A stretch of DNA of 37,732 bases from Mycobacteriales bacterium. Its GTDB lineage: Bacteria > Actinomycetota > Actinomycetes > Mycobacteriales > CADCTP01. The stretch covers positions 1-37,732 of the forward strand of contig DASYKU010000027.1 in NCBI GenBank assembly GCA_035995165.1. The letters are read 5' to 3'. Below, piece by piece: positions 1 to 37,732 of this stretch. The notes below the pieces were generated by a model. The model was not told the DNA's origin, did not search any database, and saw nothing but the letters and a program-made list of their open reading frames with translations. How positions within the stretch are numbered: position 1 is the first letter of the stretch; each line of letters starts with the position of its first letter. Made by a program: the position numbers and the translations under genes.

Positions 1-1
1 G

Positions 2-1198
2 AACGCAGACCCGGCGGCCGAAGTACGGGCTGATCCTTTGGCTGGGTATCCGCCGCCGGGGGCGAGTCCCGCGGAGGTCGCAGCGTGGTGGAACAAGGTG
101 CCCGCGGAGCTCCGGCCCCAGCTCATCCAGCAACATCCGGAGCTGATCGGCAACCGCGACGGCATCCCGGTGACGGCCCGCGACCAGGCCAACCGGATCC
201 TGATCGGTCGCCAGCGTGAGGCTCTGGTGGCAGAACGGACCAGGCTGGAAGGCCAGCTCCTCGACGACCACAGCCCTGGCGGTCAATCCCTGAACCCGGC
301 GATCCGGAGCCAGATCGACCGGATCAACGGGAAGATCAGCGGGATCGACGCCATCAACGCCCGACTCGACTCGCAACCGACAGTCTCCAGGGATGCGGAC
401 GGATTCTTCCTGCTCGGCGTCGACCCGTCCAGCGAAGGCCGCTTCATCGTTGCCAGAGGCAACCCGGATACCGCGAAGAACGTCGCCACCTTCGTACCCG
501 GCTCACTGACCGACCTCAGCCAGGCCGACGGCCTGCTGAACCAGGGCGACGCCCTCCACCGCGCGGCAGTCCGGGCCGGCTCACCACAGATAGCCGACGG
601 ACCGAGCACCTCCGTGATCACCTGGCTCGACTACGACTCCCCCGACTCGATCCCAGGCGCCATCTGGCCGGGCAAGGCCGAGGACGGTGCCGCGCGGCTC
701 GTCTCGTTCCAGGAAGGTTTGCGGACGACCCACGCACCCGGGCCGCCGGCGCACACCACCGTGGTCGGCCACAGCTACGGCTCGACGGTCGCCGGTTTCG
801 CCGCGTCCCAGGGCCGGACCTTGGCGGCCGACGAGATCATCGGCGCCGGGAGCCCCGGCTTCGGGGTCGACACCGCGGACCAGCTCAGTGTCGGCAAGGA
901 GCACGTCTGGGTGGTCGAGTCACCCCACGACCCGATCGCCGACACCAGCGTGTTCGGTGCCGATCCATCGGAGAACGGCTTCGGCGCACGCGTCTACAAC
1001 TCAGAGCCTGGCCCACCCGTGGGCTCGGCAATTCCTTCCACGAGCGGCTACTCGCCCTACTCCCCCGGCAACAAGCTGCCGCAGTACGACTACACCGTCG
1101 CCGCCCACGACAGCTACCTCCGTGAACCGCCCGGCGGCAACGCCGGGCTGGACACGATGGGCCAGATCATCGCCGGGAACAACCCACCACCCCGCTGA
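2..1198 (+). CDS. DUF1023 alpha/beta hydrolase, 5' end outside window
   Basis: The reading frame is open from base 2, so the true start lies upstream. The TTG at 38 is only the first start-like codon inside the window and there is no stop between it and the edge. The N-terminal part carries the WW-N-x-L/VP...LIQQHPELIGNRDGIP pattern that I associate with actinobacterial DUF1023 proteins, followed by a charged helical stretch. The hydrolase core has a nucleophile elbow GHSYGS at bases 767-784, a candidate catalytic Asp in VESPHDPIAD (about 913-942) and a His in AAHDSYL near 1107. The substrate is unknown; the family is usually called a putative lipase/esterase. It ends 76 bp from the convergent glpD stop, with a hairpin between. 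The family assignment is firm, the activity is inference. Confidence 0.85.
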   Translation, partial: NADPAAEVRADPLAGYPPPGASPAEVAAWWNKVPAELRPQLIQQHPELIGNRDGIPVTARDQANRILIGRQREALVAERTRLEGQLLDDHSPGGQSLNPAIRSQIDRINGKISGIDAINARLDSQPTVSRDADGFFLLGVDPSSEGRFIVARGNPDTAKNVATFVPGSLTDLSQADGLLNQGDALHRAAVRAGSPQIADGPSTSVITWLDYDSPDSIPGAIWPGKAEDGAARLVSFQEGLRTTHAPGPPAHTTVVGHSYGSTVAGFAASQGRTLAADEIIGAGSPGFGVDTADQLSVGKEHVWVVESPHDPIADTSVFGADPSENGFGARVYNSEPGPPVGSAIPSTSGYSPYSPGNKLPQYDYTVAAHDSYLREPPGGNAGLDTMGQIIAGNNPPPR

Positions 1199-1208
1199 CA
1201 GACGCCAA

Positions 1209-1250
1209 CGTCCGAAGAACCGAGGGCTACAACCCGCCGTTCTTCGGACG
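1209..1250. terminator. Bidirectional intrinsic-type terminator hairpin
   Basis: Perfect 12-bp inverted repeat, CGTCCGAAGAAC (1209-1220) against GTTCTTCGGACG (1239-1250), with an 18-nt loop. It sits between the convergent stops of the DUF1023 hydrolase (1198) and glpD (1275), so it can terminate both. There is no T-tract, as is common in high-GC actinomycetes. Confidence 0.75.
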
Positions 1251-1274
1251 CAACAAGCTGGGTAAAGGCGAGCC

Positions 1275-2993
1275 TCAGGCCGGTGACACGATGTCCGGGG
1301 CGCCGAGGCGAACCTTGTCGGCGGACTCGTCGTCGGGCTGGTCCTGGGAGTCGCGTTCGGACTGGACCCGCTGCTGGTAGAAGGAGACCTCACGTTCGAT
1401 CGTCGCCTCGTCCCAGCCGAGAACCGGTGCCATCAACCGCGCGGCCGCTTCCGCTGCCTCGACCCCACGGTCCCAGGCCTCGATCGAGATCCTGGTACGC
1501 CGGGCCAGTACGTCGTCCAGGTGCCGAGCACCTTCGTTCGTGGCGCCGTACACGATCTCGGCCTTCAGGTAGTCCTGCGTGCCGGGCAGTTGCTCGCCGA
1601 GCGACGGGTCCTTCTCGACCAGCTCAAGCACCTCGTCGACCAACGCGCCGTAGCGGTTGAGCAGGTGCTCGATCCTCGCGACGTGCAGCCCCGAGCGCTG
1701 CGCGATGAGGTGCCGCTGGTTCCACAGCGCGTGGTACCCGTCGGCGCCGACCAGTGGCGTGTTCTTGGTGACCGACTTCGGCACCCGCCCGTCCAGAGCG
1801 TTCGCGGCCGCGTCGACGGCGTCCTTGGCCATCACCCGGTACGTCGTGTACTTGCCGCCGGCGATCACGACCAGCCCCGGGGCCGCGTGCCCGACCATGT
1901 GCTCGCGGGACAGCTTCGAGGTCGACTCGGACTCGCCGGACAGCAGCGGCCGCAGTCCCGCGTACACACCCTCGACGTCCTCGGTGGTCAGCGGGGTGTT
2001 CAGCACCGAGTTGACGTGCTGGAGGATGTAGTCGATGTCGGCCGCGGTCGCCGCCGGGTGCGCCTTGTCCAGGTCCCAGTCGGTGTCGGTGGTGCCGATG
2101 ATCCAGTGCCGGCCCCACGGGATGACGAACAGGACGCTCTTCTCCGTACGGAGGATCAGCGCCGCGTCGGAGTGGATCCGGTCCTTGGGCACGACCAGGT
2201 GCACGCCCTTGGACGCGCGGACGTGGAACTGGCCGCGGGCGGCCACCAGGGCCTGGGTCTCGTCGGTCCAGACGCCGGTCGCGTTGATGACCTGGCGGGC
2301 CCTGACCTGGATCGAGCGGTCGCTCTCCAGGTCCCGGACCAGCGCGCCGGTGACCCGCTCGCCCTCGCGCAGGAAGCCGACGACGCGGGAGCGGGTCGCG
2401 ATCTGCGCGCCGAAGTGGGCCGCGGTCCGGGCGATGTTCATCGTGTGCCGGGCGTCGTCGACCTGGCCGTCGTAGTACTGCACGGCGCCGATGAGCGCGT
2501 CCTTGCGCAGCGACGGCGCGATCTTCAGCGCGCCCCGCCGGGTGAGGTGCTTGTGGTGCGGCAGCCGGCCGCGCACCCCGGCCGGTGACGCCAGCGCCAT
2601 CGCGTCGTAGATCAGGATCCCGGACCCCACGTACGGCCGCTCCCAGACCCGGTGCTGCAGCGGGTAGAGGAACGGCAGGGCCCGGGCGAGGTGGGGCGCG
2701 AGCTCACCGATGATGAGCCCGCGCTCCCGCAACGCCTCGTGCACCAGCCCGAAGTCGAGCATCTCGAGGTAGCGCAGACCGCCGTGCAGCAGCTTGCTGG
2801 ACCGGCTGGACGTACCGCTGGCCAGGTCACGACCGTCGACCAGGCCCACCCGCAGGCCGCGGGTGGCGGCGTCCAGCGCGGAGCCGGCGCCCACCACGCC
2901 GCCCCCGATGACCAGCACGTCCAGTTCGGTCTCCGCCATCCGGTCCAGTGCCTCGGCACGGGCCCGGGGTGACAGCGCTACGGCGGTTCCCAC
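1275..2993 (-). CDS. glpD: Glycerol-3-phosphate dehydrogenase (FAD, aerobic)
   Basis: Oxidises sn-glycerol-3-phosphate to dihydroxyacetone phosphate and passes electrons to the quinone pool at the membrane. The 572-aa protein has an FAD-binding glycine motif GGGVVGAG at residues 30-37 and the family signature SGTSSRSSKLLHGGLRYLE at about 59-77. The C-terminal 150 residues fit the DAO_C domain of bacterial GlpD. The GTG start at 2993 is supported by AGGAGG about 7 nt upstream. It is the last gene of a minus-strand glpF-glpK-glpD operon, 27 bp after glpK, and is followed by the hairpin at 1209-1250. Length is normal for the family. The N-terminal ~20 residues before the FAD fold are somewhat extended but not unusual in actinobacteria. 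Confidence 0.96.
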   Translation of the reverse strand: MGTAVALSPRARAEALDRMAETELDVLVIGGGVVGAGSALDAATRGLRVGLVDGRDLASGTSSRSSKLLHGGLRYLEMLDFGLVHEALRERGLIIGELAPHLARALPFLYPLQHRVWERPYVGSGILIYDAMALASPAGVRGRLPHHKHLTRRGALKIAPSLRKDALIGAVQYYDGQVDDARHTMNIARTAAHFGAQIATRSRVVGFLREGERVTGALVRDLESDRSIQVRARQVINATGVWTDETQALVAARGQFHVRASKGVHLVVPKDRIHSDAALILRTEKSVLFVIPWGRHWIIGTTDTDWDLDKAHPAATAADIDYILQHVNSVLNTPLTTEDVEGVYAGLRPLLSGESESTSKLSREHMVGHAAPGLVVIAGGKYTTYRVMAKDAVDAAANALDGRVPKSVTKNTPLVGADGYHALWNQRHLIAQRSGLHVARIEHLLNRYGALVDEVLELVEKDPSLGEQLPGTQDYLKAEIVYGATNEGARHLDDVLARRTRISIEAWDRGVEAAEAAARLMAPVLGWDEATIEREVSFYQQRVQSERDSQDQPDDESADKVRLGAPDIVSPA

Positions 2994-3020
2994 AGTGGTT
3001 CCTCCTAGCAGGACGGCAGG

Positions 3021-4538
3021 TCAGTCGACCTCCACCCAGTCCAGTGTGCGCTGCACGGCCTTCTGCCATCCCGCGTACCCGGCCTGGCGCTGCTCATCCG
3101 ACCACGCCGGCTGCCAGTTCTTGTCCTCGTTCCAGTTCTCGCGCAGCTCGTCGGTGTTGTTCCAGAAGCCCACCGCGAGCCCGGCCGCGTACGCCGCGCC
3201 GAGCGCCGTGGTCTCGGCCACCACCGGCTTGCTCACCGTGACGCCGAGGACGTCGGCCTGGATCTGCATGCACAGGTTGTTGGCGGTGATGCCGCCGTCG
3301 ACCTTGAGCGTGTCCAGGGTGACCCCGGAGTCCTTGGCCATCGCGTCCACGACGTCCTTGCTCTGGTAGCAGATCGCTTCCAGGGTGGCGCGGGCGATGT
3401 GGGCGCTGGTGTTGAACCGGGACAGCCCGACGATCGCGCCGCGCGCGTCCGAGCGCCAGTACGGCGCGAACAGGCCGGAGAACGCCGGCACGAAGTAGAC
3501 CCCGCCGTTGTCCTCGACCCCGCGGGCCAGCGTCTCGGACTCCTCCGCGCCGCGGATGATGCCGAGCTGGTCGCGCAGCCACTGCACGGCCGAGCCGGTG
3601 ACCGCGATGGAGCCCTCCAGCGCGTACACGACCGGCTCGTCGCCGAACTTGTAGCAGACCGTCGACAGCAGGCCGCTCTTGGACCGGACCAGCTCGGTGC
3701 CGGTGTTCAGCAGCATGAAGTTGCCGGTGCCGTAGGTGTTCTTGGCCTCGCCGGGGGCGAAGCAGACCTGGCCCACGGTGGCCGCCTGCTGGTCGCCGAG
3801 GTCCCCGGTGAGCAGGATCTCGCCGCCGAGCGGGCCGGTGGCGCGGGTCGTGCCGTACCCGTTGGGGTCGGAGGACGGGCGGATCTCCGGCAGCATCGAG
3901 CGCGGGATGGTGAAGAACCCGAGCAGCTCGTCGTCCCAGTCGAGCGTCTCGAGGTTCATCAGCATCGTGCGGGAGGCGTTGGTGACGTCGGTGATGTGCA
4001 CGCCGCCGTCGGTGCCGCCGGTGAGGTTCCACAGCAGCCAGGCGTCGGTGTTGCCGAAGACCGCGTCGCCGCGCTCGGCCGCCTCCCGGACCCCGTCGAC
4101 GTTCTCCAGGATCCACTGCACCTTGCCGCCGGAGAAGTACGTCGCCGGCGGCAGGCCGGCCTTCTGCCGGATCGTGTCGCCCTTGCCGTCCCGCTCCAGC
4201 GCGGAGGCGATCCGGTCCGTGCGGGTGTCCTGCCAGACGATCGCATTGTAATACGGTCGGCCGGTCTTGCGGTCCCACACCACCGCGGTCTCGCGCTGGT
4301 TGGTGATGCCGACCGCGGCCAGGTCCGACGCGCTCAGGTTGGCCTTGTTCAGCGCGGTCTTGATGACCGTCTCGGTACGCGACCAGATCTCGGTCGGGTT
4401 GTGCTCGACCCAGCCGGCCTGCGGCAGGATCTGCTCGTGCTCGAGCTGGTGGATGCCCTTCACGTTGCCCGAGTGGTCGAAGATCATGAAGCGGGTGCTG
4501 GTGGTGCCCTGATCGACGGCGCCCACGAACTCAGCCAT
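3021..4538 (-). CDS. glpK: Glycerol kinase
   Basis: Phosphorylates glycerol to glycerol-3-phosphate with ATP, trapping glycerol that enters through GlpF. The 505-aa length is typical. Visible FGGY-kinase motifs include the phosphate-binding DQGTTSTR at residues 9-16, GITNQRET at 77-84, the substrate-contact stretch VWQDTRT at 101-107, and a C-terminal FGGY signature around [16 protein letters not shown]. The ATG at 4538 has an AGAGGAA ribosome-binding site just upstream. It lies 33 bp downstream of glpF and 27 bp upstream of glpD, so the three genes are probably one transcript. Nothing looks damaged. In many bacteria this step is controlled by EIIA/FBP; no such information is visible here. 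Confidence 0.97.
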
Positions 4539-4571
4539 CAGAGGTTCCTCTCGGTGGTGCGGACTGCTCGA

Positions 4572-5399
4572 TCACAGCGTCTCGTTGTCGGTGGGAATCC
4601 GGCCGGCCTCCGGCTCGGCGTCGGAGCCCTCGGCCGGCATGAACCGCCCGACCAGGGACTGGTAGAGACCGGCGCCGATGAGGCCGCCGATGATCGGGCC
4701 GACGATCGGCACCCAGAAGTAGAAGTTGCCGTACTGATCCCGCCACGCTGTCTCGTAGCCGGTCAGCCAGGACGCCAGCCGCGGGCCGAAGTCGCGGGCC
4801 GGGTTGATCGCGTAGCCGGCGTCCGTGCCCCAGGCCATGCCGATGGCGACCACGAGCAGGCCGATGAGCAGCGGCGCCATGTTGGCCAGCGGCGGGGTGG
4901 CCCGCACGTTGGTGATCGCCAGGATGAGGAACAGCAGGATCGCGGTGCCGATGATCTGGTCGCGCAGCGCGCCCCACTCGCTCACCGGCAGCACGCCGTT
5001 GCCGGGCAGGGTCGAGAACACGCCCTGGGTCTTGATCGTGTTGCCGGGGTCGGCCGCCGCCAGGACCTCGGTGTAGTTCCAGCGGACGAGCAGCGCGGCG
5101 ATGAACGCCCCGAGGGTCTGGGCCCCGATGTAGGGCAGGACCTTGCGCCAGGAGAACCCCGCGAAGACCGCCAGCGCGATCGTCACCGCCGGGTTGATGT
5201 GCGCACCGCTGATCCGTCCCGCTACATACACCCCGAGGGTCACGCCCAGGCCCCAGGCCCAGGAGATGCTGTCGTGGTCACCGATACCACCGGCGACCAC
5301 CTGGGCGACGACCCCGGTCCCGAACAGGATCAGGATCATCGTGCCGGCGAACTCGGCGGCCAACTCGCCGACCGGGCCGAGCCTCGACACTTGCGGCAT
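4572..5399 (-). CDS. glpF: Glycerol uptake facilitator (aquaglyceroporin)
   Basis: MIP-family membrane channel for facilitated glycerol entry, first gene of the glp operon. From the ATG at 5399 the protein is 275 aa with six hydrophobic helices and both half-helix motifs: NPA at residues 69-71 and NPARDFGPR at 199-207. The Asp after NPAR and the following FGPR are typical of glycerol facilitators rather than strict aquaporins. I chose 5399 because GGGAGG lies 5 nt upstream; the in-frame start at 5486 would place the promoter and operator inside coding sequence. The C-terminal tail is acidic and presumably cytoplasmic. Regulation is suggested by the promoter at 5455-5483 and the dyad at 5427-5442. 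Confidence 0.95.
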   Translation of the reverse strand: MPQVSRLGPVGELAAEFAGTMILILFGTGVVAQVVAGGIGDHDSISWAWGLGVTLGVYVAGRISGAHINPAVTIALAVFAGFSWRKVLPYIGAQTLGAFIAALLVRWNYTEVLAAADPGNTIKTQGVFSTLPGNGVLPVSEWGALRDQIIGTAILLFLILAITNVRATPPLANMAPLLIGLLVVAIGMAWGTDAGYAINPARDFGPRLASWLTGYETAWRDQYGNFYFWVPIVGPIIGGLIGAGLYQSLVGRFMPAEGSDAEPEAGRIPTDNETL

Positions 5400-5426
5400 G
5401 CGTCCTCCCACGATTCGGTGCGTCGG

Positions 5427-5442
5427 TGTGAGCCTGCTCACC
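5427..5442. promoter_or_regulatory. CRP/GlxR-like operator in glp leader
   Basis: TGTGA-GCCTGC-TCACC matches the CRP-family consensus TGTGA-N6-TCACA at 9 of 10 fixed positions. It contains a perfect 6+2+6 dyad GTGAGC-CT-GCTCAC at 5428-5441. It lies between the predicted -10 and the glpF ribosome-binding site, where a bound protein would block transcription. A cAMP receptor of the CRP/GlxR type is the most natural candidate, a GlpR-like repressor is an alternative. Binding is inferred. Confidence 0.6.
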
Positions 5443-5454
5443 GACTTGACCATG

Positions 5455-5483
5455 ACCGTAGGGCGCCCGACATAGGGCGGCAA
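5455..5483 (-). promoter_or_regulatory. Predicted sigma-70-type promoter of glpFKD
   Basis: On the minus strand a -35 hexamer TTGCCG (5478-5483) is followed by exactly 17 nt and a -10 hexamer TACGGT (5455-5460). Transcription would start near 5448, giving a leader of about 50 nt that holds the CRP-like dyad and the GGGAGG site of glpF. Confidence 0.55.
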
Positions 5484-5512
5484 CAATCTTCGGTCGGCAT
5501 TTCGAACACCGT

Positions 5513-5527
5513 CCGGTGATCCACCGG
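5513..5527. repeat. Short inverted repeat upstream of glp promoter
   Basis: CCGGTG-ATC-CACCGG, six perfect base pairs around a 3-nt loop, about 30 bp upstream of the -35 hexamer of the glp promoter. It could be an upstream regulator site or a weak terminator for the GAF-ANTAR gene. Short GC-rich dyads are common by chance in this DNA. Confidence 0.25.
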
Positions 5528-5583
5528 CGGAGGTGTCAAAACCGATCCAGCGGATTCGCCAGCGGGCGGCAATCGGAGCCGGT

Positions 5584-5607
5584 CCGGGACGAGGCGGACA
5601 ATCCCGG
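5584..5607 (-). terminator. Possible terminator of the GAF-ANTAR gene
   Basis: CCGGGA (5584-5589) pairs with TCCCGG (5602-5607) across a 12-nt loop, 25 nt downstream of the stop at 5632 on the minus strand. The stem is short and there is no T-tract. Confidence 0.3.
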
Positions 5608-5631
5608 CCCGTCCCGCCGGGCCCCGAACGG

Positions 5632-6540
5632 CTACCTGGCGGGGGGCTCCGGGAGCTGTCCGGTGTGGACGACGTCGTCCGCGATCTCCCGCAGCTTGCG
5701 GTTCGTCCGCTGGCTGACCGTCCTGAGCAGATCGAAGGCCTCGTCCTGCCCGACCCGCCGGATCGCCATCAGGATGCCGATCGCCATGCCGATCGCCCGG
5801 TTGCTCGCGACGGCCTGTTCCAGCCCGGAGATCTGCTCCCGCTCCCGGGCCCGGGCGAAGGCCAGCGCCGCGTGCGCGGCCAGGATCGAGCCGACCCCGA
5901 CGGCGTCGTCGTCGAAGGCGTCCCGCTCCCGCGAGTAGAGGTTGAGCGCGCCGAAGGTGTCCCCGTCGGCGAACAGCCGGTACGCCAGCACGCTGCGCAC
6001 GCCGGTCCGCTCCACGGCCGGCCGGGAGAACTTGGGCCAGCGGGTCTCCTCGGCGAGGTCACCGGTACGGAACGTGTCGCGCTCGACGATCGCGGACAGG
6101 CAGGGGCCCTCGCCGGTCTCGTACTGGACCTTGTCGACCTCGCCGGAGACCTCGTCGGTGGCGGCCGGCGTCTCGGGCTTGCCCCGGCGCAGCACGGTGA
6201 TCCCGGCGTGGTGACAGCCGGGCACGATCAGCCTGGCGATCTCGACCATCCGCTGCAGCGTCGCCTCGACGGTCGGCGCGGACGCCATGGCCCGGGCGAC
6301 GGCCGCGAACTGGACGGCCAGCGCGCGGCTCTCCAGCGGGCGGGGCGCGGTGTCCTGGGGGTTGGCGGCATCGAGGCTGCGGACCGCCACCCCGTCCAGG
6401 CTGACGCCGTCGATGGCGGTGATCTGGGCGGTCAGCTGCAGGCCGTCGATCCCGCTGCCGTCGGCCGGGCGGGCCGACCGCAGGTTGACGCGGTCGGCGG
6501 CGTCGTCGACCGGCTGCGGCAGAGTCACATCCGAGGACAT
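5632..6540 (-). CDS. GAF-ANTAR transcription antitermination regulator
   Basis: Predicted cytoplasmic RNA-binding signal protein of 302 aa. After a low-complexity N-terminal stretch of about 75 residues comes a GAF sensor domain (about 80-230) with the YETGEGPCLSAI motif usual for ANTAR-associated GAF domains. A C-terminal ANTAR domain (about 240-290) contains the helix SNRAIGMAIGILM and the TNRKLREIADDVV segment. ANTAR domains bind paired hairpins in nascent RNA and prevent termination. The start at 6540 was chosen because the extension to 6642 reads through promoter-like, low-complexity sequence; GGGAAAG lies about 9 nt before the ATG. A TTGACA hexamer occurs at 6624-6629 (minus) without a convincing -10. 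The ligand and RNA targets are unknown. A second ANTAR protein lies at 24971-26191. Confidence 0.88.
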   Translation of the reverse strand: MSSDVTLPQPVDDAADRVNLRSARPADGSGIDGLQLTAQITAIDGVSLDGVAVRSLDAANPQDTAPRPLESRALAVQFAAVARAMASAPTVEATLQRMVEIARLIVPGCHHAGITVLRRGKPETPAATDEVSGEVDKVQYETGEGPCLSAIVERDTFRTGDLAEETRWPKFSRPAVERTGVRSVLAYRLFADGDTFGALNLYSRERDAFDDDAVGVGSILAAHAALAFARAREREQISGLEQAVASNRAIGMAIGILMAIRRVGQDEAFDLLRTVSQRTNRKLREIADDVVHTGQLPEPPAR

Positions 6541-6664
6541 ACGGCAGTCTTTCCCGTCCGGTCCGGCGTCCCGGCAGGGCTCGTGGGCGTGAACCGGCCC
6601 GGGACCGCTCGAAGATATCGCCGTGTCAAATCGAGCCAACACCCAGGACGGTACGGCACCGGGT

Positions 6665-6693
6665 CCGGCCGCTGCGACCGATCGCGCGGCCGG
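6665..6693 (-). terminator. Terminator hairpin after the DUF2470 gene
   Basis: CCGGCCGC (6665-6672) and GCGGCCGG (6686-6693) form a perfect 8-bp stem with a 13-nt loop. It directly abuts the stop codon of the minus-strand DUF2470 gene (6694). No T-tract. Confidence 0.5.
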
Positions 6694-7446
6694 TCAGGCG
6701 CGCCGGGTGGCCGGGGCGGGCGCGGCCCGGGCCAGCAGCTCCCGCATCCGCGCGGGCAGCTCGCGGGCGCAGTGCACCGGCGCACCGAAGGGGATCCGGA
6801 CGTCCTGACCCCGCGACCGCAGCACCAGACCGTGCCGGTCCAGGGCGACCGGGATCGCGCCGTCCCGCAGCTCCGCCGGCAGCAGGGCGGCCAGCCGGCG
6901 CAGCTCGGCCGGATGGCCGGAGACCAGGTGGCCCAGCAGCGCGGCCTCCGTACCGGCCAGCGGATCGGGCCGGGCGGCGGCATAGTCCGGCGGCCGGAGG
7001 ACCGCGACCGCGCCGATGTCGTCGGGGTCGGTCCCCGTCCCGGCGACGTGCACCTCGACCACGTCGACGTAGAGCACGGTCCGGCCCCGGCCGATGTCCA
7101 GCAGCGCGCCGGCACCGTCCCGGTCGGCGGCGGCCAGGGCGAGCTCGCGGCGCAGCTGCGGCAGCGGCTCGTGCACCCAGCCGATCAGCCGGACCCGGCC
7201 GCGGACCCGGTCGGCGACCGGCACCGGGCAGAAGTCGGCCGCGTCGACGAGGACCGGCAGGTCGCCGGTGGCGCCGCGGACGGCCGTCACCACCGGGTTG
7301 TCCTCGGCGAGCACGAGCACCACGGACCCGTCCGGGTCGGTGCCGTGCAGGTCCACCTCGGCGCAGGCGCCGGGCGTCCGCACCCGCAGGTACGGCGAGA
7401 GCCGCACGGTCGTCCGGGCCCGCTCGGCTGGGGTCGGGTTCGGCAC
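6694..7446 (-). CDS. Iron-regulated DUF2470 (HugZ-like split-barrel) protein
   Basis: Protein of 250 aa with a C-terminal DUF2470-like module at about 160-240, seen as AALLGHLVSGHPAELRRLAALL followed by PVALDRHGLVLRS and the closing VRIPFG strand. The first 150 residues look like a degenerate FMN/heme split barrel, as in HugZ/HutZ heme-utilisation proteins. Known relatives bind or degrade heme, or act in plastid tetrapyrrole control; whether this one keeps catalysis cannot be told. The GTG at 7446 is preceded by GGAGGTGG and, 17 bp upstream, a strong iron box (7464-7482). A TTG further upstream would place the iron box inside the gene and is rejected. It is a single-gene unit ended by a hairpin. 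Repression by an IdeR/DmdR-type regulator in iron-replete cells is the expected control, which suggests a role in iron or heme acquisition. Confidence 0.8.
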   Translation of the reverse strand: MPNPTPAERARTTVRLSPYLRVRTPGACAEVDLHGTDPDGSVVLVLAEDNPVVTAVRGATGDLPVLVDAADFCPVPVADRVRGRVRLIGWVHEPLPQLRRELALAAADRDGAGALLDIGRGRTVLYVDVVEVHVAGTGTDPDDIGAVAVLRPPDYAAARPDPLAGTEAALLGHLVSGHPAELRRLAALLPAELRDGAIPVALDRHGLVLRSRGQDVRIPFGAPVHCARELPARMRELLARAAPAPATRRA

Positions 7447-7463
7447 TCTTCGTCCACCTCCAC

Positions 7464-7482
7464 TTAGGTAAGGCAAGCCTAA
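7464..7482. promoter_or_regulatory. Iron box (IdeR/DmdR operator) 1
   Basis: Read on the minus strand the 19-mer TTAGGCTTGCCTTACCTAA matches the IdeR/DmdR consensus TTAGGTTAGSCTAACCTAA at 16 of 19 positions by my count. The outer arms TTAGG/CCTAA are perfect. A TTAACT hexamer overlaps its upstream edge and could be the -10. It lies 17 bp before the GTG of the DUF2470 gene. Confidence 0.85.
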
Positions 7483-7526
7483 GTTAACGGAGTGGGCGCG
7501 GAAGAACCAGCCCTACCCGTGTTCCT

Positions 7527-7596
7527 GGTCGTCCCGCCGGTCAGCCGGCACTGGGTCTCAGGGTCGTCCCGCCGGTCAGCCGGCACCGGGTCTCAG
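7527..7596. repeat. 35-bp tandem duplication carrying two hairpins
   Basis: Two adjacent 35-bp copies (7527-7561 and 7562-7596) differ at a single base (7552 T, 7587 C). Each carries a stem GCCGG-TCAG-CCGGC (7536-7549 and 7571-7584). The second copy contains the stop codon of the flavin oxidoreductase (7593-7595). The pair probably acts as a doubled terminator insulating the downstream iron-box promoter. Confidence 0.7.
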
Positions 7597-8504
7597 GCTG
7601 CGAGCACAGCTGCCACGGCGGCGGCCGCGCGGGCCCCGATCGGCACGCAGGCCCGGACGGCCGAGCCGCAGCCCACCGAGAACAAGCCGGGCCGGTGCTC
7701 GGTGATCCGGGGCAGCTTGTCCCGCCAGTCGACGCCCCAGAGCACCTGCTCGGTGCCGGCCCGGCGCAGGAACGGGAACCGGTCGGCGACCCCGGCGTCG
7801 AGCAGCGCGGCCAGGTGGTCGACCGGGCCGGACAGGTCCTCGTCGGCGACCAGGTCCTCCTGGCCCAGCACCAGCCGCAGCCGGTCCTCGATCGGCTTGA
7901 CGAACACGTACGCGTACCCGTCGCCGATCGGCGCGACCAGGTGCGGCAGCCGGGCCCGGTCCCCGTCCACCGGCAGGTCGAGCACGAACAGCTGCCGCTT
8001 CTCCCGCCCGTACGGCACGTCGACCAGGTCCGCGTTGCCGATGCCGAGCGCGAGCACGACGACCCGGGCCTCCAGCACGCCGCGGTCCCCGACCACCCGG
8101 TGACCGCCGTCGACCGGCTCGATCCCGGTGACCCGGCCGAGGTCGGCGCCGGTCACCCCGGCCTGCGCGGCCAGCCCGGCCAGGTCGGCGACCAGGTCGC
8201 CGGCGGCCAGGTTGAGCGCGGGCACCAGCACGCCCTCGTCCAGGAAGAGGTAAGGCTGCTCGCGGTAGCGGATCCGGGCCCCGGCCGCGACCCGGAGCCG
8301 GACGAAGTCCGCCGTCGCCTTGATCATCGCGGTCTTCTCGGCGTCGTTGCGGTGCCAGCAGACCGCGCCGCCGGAGTTCCGGTACGTGGCCGTGCCGCCG
8401 TCGCCGGTCACCAGCGTGACGCCGCCGACGCCGGCCTGGCTCAGCCCGTACGCCGTGGCCGCACCGATCGGCCCGCACCCGACGACGGCGACCGTGCTCC
8501 TCAA
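7593..8504 (-). CDS. DAO-type FAD-dependent oxidoreductase, iron-regulated operon
   Basis: Predicted flavoenzyme of 303 aa. A dinucleotide-binding motif GCGPIG is at residues 9-14, followed by the Rossmann helix and the expected acidic strand region. The C-terminal part has the FAD-closing segment LFSVGCGSAVRACVPIGARA. The overall pattern fits the D-amino-acid oxidase/glycine oxidase superfamily, though at 303 aa it is shorter than the usual 370-400. Its substrate is probably an amine or amino-acid derivative. The TTG start at 8504 overlaps the upstream ligase stop (TTGA) and has GGGAGG 5 nt before it, so translation is coupled. Co-transcription with the ligase from an iron box suggests both act on one small molecule made under iron limitation. 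An amino-acid dehydrogenase-like role is possible; no specific product is assigned. Confidence 0.8.
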   Translation of the reverse strand: MRSTVAVVGCGPIGAATAYGLSQAGVGGVTLVTGDGGTATYRNSGGAVCWHRNDAEKTAMIKATADFVRLRVAAGARIRYREQPYLFLDEGVLVPALNLAAGDLVADLAGLAAQAGVTGADLGRVTGIEPVDGGHRVVGDRGVLEARVVVLALGIGNADLVDVPYGREKRQLFVLDLPVDGDRARLPHLVAPIGDGYAYVFVKPIEDRLRLVLGQEDLVADEDLSGPVDHLAALLDAGVADRFPFLRRAGTEQVLWGVDWRDKLPRITEHRPGLFSVGCGSAVRACVPIGARAAAAVAAVLAA

Positions 8505-9601
8505 CGCGCCTCCCGCTCCGGGGGACGGTACGGCTCCGGCAGGGGAATCTCACCGGTGCGGCGAAAGGTGTCGATCAGGTCGTGCGCGGGAGTACGGCGC
8601 CGATCCAGCAGCTGCCGCAGCGGTTCCAGCACTCCCCCGCCGAGGGTACCGGCAAGCGCCCGATCGGCCGCGTCCAGAACGTGACCGGCTGCCGTCCGGG
8701 TGTCCGGATCGTCGAAGCCGTGCCGGGCCGCCCGCTCGTGCGCGCCCGGGTCGGGCCGGTCGGCCCGGGCGCCGATCGTGTCGTCCAGGGCGAGCCCGGC
8801 GACCAGCGCGAGCAGCGGCCCGTACAGGTCCGGGGTGGGCGGGGCGTCGAAGGCCTTGAACTCGATCCGGCCGATCTCGGCCGGGATCCGGGCCGCGACG
8901 CCGACCGGCGGCCGTGCGGCCGGCAGGAACGCGCGCGCGGACGGCCGCGCCGGCGCCCGGATCAGCGTCCGGGTCGAGAGCGCCACCACCTCGCCGGCGG
9001 CGAAAGGAGAGGAGAAGGAGAACGGGACCAGCGCCGGGGACAGCGCGGTGAGCTTGCGCCCGACGTCCAGGACCTTGTCCGGGTCCCAGTCCGGGTGCGA
9101 GAGGTTGACGTCCGGCCCGTACCCGACCATGTACGCCTCGGGCGCCGCGTACTCCGGCTTCCGCGCGTGCATCGCGGTCTCCCAGCCGTTGTACGGCGGG
9201 TCCGGCCGGTAGTCCCGCCAGGGGTTGCGGCCCACGCTGGCCAGCCGGAAGCCGTCCACGGCCGCGGCCCGGGCCAGCTCGGCGGTCTGCCCGGCCAGCT
9301 GGGCCACGGTCGCGGCGATCGTGGGCCGGACCGGGGTCCGGGTCTCCAGTCCCTTGGGTACGCAGGCCAGGAACGCGCCGTCCTCGTCGAAGCGCTCGTC
9401 GCCCTCGACGTACCAGCGGGTGAGCTTGACCGCGAGGTCGCCGCGGGTGAGGTCGGGGTCGCCGTGGTCGGGCAGCCGGTCCACGATCCGCTGCGCCTCG
9501 GCGTAGCTCAGGCTGCTGAAGTCGCAGAACCCGCGCTCGCGGTGCACCAGCGCGAACTCCGCCTCGATGCCGAACCGCAGCCGTGCCGGGTCGCCCGCCA
9601 T
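8501..9601 (-). CDS. Glutamate-cysteine ligase (GCS2)-like amide ligase, iron-regulated
   Basis: ATP-dependent carboxylate-amine ligase homologue of 366 aa. The glutamine-synthetase-fold signature FGIEAEF is at residues 10-16. The family's substrate region follows as EAYMVGYGPDVNLSHPDWD, and a later metal-binding strand reads GRIEFKAFD near 248-256. GCS2 enzymes such as EgtA or YbdK join an amino-acid carboxylate to an amine. This protein departs from EgtA and lies outside any ergothioneine cluster, so gamma-glutamylcysteine synthesis should not be assumed. The ATG at 9601 has GGAGGTGGG directly upstream and an iron box 12 bp upstream. It overlaps the next gene by four bases. Expected to be derepressed under iron starvation. 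The product could be a small metallophore, thiol or amide, which is inference only. Confidence 0.78.
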   Translation of the reverse strand: MAGDPARLRFGIEAEFALVHRERGFCDFSSLSYAEAQRIVDRLPDHGDPDLTRGDLAVKLTRWYVEGDERFDEDGAFLACVPKGLETRTPVRPTIAATVAQLAGQTAELARAAAVDGFRLASVGRNPWRDYRPDPPYNGWETAMHARKPEYAAPEAYMVGYGPDVNLSHPDWDPDKVLDVGRKLTALSPALVPFSFSSPFAAGEVVALSTRTLIRAPARPSARAFLPAARPPVGVAARIPAEIGRIEFKAFDAPPTPDLYGPLLALVAGLALDDTIGARADRPDPGAHERAARHGFDDPDTRTAAGHVLDAADRALAGTLGGGVLEPLRQLLDRRRTPAHDLIDTFRRTGEIPLPEPYRPPEREAR

Positions 9602-9612
9602 CCCACCTCCGT

Positions 9613-9631
9613 CCAGGTAAGGCATACCTGA
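9613..9631. promoter_or_regulatory. Iron box (IdeR/DmdR operator) 2
   Basis: Read on the minus strand TCAGGTATGCCTTACCTGG matches the IdeR/DmdR consensus at 13 of 19 positions by my count, keeping the AGGT...ACCT core. Its spacing to the ribosome-binding site and start codon of the ligase gene mirrors that of iron box 1. Weaker than box 1, but the repeated geometry supports it. Confidence 0.7.
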
Positions 9632-9645
9632 CTGCACGGGTGCAG
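9632..9645. repeat. Perfect dyad abutting iron box 2
   Basis: CTGCAC-GG-GTGCAG, six perfect base pairs with a 2-nt centre, lies between the stop of the NurA-like gene (9659) and iron box 2. The 2-nt centre is too tight for a good RNA loop, so a second operator is as likely as a terminator. Confidence 0.4.
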
Positions 9646-9658
9646 GCGGGACAAGCCC

Positions 9659-10597
9659 CTACGCGGGTACCAGCACGGGTCCGGCCGCGGCGGTGCGGAG
9701 CGCCCGCTCCAGCAGCAGCCGGTCGCCGAGCCGGCGTCGCAGCAGCCGCTCCAGCCCGCCGATCGGGTAGAGGTTCTGCGGCGCCCGCGGGTCCTTGTGC
9801 TCGACCGAGGCGTACCGCGGCAGCACGGCCTGGGACAGCGCGGCCAGCTCCAGCACGTCCTCCAGCGGCAGGTCCGGGCACTCGATCCGGACCACCCCGG
9901 CCCAGGGCGCACCCGGCCGGCAGGGCAGCCGCAGGTACCAGGAGCAGCGCGGCCAGTCCGAGCCGAGCCGGAAGACCGGGGTCCGCTCGGCCGGGCCGAG
10001 CTCGCCGACCAGCGCGTGCAGCCCCGGGTCGAGGTAGCGGGACCGGTGCGTCTTGACCATGCCCAGCACCCGGGCCAGCTGGCCGCGCCGGGACAGCGGC
10101 CCGTCCAGCACGAGCAGGTCGTCCGGCTCGGTCCGGGCCAGCAGCGCGCACTCGGCCTCGGTGTCGGCCATCGCCCCCTGCAGCGCGTTGGACAGCCGCA
10201 GGTCGTCGTCCGCGTCCGCCTTCTGGGCCTCGTACGTGGCCAGCCTCATCCGCAGGTCCGGTACGCCCTTGGCCGGGGTGAACAGCCCGCGCTTGACCCG
10301 GATCAGGTCGGCCCGGGCCTCGCCCCGCCGGCAGCTGACCACCCCGGCCGCGTACGAGGCGGCCAGGCCGGCGACCGCACCGCCGTCGGACTCGAACCAC
10401 ATGTGCGCGTCGACCCGGCGGACGCCGTCGACGAAGTGGATCGCGTCCGGGCCTTGGAGCGAGCGCGCCGGGATCGGACGCCACCGCGGCGGGGGCACCT
10501 CCAGCGCGGGGTCGGTGCCGGTCTCGGAGCTGCCGAGCGGCTCCTGGTCCGGGCTCGTCCCGTACGCCGGGTCCCACGCGTCGACCCAGAACCTCAT
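9659..10597 (-). CDS. nurA: NurA-like 5'-3' nuclease
   Basis: Predicted NurA-family nuclease of 312 aa. NurA degrades DNA 5' to 3' inside a complex with the HerA translocase. Family landmarks are visible: HFVDGVRRVDAHMW around residues 54-67 (metal-binding Asp), LLVLDGPLS at 161-169 (second acidic strand), VKTHRSRYL at 181-189, and a C-terminal HKDPRAPQNLYPIGGLE segment. The start codon overlaps the sbcC stop as ATGA (10594-10597), indicating translational coupling. It is the last gene of sbcD-sbcC-nurA, with herA just upstream on the same strand. The assignment rests on motifs and on the presence of HerA, Mre11 and Rad50 homologues together. Sequence identity to archaeal NurA is probably low. 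Confidence 0.75.
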   Translation of the reverse strand: MRFWVDAWDPAYGTSPDQEPLGSSETGTDPALEVPPPRWRPIPARSLQGPDAIHFVDGVRRVDAHMWFESDGGAVAGLAASYAAGVVSCRRGEARADLIRVKRGLFTPAKGVPDLRMRLATYEAQKADADDDLRLSNALQGAMADTEAECALLARTEPDDLLVLDGPLSRRGQLARVLGMVKTHRSRYLDPGLHALVGELGPAERTPVFRLGSDWPRCSWYLRLPCRPGAPWAGVVRIECPDLPLEDVLELAALSQAVLPRYASVEHKDPRAPQNLYPIGGLERLLRRRLGDRLLLERALRTAAAGPVLVPA

Positions 10598-12990
10598 ACG
10601 TCCTGCCGTTCCACGCTGGAGCCGGCCGCGGTCCGGGTGACCGCGAACCGGACCGGGACCCGCTCGGCCAGCGCGCCGACGTGGGTGACCACGCCGACCA
10701 TCCGGTCGCCGCCGGCGGTGAGACTCTCCAGAGTGGACGCGACGACGTCCAGAGTGGACTCGTCCAGGGTGCCGAAGCCCTCGTCCAGCACGATCGTGTC
10801 CAGCCGCGCGGTGCCGCCGACGGCCAGCCCGGCCAGCTGGGCCGAGAGCGCCAGCGCGAGCGCCAGGCTGGCCTGGAACGTCTCCCCGCCGGAGAGGGTC
10901 CGTACCGGCCGGCGGCTGTCCGCGTCGGCGTGGTCGACGACCTCGAAGTCCTTGCCGTCGTGGGTCAGCTCGAACTGGCCGCCGGACAGCTCCAGCAGGG
11001 TCGCGCTGGCATCCGCGACCAGCACGTCCAGGGCCGAGGTCAGCAGCCAGCGCTCGAAGCCGTCGGCCCGCAGCAGCTGCCCGAGGAGCTTGGCCACGGC
11101 CGCGTCCTCCTCGGCGGCCCGGACGGTCTCGCGCAGCGCGCCGGCCTCGGCCCGGCGCTCGGCGATCCGGGCCGCCGTCCCCCGGGCCCGCCCCTCGGCC
11201 GCGACCACGGCCGGCTCCGCCGCCTCGGCCAGCGGCCGGCGCGGGTCGATCTCGACGCCGTGTCCCGTCAGCTCCGCCCGCAGCGCCGCCTCCCGGTCGG
11301 CCAGCGTGGCCGCGATCGCCGCCCGGCCCTGACCCGCCGCGACGACCTGGGCGTCCCGCTGCTCGGCCGCGGCCAGCGCCCAGTCGGCCAGCGCGAGCCA
11401 GTCGGCGGCCAGGTCGGCCCGCTCCGGCGGTGGCGCGCCCAGGGCGACGAGCGGGTCGCGGGCGGCGTCCAGCCCGGCCCGGGCGGCGGCCAGCCTGGCC
11501 CCGGCGTCCCGGTCGGCGGCGGCCGCGGCCTCCCGGGCCCGGCGGGCGTCCCGGACCGCGCGGTCGGCGGCCCGGGCCTCCTGCTCGGCCTTCTCCAGCT
11601 CGGCCAGGGCCGCGCCGACCCGGGCCGCGTCCGGCCGGCCGGCCAGCCGCGACCGCAGCTGCTCGGCCCGGGCGGCGAGCTGGTCGGCCCGGCCGCCGGC
11701 AGTGTGGGCGGCCCGGCTGGCCGCCTGCCAGCCCTTCTGCAGGCGGGCCACCTCGGCGTCGGCGGCCGCGACGGCCCGGTCGGCCGCGGGCAGGTCGGGG
11801 GCCGGGTGCTCGATCGGCAGCATCGCCAGCGGCTGGTCGCAGACCGGGCAGGGCTCGCCCGCGACCAGATGCGGACGCAACGCGGCGGCCAGGTTGGCGG
11901 TCCGCAGCCGCTCCCGCTGCTCTCCGGCCGCCGTGACGGCCTCCCGGGCGGCGGCGCCGTCCCGCTCCACCGCCTGCACCCTCGCGTCGGCCGCGGCCCG
12001 CTCGGACAGCGCGGCCGGCAGCGCGGCGGTCACCTCGGCCAGCTCGGCCCAGGCGTCCCGGGCCTGCTCCAGCGCGGCCCGGTCGCCGGCGTCGTCGCGA
12101 GCGTCGCGGGCGGCGGTGTCCACCTTCTCCGCGCCGGCCAGCGCGTCGTCGGCCAGGGCCAGCGCGGCGGCCGCGGTCCGGCCCCGCTCGGCCAGCTCCT
12201 CCAGTCCGGGCGGCACCCGCAGCGCCGCCAGCAGGGTCCGCTCCCCGGTCAGCCGGCGGACCTCGGTGTCGGCGGCGGACAGCGCCCGGGCGGCCTCGGC
12301 CAGCTCCGGCACGGTCGCCGCGACGGTCGCGGCCAGCGCCCGCAGCGCGTCGGCCCGCCCGGCCGCGGCGGTCTCGGCCGCCTCGGTCGCGTCCGCATAC
12401 CCGGCCAGGTGGCCGGCGGCGAACTCGGCCTGCTGGCGCCGGGTCGCCGCCTCGGCCCGGGCCCGCTCCGCGATCTCCCGGTAGATCCGGATGCCGAGCA
12501 GGTCGACCAGGGTGTCCTGGCGCTCCTTCGCGGTGGAGTGCAGGAACCGGGCGAAGTCCCCCTGGGGCAGGATCACGCAGCGGACGAAGTGGTCGTAGGA
12601 GAGCCCGAGCAGCCGTTCCACCGCGGCGCTGACCTCGCCGTCGGCCGCGATCACCTCGCCGCCCCGCTCCAGCCGGGCGTTCTTCACGGTGACCTTGCCC
12701 TGGGCCGAGCGGCGCAGCTCCCGGGCCGCGGTGTAGCGCTCGGAGCCGACGTCGAAGACCAGCTTGACCACACCGCGGGTCGCGGTCGGGGCCAGCGCCC
12801 AGCCGACCGCCCGCCGGTCCTCCCAGCGCGGCACCGAGCCGTACAGGGCGAAGATGATCGCGTCGACCACGGTCGACTTGCCGGCCCCGGTCGGGCCGAC
12901 GAGCGCGAACCAGTCGGCGTCGCGGAAGTCCACAGTGGACGGTGTCCGGAACGAGCCGAACCCGTCGAGGTCCAGCTGGACCGGCCTCAC
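10594..12990 (-). CDS. sbcC: SbcC/Rad50-type SMC ATPase
   Basis: ATPase subunit of the SbcCD (Rad50-Mre11) complex, which tethers and opens DNA ends and hairpins. The 798-aa protein has Walker A GPTGAGKST at residues 32-40, a Q-loop LPQGDFARFL at 141-150, and a long Ala/Arg/Glu-rich coiled coil. At its apex is a zinc hook CPVC at 381-384. The ABC signature LSGGETFQ is at 699-706 and Walker B IVLDEGFGTLD near 733-743. The GTG start at 12990 overlaps the sbcD stop as GTGA. It is shorter than E. coli SbcC but usual for actinobacteria. All catalytic elements are intact. A palindrome GTCCACAGTGGAC lies inside the coding region at 12928-12940. Confidence 0.95.
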   Translation of the reverse strand: MRPVQLDLDGFGSFRTPSTVDFRDADWFALVGPTGAGKSTVVDAIIFALYGSVPRWEDRRAVGWALAPTATRGVVKLVFDVGSERYTAARELRRSAQGKVTVKNARLERGGEVIAADGEVSAAVERLLGLSYDHFVRCVILPQGDFARFLHSTAKERQDTLVDLLGIRIYREIAERARAEAATRRQQAEFAAGHLAGYADATEAAETAAAGRADALRALAATVAATVPELAEAARALSAADTEVRRLTGERTLLAALRVPPGLEELAERGRTAAAALALADDALAGAEKVDTAARDARDDAGDRAALEQARDAWAELAEVTAALPAALSERAAADARVQAVERDGAAAREAVTAAGEQRERLRTANLAAALRPHLVAGEPCPVCDQPLAMLPIEHPAPDLPAADRAVAAADAEVARLQKGWQAASRAAHTAGGRADQLAARAEQLRSRLAGRPDAARVGAALAELEKAEQEARAADRAVRDARRAREAAAAADRDAGARLAAARAGLDAARDPLVALGAPPPERADLAADWLALADWALAAAEQRDAQVVAAGQGRAAIAATLADREAALRAELTGHGVEIDPRRPLAEAAEPAVVAAEGRARGTAARIAERRAEAGALRETVRAAEEDAAVAKLLGQLLRADGFERWLLTSALDVLVADASATLLELSGGQFELTHDGKDFEVVDHADADSRRPVRTLSGGETFQASLALALALSAQLAGLAVGGTARLDTIVLDEGFGTLDESTLDVVASTLESLTAGGDRMVGVVTHVGALAERVPVRFAVTRTAAGSSVERQDV
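12928..12940. repeat. TCCACAGTGGA palindrome, copy in sbcC
   Basis: GTCCACAGTGGAC, 13 bp, symmetric around one central base, near the 5' end of sbcC. One of four exact TCCAC-A/T-GTGGA elements in the window. Confidence 0.6.
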
Positions 12991-14141
12991 GCTGTCTCTC
13001 CCGCGACGAGGGCGTCGTGCAGCCGGGCGAAGAGGGCCTCGACCCGGGGGTCGGCGACGTCCCGGTCGCGCAGGTAGTCGTGCAGCAGCTCGCCCGGGGC
13101 CCGGTCGGTCCGGGGCCGGGCCGGGGTGTGCCCGGCCGGCTCGGCCCGCTCGACGTGCACCTCCAGCGCGCCCGGCAGCAGCTCCTGGACCTCCTCGCGC
13201 AGCCCCGCCCGGGCCGGCTCGGCCACCACGACCTTCAGCAGATCAGCCGCATCGACCTCCAGCCGGGCCAACTCGGCCAGCGTCCCGCGGACCGTGCGCA
13301 GCCGCCGGGCCGAGGTGATCGGCACGTCCGTCACGCGGGCCGGCACCCCCGGCGCGGCCTCCACCAGCAGCACCACCGGCGAGCTGTCGACCTCGCCGAA
13401 GTCCACCCGCAGCGGCGATCCGCTGTAGTGCACCGGGCACGGCGCCGGGACGGACTGGCGGCGGTGCAGGTGCCCGAGCGCGACGTAGTGCGCCTCGGCC
13501 GGGAACGCCGCCGCCGGCACGTGGTACTCGAAGATCGACTGCGCCTGCCGCTCGCCGCCGCCCATCGCGGCCCCGGTGACCGTCAGGTGGGTGAGCACGA
13601 CATTCACCGCGGCCGGGTCGAAGCCGGTGGCCAGCGCGGCGATGATGCCGCGGACCCAGGCGTCGTAGCCGGCCGAGTTCTCGGCCGGGGTGTGCTGGAG
13701 CAGCTCGGCCGCGCGCACCGCGTACCGCTGGGAGAGGAAGGGCAGCGCTGCGATCCGGACCGGCGAGCCGTCGGAGCGGGCGTCGAAGGCGATCACCCCG
13801 CCGTCCGCGGGCCGCCGGACCCGGCCGACCAGGGTGATGCCGGCCGCCCCGGCCAGCGGCCGGTACGCGTCCAGGGTCGGCGCGTGGTCGTGGTTGCCGG
13901 CGATCGCGATCACCTGCGCGCCGGTGTCCCGCAGCGCCAGCAGCGTCCGGATCACCAGCTGCTGGGCCTCCGCGCCCGGGGTCGCGGTCTCGTACAGGTC
14001 GCCGGCCACCAGCACCGCGTCGACCTGCTCAACTGCGGCGATGCGGACGATCTCGGCCAGCACCTCACGCTGCTCGGGCAGCCGGTCGTGCCCCTTGAGG
14101 GTCTTGCCGACGTGCCAGTCGGAGGTGTGCAGGAAGCGCAC
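12987..14141 (-). CDS. sbcD: SbcD/Mre11-type nuclease
   Basis: Metallophosphoesterase nuclease partner of SbcC, 384 aa, normal length. The five phosphoesterase motifs are present: DWH at residues 8-10, GDLYE with Asp48, GNHD at 82-85, a later His in VVLTHLT, and GHLHRR. It should bind two Mn ions and cut single-stranded DNA and hairpin ends, with 3'-5' exonuclease activity. The GTG at 14141 is preceded by GGAGGAGGGG; an in-frame ATG at 14342 would add 67 low-complexity residues before the canonical FLHTSDWH start and is rejected. The stop overlaps the sbcC start. It heads the sbcD-sbcC-nurA unit, separated from herA by 262 bp. Confidence 0.95.
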   Translation of the reverse strand: MRFLHTSDWHVGKTLKGHDRLPEQREVLAEIVRIAAVEQVDAVLVAGDLYETATPGAEAQQLVIRTLLALRDTGAQVIAIAGNHDHAPTLDAYRPLAGAAGITLVGRVRRPADGGVIAFDARSDGSPVRIAALPFLSQRYAVRAAELLQHTPAENSAGYDAWVRGIIAALATGFDPAAVNVVLTHLTVTGAAMGGGERQAQSIFEYHVPAAAFPAEAHYVALGHLHRRQSVPAPCPVHYSGSPLRVDFGEVDSSPVVLLVEAAPGVPARVTDVPITSARRLRTVRGTLAELARLEVDAADLLKVVVAEPARAGLREEVQELLPGALEVHVERAEPAGHTPARPRTDRAPGELLHDYLRDRDVADPRVEALFARLHDALVAGETA

Positions 14142-14292
14142 TGTCCCCTCCTCCCGGGCCGGCCGACCGCGACACCGTACGTCCGCGGACGGCCCGGACC
14201 GGACCGTCCACGCCGGTAGGCCCCAGATCCGCCCACGGGCGGCCGGGGCCGGGCGCGGTGGGGCGGGCGGCCGGCGCGGGACCGGATCACCC

Positions 14293-14400
14293 GTGCCGAC
14301 CTCACCGCTGCCCACCGAGCTGCGCGCGAACGGCCGGGTCAACGCCTGGATCGAGATCGACCGCGGGAACGGTCGGGACGCCGCGAAGGACGCCGGCTGA
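14293..14400 (+). CDS. Possible 35-aa small ORF between sbcD and herA
   Basis: A GTG-started frame encodes a 35-aa peptide ending in WIEIDRGNGRDAAKDAG, with G or C at most third positions. It runs opposite to the flanking genes and fills part of the only sizeable gap (14142-14403) in the resection cluster. No ribosome-binding site or TANNNT hexamer was found. It could be the 3' end of a lost gene or chance high-GC coding-like sequence. Confidence 0.25.
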   Translation: MPTSPLPTELRANGRVNAWIEIDRGNGRDAAKDAG

Positions 14401-14403
14401 CCC

Positions 14404-16143
14404 TCAGAACGGCGGCGGGTCGTCGTCGGGCGGCAGCAGGTCGAACGGATCGTCCACAGTGGACGGCAGGGCGACCGGGGGGCCGCCGCGCTCGCTCTGC
14501 CGGGTGGCCCAGGCCGGGAACGGGAACTCCACCGCCAGCGGCACCGGGATGCCCGGCTGCGACACGAACATCGCGCCCGGCGTGGCCAGCGTGGCCCGGA
14601 CCCGCTGCGAGGCCGGCAGGAAGCCGTACTCGGGGCGGCCGGCCTCGGCCGGGTCGAGCCGGCCGACGACCTTGACCGCGCTGTTGGCGATGACGCGGCG
14701 CTCCACCTCGGACGCCGTCTGCTGGGCCCCGATGAGGATGATGCCGAGCGACCGGCCGCGCTCGGCGATGTCCAGCACCAGCTCCTTGATCGGGCTGGAT
14801 CCCTCCCGCGGCGCGTACTTGTTCAGCTCGTCGATCATCGTGAACAGCAGCCCGCCCGGGCCGGCCGACTCCTTGCGCTCGGTCTCGGCCCGCAGCACCA
14901 CGCCGACCACGAACCGCTGGCCCCGGTCCGGCAGCGCGTGCAGGTCCACGACCGTGACCTGCTGGCCCTCGGTCGAGATCGAGTGCTGGGAGGTCATCGG
15001 CAGGTCGGCCCGCACCAGCGGCCGGATCGCCTTGAGCGAGGACCGCAGCCGCCGGACGAACGCGTTGACGGTGCCGGTGCCGACCGCGGGACCGGCCCAC
15101 TCGTACCGGCTGTCGTCGTCGCTGACCTTGGCGATCACGAAGTCGACCAGCTGGTCGTACGTGCGCAGCAGCGTCCCGTCGACGCTCCAGGCGCCGTCGT
15201 TGCCGGCCGGCGCGCCGAGCATGCGCAGCCGGGTGGCGACCTGGTGCACGACCATCGTGTACTGGTTGCGCTCGTCCTCGACGTCGGCGAAGACGTACTG
15301 CAGCAGCTCCTGGGTGCAGAACTCGGCGATCGTCCACCAGAACGCGCCCACCCCGTCGGTCCGCCCGGTGACGTTCGGGCGGCCGGTGACGTCGCCGGGC
15401 CGGGGCGGGGCGAAGAACGCGACCGACCGGAACGGCTCGGCCGGCAGCTCCAGCCGCTCGTACTGCTTGCGGGCCGTGCTGCCGACCACGCCGTCGTCGA
15501 GCCGGGTGTTCGGCGCGTCCAGGAACAGCAGGTCCTCGCCCTTGACCGAGAACACCAGCGCCTTGGCGTTGGTGGCCCGGTTGCCCAGCACGCCCGAGCG
15601 GAACAGCGAGTGCAGCAGGAACAGCGCGAAGCTGGTCTTGGTCGCGACGCCGGAGATGCCGCTGATCGAGACGTGCGCGCCGCGGGAGCCGTCGAGGAAG
15701 TCGAGGTCGAGGTAGACCGGCAGGCCGTCGCGGCCGAGGCCGACCGGGACCTTGCGCTCCATCCGGTCGAAGCACAGCGCCCGGTCCCGCGCCTCGTCCA
15801 CGGCCCGGTAGACCGCGGCGCCCGGGCGCGGCGGCACCCAGACCTCGGGCTCGGTCCGGGTGGTCGCGATCTCGGCGGTCTCCTGCACCTGGGCCGGCAG
15901 CACGCCGTCGGAGATGAGGAACACGTCCGAGGCGAACTGCGCCCCCTCGTGCCGCGCGGTCACCTCGGTGACCACACCGGCCACCGTCACCGAACCCGCG
16001 CCCGGCACCTCCCGCGAGGTCACGACCACGTCGTCGAGCTGCAGGTACGCCTCGGGCCGGACCGCCACCCGGAACACCAGCGGGGTGGCGTCCTCGGTGC
16101 CGGCGACGCGGCCCACCGAATCGTCGATCTCCGCCGCGTCCAC
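14404..16143 (-). CDS. herA: HerA-like DNA translocase (HAS barrel, DUF87 ATPase)
   Basis: Hexameric ATP-driven DNA translocase that works with NurA and Mre11-Rad50 in end resection. The 579-aa protein begins with a HAS barrel (about 8-100; DSVGRVAGTEDATPL is the usual opening). The P-loop region at 161-171 reads SGISGVATKTS, so the Gly before the Walker A Lys is Thr. Walker B is FTMIDELNKYAP with acidic pair 438-439, followed by the ERGRSLGIILIGAQQ segment that carries the arginine finger and sensor. The GTG at 16143 is my choice; GTG 16116 is equally possible. Upstream in-frame sequence to 16500 is antisense to the EAL remnant and is not part of the gene. A palindrome GTCCACAGTGGAC lies near the 3' end. 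The C-terminal tail is acidic and proline-rich. Confidence 0.85.
   Translation of the reverse strand: MDAAEIDDSVGRVAGTEDATPLVFRVAVRPEAYLQLDDVVVTSREVPGAGSVTVAGVVTEVTARHEGAQFASDVFLISDGVLPAQVQETAEIATTRTEPEVWVPPRPGAAVYRAVDEARDRALCFDRMERKVPVGLGRDGLPVYLDLDFLDGSRGAHVSISGISGVATKTSFALFLLHSLFRSGVLGNRATNAKALVFSVKGEDLLFLDAPNTRLDDGVVGSTARKQYERLELPAEPFRSVAFFAPPRPGDVTGRPNVTGRTDGVGAFWWTIAEFCTQELLQYVFADVEDERNQYTMVVHQVATRLRMLGAPAGNDGAWSVDGTLLRTYDQLVDFVIAKVSDDDSRYEWAGPAVGTGTVNAFVRRLRSSLKAIRPLVRADLPMTSQHSISTEGQQVTVVDLHALPDRGQRFVVGVVLRAETERKESAGPGGLLFTMIDELNKYAPREGSSPIKELVLDIAERGRSLGIILIGAQQTASEVERRVIANSAVKVVGRLDPAEAGRPEYGFLPASQRVRATLATPGAMFVSQPGIPVPLAVEFPFPAWATRQSERGGPPVALPSTVDDPFDLLPPDDDPPPF
14452..14464. repeat. 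TCCACAGTGGA palindrome, copy in herA
   Basis: GTCCACAGTGGAC, identical over 13 bp to the copy at 12928-12940, in codons for the acidic C-terminal tail of HerA (VDD region). Confidence 0.6.
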
Positions 16144-16258
16144 CCCCTCGTTCGACCGGGACCGGCATACGGTACGGGGTTCCGCGGGCCCCGGGTGACA
16201 CCCACGCCGGGCCGCGGTCCGGTCAAGGCGGCGGCACTGATTACTCTCAGTACGTAGC

Positions 16259-16522
16259 ATGTGCACGGTCGGTACTGAACGCGGGGACGGTTCCGGCTCG
16301 CTGGTACACGCGGTGGCCAAGCTCGGCCGCTCGCTCGGGCTGACCGTCGTCGCCGAGGGGGTGGAGACGCCCGAGCAGCTGGCCCTGGTCCGCGACGCCC
16401 GCTGCGACGCGGTGCAGGGTTTCCTGGTCTCCCGGCCGCTGCCGGAGGCCGACGCCCGGCTGTTCCTGGAGTGGGCCGCCAGCAGCGACGAGATCGCCAT
16501 CCGGATGGCCCCGGTCGGCTGA
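16259..16522 (+). pseudogene. 5'-truncated EAL-domain remnant (c-di-GMP phosphodiesterase fragment)
   Basis: The 87-residue frame holds only the C-terminal third of an EAL domain. Recognisable pieces are [28 protein letters not shown] and [13 protein letters not shown], in the right order. The EAL signature, metal ligands and the TIM-barrel start are missing, so it cannot hydrolyse c-di-GMP. An in-frame stop at 16238-16240 shows the frame does not extend upstream. The break falls where the KIDRSFV-x-G segment should be. Base use is unchanged from neighbours, and the remaining part has no frameshift, so the truncation may be recent. It runs away from herA (115 bp) and meets the convergent MFS stop 3 bp later. 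Confidence 0.8.
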
Positions 16523-16525
16523 GCG

Positions 16526-17932
16526 CTACCAGCTGCCGCGCGAGTCCGGCACCCGGGAGATCAGCAGCATCGAGGCCAGCAGGATGACCGCGAACGCGAC
16601 GAACACCCAGGCCTGGGTCAGCCCCGGGTCGGCGCTGCGGGCCAGGATCGCCGAGGTCACCGAGATCGCGGTGATGCCGCCGGTCTGCCGGAACATCCCG
16701 CGCAGGCCCGCGATGGCCGCCGCGTCCTGCGGGGCCAGCGACATCGAGGCGTTGTTGGACGCGGGGGTGGCAGTGCCCATGCCGACGCCGGTCACCGCGG
16801 CCGCGACCGCCAGCCACACGTACGGCGAGAGGTGCCAGGGCTCGGCCGCCAGCGCCAGCATGCCGAGCACGACCAGCCCGAACCCGAGCAGCATCGGCCG
16901 CCGGTAGCCGGTGCGCCGGATGAGCAGCACGGCCAGCGCCGCGGTGCCGATCATGCCGACGGCCCGGGCCGAGAGCAGCGTGCCGGCGGCGAGGCTGCCG
17001 ATGCCGAAGCGCTGCTCGGCGTAGAGCGGGACGAGCGCACCGAAGCCGAGGGCGGCGCAGCCGTAGAGGAAGTTCAGCCCGTTCATGACGCCGAAGCCGC
17101 GGCCGGTGAGCAGCCGGGCCGGGATGAACGGGTCCGGCGAGCGCCGCGAGTGCCGGACGAACAGCACCAGCGAGGCGACCGCGACCAGCTCCGGGAGCAG
17201 GAACGCGGGGGCGAGCACCGAGCCCGACCCGCCGCCGAGGTAGGCGATGCCGAACATCGCCGGCAGCAGCGTCGTACCGACCAGCAGGATGCCGAGCAGG
17301 TCCACCCGGCCCTGCTCGGTCCGCTCGCCGCGCGGGATCAGCAGCGCCGCGGCCACGACGAGCACCACGCCGATCGGCACGTTGACCAGGAAGATGCCCC
17401 GCCAGGACCAGTACGTCAGCACGACGCCGCCGAGCACCGGCCCGAGGATGCCGCCGATCGGGAAGACGCTGGCGAACAGGCCGAGCGCGCGGTCCCGGTC
17501 CCGGCCGAACTGCGCGGACACGATCCCGGTCGCCGAGGGCATCAGCGCGCCGCCGCCGATGGCCTGCACGGCCCGCAGCGCGACCAGCAGGTAGATGTCG
17601 TCGGCCAGCCCGCAGGCCAGCGAGGCGACGGTGAACAGCACGGCGGCGCCGATGAAGATCCGGCGCCGGCCGAACTGGTCGCCCAGCCGGCCGGCCAGCG
17701 GCATCACCAGGATCTGGCCGAGCGCGTAGATCGTGATCGTCCAGCTGCTCCAGTTGACCTCGGCGTGCAGGTCGGACTGCAGGGTCGGCAGCGCGGTGGC
17801 GACGATCGTCTGGTCGAGCGAGGCCATCAGCAGGCCCAGTGAGACGATCGCGAAGATCGTCCAGCGGCGCGGCAGCGGGTCGTTCCCGGCCGGAGCGGCC
17901 CGGTCCGGCTCGGTTACCTGGACGACGGCCAC
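16526..17932 (-). CDS. MFS multidrug exporter, DHA2 (EmrB/QacA) type
   Basis: Proton-coupled efflux permease of 468 aa with about 14 hydrophobic segments. It carries the N-terminal SLDQTIVATALPTLQ motif of DHA2 members, motif A GRLGDQFGRRR between helices 2 and 3, and motif C-like GGILGPVLGGVV. Substrates are unknown, likely hydrophobic drugs or antibiotics. I chose the GTG at 17932 because a TACTGT hexamer ends 7 nt before it, fitting a leaderless transcript. A TTG at 17965 would put the palindromic operator inside the gene. It diverges from a MarR regulator whose candidate operator (17949-17964) lies in this gene's promoter. Expected to be induced when a drug-like ligand releases MarR. Confidence 0.88.
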   Translation of the reverse strand: MAVVQVTEPDRAAPAGNDPLPRRWTIFAIVSLGLLMASLDQTIVATALPTLQSDLHAEVNWSSWTITIYALGQILVMPLAGRLGDQFGRRRIFIGAAVLFTVASLACGLADDIYLLVALRAVQAIGGGALMPSATGIVSAQFGRDRDRALGLFASVFPIGGILGPVLGGVVLTYWSWRGIFLVNVPIGVVLVVAAALLIPRGERTEQGRVDLLGILLVGTTLLPAMFGIAYLGGGSGSVLAPAFLLPELVAVASLVLFVRHSRRSPDPFIPARLLTGRGFGVMNGLNFLYGCAALGFGALVPLYAEQRFGIGSLAAGTLLSARAVGMIGTAALAVLLIRRTGYRRPMLLGFGLVVLGMLALAAEPWHLSPYVWLAVAAAVTGVGMGTATPASNNASMSLAPQDAAAIAGLRGMFRQTGGITAISVTSAILARSADPGLTQAWVFVAFAVILLASMLLISRVPDSRGSW

Positions 17933-17939
17933 TCCGGTG

Positions 17940-17945
17940 ACAGTA
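17940..17945 (-). promoter_or_regulatory. -10 element of leaderless MFS gene
   Basis: TACTGT on the minus strand, 7 nt before the GTG at 17932. No clear -35 is visible. The MarR palindrome starts 4 bp further upstream. Confidence 0.5.
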
Positions 17946-17948
17946 CTC

Positions 17949-17964
17949 TGCTTGCCGGCAAGCA
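17949..17964. promoter_or_regulatory. Perfect 16-bp palindrome, candidate MarR operator
   Basis: TGCTTGCCGGCAAGCA is a perfect 16-bp palindrome in the space between the divergent MFS and marR genes. It sits just upstream of the MFS -10 and 44 bp before the marR start. Length and position fit a MarR dimer site that represses both genes. Confidence 0.65.
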
Positions 17965-18007
17965 ACTAAATGATCTGCGTCGCTGTGGGCTCGGGGAGGA
18001 TGGCGGT

Positions 18008-18442
18008 ATGGACGAGGAGGGCGCGATCCGGCTGCGCCGGGTCATCTCGAAGCTGGCCCGGCAGCTCAACGCGTCCTCGACCGGGGAGGGGCTTACCCCG
18101 ACCCAGGCCTCCGTGCTCGGGCTGGTGGTCGGGCGGGGCTCGGTCAGCATCTCCGAGCTGACCGAGCTGGAGGGGCTCAACCCGACCATGACCTCGCGGG
18201 TGGTCGGCATCCTCGACACGATGGGCCTGATCAGCCGGGTGCCGGATCCCAGCGACCTGCGCAGCGCCACCGTCTCGCCGACCGGGGCCGGGCGGCGCAG
18301 CGACGAGCGGGTCAAGGCCGGCCGGGCCGCGGTCGTCTCGGCCGCGGTCAGCCGGCTGCCGGCCACCCAGCAGAAGGCCGTCCTCGCCGCCCTGCCGGCT
18401 CTGGAGGCCCTGCGCGACGAGCTCGCCCGCGGACCCCGCTAG
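18008..18442 (+). CDS. MarR-family transcriptional regulator
   Basis: Winged-helix repressor of 144 aa, typical length. The recognition region runs from about residue 30 to 100: LTPTQASVLGLVV, then SISELTELEGLNPTMTSRVVGILDTMGLI, and the wing RVPDPSDLRSATVSPT with the DxRS pattern of the family. Flanking helices form the dimer interface. The ATG at 18008 has GGGGAGG 8 nt upstream. Divergence from an EmrB/QacA exporter and a perfect palindrome between them suggest it controls the exporter and itself. Its stop overlaps the convergent methyltransferase stop within a shared CTAG (18439-18442). The ligand is unknown. Confidence 0.92.
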   Translation: MDEEGAIRLRRVISKLARQLNASSTGEGLTPTQASVLGLVVGRGSVSISELTELEGLNPTMTSRVVGILDTMGLISRVPDPSDLRSATVSPTGAGRRSDERVKAGRAAVVSAAVSRLPATQQKAVLAALPALEALRDELARGPR

Positions 18443-19038
18443 TCCTGCGGGTGCACCAGGCCGGCGCGGGTGGCGACGGTGTACGGACCGCTGGGGTGCA
18501 AGACGTCGAGCAGGAAGTCGGCCTCCTCGATCCGGGACTGCCGCGGCCAGCGCTCCGCCATCGCCTCGTGCACCGCGTCGCCGGTCTGCGGGTAGTCCGC
18601 GACCGGATGCCGCCAGTGGCAGGCGACCACGAACCCGTCCGGGGCCAGGTCGGCCGCCGTGTAGTCCAGCAGCGCGGACAGGTCGTCGGTGTCGAGGTAG
18701 TAGCCGACCTCGGACAGCACCACCAGGTCGTACGTCCCGGCGGGCCAGTCGCCGGGGACGGTCCCCTGCCGGAAGTCCACGCCGGGGGCCCGGGTCCGGG
18801 CCGCGGCCAGGGCCTTGGCGCTGGGGTCGATCGCCACCAGCCGGTCGCAGCGCTCCGCCAGCCCGGCGGTGAGCACGCCGATCGAGCAGCCGACCTCCAG
18901 CGCGTCGCCGAAGCGGGCCTCGGGCAGCACGGCCAGGGTCAGCGCGTGCTTGCGCCGCTCGTACCAGCGGGTGGCGAAGCCCCAGGGGTCCTCGAACTCG
19001 TCGTACAGCCGGTCGAAGTAGTCCGGCGGCAGGCTCAT
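18439..19038 (-). CDS. NodS-like SAM-dependent methyltransferase
   Basis: Class I methyltransferase of 199 aa. The opening PPDYFDRLYDEFEDPWGFATRWYERRK is the usual N-terminus of the NodS/SAM-methyltransferase group. SAM motif I is EVGCSIG at residues 48-54, the acidic motif II is LVAIDPS, and a later strand reads YDLVVLSEVGYYL. NodS methylates an amine on a sugar backbone; many actinobacterial homologues sit in sugar or natural-product loci, but no such genes are adjacent here, so the substrate is unknown. The ATG at 19038 lacks a good ribosome-binding site; TAGGTT ends 8 nt upstream. It diverges from the M15-like lipoprotein with only 24 bp between starts. Confidence 0.85.
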   Translation of the reverse strand: MSLPPDYFDRLYDEFEDPWGFATRWYERRKHALTLAVLPEARFGDALEVGCSIGVLTAGLAERCDRLVAIDPSAKALAAARTRAPGVDFRQGTVPGDWPAGTYDLVVLSEVGYYLDTDDLSALLDYTAADLAPDGFVVACHWRHPVADYPQTGDAVHEAMAERWPRQSRIEEADFLLDVLHPSGPYTVATRAGLVHPQD

Positions 19039-19046
19039 GCCGGCGG

Positions 19047-19056
19047 AACCTACCCT
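19047..19056. promoter_or_regulatory. Overlapping divergent -10 elements
   Basis: On the plus strand TACCCT (19051-19056) lies 6 nt before the ATG at 19063. On the minus strand TAGGTT (19047-19052) lies 8 nt before the ATG at 19038. The two hexamers share two base pairs, so the polymerases would compete. Confidence 0.5.
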
Positions 19057-19062
19057 CAGGGG

Positions 19063-19956
19063 ATGAGCCGGGGGCGCAGGGCGTGGTTGCTGGTCGGCGG
19101 CGCGCTGGCGCTGGCCGGCTGCGGTTCGCCCGCCGCCACACCGGTCGCGGCGCCGACCACGCAGGCCGTCCCGACCATGGTGCCGACCGCGGCGGCGCCG
19201 TCCACGACCCGGCAACCGGTCACCACCACCCCGGCGCCGGTGGACACCGGGGCGAGCCCGGCGCCGGGCTGGCTCGGCACCCGGGTGCTGGCGGTCGGCC
19301 CGGCCGGCTACCCGGCGGCCCGGCCGACCCCACCCGAGCTGCTCGACCGCCGGATCGTCACCACCGACGTGCTGCCGCCGCCCGCGGACGGGGCCTTCCA
19401 CTCGACCGTCACCCCGGTGCCCGACAGCGTGGTCCGGCGCTCGACCTGGACGGCCGGCTGCCCGGTCACCCTGGCCGAGCTCCGGTACGTCACGGTCACC
19501 TTCCGCGGCTTCGACGGCCGGCCGCACACCGGCGAGCTGCTCCTGCACCGGGACATCGCCGACGCGGCGGTCACCGTGTTCTCCCGGCTGTTCGCGGCCG
19601 GCTTCCCGATGGAGCGGATGGTGGTGACCAGCCCGGCCGAGGTGGCCGCGAAGCCCACCGGGGACGGCAACACCACCGCCGCGTTCGTCTGCCGGGCCAC
19701 CCGCGGGACGACGACCTGGTCCGCGCACGCGTTCGGCCGGGCGATCGACGTGAACCCGTTCCAGAACCCGTACCTGAGCGGGACGCGGGTGATCCCGGAG
19801 CTGGCCACCGCGTACCTGGACCGGGGGCGGGTGCTGCCGGGGGTGATCACCGCGACCGGGCCGGTGGTGGCGGCGTTCCGGGCCGTCGGCTGGACCTGGG
19901 GCGGGTCCTGGACCTCGCCGACGGACTACATGCACTTCTCCTCCACCGGCCACTGA
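19063..19956 (+). CDS. Lipoprotein with M15-type (VanY-like) peptidase domain
   Basis: Predicted cell-surface lipoprotein of 297 aa. A signal peptide ends in the lipobox LALAGC (Cys20), followed by a Pro/Thr/Ala-rich linker to about residue 70. The C-terminal domain has the zinc-site pattern of D-Ala-D-Ala carboxypeptidases of the M15 type: SAHAFGRAIDVNPF with His222 and Asp229, and DYMHFS with His291. It probably trims peptidoglycan stem peptides. The ATG at 19063 is preceded at 6 nt by TACCCT, with no real ribosome-binding site, so a leaderless message is likely. Next, 67 bp downstream, is the molybdate operon with its own promoter. Confidence 0.85.
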   Translation: MSRGRRAWLLVGGALALAGCGSPAATPVAAPTTQAVPTMVPTAAAPSTTRQPVTTTPAPVDTGASPAPGWLGTRVLAVGPAGYPAARPTPPELLDRRIVTTDVLPPPADGAFHSTVTPVPDSVVRRSTWTAGCPVTLAELRYVTVTFRGFDGRPHTGELLLHRDIADAAVTVFSRLFAAGFPMERMVVTSPAEVAAKPTGDGNTTAAFVCRATRGTTTWSAHAFGRAIDVNPFQNPYLSGTRVIPELATAYLDRGRVLPGVITATGPVVAAFRAVGWTWGGSWTSPTDYMHFSSTGH

Positions 19957-20011
19957 GCGTCCGTACCGCACATTCGGTCGTTTTCCGCGCAACGGCCCGC
20001 GGACGCGGTGC

Positions 20012-20017
20012 TAACGT
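20012..20017 (+). promoter_or_regulatory. -10 element of leaderless molybdate operon
   Basis: TAACGT, followed by exactly 6 nt and the GTG at 20024, which lacks a ribosome-binding site. No ModE-box palindrome is visible nearby. Confidence 0.55.
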
Positions 20018-20023
20018 CACCCC

Positions 20024-20437
20024 GTGCCGACGTACCGGATCAGCGAGGTCGCCTCGCTGCTCGGCGTCAGTGACGACACCGTGCGTCGCTGGGCCGACTC
20101 AGGACGGCTGCCGACGCTCAAGGAGCCCGGCGCCCGGCTGGCCGTGGACGGCGCCGTGCTGGCCGACTTCCTGGTCCGCAAGGGCGCCGAGCCGCCGCCG
20201 GTGCCGGTCGCCGAGAGCCTCGTCGTGGCCGAGTCGGCCCGCAACCGCTTCCGGGGCATCGTGACCCGGGTGACCCGGGACAAGGTCATGGCTCAGGTGG
20301 AGCTGCAGGCCGGTGCGTTCCGGGTGGTGTCCCTGATGAGCCGCGAGGCCGCCGACGACCTGGGCCTGGAGCCCGGAGTCGTGGCCATCGCGGCCGTGAA
20401 GTCGACCAATGTCGTGGTGGAGGTTCCGCAGCGGTGA
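20024..20437 (+). CDS. HTH-TOBE molybdate-responsive regulator (ModE-like)
   Basis: Protein of 137 aa joining a MerR/excisionase-type helix-turn-helix (residues 1-45, YRISEVASLLGVSDDTVRRWADSGRLP) to a Mop/TOBE molybdate-binding fold (about 70-135, NRFRGIVTRVTRDKVMAQVEL and the closing VVAIAAVKSTNVVVEV). This domain pairing is common next to modABC in actinobacteria and takes the place of classical ModE. It probably senses molybdate or tungstate and controls the operon it heads. The GTG start lies 6 nt after TAACGT. The stop overlaps the modA start (GTGA). Classical ModE has two TOBE domains; a single one here suggests oligomeric metal binding. Confidence 0.85.
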   Translation: MPTYRISEVASLLGVSDDTVRRWADSGRLPTLKEPGARLAVDGAVLADFLVRKGAEPPPVPVAESLVVAESARNRFRGIVTRVTRDKVMAQVELQAGAFRVVSLMSREAADDLGLEPGVVAIAAVKSTNVVVEVPQR

Positions 20438-21234
20438 AGCGTCTACTCGGGACGGCGGCCGCAGTCGCCGCCCTCGCACTCGTCGCCGGCTGCGGCGACA
20501 ACGCCAGTGACAGCGCGTCCGGATCCGGATCCGCCGCGCCGTCCGCCTCGTCCTCCGGCAGCGTCGTCACCGGCACGATCACCGTCTTCGCGGCGGCGTC
20601 GCTGACCGAGTCGTTCGGCACGGTGGGCAAGCAGTTCGAGGCGGCCCACCCGGGCACCACGGTGAAGTTCAACTTCGGCGCCAGCTCCGCGCTGGCCCAG
20701 AGCATCATCCAGGGCGCCCCCGCGGACGTGTTCGCCTCGGCCAGCGCCAAGAACATGACGCAGATCGGCGACGAGGCGACCGGCTCCACGACGTTCGCCA
20801 ACAACGTCATGGAGATCGCGGTCCCGCCGGACAACCCCGGCAAGGTCACCCAGGTCTCGGACCTGACCAAGGCCGGCCTCAAGGTCGCGCTCTGCCAGGC
20901 CCAGGTGCCCTGCGGCGCGACCGCCAAGCAGGTCTTCGACAAGCAGAAGCTGACCGTCAAGCCGGTGACCGAGGGCGCGGACGTCAAGTCGGTGCTGACC
21001 GCGGTGCAGCTGGGTGAGGTCGACGCGGGCGTGGTCTACAAGACCGACGTGCAGGCCGCCGGCGCCAAGGTCAAGGGCATCGAGATCCCGGACGCGCAGA
21101 ACGCCTCGACCTCGTACCCGATCGCCTCGCTGAAGGCCGCACCGAACTCGGCCGGTGCCGCGGCCTTCGTCGACTACGTGCTGTCCGCCGACGGCGAGAA
21201 GGTGCTGGCGGACGCCGGCTTCGCCGGTCCGTGA
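20434..21234 (+). CDS. modA: Molybdate ABC transporter substrate-binding lipoprotein
   Basis: Captures molybdate outside the membrane and delivers it to ModBC. 266 aa with a lipoprotein signal ending at Cys20 (ALVAGC), then a Ser/Gly/Ala-rich linker. The binding domain has family landmarks: TVFAAASLTESF (first oxyanion loop), FNFGASSALAQSI (second), APADVFASAS, and VYKTDVQAAG near the C-terminus. Starts at a GTG overlapping the regulator stop and ends overlapping modB. All parts look intact. Confidence 0.95.
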   Translation: MKRLLGTAAAVAALALVAGCGDNASDSASGSGSAAPSASSSGSVVTGTITVFAAASLTESFGTVGKQFEAAHPGTTVKFNFGASSALAQSIIQGAPADVFASASAKNMTQIGDEATGSTTFANNVMEIAVPPDNPGKVTQVSDLTKAGLKVALCQAQVPCGATAKQVFDKQKLTVKPVTEGADVKSVLTAVQLGEVDAGVVYKTDVQAAGAKVKGIEIPDAQNASTSYPIASLKAAPNSAGAAAFVDYVLSADGEKVLADAGFAGP

Positions 21235-22058
21235 CGGTCTCCACCACCGAACGGCTGCGGCCGCGGCGGCGCTCCGGCGCCCCGTGGCCGCTCGCCGTAC
21301 CGGCGGTCGTCGCGATCCTGTTCCTGGTCCTGCCGCTGGTCGGGCTGCTGGTCCGGGCGCCGTGGAGGACGATGCCCGCACTGCTGTCCGACTCGACGGT
21401 CGGCGAGGCGCTGAAGCTGTCGCTGATCACCGCGACGGCGGCGACCGCGGTCTCGATCGTCATCGGGGTGCCGCTGGCCTGGGTGCTGGCCCGGGTCACG
21501 TTCCCGGGGCGGTCGCTGCTGCGGGCGCTGGTCACGCTGCCGCTGGTGCTGCCGCCGGTGGTCGGCGGCGTCGCGCTGTTCCTGGCCCTGGGCCGGCGCG
21601 GGCTGCTCGGGCAGTACCTGGACCGCTGGTTCGGCATCACGATCCCGTTCACCTCGTACGCGGTGGTGATCGCGGAGGCGTTCGTGGCGATGCCGTTCCT
21701 CATCGTCACCGTGGAGGGTGCGCTGCGGGCGGCCGACCCGCGGTTCGAGGAGGCCTCGGCGACGCTGGGCGCGAGCCGGTGGACCACGTTCCGGCGGGTG
21801 ACGCTGCCGATGATCGGGCCGTCCGTGCTGGCCGGGTCGGTGCTGTGCTGGGCCCGCGCGCTGGGTGAGTTCGGCGCGACGATCACCTTCGCGGGCAACT
21901 TCCCGGGCCGGACCCAGACCATGCCGATCGCGGTCTACCTGGCGCTGGAGACCGACCCGGACGCGGCCATCGCGCTGTCCCTGGTCCTGCTGGTGGTCTC
22001 GGTGATCATCCTGGTCTCGCTGCGGGAGCGGGTGCTGCGGGTGGGGACCGGCACGTGA
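21231..22058 (+). CDS. modB: Molybdate ABC transporter permease
   Basis: Inner-membrane permease of 275 aa with about six hydrophobic helices. The EAA-type loop that docks to ModC reads EEASATLGASRWTTFRRVTLP, followed by the last helices. The segment LGEFGATITFAGN is typical of the molybdate/sulfate permease group. GTG start overlaps the modA stop and the modB stop overlaps the modC start (both GTGA), so the transporter subunits are translationally coupled. Confidence 0.95.
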   Translation: MTVSTTERLRPRRRSGAPWPLAVPAVVAILFLVLPLVGLLVRAPWRTMPALLSDSTVGEALKLSLITATAATAVSIVIGVPLAWVLARVTFPGRSLLRALVTLPLVLPPVVGGVALFLALGRRGLLGQYLDRWFGITIPFTSYAVVIAEAFVAMPFLIVTVEGALRAADPRFEEASATLGASRWTTFRRVTLPMIGPSVLAGSVLCWARALGEFGATITFAGNFPGRTQTMPIAVYLALETDPDAAIALSLVLLVVSVIILVSLRERVLRVGTGT

Positions 22059-23095
22059 GCCTGGACGCGCACCTCGTGGTCCGGCGGGGGACGTTCACCG
22101 TGGACGTCGCGTTCGCGGTCGCCGACGGCGAGGTGCTCGGCCTGCTCGGGCCGAACGGGGCCGGCAAGACGACCGCGCTGCGCGCGCTGGCCGGGCTGGA
22201 GCCGCTCACCGACGGCCACGTCACCCTGGACGGCGAGGACCTGGGCCGCCGGGCGCCGGAGGACCGCAACGTCGGCGTGGTGTTCCAGGACTACCTGCTC
22301 TTCCCGCACCTGACCGCGCTGGACAACGTCGCGTACGGGCTGCGCGCCGGCGGGATGCGCAGGGCCGCCGCCCGGACGGAGGCGGCCGGCTGGCTGGAGC
22401 AGGTGGGCCTGGCCGACCACGCCGGGCACCGGCCCCGGCAGCTGTCCGGCGGGCAGGCCCAGCGGGTGGCGCTGGCCCGGGCGCTGGCGTACCGGCCCCG
22501 GCTGCTGCTGCTGGACGAGCCGCTGGCCGCGCTGGACGCGGGCACCCGGCTGACCCTGCGCACCGACCTGCGCCGGCACCTCACCTCGTACGGGGGGCCG
22601 GCCGTGGTCGTCACCCACGACGCGGTCGAGGCGATGGTGCTCACCGACCACCTGATCGTGCTGGAGGGCGGCCGGATCGTCCAGAGTGGACGGCCGGCCG
22701 AGGTGGCCCGGCGGCCGCGGACCGACTACGTGGCCCGGCTGCTCGGGCTCAACCTCTACCGCGGCACGGCTCGGGGCGACCGGGTCGAGCTCGACGGCGG
22801 CGGCGGCGAGCTGGTGCTCGCCGACCGGACCACCGGCGAGGTGCACGTGGCGCTGCGGCCGTCCGCGGTCGTGCTGCACCGGACGTACCCCGAACGGTCC
22901 AGCCCGCGCAACGTCTGGGCCGGGCGGGTCTCCGGGGTGGAGGCGGTCGGCGACCGGGTCCGGGTCGCGGTCACCGGAAAGCCGGACGTGCTGGCCGACG
23001 TGACCACCGACGCGGTGGCCGAGCTCGACCTCACCGCGGGCGCCGAGATCTGGGTCTCGGCGAAGGCGACCGAGCTGAACGTCTATCCGGTGTAG
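22055..23095 (+). CDS. modC: Molybdate ABC transporter ATP-binding protein
   Basis: ATPase of the ModABC importer, 346 aa. Walker A GPNGAGKTT at residues 32-40, Q-loop VFQDYLLFPHL at about 76-86, signature LSGGQ at 130-134, Walker B LLLLDEP at 150-156 and the switch His in VVTHDAVEAM. The C-terminal region (about 285-346) is a TOBE/Mop domain that probably senses cytoplasmic molybdate and slows transport. Last gene of the operon; a weak hairpin follows at 23116-23143. Confidence 0.95.
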   Translation: MSLDAHLVVRRGTFTVDVAFAVADGEVLGLLGPNGAGKTTALRALAGLEPLTDGHVTLDGEDLGRRAPEDRNVGVVFQDYLLFPHLTALDNVAYGLRAGGMRRAAARTEAAGWLEQVGLADHAGHRPRQLSGGQAQRVALARALAYRPRLLLLDEPLAALDAGTRLTLRTDLRRHLTSYGGPAVVVTHDAVEAMVLTDHLIVLEGGRIVQSGRPAEVARRPRTDYVARLLGLNLYRGTARGDRVELDGGGGELVLADRTTGEVHVALRPSAVVLHRTYPERSSPRNVWAGRVSGVEAVGDRVRVAVTGKPDVLADVTTDAVAELDLTAGAEIWVSAKATELNVYPV

Positions 23096-23115
23096 ACACT
23101 CGTTCGCCTGACGCT

Positions 23116-23143
23116 CAGCCGCAGTTGGGGCCACGGTCGGCTG
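23116..23143 (+). terminator. Weak hairpin after modC
   Basis: CAGCCG (23116-23121) pairs with CGGCTG (23138-23143) over a 16-nt loop, 21 nt after the modC stop. Short stem and no T-tract, so termination is uncertain. Confidence 0.3.
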
Positions 23144-23164
23144 CTTCACCTGTGATGAGCGGCG

Positions 23165-24193
23165 ATGAGCCTTCCAGTGATCGGGCACCGCGGCGCCGCC
23201 GGCTACCGCCCGGAGCACACGCTCGCCTCGTACGAGCTGGCGGTCCGGCTCGGCGTGGACGTGATCGAGCCCGACCTGGTGATCACCAGGGACGGCGTGC
23301 TGGTGGCCCGGCACGAGCCGGAGATCTCCGGGACCACGGACGTGGCCCGGCGGCCCGAGTTCGCGGACCGGCGCACCACCCGGCCCGTGGACGGGGTGCC
23401 GGTCACCGGCTGGTTCGTCGACGACCTCACGCTGGCCGAGCTGCGGACGCTGCGGGCGGTCGAGCGGATCCCGCAGCTGCGCCCGCACAACGCGCTCTAC
23501 GACGGCCGGCACCAGGTCCCCACCTTCGAGGAGATCATCGAGCTGGCCGAGCGGGCCACCCGGCAGCAGGGCCGGCGGATCGGGATCGCGCCGGAGACCA
23601 AGCACCCGACGTACTTCCGGGAGCGCGGGCTGCCGCTGGAGCCGGCCCTGGTCAAGGCGCTGACCGGTGCCGGGCTCGACCGGCCCGGCGCCGGGATCCA
23701 CGTGCAGTCCTTCGAGGTCTCCAACCTGGTCGAGCTGCGCTCCCAGCTGCAGGTCGGGCTGATCCAGCTGACCGCGGCCACCGGGGCGCCGTACGACCTG
23801 GTCGCGGCGGGTGACCCGCGGACGTACGCGGACCTGGTCCGGCCGGCCGGGCTGCGCCAGATCGCCCGGTACGCCGGGGTGCTCGGGCCGGACAAGACCC
23901 AGATCGTGCCCCGGGACCCGGCCGGCGGGTCGCTGCCGGCCACCCGGCTGGTCCGGCAGGCGCACGCGGCCGGGCTGGCGGTCATGCCGTACACGTTCCG
24001 GAACGAGAACGCGTTCCTGCCGCTGGAGCTGCGCTGCGGGAGCGAGCCCGGCGCGTACGGGGACGCGTTCAGCGAGTACGCCCGGTTCTTCCGGCTGGGG
24101 GTGGACGGGCTGTTCAGCGACAACGGGGACACCGCGTGCGAGGCGCGGGACGCGTACGAGCGGGAGGTGGGCGCCCGCCGCCGGGTCGGCTGA
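23165..24193 (+). CDS. Glycerophosphodiester phosphodiesterase (long form)
   Basis: Hydrolyses glycerophosphodiesters to sn-glycerol-3-phosphate and an alcohol. The 342-aa protein opens with the family's IGHRGAAGYRPEHTLASYELA, followed by the metal/catalytic segment DVIEPDLVITRDGVLVARHE (Glu, Asp, His). The insertion and the C-terminal GVDGLFSDNGDTA strand fit a GlpQ-type TIM barrel. No export signal is seen from the chosen ATG, so a cytoplasmic enzyme is indicated, although many GlpQ proteins are periplasmic. The start has only a weak GAGCGGCG upstream. Its product would feed GlpD. A shorter paralogue lies at 34151-34804. Confidence 0.92.
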   Translation: MSLPVIGHRGAAGYRPEHTLASYELAVRLGVDVIEPDLVITRDGVLVARHEPEISGTTDVARRPEFADRRTTRPVDGVPVTGWFVDDLTLAELRTLRAVERIPQLRPHNALYDGRHQVPTFEEIIELAERATRQQGRRIGIAPETKHPTYFRERGLPLEPALVKALTGAGLDRPGAGIHVQSFEVSNLVELRSQLQVGLIQLTAATGAPYDLVAAGDPRTYADLVRPAGLRQIARYAGVLGPDKTQIVPRDPAGGSLPATRLVRQAHAAGLAVMPYTFRNENAFLPLELRCGSEPGAYGDAFSEYARFFRLGVDGLFSDNGDTACEARDAYEREVGARRRVG

Positions 24194-24220
24194 GCGGGCC
24201 CGCGGCCGGGCCGCCGCCGG

Positions 24221-24226
24221 TAAAGT
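24221..24226 (+). promoter_or_regulatory. -10 element of leaderless small secreted protein gene
   Basis: TAAAGT followed by 7 nt and the GTG at 24234. No ribosome-binding site is present. Confidence 0.45.
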
Positions 24227-24233
24227 CCTCGCG

Positions 24234-24566
24234 GTGAGGACCAGGGTGCGGGCCGGGCTGCTGTCCGCGCTGCTCGCCGCCCTGGTCGGCGTCGGCTGCG
24301 CCTGGGCCACGCCGTACTCGTCGGTGGCGGCGGGGGCGGCGGCCGGCCCGGCCGCGACCGGCTCGGCCCTGCCGCCGGGGATCAGCCCGGTCGCGATCGC
24401 GCCCCGGCCCGAACCCCGCGCCTCCGAACCTCTGGCCGCCCCGCCACCGACGCCGGCCCGGAGCCTGGCCGGGACCGCCCCGGCCGCCGCGGCCGGCCGG
24501 TCCGCCGCCCTCTCCCCCGCCGCGGTCCCGGCCGCCGGCGGCCGCTCCCCACCCACCGCCCGCTAG
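24234..24566 (+). CDS. Small Ala/Pro-rich exported protein, unknown
   Basis: Frame of 110 aa that I do not recognise. Residues 1-25 look like a signal peptide or anchor: basic VRTRVRAG, then a hydrophobic stretch ending LVGVGC AWA. The Cys could be lipidated but the -3 Gly makes a poor lipobox. The rest is low-complexity Ala, Pro, Ser and Arg with no Cys. The GTG start is supported only by the TAAAGT hexamer 7 nt before it. It starts 40 bp after the phosphodiesterase stop on the same strand. The low complexity leaves open that this is not a real gene. Confidence 0.5.
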   Translation: MRTRVRAGLLSALLAALVGVGCAWATPYSSVAAGAAAGPAATGSALPPGISPVAIAPRPEPRASEPLAAPPPTPARSLAGTAPAAAAGRSAALSPAAVPAAGGRSPPTAR

Positions 24567-24656
24567 CGACGCGCCCGCCGCCCCCGACCCGGGGCGGAGA
24601 TCACGCGCGTCCCGGTCCGGGCGGTGGCGGAGTCCCGCGCACCGCGTCCTCGTCGT

Positions 24657-24673
24657 ACGCCGGAGTCCGGCGT
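24657..24673. promoter_or_regulatory. 17-bp palindrome before the 54-aa membrane protein
   Basis: ACGCCGGA-G-TCCGGCGT, eight perfect pairs around one base, ends 21 nt before the ATG at 24695. It could be a dimeric repressor site. As RNA the 1-nt centre would force a smaller stem. Confidence 0.45.
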
Positions 24674-24694
24674 GCGCCCGCGAAGGAGAGACGC

Positions 24695-24859
24695 ATGCGG
24701 TTCCTGTTCGTGCTCGTACTGGTCGTCGCCGTGGTGGCGACCGGGTTCGTGGTCGAGATGCTGCGCCGGGACGAGCCCGTGCTCGGCCTCGGCGCGCTCG
24801 GCCTGCTGACGGTCGACGGCGTGCTCGGCGTGACCTACGGCTTCCTCATCGCCGAGTGA
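24695..24859 (+). CDS. 54-aa two-helix membrane protein
   Basis: Short gene with an AGGAGAG ribosome-binding site 5 nt before the ATG. The product starts MRFLFVLVLVVAVVATGFVV, a hydrophobic helix, followed by a charged turn EMLRRDEP and a second hydrophobic stretch rich in Gly and Leu ending in FLIAE. I do not recognise a family. Third positions are almost all G or C, as in neighbouring genes. It is bounded by a 17-bp palindrome upstream and a very strong hairpin 10 nt downstream, so it is probably its own transcript. Possible roles (membrane sensor, small subunit, toxin-like peptide) cannot be told apart. Confidence 0.65.
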   Translation: MRFLFVLVLVVAVVATGFVVEMLRRDEPVLGLGALGLLTVDGVLGVTYGFLIAE

Positions 24860-24869
24860 GGCGGTGAAG

Positions 24870-24903
24870 GCCCGGGGGTGCCGGCGCGGCGGCACCCCCG
24901 GGC
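24870..24903 (+). terminator. Strong 14-bp terminator hairpin
   Basis: GCCCGGGGGTGCCG (24870-24883) pairs perfectly with CGGCACCCCCGGGC (24890-24903) around a 6-nt loop. It follows the 54-aa protein gene by 10 nt. No T-tract, consistent with actinobacterial terminators. Confidence 0.75.
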
Positions 24904-24970
24904 GAAACACACGGACACGATTGGCTCCCAGCGCTTCTCCGCAGCCCCCGGACGGTGGAGGGTGGACAAC

Positions 24971-26191
24971 ATGGACGACATGCAGGAACGCCTCGCCACG
25001 GTCGGCGAGGAACTGCGTGTCGCGGACGAGGAGCTGCAGGCCCAGCAGGAGCTCATCGACGGGCTGCTGCGCGGTCGCTCGGCCGAGTACCTGGCCGGCC
25101 TCCGGCTGGCCGCCGCGCTGCCGGTGCCGCTGCTGGAGACCGACCGGGACGGGCTGGTGCTGCGGGCCAACCCGGCCGCGGCGGCGCTGATGCAGGTCGA
25201 CCCGGAGCGGCTGCCGGGCAAGCCGCTGGCCGCCCTGGTCCGGGCCGAGGACCGCCGCACGCTGCGGACCGCCCTGGCCCGGGCGGTCGGCGACGACGAG
25301 ATCGGGCACCTCACGATCACGCTCACCCGGCGCCGGGACGGACCGGTCCTGGTCGACGCGGTCGTGCTGCCCGCGTCCGGGCCGCCGGCCTCGGCGCCGA
25401 GCCTGTCCGGGGCCCTGGTCGCGGCCGGTGTCCCGGTCGCGTTCGGCACCGCGGTCCGCTGGGTCCTGGCGCCCCGGGGGGACGGTGCCACCGGCGCCGA
25501 CCTGCTCACCGCGCTCGGCGCGCTGGCCACCGTGTCCGTGGTGGACGGCGACCTGCCCGCGGCCCTGCGCCGGCTGGCCGAGCTGGCCGTGCAGGGCGTC
25601 GGGCCGGCCACCGCCGCCGGGGTCGTGATCGGGCCGCCGGGCGAGCCGACCGCGCTGCTCAGCACCGACCAGCTCGCCCAGGCCGTCGAGGGGGCCCAGT
25701 TCCGCGGCGGCCACGGCCCGGGCTGGGACGCGTACGCCGGCCGCGAGCCGGTCACGACCACCGACCTCGGCGACGACCCACGCTGGCGCGGCCTCACCGG
25801 GCGTACCACCGCCGCGCTCGCGGTGCCGCTGCTCGGCGGCCCGGCGGAGCCGCTCGGTGTGCTGACCCTCTACGGGTTGCCCGAGCTGGTGGAGCCGGTC
25901 GAGCGGCGCCGGGCCGAGGTCTTCGCCGGGGCCGGGGTGGCGCTGCTGCGGGAGCACACCGCGGTGACCGACCTGCGGCAGCAGGAGCTGCAGCTGCGGG
26001 ACGCGCTGATCTCCCGGGCGGTCATCGACCAGGCCAAGGGCGTCCTCATGGCCCGCAACGGCTGGGACGCCGACACCGCCTTCGCCGAACTGGCGCAGCG
26101 CAGCCAGCGGGCGAACGTGAAGCTGCGGGACATCGCCCGTCAGCTCGTCGAGGACGTCTCCAGGCCGGCGGCGCCGTCGACCCGCTCCTGA
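24971..26191 (+). CDS. PAS-GAF-ANTAR signalling protein
   Basis: Predicted cytoplasmic regulator of 406 aa. A short N-terminal coiled coil (MDDMQERLATVGEELRVADEELQ) leads to a PAS domain (about 40-150; LLETDRDGLVLRANPAAAAL). A GAF domain follows (about 190-345), then an ANTAR domain (about 350-400; ISRAVIDQAKGVLMARNGW and ANVKLRDIARQLVEDV). It should sense a ligand and act on nascent RNA. The ATG at 24971 has GGAGG about 10 nt upstream; ATG 24980 is an alternative. The last 52 bp overlap the 3' end of the convergent cheR/PAS gene, so the two are linked by position and possibly by antisense RNA. Targets are unknown. Confidence 0.88.
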   Translation: MDDMQERLATVGEELRVADEELQAQQELIDGLLRGRSAEYLAGLRLAAALPVPLLETDRDGLVLRANPAAAALMQVDPERLPGKPLAALVRAEDRRTLRTALARAVGDDEIGHLTITLTRRRDGPVLVDAVVLPASGPPASAPSLSGALVAAGVPVAFGTAVRWVLAPRGDGATGADLLTALGALATVSVVDGDLPAALRRLAELAVQGVGPATAAGVVIGPPGEPTALLSTDQLAQAVEGAQFRGGHGPGWDAYAGREPVTTTDLGDDPRWRGLTGRTTAALAVPLLGGPAEPLGVLTLYGLPELVEPVERRRAEVFAGAGVALLREHTAVTDLRQQELQLRDALISRAVIDQAKGVLMARNGWDADTAFAELAQRSQRANVKLRDIARQLVEDVSRPAAPSTRS

Positions 26192-28053
26192 CCGTCGGCC
26201 CCGGTCAGGTCCTGCTCGTCCATCACGATGATCACGCCGACCGGCTGCTCGTCGACGCCACGCATCCGGGTGGTGGTCACCCGGACCCGCACCGGCCGGC
26301 CCCGCCGGTTCACCGCGTCCAGCACCAGCTGGTCGTGCGCGTCCGGGCCGCCGGCCAGCAGCCGGCGGACGCCGGGCTTGAGCCGGTCCACCGGCAGGCC
26401 GATGTCGAGGTTGAGCAGGTGCCGCCCGACCGCCTCGTCCCGCCGTACGCCCCAGAGGTCCTCGGCCCGGCTGTTCCAGACCTGCACCCGCAGCTCCCGG
26501 TCGACGACGGTCACGCCCGCGTGCAGGCCGGTGAAGACGGCCTCCATGAACGCGTTGAGCCGGCCGACCTCGGACGTCCGGTCGCGCAGCTCGTCGTTGC
26601 TGGACTGGAGCTCGTCGTTCATCGACTGCAGCTCCTCGTTCATCGTCTCCAGTTCCTCGTTGGTGGACTGGAGCTCCTCGTTGGTCGTCTCCAGTTCCTC
26701 CACAGTGGACTGGAGCTCCTCGTTGGTGGTCTCGAGCTCCTCGTTGGTCGACTGGAGCTCCTCGTACGCGGCCTCGATCTGCCGGTTGGCGTGCTCCAGC
26801 TCCCCCTGCAGCTGCCGGTGCCGGGTGACCTCGGCGAACTGCACGCTGATCCCGAGCGGGGCGCCGCCATCGGGCTCGAACAGCGGCACGACGTGCACGT
26901 CGTACCAGCTGTACTGGTCGCCCCGGCTCCACTGCACCTCGCGGATCCACTGTGGACGGCGCTCGGTCTGGGCCCGCTCCATCGTGCTGCGCAGGTCGGC
27001 CGGACGGTAGGACAGCTCCAGGTCCTGGAACAGCCGGCCGCGGTCGCGGACGGTCAGCCCGAACAACGCGTCGGCCCAGGAGTTGGACATGCTCAGCCGG
27101 CCCTGCCCGTCGACGACGACCTGGGCCCCGGACCCGGCCGCGAACGCCTCGTCCCGCAGCACCCCGTTGGCCCGGCCGGCCGCCTCGTCCGCGCTGTCGA
27201 CGGCGAGGAAGTCCGTGCCCGACGGGCGCAGCGTCCCGGAGCCGCCCCCCGCGACCTTGCGGAAGAACCGCCGCTTCAGGTCGATCGGGGTGAAGAGGTC
27301 GTCGTGGCTGAGCAGCATCTCGGCCTTGCCCAGGAACAGCACGCCGCTGTCGTACAGGGCGAAGTGCAGGCGGCGCAGGATGCGGGCCTGGGTCTCGGCG
27401 TTGAAGTACATCAGCGCGTTGCGGCAGACCAGCAGGTCGATGTGCGAGATCGGGGCGTCCTGGACCAGGTCGTTGCGGCCGAAGATGACCGAGCGGCGCA
27501 GCTCCTTGTTGAACGCGTACCGCTGGCCGGCCGGCTCGAAGCAGGCCGCCAGCCGCTCCGGCGAGACCCCGCGCAGCTGGCCCGGCTCGTACACGGCCTG
27601 CCGGGCCTGGGCCAGCGCCTCCTCGTCGACGTCGGTGGCGTAGATCTTCACCCGGCGGCGGAACTCGTCCACGCCGAGCTGCTCGGCCAGCACGATCGCC
27701 AGGCTGTACGCCTCCTCGCCGGACGCGCAGCCCGCGCTCCAGATCCGCAGCGCCCCGTCCGGGCGGCGCCGCAACAGCTCCGGCAACAGCTCCGTCTCCA
27801 GGTGCGTCCAGGCCTCGGCGTCCCGGAAGAAGCTCGTGACGTTGATGAGGATCGTGTTGAACAGCGCTGTGAACTCCTCCGGGTGCACCTCGAGGTAGTC
27901 CTGGTACGCCTCGTACGTCCCGATCGGCAGCGCCAGCATCCGGCGCTGCACCCGGCGGATCACGCTGGTCCGCTTGTAGCCGGTGAAGTCGAAGCCACGC
28001 GAGTCCTTCAGATACGCCAGCAGCGATTCGAAGTGCTCGTCGAAGTCGGTCAC
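26140..28053 (-). CDS. CheR methyltransferase fused to PAS-coiled coil-PAS
   Basis: Hybrid protein of 637 aa. Residues 1-270 are a CheR-type SAM methyltransferase: NVTSFFRD at 71-78, the SAM motif WSAGCASGEEAYSLAI from 105 and HIDLLVCRNALMYFN. A PAS domain follows (about 300-400). A heptad coiled coil from about 410 to 490 repeats EELQSTNEELETTNEELQ. A second PAS domain is at about 495-605. Such CheR-PAS hybrids are known, often beside CheB, but are not tied to flagellar chemotaxis. No MCP, CheA, CheW or CheY gene is in the window, so the methylated partner is unknown. The ATG at 28053 overlaps the cheB stop by four bases. Confidence 0.9.
   Translation of the reverse strand: MTDFDEHFESLLAYLKDSRGFDFTGYKRTSVIRRVQRRMLALPIGTYEAYQDYLEVHPEEFTALFNTILINVTSFFRDAEAWTHLETELLPELLRRRPDGALRIWSAGCASGEEAYSLAIVLAEQLGVDEFRRRVKIYATDVDEEALAQARQAVYEPGQLRGVSPERLAACFEPAGQRYAFNKELRRSVIFGRNDLVQDAPISHIDLLVCRNALMYFNAETQARILRRLHFALYDSGVLFLGKAEMLLSHDDLFTPIDLKRRFFRKVAGGGSGTLRPSGTDFLAVDSADEAAGRANGVLRDEAFAAGSGAQVVVDGQGRLSMSNSWADALFGLTVRDRGRLFQDLELSYRPADLRSTMERAQTERRPQWIREVQWSRGDQYSWYDVHVVPLFEPDGGAPLGISVQFAEVTRHRQLQGELEHANRQIEAAYEELQSTNEELETTNEELQSTVEELETTNEELQSTNEELETMNEELQSMNDELQSSNDELRDRTSEVGRLNAFMEAVFTGLHAGVTVVDRELRVQVWNSRAEDLWGVRRDEAVGRHLLNLDIGLPVDRLKPGVRRLLAGGPDAHDQLVLDAVNRRGRPVRVRVTTTRMRGVDEQPVGVIIVMDEQDLTGADGQERVDGAAGLETSSTS
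26699..26709. repeat. TCCACAGTGGA palindrome, copy in cheR/PAS
   Basis: TCCACAGTGGA within the heptad-repeat coding region of the CheR-PAS gene. Part of the four-copy set; here the surrounding repeat also produces partial matches (GTGGACTGG). Confidence 0.5.
26946..26956. repeat. TCCACTGTGGA palindrome, second copy in cheR/PAS
   Basis: TCCACTGTGGA, the same element read from the other strand, about 240 bp from the copy at 26699-26709. Confidence 0.5.
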
Positions 28054-29027
28054 GGGGCCTCTCCGCGGGAGGTGCCGGGCTCGTCGGCGAGCACGGCGGG
28101 ATCGTCGGTGAACGCTACGTCGGGGCTGTCCACCAGCAACCGGCGGACCAGCCCGGCGGCCGCGCCGGACTCCGCGGCCTCGCCGGCCAGCCGGGTCGCG
28201 GTCAGCTCGTGGCCGGAGCCGCGGGCGCCCGCGGCCAGCTGCGCGGTCAGCGCCGCCTTGTCCTCCAGGCTGCGCAGCGCCATCCAGAGCGCGCTCTCCA
28301 GCGCCTGGCCGCGCTCGGCCAGCAGGCCGGTCACCGACCAGGCGTGTCCGGCCGGGCAGCGGAACCGCCGGCCCGGGCCGGCGTCGAGCTCGAACAGCAC
28401 GCCGTGGCAGTCCGGGCAGGTGTACCGGGAGGGCGCGGCCACGACCGGGACCGGCGGCGCGAGCACGGCCCCGGCGTCCGCGGCCAGCCGGCGGGCCAGC
28501 GCGGCGATCGGCAGCGCCGGCGCGCCGGTGGCGGCGATGCAGGCCAGCGGCATGCCGTCGTGCTGGGCCTCGGCCGGGTCCTGGGCGAGCACCAGGCCGC
28601 CCCGGGCCAGCACCGTGGCCCCGCCGGCGGCGCCGTCGTCGAGCGAGCCGGACAGCACCACCGCGGTCAGCCGGCTGCCGAGCGCACGGGCGGCCGAGCG
28701 GAACAACACGTCCACGGACGGGCGGTGGCCGTTCTCCCGCGGGCCGCGGGAGAGCGCGACCCGGCCCTCGATCACGAGCAGATGATGGTCGGGCCGGGCG
28801 ACGAGCACCTCGCCCGCGCGCAGCGGCTCGCCGTGCTCGGCCGGCCGGACCGGCAGCGGGCCGGCCCGTTCCAGGATCGCGGCCAGGCTGTCGGGGTCGG
28901 CGGCCGGGATGTGCAGGACCACCAGCACGGTCGCGGGCAGGCCGGCCGGCAGCGCGCCGACGAGGGCCTGCAGGGCGGCCACGCCACCGGCGCTGGCCCC
29001 CACGGCGATCACGTCACGGCGGGTCAC
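28050..29027 (-). CDS. CheB-like methylesterase, no receiver, C-terminal zinc-ribbon
   Basis: Protein of 325 aa. The methylesterase domain fills residues 5-190: GASAGG with Ser12, His39 in VVLHIPAAD and Asp131 in SGSLDDGAAGG form the expected catalytic triad. The N-terminal receiver domain of flagellar CheB is absent, so activity is not set by CheA phosphorylation. After residue 200 comes a likely zinc site with CPDC (204-207) and CPAGH (Cys224, His228), then a helical tail. The GTG at 29027 has GGGAGG about 10 nt upstream. It overlaps the CheR-PAS gene by GTGA, so the pair is co-translated and presumably removes and adds methyl groups on one target. Alternatives include a general esterase or deamidase. 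Confidence 0.88.
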   Translation of the reverse strand: MTRRDVIAVGASAGGVAALQALVGALPAGLPATVLVVLHIPAADPDSLAAILERAGPLPVRPAEHGEPLRAGEVLVARPDHHLLVIEGRVALSRGPRENGHRPSVDVLFRSAARALGSRLTAVVLSGSLDDGAAGGATVLARGGLVLAQDPAEAQHDGMPLACIAATGAPALPIAALARRLAADAGAVLAPPVPVVAAPSRYTCPDCHGVLFELDAGPGRRFRCPAGHAWSVTGLLAERGQALESALWMALRSLEDKAALTAQLAAGARGSGHELTATRLAGEAAESGAAAGLVRRLLVDSPDVAFTDDPAVLADEPGTSRGEAP

Positions 29028-29070
29028 GGGAAGCCGCCTCCCGACACGCCGGCATGGACGGTCGTCCGAG

Positions 29071-29097
29071 GCCGGCCGTGCGCCCTGGCGGGCCGGC
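29071..29097. terminator. Hairpin between MFS stop and cheB start
   Basis: GCCGGCC (29071-29077) pairs with GGCCGGC (29091-29097) around a 13-nt loop, about 95 nt after the minus-strand MFS stop. It could terminate the MFS transcript before cheB. No T-tract. Confidence 0.35.
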
Positions 29098-29192
29098 GGG
29101 TCACCGCCTCAGCGTGGCACGGTTCCCGGCCCGCGAAGGGGCCCCGCCGGAGGAACTTCCCGGGCGCGGCGGCGGCGCGTCCCCTGGGGCGG

Positions 29193-30374
29193 CTAGCCGG
29201 CGGCAGCGGTCTCCTGCCGGGCGCGGACCGGGCGGGCGGCGGCCGCGGCGAGGAAGCCGACGACGGCGGCGCCGAGCGCGGCCAGGATCGCGTGCCGGAC
29301 GGTGACGTGGTCGGCCAGCAGGCCGATCAACGGCGGCCCGCCCAGGAACGCGGTGTAGCCGATCGAGCTGACCACCGAGACCCGGGCCGCCGAGCGGCTC
29401 TCCTCGTCGCCGGCCGCGCTCATCCCGAGCGGGAACCCGAGCGAGGCGCCGAAGCCCCAGCAGACCGCGCCGACCAGCGCGCCGGGCACCCCGGGTGAGG
29501 TGACCACCGCGAGCACGCCGGCCACCACGAGCAGCGCGGTCACCCGCAGCGTGCCGACCCGGCCGTACCGCTCGACGAAGGAGCCGCCGACCAGCCGGCC
29601 CACGGTCATCGCGGTGACGAACGTGCCGAAGCCGAACGCGCCCACGGCCTGGGCGGCGTGGTAGCCGTCGACCAGCGCGAGCGCCAGCCAGTCGTTGGCG
29701 ATCCCCTCGCAGAGCGCGAAGGCCAGCACCAGCAGGCCGATCGCGAGCGTGCGGGGCTCCCGCCAGGCCGCGAAGACCGACGAGCGCACGCCGCTGGCCG
29801 GCGCCGCCTGCACCGGCAGGAACGCCCGCAGCGGCAGCAGCCCGGCCACCAGCACCACCCCGGTGGTCACCAGCAACTGCAGCTCCAGGCTGATCCCGGC
29901 CTTCGCGCAGCCGGCCCCGGCCAGCGCGCCGAGCACGGTGCCGAGGCTGAAGCCGGCGTGGAAGCGCGGCATGATCGTGCGGCCGAGCCGGCGCTCGACG
30001 TCGGCGCCCTCGACGTTCATCGCGACGTCCCAGGTGCTGCTGCCCATCCCGTACGCGAACATGCCGGCGGACACCGCGGCGACCGTGGTCGTGGCCAGGC
30101 CGAGGGCCAGCACGAGCAGCCCGGTCGCGCCGACCACCACCGCGACGCCGACGGTCCGGGCCGGGCCGAGCCGGCCGACGACCAGCCCGGACAGCGGCAG
30201 CGCGACCAGGGTGCCGCTGGAGACCGAGAGCAGCAGCAGGCCGACCTGCCCCGGGGTCAGGCCCAGGGTGTCGCGGATGGCCGGGACCCGGGCCGCCCAG
30301 GATGCGAACGCCAGGCCGTTGATCAAGAACACGATCGCGACCGAAGCCTTCGCCCGCTGCGCCGCCTCCCGCAC
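29193..30374 (-). CDS. MFS transporter, sugar/metabolite type, LacI-controlled
   Basis: Permease of 393 aa with about 12 hydrophobic helices and no large soluble domain. It lacks drug-exporter motif A and resembles the YbjJ/FucP-like group (WAARVPAIRDTLGLTPGQVGLLLL near the N-terminus and MNVEGADVERRLGRTIMPRFHAGFS in the middle). The substrate is unknown. I set the start at GTG 30374 because GAGGAG lies 7 nt before it; the GTG at 30383 has that same site directly abutting. It diverges from a LacI-type gene across 94 bp that hold two LacI-like dyads, so it is probably induced by a sugar that relieves LacI. Confidence 0.85.
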   Translation of the reverse strand: MREAAQRAKASVAIVFLINGLAFASWAARVPAIRDTLGLTPGQVGLLLLSVSSGTLVALPLSGLVVGRLGPARTVGVAVVVGATGLLVLALGLATTTVAAVSAGMFAYGMGSSTWDVAMNVEGADVERRLGRTIMPRFHAGFSLGTVLGALAGAGCAKAGISLELQLLVTTGVVLVAGLLPLRAFLPVQAAPASGVRSSVFAAWREPRTLAIGLLVLAFALCEGIANDWLALALVDGYHAAQAVGAFGFGTFVTAMTVGRLVGGSFVERYGRVGTLRVTALLVVAGVLAVVTSPGVPGALVGAVCWGFGASLGFPLGMSAAGDEESRSAARVSVVSSIGYTAFLGGPPLIGLLADHVTVRHAILAALGAAVVGFLAAAAARPVRARQETAAAG

Positions 30375-30389
30375 CCCGCACACTCCTCA

Positions 30390-30403
30390 TCGAAACGATT
30401 CGA
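30390..30403. promoter_or_regulatory. LacI-type operator, MFS side
   Basis: TCGAAACGATTCGA is a 14-bp imperfect palindrome with a central CG, typical of LacI/GalR operators. It lies 16 bp before the MFS GTG. Confidence 0.55.
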
Positions 30404-30428
30404 GGCTCCACTTCACCTCGGCTCGGAC

Positions 30429-30449
30429 TATCCTGTCAAATCGATTCGA
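30429..30449 (+). promoter_or_regulatory. lacI-type gene promoter and second operator
   Basis: TATCCT (30429-30434) is a good -10 for the LacI-type gene. One base later lies the dyad TCAAATCGATTCGA (30436-30449), matching the operator on the MFS side in its TCGATTCGA half. The centres of the two dyads are 46 bp apart. Binding here would block the start site, giving autoregulation. Confidence 0.5.
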
Positions 30450-30468
30450 TCACGACGCGGAGGATGCG

Positions 30469-31521
30469 GTGGCACGGGAGCGGGCGACGTTGAGCACGGT
30501 CGCGGCGCGGGCCGGGGTGTCCCCCTCGACCGCCTCGCTGGCCTTCGCCGGCTCGCCCCGGGTCACCCCGGCCACGGCCGAGCGGATCCGCCGGGCCGCC
30601 GACGAGCTCGGGTACGCCGGACCCGACCCGCTGGCCGCCTCCCTCCGCCGCGGCCGCAGCGGCGTCGTCGGCGCCATCGTCGGCGAACGCCTGCTGTACG
30701 CGTTCCGCGACCCGATCGCGGTCGCGCTGCTGGACGGGCTGACCCAGGAGCTCGGCTCGCTCGGCGTCGGGCTGCTGCTGCTGGCCGGGGACGCGCTGCG
30801 GTCCGGGCCGTCACCGGCCCAGCTGGCCCGGCTGCCGCTGGACGCGGCGGTGTTCGCGACCTGCGGGCTGGAGGACGACCCGGCGTTCCGGCTGCTACGG
30901 GCCCGGCAGGTGCCGCTGGTCGCGGTCGAGGGCCCGGTGCAGCCGGGGGTGCCGCTGATCGGCATCGAGGACCGGGCCGGCACCGCGGACCTGGCCCGGT
31001 TCCTGGCCGGGCTCGGCCACCAGGAGGTCGCGATGGTGGCGATGCCGCTGCGGCTGGACGACCGGCGCGGGCCGATCGACGACGAGCGGCTGGCGGCCGG
31101 CGTCTACCGCGACACCCGGGAGCGGCTGCTCGGGCTGCGCTCGGTGTTCCCGGCCGCGCCCGCGGTCGAGACCGCCGCGAACTCCATCGAGGAGGGCGAG
31201 CGGGCCGGTCTCGCGCTGCTGGACCGGATCCCGCGCCCGACCGCGATCATGGCCCAGAGCGACATGCTCGCGGCCGGCGTGCTGCGGGCGGCGGCCGCGC
31301 GGGGGCTGTCCGTACCGGACGAGCTGAGCGTGGCCGGCTTCGACGGGGCCGACCTGCCCTGGCTGGAGCCGGTCCGGCTCACCACGGTCGTGCAGCCGAC
31401 CACCGAGAAGGGCCAGGCCGCGGGGCGCGCGGTCGCCGCCCTGCTGGCCGGCGACACCCCCGCCGACGTGATCCTCCCGGTCCACCTCCGCCCCGGTACG
31501 ACGACCGGCCCGGCCCGCTGA
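30469..31521 (+). CDS. LacI-family transcriptional regulator
   Basis: Repressor of 350 aa. The N-terminal DNA-binding domain (about 8-55) reads LSTVAARAGVSPSTASLAFAG and TPATAERIRRAADELGY, with the usual hinge after it. The periplasmic-binding-like effector domain follows (about 62-345), ending ELSVAGFDGADLPWLEPVRLTTV, a typical last subdomain of the family. The recognition helix departs from the canonical VSRVLN after STAS, so operator sequence may be slightly different from textbook sites. The GTG at 30469 has GGAGG 5 nt upstream. It probably controls itself and the divergent MFS transporter; the effector is likely a sugar. Confidence 0.9.
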   Translation: MARERATLSTVAARAGVSPSTASLAFAGSPRVTPATAERIRRAADELGYAGPDPLAASLRRGRSGVVGAIVGERLLYAFRDPIAVALLDGLTQELGSLGVGLLLLAGDALRSGPSPAQLARLPLDAAVFATCGLEDDPAFRLLRARQVPLVAVEGPVQPGVPLIGIEDRAGTADLARFLAGLGHQEVAMVAMPLRLDDRRGPIDDERLAAGVYRDTRERLLGLRSVFPAAPAVETAANSIEEGERAGLALLDRIPRPTAIMAQSDMLAAGVLRAAAARGLSVPDELSVAGFDGADLPWLEPVRLTTVVQPTTEKGQAAGRAVAALLAGDTPADVILPVHLRPGTTTGPAR

Positions 31522-31528
31522 CGACGCA

Positions 31529-31542
31529 GGTCCACGCGGACC
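31529..31542. terminator. Short hairpin between convergent genes
   Basis: GGTCC-ACGC-GGACC, a 5-bp stem with a 4-nt loop, between the LacI-type stop (31521) and the stop of the 90-aa gene (31575). Short but in the right place for a two-way terminator. Confidence 0.3.
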
Positions 31543-31574
31543 GGGCCCGCACGACCCGCGGCGGGGAACGAGCC

Positions 31575-31847
31575 CTAGAGAGCGTCCTTCACGTACAGGG
31601 CCTCGATCTCGGCCAGGTCCTGGTCGCGGGCGCTCATCCGGACAGCGAGGGCGGACCCGGACTCCTGCACGCTGAAGGCCGTCGCGGGGTGCCGCCGCTC
31701 GACCTGGCCGACCAGCTCGGCCAGCTCCCGGCGGTCGGCCGGCACCCAGACCAGCAGCACGCCGGACTCGCGGTCGACGAAGTGCCGCCGGCCGAGGACC
31801 GCACGGAACCGGTCCGCGATCTCGTCCTCGAGTTCGCTCACGTTCAC
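31575..31847 (-). CDS. 90-aa soluble protein, unknown
   Basis: Small protein that I do not recognise. It is evenly charged, starts VNVSELEDEIADRFRAVLGRRHFVDRESG and has two predicted strand-rich stretches, VLLVWVPADRRELAEL and ATAFSVQESGSALAV, and a C-terminal helix. It looks like a folded alpha/beta domain without membrane segments. GTG at 31847 is chosen for length; GTG 31841 is also possible, with CATTGT six bases upstream as for a leaderless start. No ribosome-binding site is present for either. Two inverted repeats (31841-31873) surround the start. A reading frame extending to 32105 continues upstream but is low-complexity. Confidence 0.6.
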   Translation of the reverse strand: MNVSELEDEIADRFRAVLGRRHFVDRESGVLLVWVPADRRELAELVGQVERRHPATAFSVQESGSALAVRMSARDQDLAEIEALYVKDAL

Positions 31848-31873
31848 ACAATGAACGACCGGACAACGGTCCG
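31841..31873. promoter_or_regulatory. Two inverted repeats at the start of the 90-aa gene
   Basis: CGTTCA-CACAA-TGAACG (31841-31857) spans the start codon, and CGGAC-AACG-GTCCG (31860-31873) lies just upstream. They could be regulator sites or RNA hairpins hiding the start. Confidence 0.4.
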
Positions 31874-31972
31874 TCGAGAGTCCCGCGAACCAGGTCACAC
31901 CGGGCGGCCCCGCCGGAGGCCGAGGAAGGAGGCTTCCGGCAGGCGCCGGTCGAGCAGGGCCGTGCCGGACCA

Positions 31973-31986
31973 CCCGGGATCCCGGG
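31973..31986. repeat. 14-bp perfect palindrome upstream of aminotransferase
   Basis: CCCGGGATCCCGGG is a perfect palindrome 121 bp before the aminotransferase ATG, in the divergent gap (31848-32107). No other clear signal was seen in that gap apart from the repeats next to the 90-aa gene. Confidence 0.35.
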
Positions 31987-32107
31987 CGGCCGCGTGAGCC
32001 AGGGCTGACCGACACGAGCGACCGGCCGCCGTACCCCACCAGCACCGGCCCCCCGGCGCCAGCGCGACACGCGCATGCTGGCGGCCGGGACCGGGAAGGG
32101 GCCACGG

Positions 32108-33274
32108 ATGGACATCGAGCAGCTGCGCGCGGACACCCCCGGCACCGCCCACCGGGCCCACCTCAACAACGCCGGCGCCGCCCTGATGTCCCGCCGCACC
32201 CTGCGGGCGATGACCGACCAGCTGGAGCTGGAGGCCACGATCGGCGGGTACGAGGCGGCCGCGAGGTCCGCCGACGCCATCGAGGCCACGTACACCGGGA
32301 TGGCCCGGCTGCTCGGCGCCCGCCGGGACGAGATCGCCCTGTTCGACAACTCCACCCACGCCTGGTTCGCGGGCTTCGCCGCGGTCCCGCTCGGCCCGGG
32401 CGACCGCATCCTCACCGGCCGGGCCGAGTACGGCAGCAACGTGCTCGGCTACCTGCAGGCCGCCGCCCGCACCGGCGCCGAGCTGGTGGTGATCGACAAC
32501 GACGAGACCGGCCAGATCGACCTCACCGCGCTGGAGAACGCGGTCGACGAGCGGACGAAGCTGATCGGGCTGACGTACGTGCCGACGTTCGGCGGGCTGG
32601 TCAACCCGGCCGCGGAGGTCGGCCGGACCGCCCGCGCGGCCGGGGTGCTCTACCTGCTCGACGCGACCCAGGCCGCCGGGCAGTTCCCGGTCGACGTGAC
32701 CGACCTCGGCTGCGACCTGCTCTGCGGCACCGGCCGGAAGTTCCTGCGCGGCCCCCGGGGCACCGGCTTCCTCTACGTCCGGACCGACGCGCTGGACCGG
32801 CTGGAGCCCGCCGTGGTCGAGATCGGCTCGGCCACCTGGGACGGCCACCGCGGCTTCAGCTGGCAGGACGGCGCCCAGCGGTTCGAGACCTGGGAGCGCA
32901 GCGGCGTGAACCTGGTCGGCTTCGGCGCCGCGGTCGAGCAGGCGCTGGAGCTCGGGATGGGCGCGATCGGCCAGCGGGCGATCGCCCTCGGTACCCGGCT
33001 GCGCGACCAGCTGGCCGCGCTGCCGAAGGTGACCCCGTACGACCAGGGCGCCCGGACCGGCGCGATCGTCACGGTCGCCGTCGACGGCGTGCCGGCCGCG
33101 GACGTCGCGGCCGCGCTGGCCGCCGCGGACGTCAACGTCACGCTCACCGTGCCGGTCGACAACCCGCTGGACACCGAGGTCCGCGGGGTGCACCCGCTGG
33201 TCCGGCTGTCGCCGCACTACTACAACACGGAGGCCGAGCTCGACCGCGCCACCGAGGTGATCGCGGCGCTCTAG
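32108..33274 (+). CDS. Class V aminotransferase (cysteine-desulfurase/epimerase-like)
   Basis: PLP-dependent enzyme of 388 aa. The start AHLNNAGAALMSRRTL fits the class V N-terminus. Key residues are Asp185 and Gln188 in DATQAAGQFPVDV and the Schiff-base Lys211 in GTGRKFLRGPRGTGFLYV. The C-terminal VRLSPHYYNTEAELDR is usual for the class. It lacks the Cys loop of a true cysteine desulfurase at the region I could inspect, so an isopenicillin-N-epimerase-like or amino-acid lyase/aminotransferase is more likely. ATG at 32108 has GGGAAGGGG about 6 nt upstream. Its stop overlaps the convergent lactonase stop in CTAG (33271-33274). The substrate is unknown. Confidence 0.88.
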   Translation: MDIEQLRADTPGTAHRAHLNNAGAALMSRRTLRAMTDQLELEATIGGYEAAARSADAIEATYTGMARLLGARRDEIALFDNSTHAWFAGFAAVPLGPGDRILTGRAEYGSNVLGYLQAAARTGAELVVIDNDETGQIDLTALENAVDERTKLIGLTYVPTFGGLVNPAAEVGRTARAAGVLYLLDATQAAGQFPVDVTDLGCDLLCGTGRKFLRGPRGTGFLYVRTDALDRLEPAVVEIGSATWDGHRGFSWQDGAQRFETWERSGVNLVGFGAAVEQALELGMGAIGQRAIALGTRLRDQLAALPKVTPYDQGARTGAIVTVAVDGVPAADVAAALAAADVNVTLTVPVDNPLDTEVRGVHPLVRLSPHYYNTEAELDRATEVIAAL

Positions 33275-34086
33275 GAGCCGGGCCAGCCCGCCAGCGGCGC
33301 CGGCGCGGGCGTCATGAACACCCTCCCGTCGCCGGTGTTGCCGACCCCGCCCCACTGGTTGGCCACGACGTAGAGCGTCGACCCGCCGAGCATGCAGGCG
33401 AACGCGCCCCGGTCCAGCGTCACGGTGTCCAGCACGGCGCCGCCCTCGGCGACCCGGACGCAGCACTTGTTGGGCACGTCCGCGTACCAGACCGCGCCGG
33501 TGGCGTCGACGCAGATGCCGTCCGGGACGCCGTCGCCGAGCGCGGCCCAGACCCGCTGCCCGGACAGGGTGCCGTCGGCGGCGATGTCCCAGCCGGTGAG
33601 GCACTTCCCGTACGACTCGGCCAGGATCAGCGTGCCGTTGTCGGCGCTGACCGCGATCCCGTTCGGGAACGCGACCCCGTCCGCGACCCGGACGGCCTCG
33701 CCGGACGGCCGGACCAGCGCGACCGCCCCGGGCGCGAACGACGCCCCGGAGCCGAAGTCGAACCCGAGCGCCCCGACGTACGCGTTGCCGCGCCCGTCGA
33801 CCACGATGTCGTTCCAGTAGGACACCCCCAGCCCGGACAGGTCCGCGTACGGCTCCAGCGGGCCGAACGGCTCGCCCGCCAGCAGCCGGCCCTCGGTCAC
33901 CACGAGCAGCCGCCCGTCGGGCAGGAAGTCGAAGCAGAACGCCCCCTTCCCGGTCGCGGCGACCTCGGTCTTCCCGTCGGCCGAGACCACCAGCAGCAGC
34001 CCGCGGCCCCAGTCCGAGACCCAGAGCCGGCCGTCGTGCCAGCGCGGCGACTCCCCCATCACGATGTCGTCGGTCAGCAGCTCCAT
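33271..34086 (-). CDS. SMP-30/gluconolactonase-family lactonase
   Basis: Six-bladed beta-propeller hydrolase of 271 aa. The metal-binding Glu12 is in GESPRWHDGRLWVSDWGRG, an Asn lies in SYWNDIVVDGRGNAYVG, and FPNGIAVSADNGTLILAES carries the central Asp/Asn site. Such enzymes open sugar or other lactones with a divalent ion. The ATG at 34086 has GGAGGAGG upstream. It lies 64 bp after the short glycerophosphodiesterase on the same strand, so the two may share a transcript. Convergent with the aminotransferase. Specificity is unknown, since this family also includes lactonases for non-sugar substrates. Confidence 0.9.
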   Translation of the reverse strand: MELLTDDIVMGESPRWHDGRLWVSDWGRGLLLVVSADGKTEVAATGKGAFCFDFLPDGRLLVVTEGRLLAGEPFGPLEPYADLSGLGVSYWNDIVVDGRGNAYVGALGFDFGSGASFAPGAVALVRPSGEAVRVADGVAFPNGIAVSADNGTLILAESYGKCLTGWDIAADGTLSGQRVWAALGDGVPDGICVDATGAVWYADVPNKCCVRVAEGGAVLDTVTLDRGAFACMLGGSTLYVVANQWGGVGNTGDGRVFMTPAPAPLAGWPGS

Positions 34087-34150
34087 CGTTTCCTCCTCCG
34101 GACGGTTGCGTCGCCGGGGTGTCGAGGCCGCGCGGCCGTTCTCGACATGC

Positions 34151-34804
34151 TCAGCCCTGCTCGGCGACCATTCTGTGCACGGCCGGGTTGTCGGAGGTGA
34201 TCCCCGCGACGCCGAGCTCCAGCAGCTCCTCGGCCCGGTACGGCTTGTCCACCGTCCAGGCGATCAGCCGGGACACGTGCGTACGCAGCCGCCCGACCGT
34301 GGCCTGGTCCAGGTAGGTGTGCCGGACGGTCAGCGCGTCCAGCCCGTCCGGCAGCTGGCCGTTCAGCGCGGCCACGAACTCGCCCCGGGCACCGACCGAG
34401 AGCCAGGTCCGGTAGCCGGCCGCCTGGAAGACGGCCAGGCTGCCGGCGTCCTTGCCGGTGACGTACCAGCCCGCGGGCGGGCGGCCGGACGCCTCCAGGA
34501 CCTCCACCATGGTCTTGGCCTCGAGGACGTCCTCGCTCTTGAAGTCGATCACCACGGCCGAGCCGGCCGGCACCCGGGCGACGACCGCGGCCAGGTCCTC
34601 CTCGGCCTTGACCCGGGCCTTCACCGTGAACCGCCAGCGGTCGTGCCGCAGCGCCGGCAGCGAGCGGTAGAGCGGCAGGAAGTGGGAGACCACCGGGGCC
34701 CCGGCCAGGAACTGCACGTCGACCTCGAAGGCGGACACGCCGAGATCGGCGAGCCGCTGGCAGTCCTGGGCGGTACCGGGCGTCCGGTGCGCGATGGCAA
34801 GCAC
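34151..34804 (-). CDS. Glycerophosphodiester phosphodiesterase (short form)
   Basis: GDPD-family TIM-barrel enzyme of 217 aa. The start reads VLAIAHRTPGTAQDCQRLADLGVSAFEVDVQF, with the AHR and ExDV metal and catalytic segments. VVSHFLPLYRS follows with the expected His, and the C-terminal strand is GVAGITSDNPAVHR. The insert typical of longer GlpQ is missing. I chose the GTG at 34804 because sequence upstream to the ATG at 34828 overlaps the divergent promoter region. A CACACT hexamer ends 7 nt before the start; there is no ribosome-binding site. It diverges from the TesB gene with 30 bp between starts. Confidence 0.82.
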   Translation of the reverse strand: MLAIAHRTPGTAQDCQRLADLGVSAFEVDVQFLAGAPVVSHFLPLYRSLPALRHDRWRFTVKARVKAEEDLAAVVARVPAGSAVVIDFKSEDVLEAKTMVEVLEASGRPPAGWYVTGKDAGSLAVFQAAGYRTWLSVGARGEFVAALNGQLPDGLDALTVRHTYLDQATVGRLRTHVSRLIAWTVDKPYRAEELLELGVAGITSDNPAVHRMVAEQG

Positions 34805-34811
34805 GAGACAC

Positions 34812-34828
34812 AGTGTGGATGGCACCAT
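34812..34828. promoter_or_regulatory. Compact divergent promoter, GDPD/TesB
   Basis: CACACT on the minus strand (34812-34817) lies 7 nt before GTG 34804, and CACCAT on the plus strand (34823-34828) lies 6 nt before GTG 34835. Both are CANNNT rather than TANNNT, so this is a weaker case than the other leaderless starts. Confidence 0.35.
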
Positions 34829-34834
34829 TCCCCC

Positions 34835-35698
34835 GTGCCCGCCGGACTGCAGCAGATCCTGGACCTCGAGCAGATCGAGGACCTCATGTTCCGCGGCCGG
34901 TCGCGGAAGGTGACCGAGACCCGGGTGTTCGGCGGCGAGGTGGCCGGCCAGGCCCTGGTCGCCGCGGCCCGGACCGTCGGCACCGACCGGACCGTGCACT
35001 CGCTGCACGCGTACTTCCTGCGGCCCGGCGATCCCGGGCGGCCGATCGTCTACCAGGTCGACCCGACCCGGGACGGGCGCTCGTTCACCACCCGGCGGGT
35101 GGTCGGCATCCAGCACGGCGAGACGATCTTCACGCTGTCGGCCTCGTTCCACGTCGCCGAGGCGGGCCTGCACCACCAGGTCCCGAGCCTGACCACGCCG
35201 GACCCGGACGGGCTGCCGCCGGCCGCGCAGACGCTGGGCGAGAGCGGCCGGGCACTGGCGTACTTCGCCGAGTTCAGCCGGCGGTTCCCGATCGAGCTGC
35301 GGTTCCCGGCGGAGCCGCCGGCGATGGCCACCGCCCGGGGCGAGACCTCGCCGCCGCGCCAGACGATCTGGATGCGCGCGTCCGAGCCGCTGCCGGACGA
35401 CCCGGTGCTGCACGCCTGCGCCGCGACGTACTCCTCGGACCTGATGCTGCTCTCGACCGCGCTGCTGCCGCACCGGCTGCTGTTCGGCGACCCGCGGCTG
35501 CAGATGGCCAGCCTGGACCACGCGGTCTGGTTCCATGCGCCGTTCCGGGCCGACGACTGGCTCTGCTACGAGCAGGAGGGGCCGTGGGCCGGCGGCGCCC
35601 GGGCGCTGTGCCAGGGCCGCCTGTTCGACCGGGCCGGCGTGCTGGTCGCGACCGTCATGCAGGAGGGGCTGATCCGGGTGCGGGAGCCACGGGCATGA
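34835..35698 (+). CDS. tesB: Acyl-CoA thioesterase II
   Basis: Hydrolyses acyl-CoA to free acid and CoA. The 287-aa protein is a double hotdog fold. The N-terminal hotdog includes RVFGGEVAGQALVAAARTV and VHSLHAYFLRPGDPGRPIVYQV, the second has HACAATYSSDLMLLSTALLPH with the catalytic Asp, and MASLDHAVWFHAPFRADDWLCYEQEGP with the conserved Asp-His and Gln/Glu region. The GTG start has no ribosome-binding site. Its stop overlaps the next gene (ATGA). It heads a set with a split-barrel protein and two acyl-CoA dehydrogenases, consistent with fatty-acyl-CoA turnover. Confidence 0.93.
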   Translation: MPAGLQQILDLEQIEDLMFRGRSRKVTETRVFGGEVAGQALVAAARTVGTDRTVHSLHAYFLRPGDPGRPIVYQVDPTRDGRSFTTRRVVGIQHGETIFTLSASFHVAEAGLHHQVPSLTTPDPDGLPPAAQTLGESGRALAYFAEFSRRFPIELRFPAEPPAMATARGETSPPRQTIWMRASEPLPDDPVLHACAATYSSDLMLLSTALLPHRLLFGDPRLQMASLDHAVWFHAPFRADDWLCYEQEGPWAGGARALCQGRLFDRAGVLVATVMQEGLIRVREPRA

Positions 35699-36159
35699 GG
35701 GAGCAGCGGCGCAGCCGGCGGATCGCGATGACCGACGCGGAACGCGATGTGTTCCTCATCACCGAACGGACCTGCCGGGTCGCCACCACCGGCGCCGACG
35801 GCCGCCCGCACGTCGCCCCGCTCTGGTTCGGCTGGGACGGCCGGGCGCTCTGGCTGAACTCGATCGTGCGCAGCCAGCGCTGGACCGACCTGGCCCGCGA
35901 TCCGCGGGTCGCGGTCGTCGTCGACACCGGCGAGGAGTACGGCGAGCTGCGCGGGGTCGAGCTCACCGGCACCGCGACCGCGGTCGGCGACGTCCCGCGC
36001 GGCGCGGCCGGCCATCCGGAGCTGGCCGAGCCCGAGCGCCTGTTCGCCCGCAAGTACGCCGGCGTCGACGAGTACGTCCCGGACGGCCGGCACGCCTGGC
36101 TCCGGGTCGACCCGGACAAGATCGTCAGCTGGGATTTCCGGAAGATCCCGGGGTCCTGA
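35695..36159 (+). CDS. Pyridoxamine-5'-phosphate-oxidase-type split-barrel flavoprotein
   Basis: Protein of 154 aa with a single FMN/F420-binding split barrel. Visible strands are CRVATTGADGRPHVAPLWFGWDGRALWLNS, RDPRVAVVVDTGEEYGELRGVELTGTATAV and AWLRVDPDKIVSWDF. The pattern matches the PPOX-class F420/FMN-dependent family of actinobacteria more than true PdxH, so pyridoxal synthesis is unlikely. The ATG overlaps the tesB stop, showing co-translation. The substrate is unknown. The next gene starts 28 bp downstream with its own TACGTT hexamer. Confidence 0.82.
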   Translation: MREQRRSRRIAMTDAERDVFLITERTCRVATTGADGRPHVAPLWFGWDGRALWLNSIVRSQRWTDLARDPRVAVVVDTGEEYGELRGVELTGTATAVGDVPRGAAGHPELAEPERLFARKYAGVDEYVPDGRHAWLRVDPDKIVSWDFRKIPGS

Positions 36160-36175
36160 GCAACGCCGGACCGGT

Positions 36176-36181
36176 TACGTT
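36176..36181 (+). promoter_or_regulatory. -10 element of leaderless acyl-CoA dehydrogenase gene
   Basis: TACGTT followed by exactly 6 nt and the ATG at 36188. There is no ribosome-binding site. Confidence 0.5.
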
Positions 36182-36187
36182 GGCCCT

Positions 36188-37411
36188 ATGAGCCAGGCGC
36201 TGCCGCCCCCGTCCGCCCGAGCCGCCGACCTCACCGAGCGGATGCTCGGGTTCATGCGGGAGAAGGTCCTCCCGGCCGAGGCCGACTACCACGCGTACCG
36301 GCAGAAGGTCGGACCGGAGGACCACTCGGTGCCGCCGGTGGTCGAGGAGCTCAAGGCCGAGGCCCGCCGCCGGGAGCTGTGGAACCTGTTCCTGCCCGCG
36401 GAGTCCGGCCTGACCCAGCTGGAGTACGCGTCGATCGCCGAGCTGACCGGCTGGAGCCTGGAGATCGCCCCGGAGGCGATCAACTGCGCCGCCCCCGACA
36501 CCGGCAACATGGAGCTGCTGCACCTGCTGGGCACCCCGCAGCAGAAGCAGGAGTGGCTGGAACCGCTGCTCGACGGGACGATCCGCTCCGCGTTCGCGAT
36601 GACCGAACCGGATGTGGCGTCCTCGGATGCGCGGAACATCACCACCCGGATCGAGCGCGACGGCGACGAGTACGTCATCACCGGCCGGAAGTGGTGGACC
36701 AGCGGCGCGCTCGACCCCCGCTGCAAGGTGCTGGTCACGATGGGCAAGACCGATCCCGGGGCGGCGTCGTACCGGCAGCAGTCGATGGTGCTGGTCCCGA
36801 TCGACACCCCTGGGGTGACGATCGTGCGCGACCTGCCGGTGATGGGCCGGCACGACCAGCACGGGCACGCCGAGGTCCGCTTCGACGGCGTGCGCGTCCC
36901 GGTGGGCAACGTGCTCGGGGAGGAGGGCGGTGGGTTCGCCGCCGCGCAGGCCCGGCTCGGCCCCGGCCGGATCCACCACTGCATGCGGGCGCTGGGCGCG
37001 GCCGAGCGGGCGCTGGCGCTGATGGTGGCCCGGGCCAACTCGCGGATCGCGTTCGGCCGGCCGCTGGCCGACCAGGGCATGCTGCAGCAGCAGGTCGCGG
37101 AGTCCCGGCTGGAGATCGACCAGGCCCGGCTGCTCTGCCACGCCGCCTGCGCGGTGATCGACACCGAGGGCAACAAGGCCGCCCGCAACCTCGTCGCGAT
37201 GGCCAAGGTCGCCTGCCCGCGGGCCGCGACCAACACCATCGACCGCGCCATCCAGGTCCACGGCGGCGCCGGCATGTCCGACGACACCCCGCTGGCGGCC
37301 ATGTACGCCTGGCATCGGGCCATGCACCTGTTCGACGGCCCCGACGAGGTCCACCTCCGCAGCATCGCCCGGGCCGAGCTCGGCTCGACCCCCCGGCTCG
37401 GGCCGGTGTGA
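36188..37411 (+). CDS. Acyl-CoA dehydrogenase (ACAD10/11-like)
   Basis: FAD enzyme of 407 aa that introduces a double bond in an acyl-CoA. The substrate/FAD loop is AFAMTEPDVASSDARNI, the middle barrel has DEYVITGRKWWTSGA, and the C-terminal helical domain carries IQVHGGAGMSDDTPLAAMYAWHRAMHLFDGPDEVH. The last motif is typical of the ACAD10/11 group, which includes dehydrogenases for long, branched or hydroxylated chains. No ribosome-binding site. Its stop and the next start overlap in TGATG, so the two dehydrogenases are probably co-translated. Substrate range is not known. Confidence 0.92.
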   Translation: MSQALPPPSARAADLTERMLGFMREKVLPAEADYHAYRQKVGPEDHSVPPVVEELKAEARRRELWNLFLPAESGLTQLEYASIAELTGWSLEIAPEAINCAAPDTGNMELLHLLGTPQQKQEWLEPLLDGTIRSAFAMTEPDVASSDARNITTRIERDGDEYVITGRKWWTSGALDPRCKVLVTMGKTDPGAASYRQQSMVLVPIDTPGVTIVRDLPVMGRHDQHGHAEVRFDGVRVPVGNVLGEEGGGFAAAQARLGPGRIHHCMRALGAAERALALMVARANSRIAFGRPLADQGMLQQQVAESRLEIDQARLLCHAACAVIDTEGNKAARNLVAMAKVACPRAATNTIDRAIQVHGGAGMSDDTPLAAMYAWHRAMHLFDGPDEVHLRSIARAELGSTPRLGPV

Positions 37412-37732
37412 TGGCCGTCGACCGGCTGCTGCCGACCGAGGAGGCGGCTGAGCTCATCGCGCTGGTCCGGGAGATCGGCGACCACGAGCTGCTGCCCCGG
37501 GTGGCCGCGGACGAGCGGGCCGAGCGGTTCCCGCGCGACGTGTTCGCGACCCTGGGCAAGGCCGGCCTGCTCAGCCTCCCCTTCCCCGAGCAGTACGGCG
37601 GCGCGGCCCAGCCGTACGAGGTCTACCTGCAGGTGCTGGAGGAGATCGGGGCCCGCTGGGCGTCGGTCGGGGTCGGCGTCTCGGTGCAGGCGCTGACCTG
37701 CTTCCCGCTGCTGAACTACGGCACCCGGGAGC
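37411..37732 (+). CDS. Acyl-CoA dehydrogenase, 3' end outside window
   Basis: Only the first 107 codons are in the window and the frame is open to the last base. The N-terminal helical domain is recognisable, with ELIALVREIGDHELLPR, PRDVFATLGKAGLLSLPFPEQYGG and a GVSVQALTCFPLLNYGT segment typical of the start of acyl-CoA dehydrogenases. The catalytic region lies outside. ATG at 37411 overlaps the previous stop. Likely a second dehydrogenase of the same pathway, or a heteromeric partner. Confidence 0.85.
   Translation, partial: MAVDRLLPTEEAAELIALVREIGDHELLPRVAADERAERFPRDVFATLGKAGLLSLPFPEQYGGAAQPYEVYLQVLEEIGARWASVGVGVSVQALTCFPLLNYGTRE

Follow-up and report, generated by a model that had tools for sequence, protein, structure and literature searches.

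The window analysed here, a stretch of 37,732 nucleotides from a Mycobacteriales bacterium (contig DASYKU010000027.1), carries on its minus strand a gene for a GCS2-superfamily ATP-dependent carboxylate-amine ligase (8501..9601; 366 amino acids, ATG at 9601, stop codon at 8501-8503), followed by a gene for a DAO-family FAD amine oxidoreductase (7593..8504; 303 amino acids, TTG start at 8504, stop at 7593). The start of the flavoenzyme gene overlaps the stop codon of the ligase gene by four bases, TTGA, with a GGGAGG motif just 5′ of the TTG, and this overlap would couple the translation of the two proteins. Values of GC by codon position (0.77/0.55/0.94 for the ligase and 0.80/0.50/0.98 for the flavoenzyme) are typical of real genes in this DNA, and we therefore regard both as real. 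Neighbouring genes were judged by the same measure together with direct searches; raw six-frame clustering of neighbours was swamped by shadow ORFs in the GC-rich DNA and was discarded. Directly upstream of the ligase, genes for NurA, SbcC and SbcD occupy 9659-14342 on the minus strand (Pfam identifies NurA, whereas SbcC and SbcD were assigned by reading), and the NurA-ligase neighbourhood is also found in the sister genome. On the other side of the pair lies a minus-strand gene for a DUF2470 protein (6694..7446; 250 amino acids, GTG start; DUF2470 match of 27.9 bits over a cut-off of 22) with an iron box of its own. No transporter, receptor or exporter gene was found beside the pair in the window. 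Between the DAO stop codon and the DUF2470 promoter, two copies of a 35-bp tandem repeat, 97% identical, span 7527-7597 and extend to that stop codon.

The ligase-flavoenzyme operon has a putative iron box of the IdeR/DmdR type at 9613..9631 on the minus strand (coding strand TCAGGTATGCCTTACCTGG), which matches TTAGGTTAGGCTAACCTAA at 12/19 positions. A gap of 11 bp, containing GGAGGTGGG, separates the box from the ligase ATG, and the box sits just ahead of the ligase Shine-Dalgarno sequence; its core, AGGTAAGGCATACCT at 9615-9629 on the plus strand, is an exact match. When the whole window was searched with the pattern AGGTAAGGCNNACCT, allowing at most one mismatch, two sites were found compared with 0.02 expected from shuffled windows, and 0/100 shuffles of the window contained two such sites. 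A second putative iron box, TTAGGTAAGGCAAGCCTAA, lies before the DUF2470 gene (7464..7482, minus strand) and has 0 mismatches to TTAGGTNAGGCNANCCTAA. This is the best iron box of the genome, better than that of the ligase, and the sister genome (L020, L010) retains it. An earlier note on this DNA had described a single iron box; the site at 9613-9631 is real, but the second and better box had been omitted.

The second box is an ordinary one, because its DUF2470 gene belongs with Rv3839, which in M. tuberculosis is under IdeR control and linked to the regulation of heme (PMC13258150). The box at 7464-7482 and its gene thus form a unit of their own, from a known class of heme regulators under IdeR, and the DUF2470 gene probably provides iron context rather than belonging to the same pathway as the ligase-DAO pair. 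What the window has in common with Rv3839-Rv3840 is a DUF2470 gene preceded by an iron box, here adjoining the pair; this gene and its box are separate from the pair, and the Rv3839-Rv3840 system includes neither a ligase nor a DAO protein. Elsewhere in the genome, good boxes are found ahead of EfeO/EfeB-like paired genes for an imelysin and a Dyp-peroxidase and ahead of a gene for an SBP_bac_6 binding protein, so that the motif picks out iron-type genes in this organism. A DtxR/IdeR-type repressor is encoded in the genome, and with this regulator and a promoter box the ligase-flavoenzyme operon shows two features of an IdeR/DmdR regulon; on this basis the operon is predicted to bind IdeR and to be under its control.

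The match of the ligase to Pfam GCS2 (PF04107) is weak, at 22.3 bits against a cut-off of 21. Residues E13, E15, E86, E247 and D252 are nevertheless invariant, and since these acidic residues are common to the genome's own EgtA and YbdK-type proteins, the ligase is probably catalytic. The structural model (pLDDT 92) gave Z scores of 29.2 to the plant glutamate-cysteine ligase 2gwc and 27.6 to YbdK 1r8g, with GS folds far lower than GCS folds (about 15 versus 29). Profile match, fold and catalytic acidic residues together place the protein in the GCS2 superfamily. Its NCBIfam scores are well under every equivalog cut-off, which assigns it to a subfamily without named function; judged from these scores, it is a separate GCS2 subfamily, apart from EgtA and YbdK. 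It has the superfamily fold and the catalytic acidic motifs in common with the EgtA and YbdK carboxylate-amine ligases, but is set apart from them by these low scores, by an aligned identity of 26-29% and by the lack of an egt context. A role as EgtA was considered and rejected: the ligase scores 18.6 bits with TIGR03444, where 370.8 are needed, and NurA, SbcC and DUF2470 are found in place of egtB, egtC or egtD neighbours. A better candidate is encoded on contig C109, where a protein scoring 353 bits over the full model length, under the 370.8 cut-off, lies near an EgtC-like start and is likely, from its sequence, to be the EgtA of this genome. Other full GCS2 proteins are present in the genome as well. 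The score, the neighbours and the C109 candidate show that the window ligase is not EgtA, in line with the earlier note, which did not take EgtA as the default function.

The flavoenzyme matches Pfam DAO (PF01266) at 67.3 bits (cut-off 27.9), and residues G9, G11, P12 and G14 of its GxGxxG motif are invariant. Its model (pLDDT 88) is closest to proline dehydrogenase 3axb (Z 26.9) and sarcosine oxidase (Z 25.9), so that profile, motif and fold agree on a DAO FAD oxidoreductase. Like MSOX, NikD and proline dehydrogenase of the DAO family, it has the secondary-amine oxidase fold and the FAD motif, but most of these relatives are longer by about 60-120 residues, and it forms a separate subfamily. 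Gene coordinates, Pfam matches and the exact box core thereby confirm the original observation of a GCS2-type ligase and a DAO-type flavoenzyme overlapping by four bases behind an IdeR/DmdR box; the interpretation that accompanied it is, as a whole, partly supported. The reported lack of NRPS and IucA/IucC genes holds for the window, and an IucA/IucC synthetase of the NRPS-independent siderophore pathway had no match in the whole genome, but NRPS genes do occur elsewhere in the genome.

A scan of genome contigs yielded 63 ligase loci, which include about 29 from Pseudonocardia, several from Nocardioides, and others from Azotobacter/Azomonas, Chromatiales, Rhodocyclales, Morganella and a few MAGs. 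Each whole locus was scored for its best match to the iron-box consensus, and at 25 of the 29 Pseudonocardia loci this best box lies no more than 200 bp upstream of the ligase (0.6 expected); 18 of the 29 reach at least 13/19 there, compared with a mean of 0.13 and a maximum of 5 for shuffled palindromic consensuses; the box-bearing loci are related and hence do not represent 29 independent cases. Among the mainly proteobacterial loci, which served as a negative control, the best box was upstream of the ligase in 0/23. In a clade of five Nocardioides genomes, the ligase gene and a gene for a ferric-siderophore reductase (SIP, FAD_binding_9) are transcribed away from each other and flank a 15/19 site. 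An actinobacterial MAG (L022, 7103-8859) has a similar layout around a 14/19 box, but there the divergent gene encodes a DtxR/IdeR-type repressor. A sixth Nocardioides, Nocardioides speluncae (L021), keeps the pair with only an 11/19 site and was counted as having no box; L020, L023 and L042 also lack a ligase box. Across orthologues the picture is mixed: the box recurs in most Pseudonocardia, in five Nocardioides and in L022, but not in the closest sister (L020/L010), which keeps the pair and has a box only before DUF2470. The recurrence in the first three supports the predicted iron link of the ligase well.

The closest sister has the same gene order, ligase-DAO-DUF2470, with a ligase 77% identical to that of the window. 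The DAO subfamily adjoins the ligase in this genome, in six Nocardioides and in one Peribacteraceae MAG. In ten genomes searched for the subfamily it was present only in the Nocardioides one, and the other nine ligase genomes held no close DAO (best E value 1e-7 versus 1e-161); nor was the subfamily found elsewhere in the Pseudonocardia or proteobacterial genomes searched. The other partner of the ligase is a YdjA-like nitroreductase, which is divergently encoded in Pseudonocardia and lies within the operon in proteobacteria. No ligase locus has both flavoenzymes, and many have neither adjacent to the ligase. In the ligase tree, which is midpoint-rooted and has some long branches, DAO and nitroreductase partners both occur on either side of a well-supported split, suggesting that one flavoenzyme has been exchanged for another, rather than a single recent event. 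Conservation of the ligase-oxidoreductase pair, as envisaged in the earlier note, is therefore qualified: the pair does occur in other genomes, but its distribution is rare and patchy, and the ligase elsewhere pairs with a nitroreductase. In broader samples, relatives were found in 1/297 class genomes and 1/199 family genomes, in each case nothing but the query genome or the centre, and both counts are lower bounds because few candidates per genome were scored in the first look. Beside the proteobacterial ligases that lack the nitroreductase, neither TonB receptors nor exporters were found, the neighbours being of MetG, Rnf, cytochrome and sulfatase types.

Two further loci deserve mention. 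The MAG with the pair (L072, 7192-9229) is labelled Candidatus Peribacteraceae and has a TATAAT-like site and no iron box; mis-binning or transfer is possible in this case. The one ligase found in a plasmid search is a distant family member encoded among type IV pilus genes on a conjugative plasmid of Serratia symbiotica, pSsyis1 (L083, 7983-9080), with no DAO gene.

Among the proteobacterial members of the ligase family is Avin_02390, the last gene of the VnfA1-dependent operon Avin_02430-02390 of Azotobacter vinelandii, whose products are a substrate-binding protein, a nickel-binding GTPase, an ABC ATPase, a nitroreductase and a glutamate-cysteine ligase; all but the ligase gene are conserved in proteobacteria with vanadium nitrogenases (PMC9542535). 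The gene order of our A. vinelandii locus (L047) is identical to that of Avin_02430-02390, and judging from species, gene order and position L047 is probably the Avin_02390 locus. The same order occurs in Azomonas, Chromatiales and others. This operon (SBP_bac_6, HypB-like GTPase, ABC ATPase, nitroreductase and GCS2 ligase) spans 4550-9152 in L063, 4612-9134 in L052 and 4643-9122 in L047. In L052 it stands beside alternative-nitrogenase-like D, G and K genes, and in Thiobaca the operon is close to what look, by inspection, like genes for the D, G and K subunits of an alternative nitrogenase. Its substrate-binding protein has, by eye, no obvious signal peptide. What the Azotobacter operon shares with the window pair is control by metal, predicted in the case of the pair, and a flavoenzyme next to a ligase of this family; its ligase is about 40% identical to the window protein. 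It differs in that its flavoenzyme is a nitroreductase, that its regulator is VnfA1, not IdeR, and that it includes three further genes, for the substrate-binding protein, the HypB-like GTPase and the ABC ATPase.

As the family is found both behind actinobacterial iron switches and in the Azotobacter vanadium-nitrogenase operon, it probably makes a small molecule for metal nutrition. We propose that IdeR/DmdR would repress the ligase-flavoenzyme operon when iron is plentiful, and that under iron shortage the two cytosolic enzymes would be made in coupled amounts. The GCS2-type ligase would use ATP to activate a carboxylate, probably that of glutamate or a similar amino acid, and join it to an amine, and the DAO-type flavoenzyme would take two electrons from an amine carbon of the ligase product or its precursor, such that amide formation may be followed or preceded by flavin-dependent amine oxidation. 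A small amino-acid-derived molecule would thereby be made or remodelled and would assist the cell in acquiring or managing a metal in short supply, its most plausible role being that of a metal ligand. The locus is a real, rare, patchily distributed and metal-associated ligase-plus-flavoenzyme operon, a predicted member of the iron regulon, and its iron control is better supported than its product. We tentatively take it as a low-iron module in which amide formation and amine oxidation yield a small metal-related metabolite, the substrates and the metal role being presumed, and we regard this as a substantial possibility rather than as the expected outcome. More speculatively, the product could be a new class of small metal ligand, a metallophore or an intracellular chelator, made independently of NRPS or IucA/IucC by a GCS2-type ligase with an exchangeable DAO or nitroreductase and common to iron-starved actinobacteria and vanadium-dependent nitrogen fixers; taken as a whole, this extended reading is rather unlikely.

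A catabolic or salvage function, following the gamma-glutamyl-amine logic of PuuA-PuuB, also has to be weighed. The Puu arrangement combines a ligase of the glutamine-synthetase-like superfamily with a DAO-family oxidase, and the window pair, again a superfamily ligase and a DAO-family oxidase acting on an amine, could work in this way: the ligase would attach glutamate to an amine, either a polyamine or one set free from a siderophore, and the DAO protein would oxidise it to an aldehyde, recovering carbon and nitrogen or removing a toxic amine under iron limitation. The folds of both enzymes fit this scheme, as does the use of any flavoenzyme as partner. However, the ligase is of the GCS type (Pfam GCS2) and not of the glutamine-synthetase type of PuuA, the oxidase is short at 303 amino acids, and neither PuuC nor PuuD, nor any aldehyde dehydrogenase or gamma-glutamyl hydrolase, is encoded beside the pair, where NurA/SbcCD and DUF2470 lie instead. 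The iron control of the pair is a further difference, and regulation by iron and vanadium is unexpected for polyamine use. We consider salvage improbable.

Flavin enzymes often replace iron enzymes, and glutamate-cysteine ligases are among the nearest solved folds of the window ligase, which would suit an iron-sparing or redox function in which the ligase product is gamma-Glu-Cys or a similar thiol-type peptide, or else a modified cofactor for low-iron metabolism, while the flavoenzyme substitutes for an iron-dependent oxidation. However, further full GCS2 proteins are already encoded in the genome, among them the near-cut-off EgtA close to an EgtC-like gene, and the ligase subfamily falls far under the EgtA and glutamate-cysteine ligase cut-offs, leaving this option with little probability. 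It is similarly doubtful that the ligase box is incidental in this lineage, with DUF2470 as the real iron gene and the pair engaged in unrelated amino-acid chemistry: the DUF2470 box is indeed the better one and the sole box kept in the sister genome, but the exact core at 9615-9629 is improbable by chance and boxes recur upstream of the ligase where tblastn gave no DUF2470 match.

For the pair or its product, we found no literature beyond PMC9542535 and PMC13258150, and a paper that mined the DmdR1 regulon makes no mention of such a ligase (PMC12161575). On the favoured reading of a low-iron module for a metal-related metabolite, one uncharacterised ligase family would link the iron-stress and vanadium-nitrogenase responses to one small molecule, and the function of Avin_02390 could be approached from two sides, the actinobacterial iron switch and the Azotobacter vanadium regulon. 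Such a product would escape siderophore mining, which depends on signatures of NRPS and IucA/IucC.
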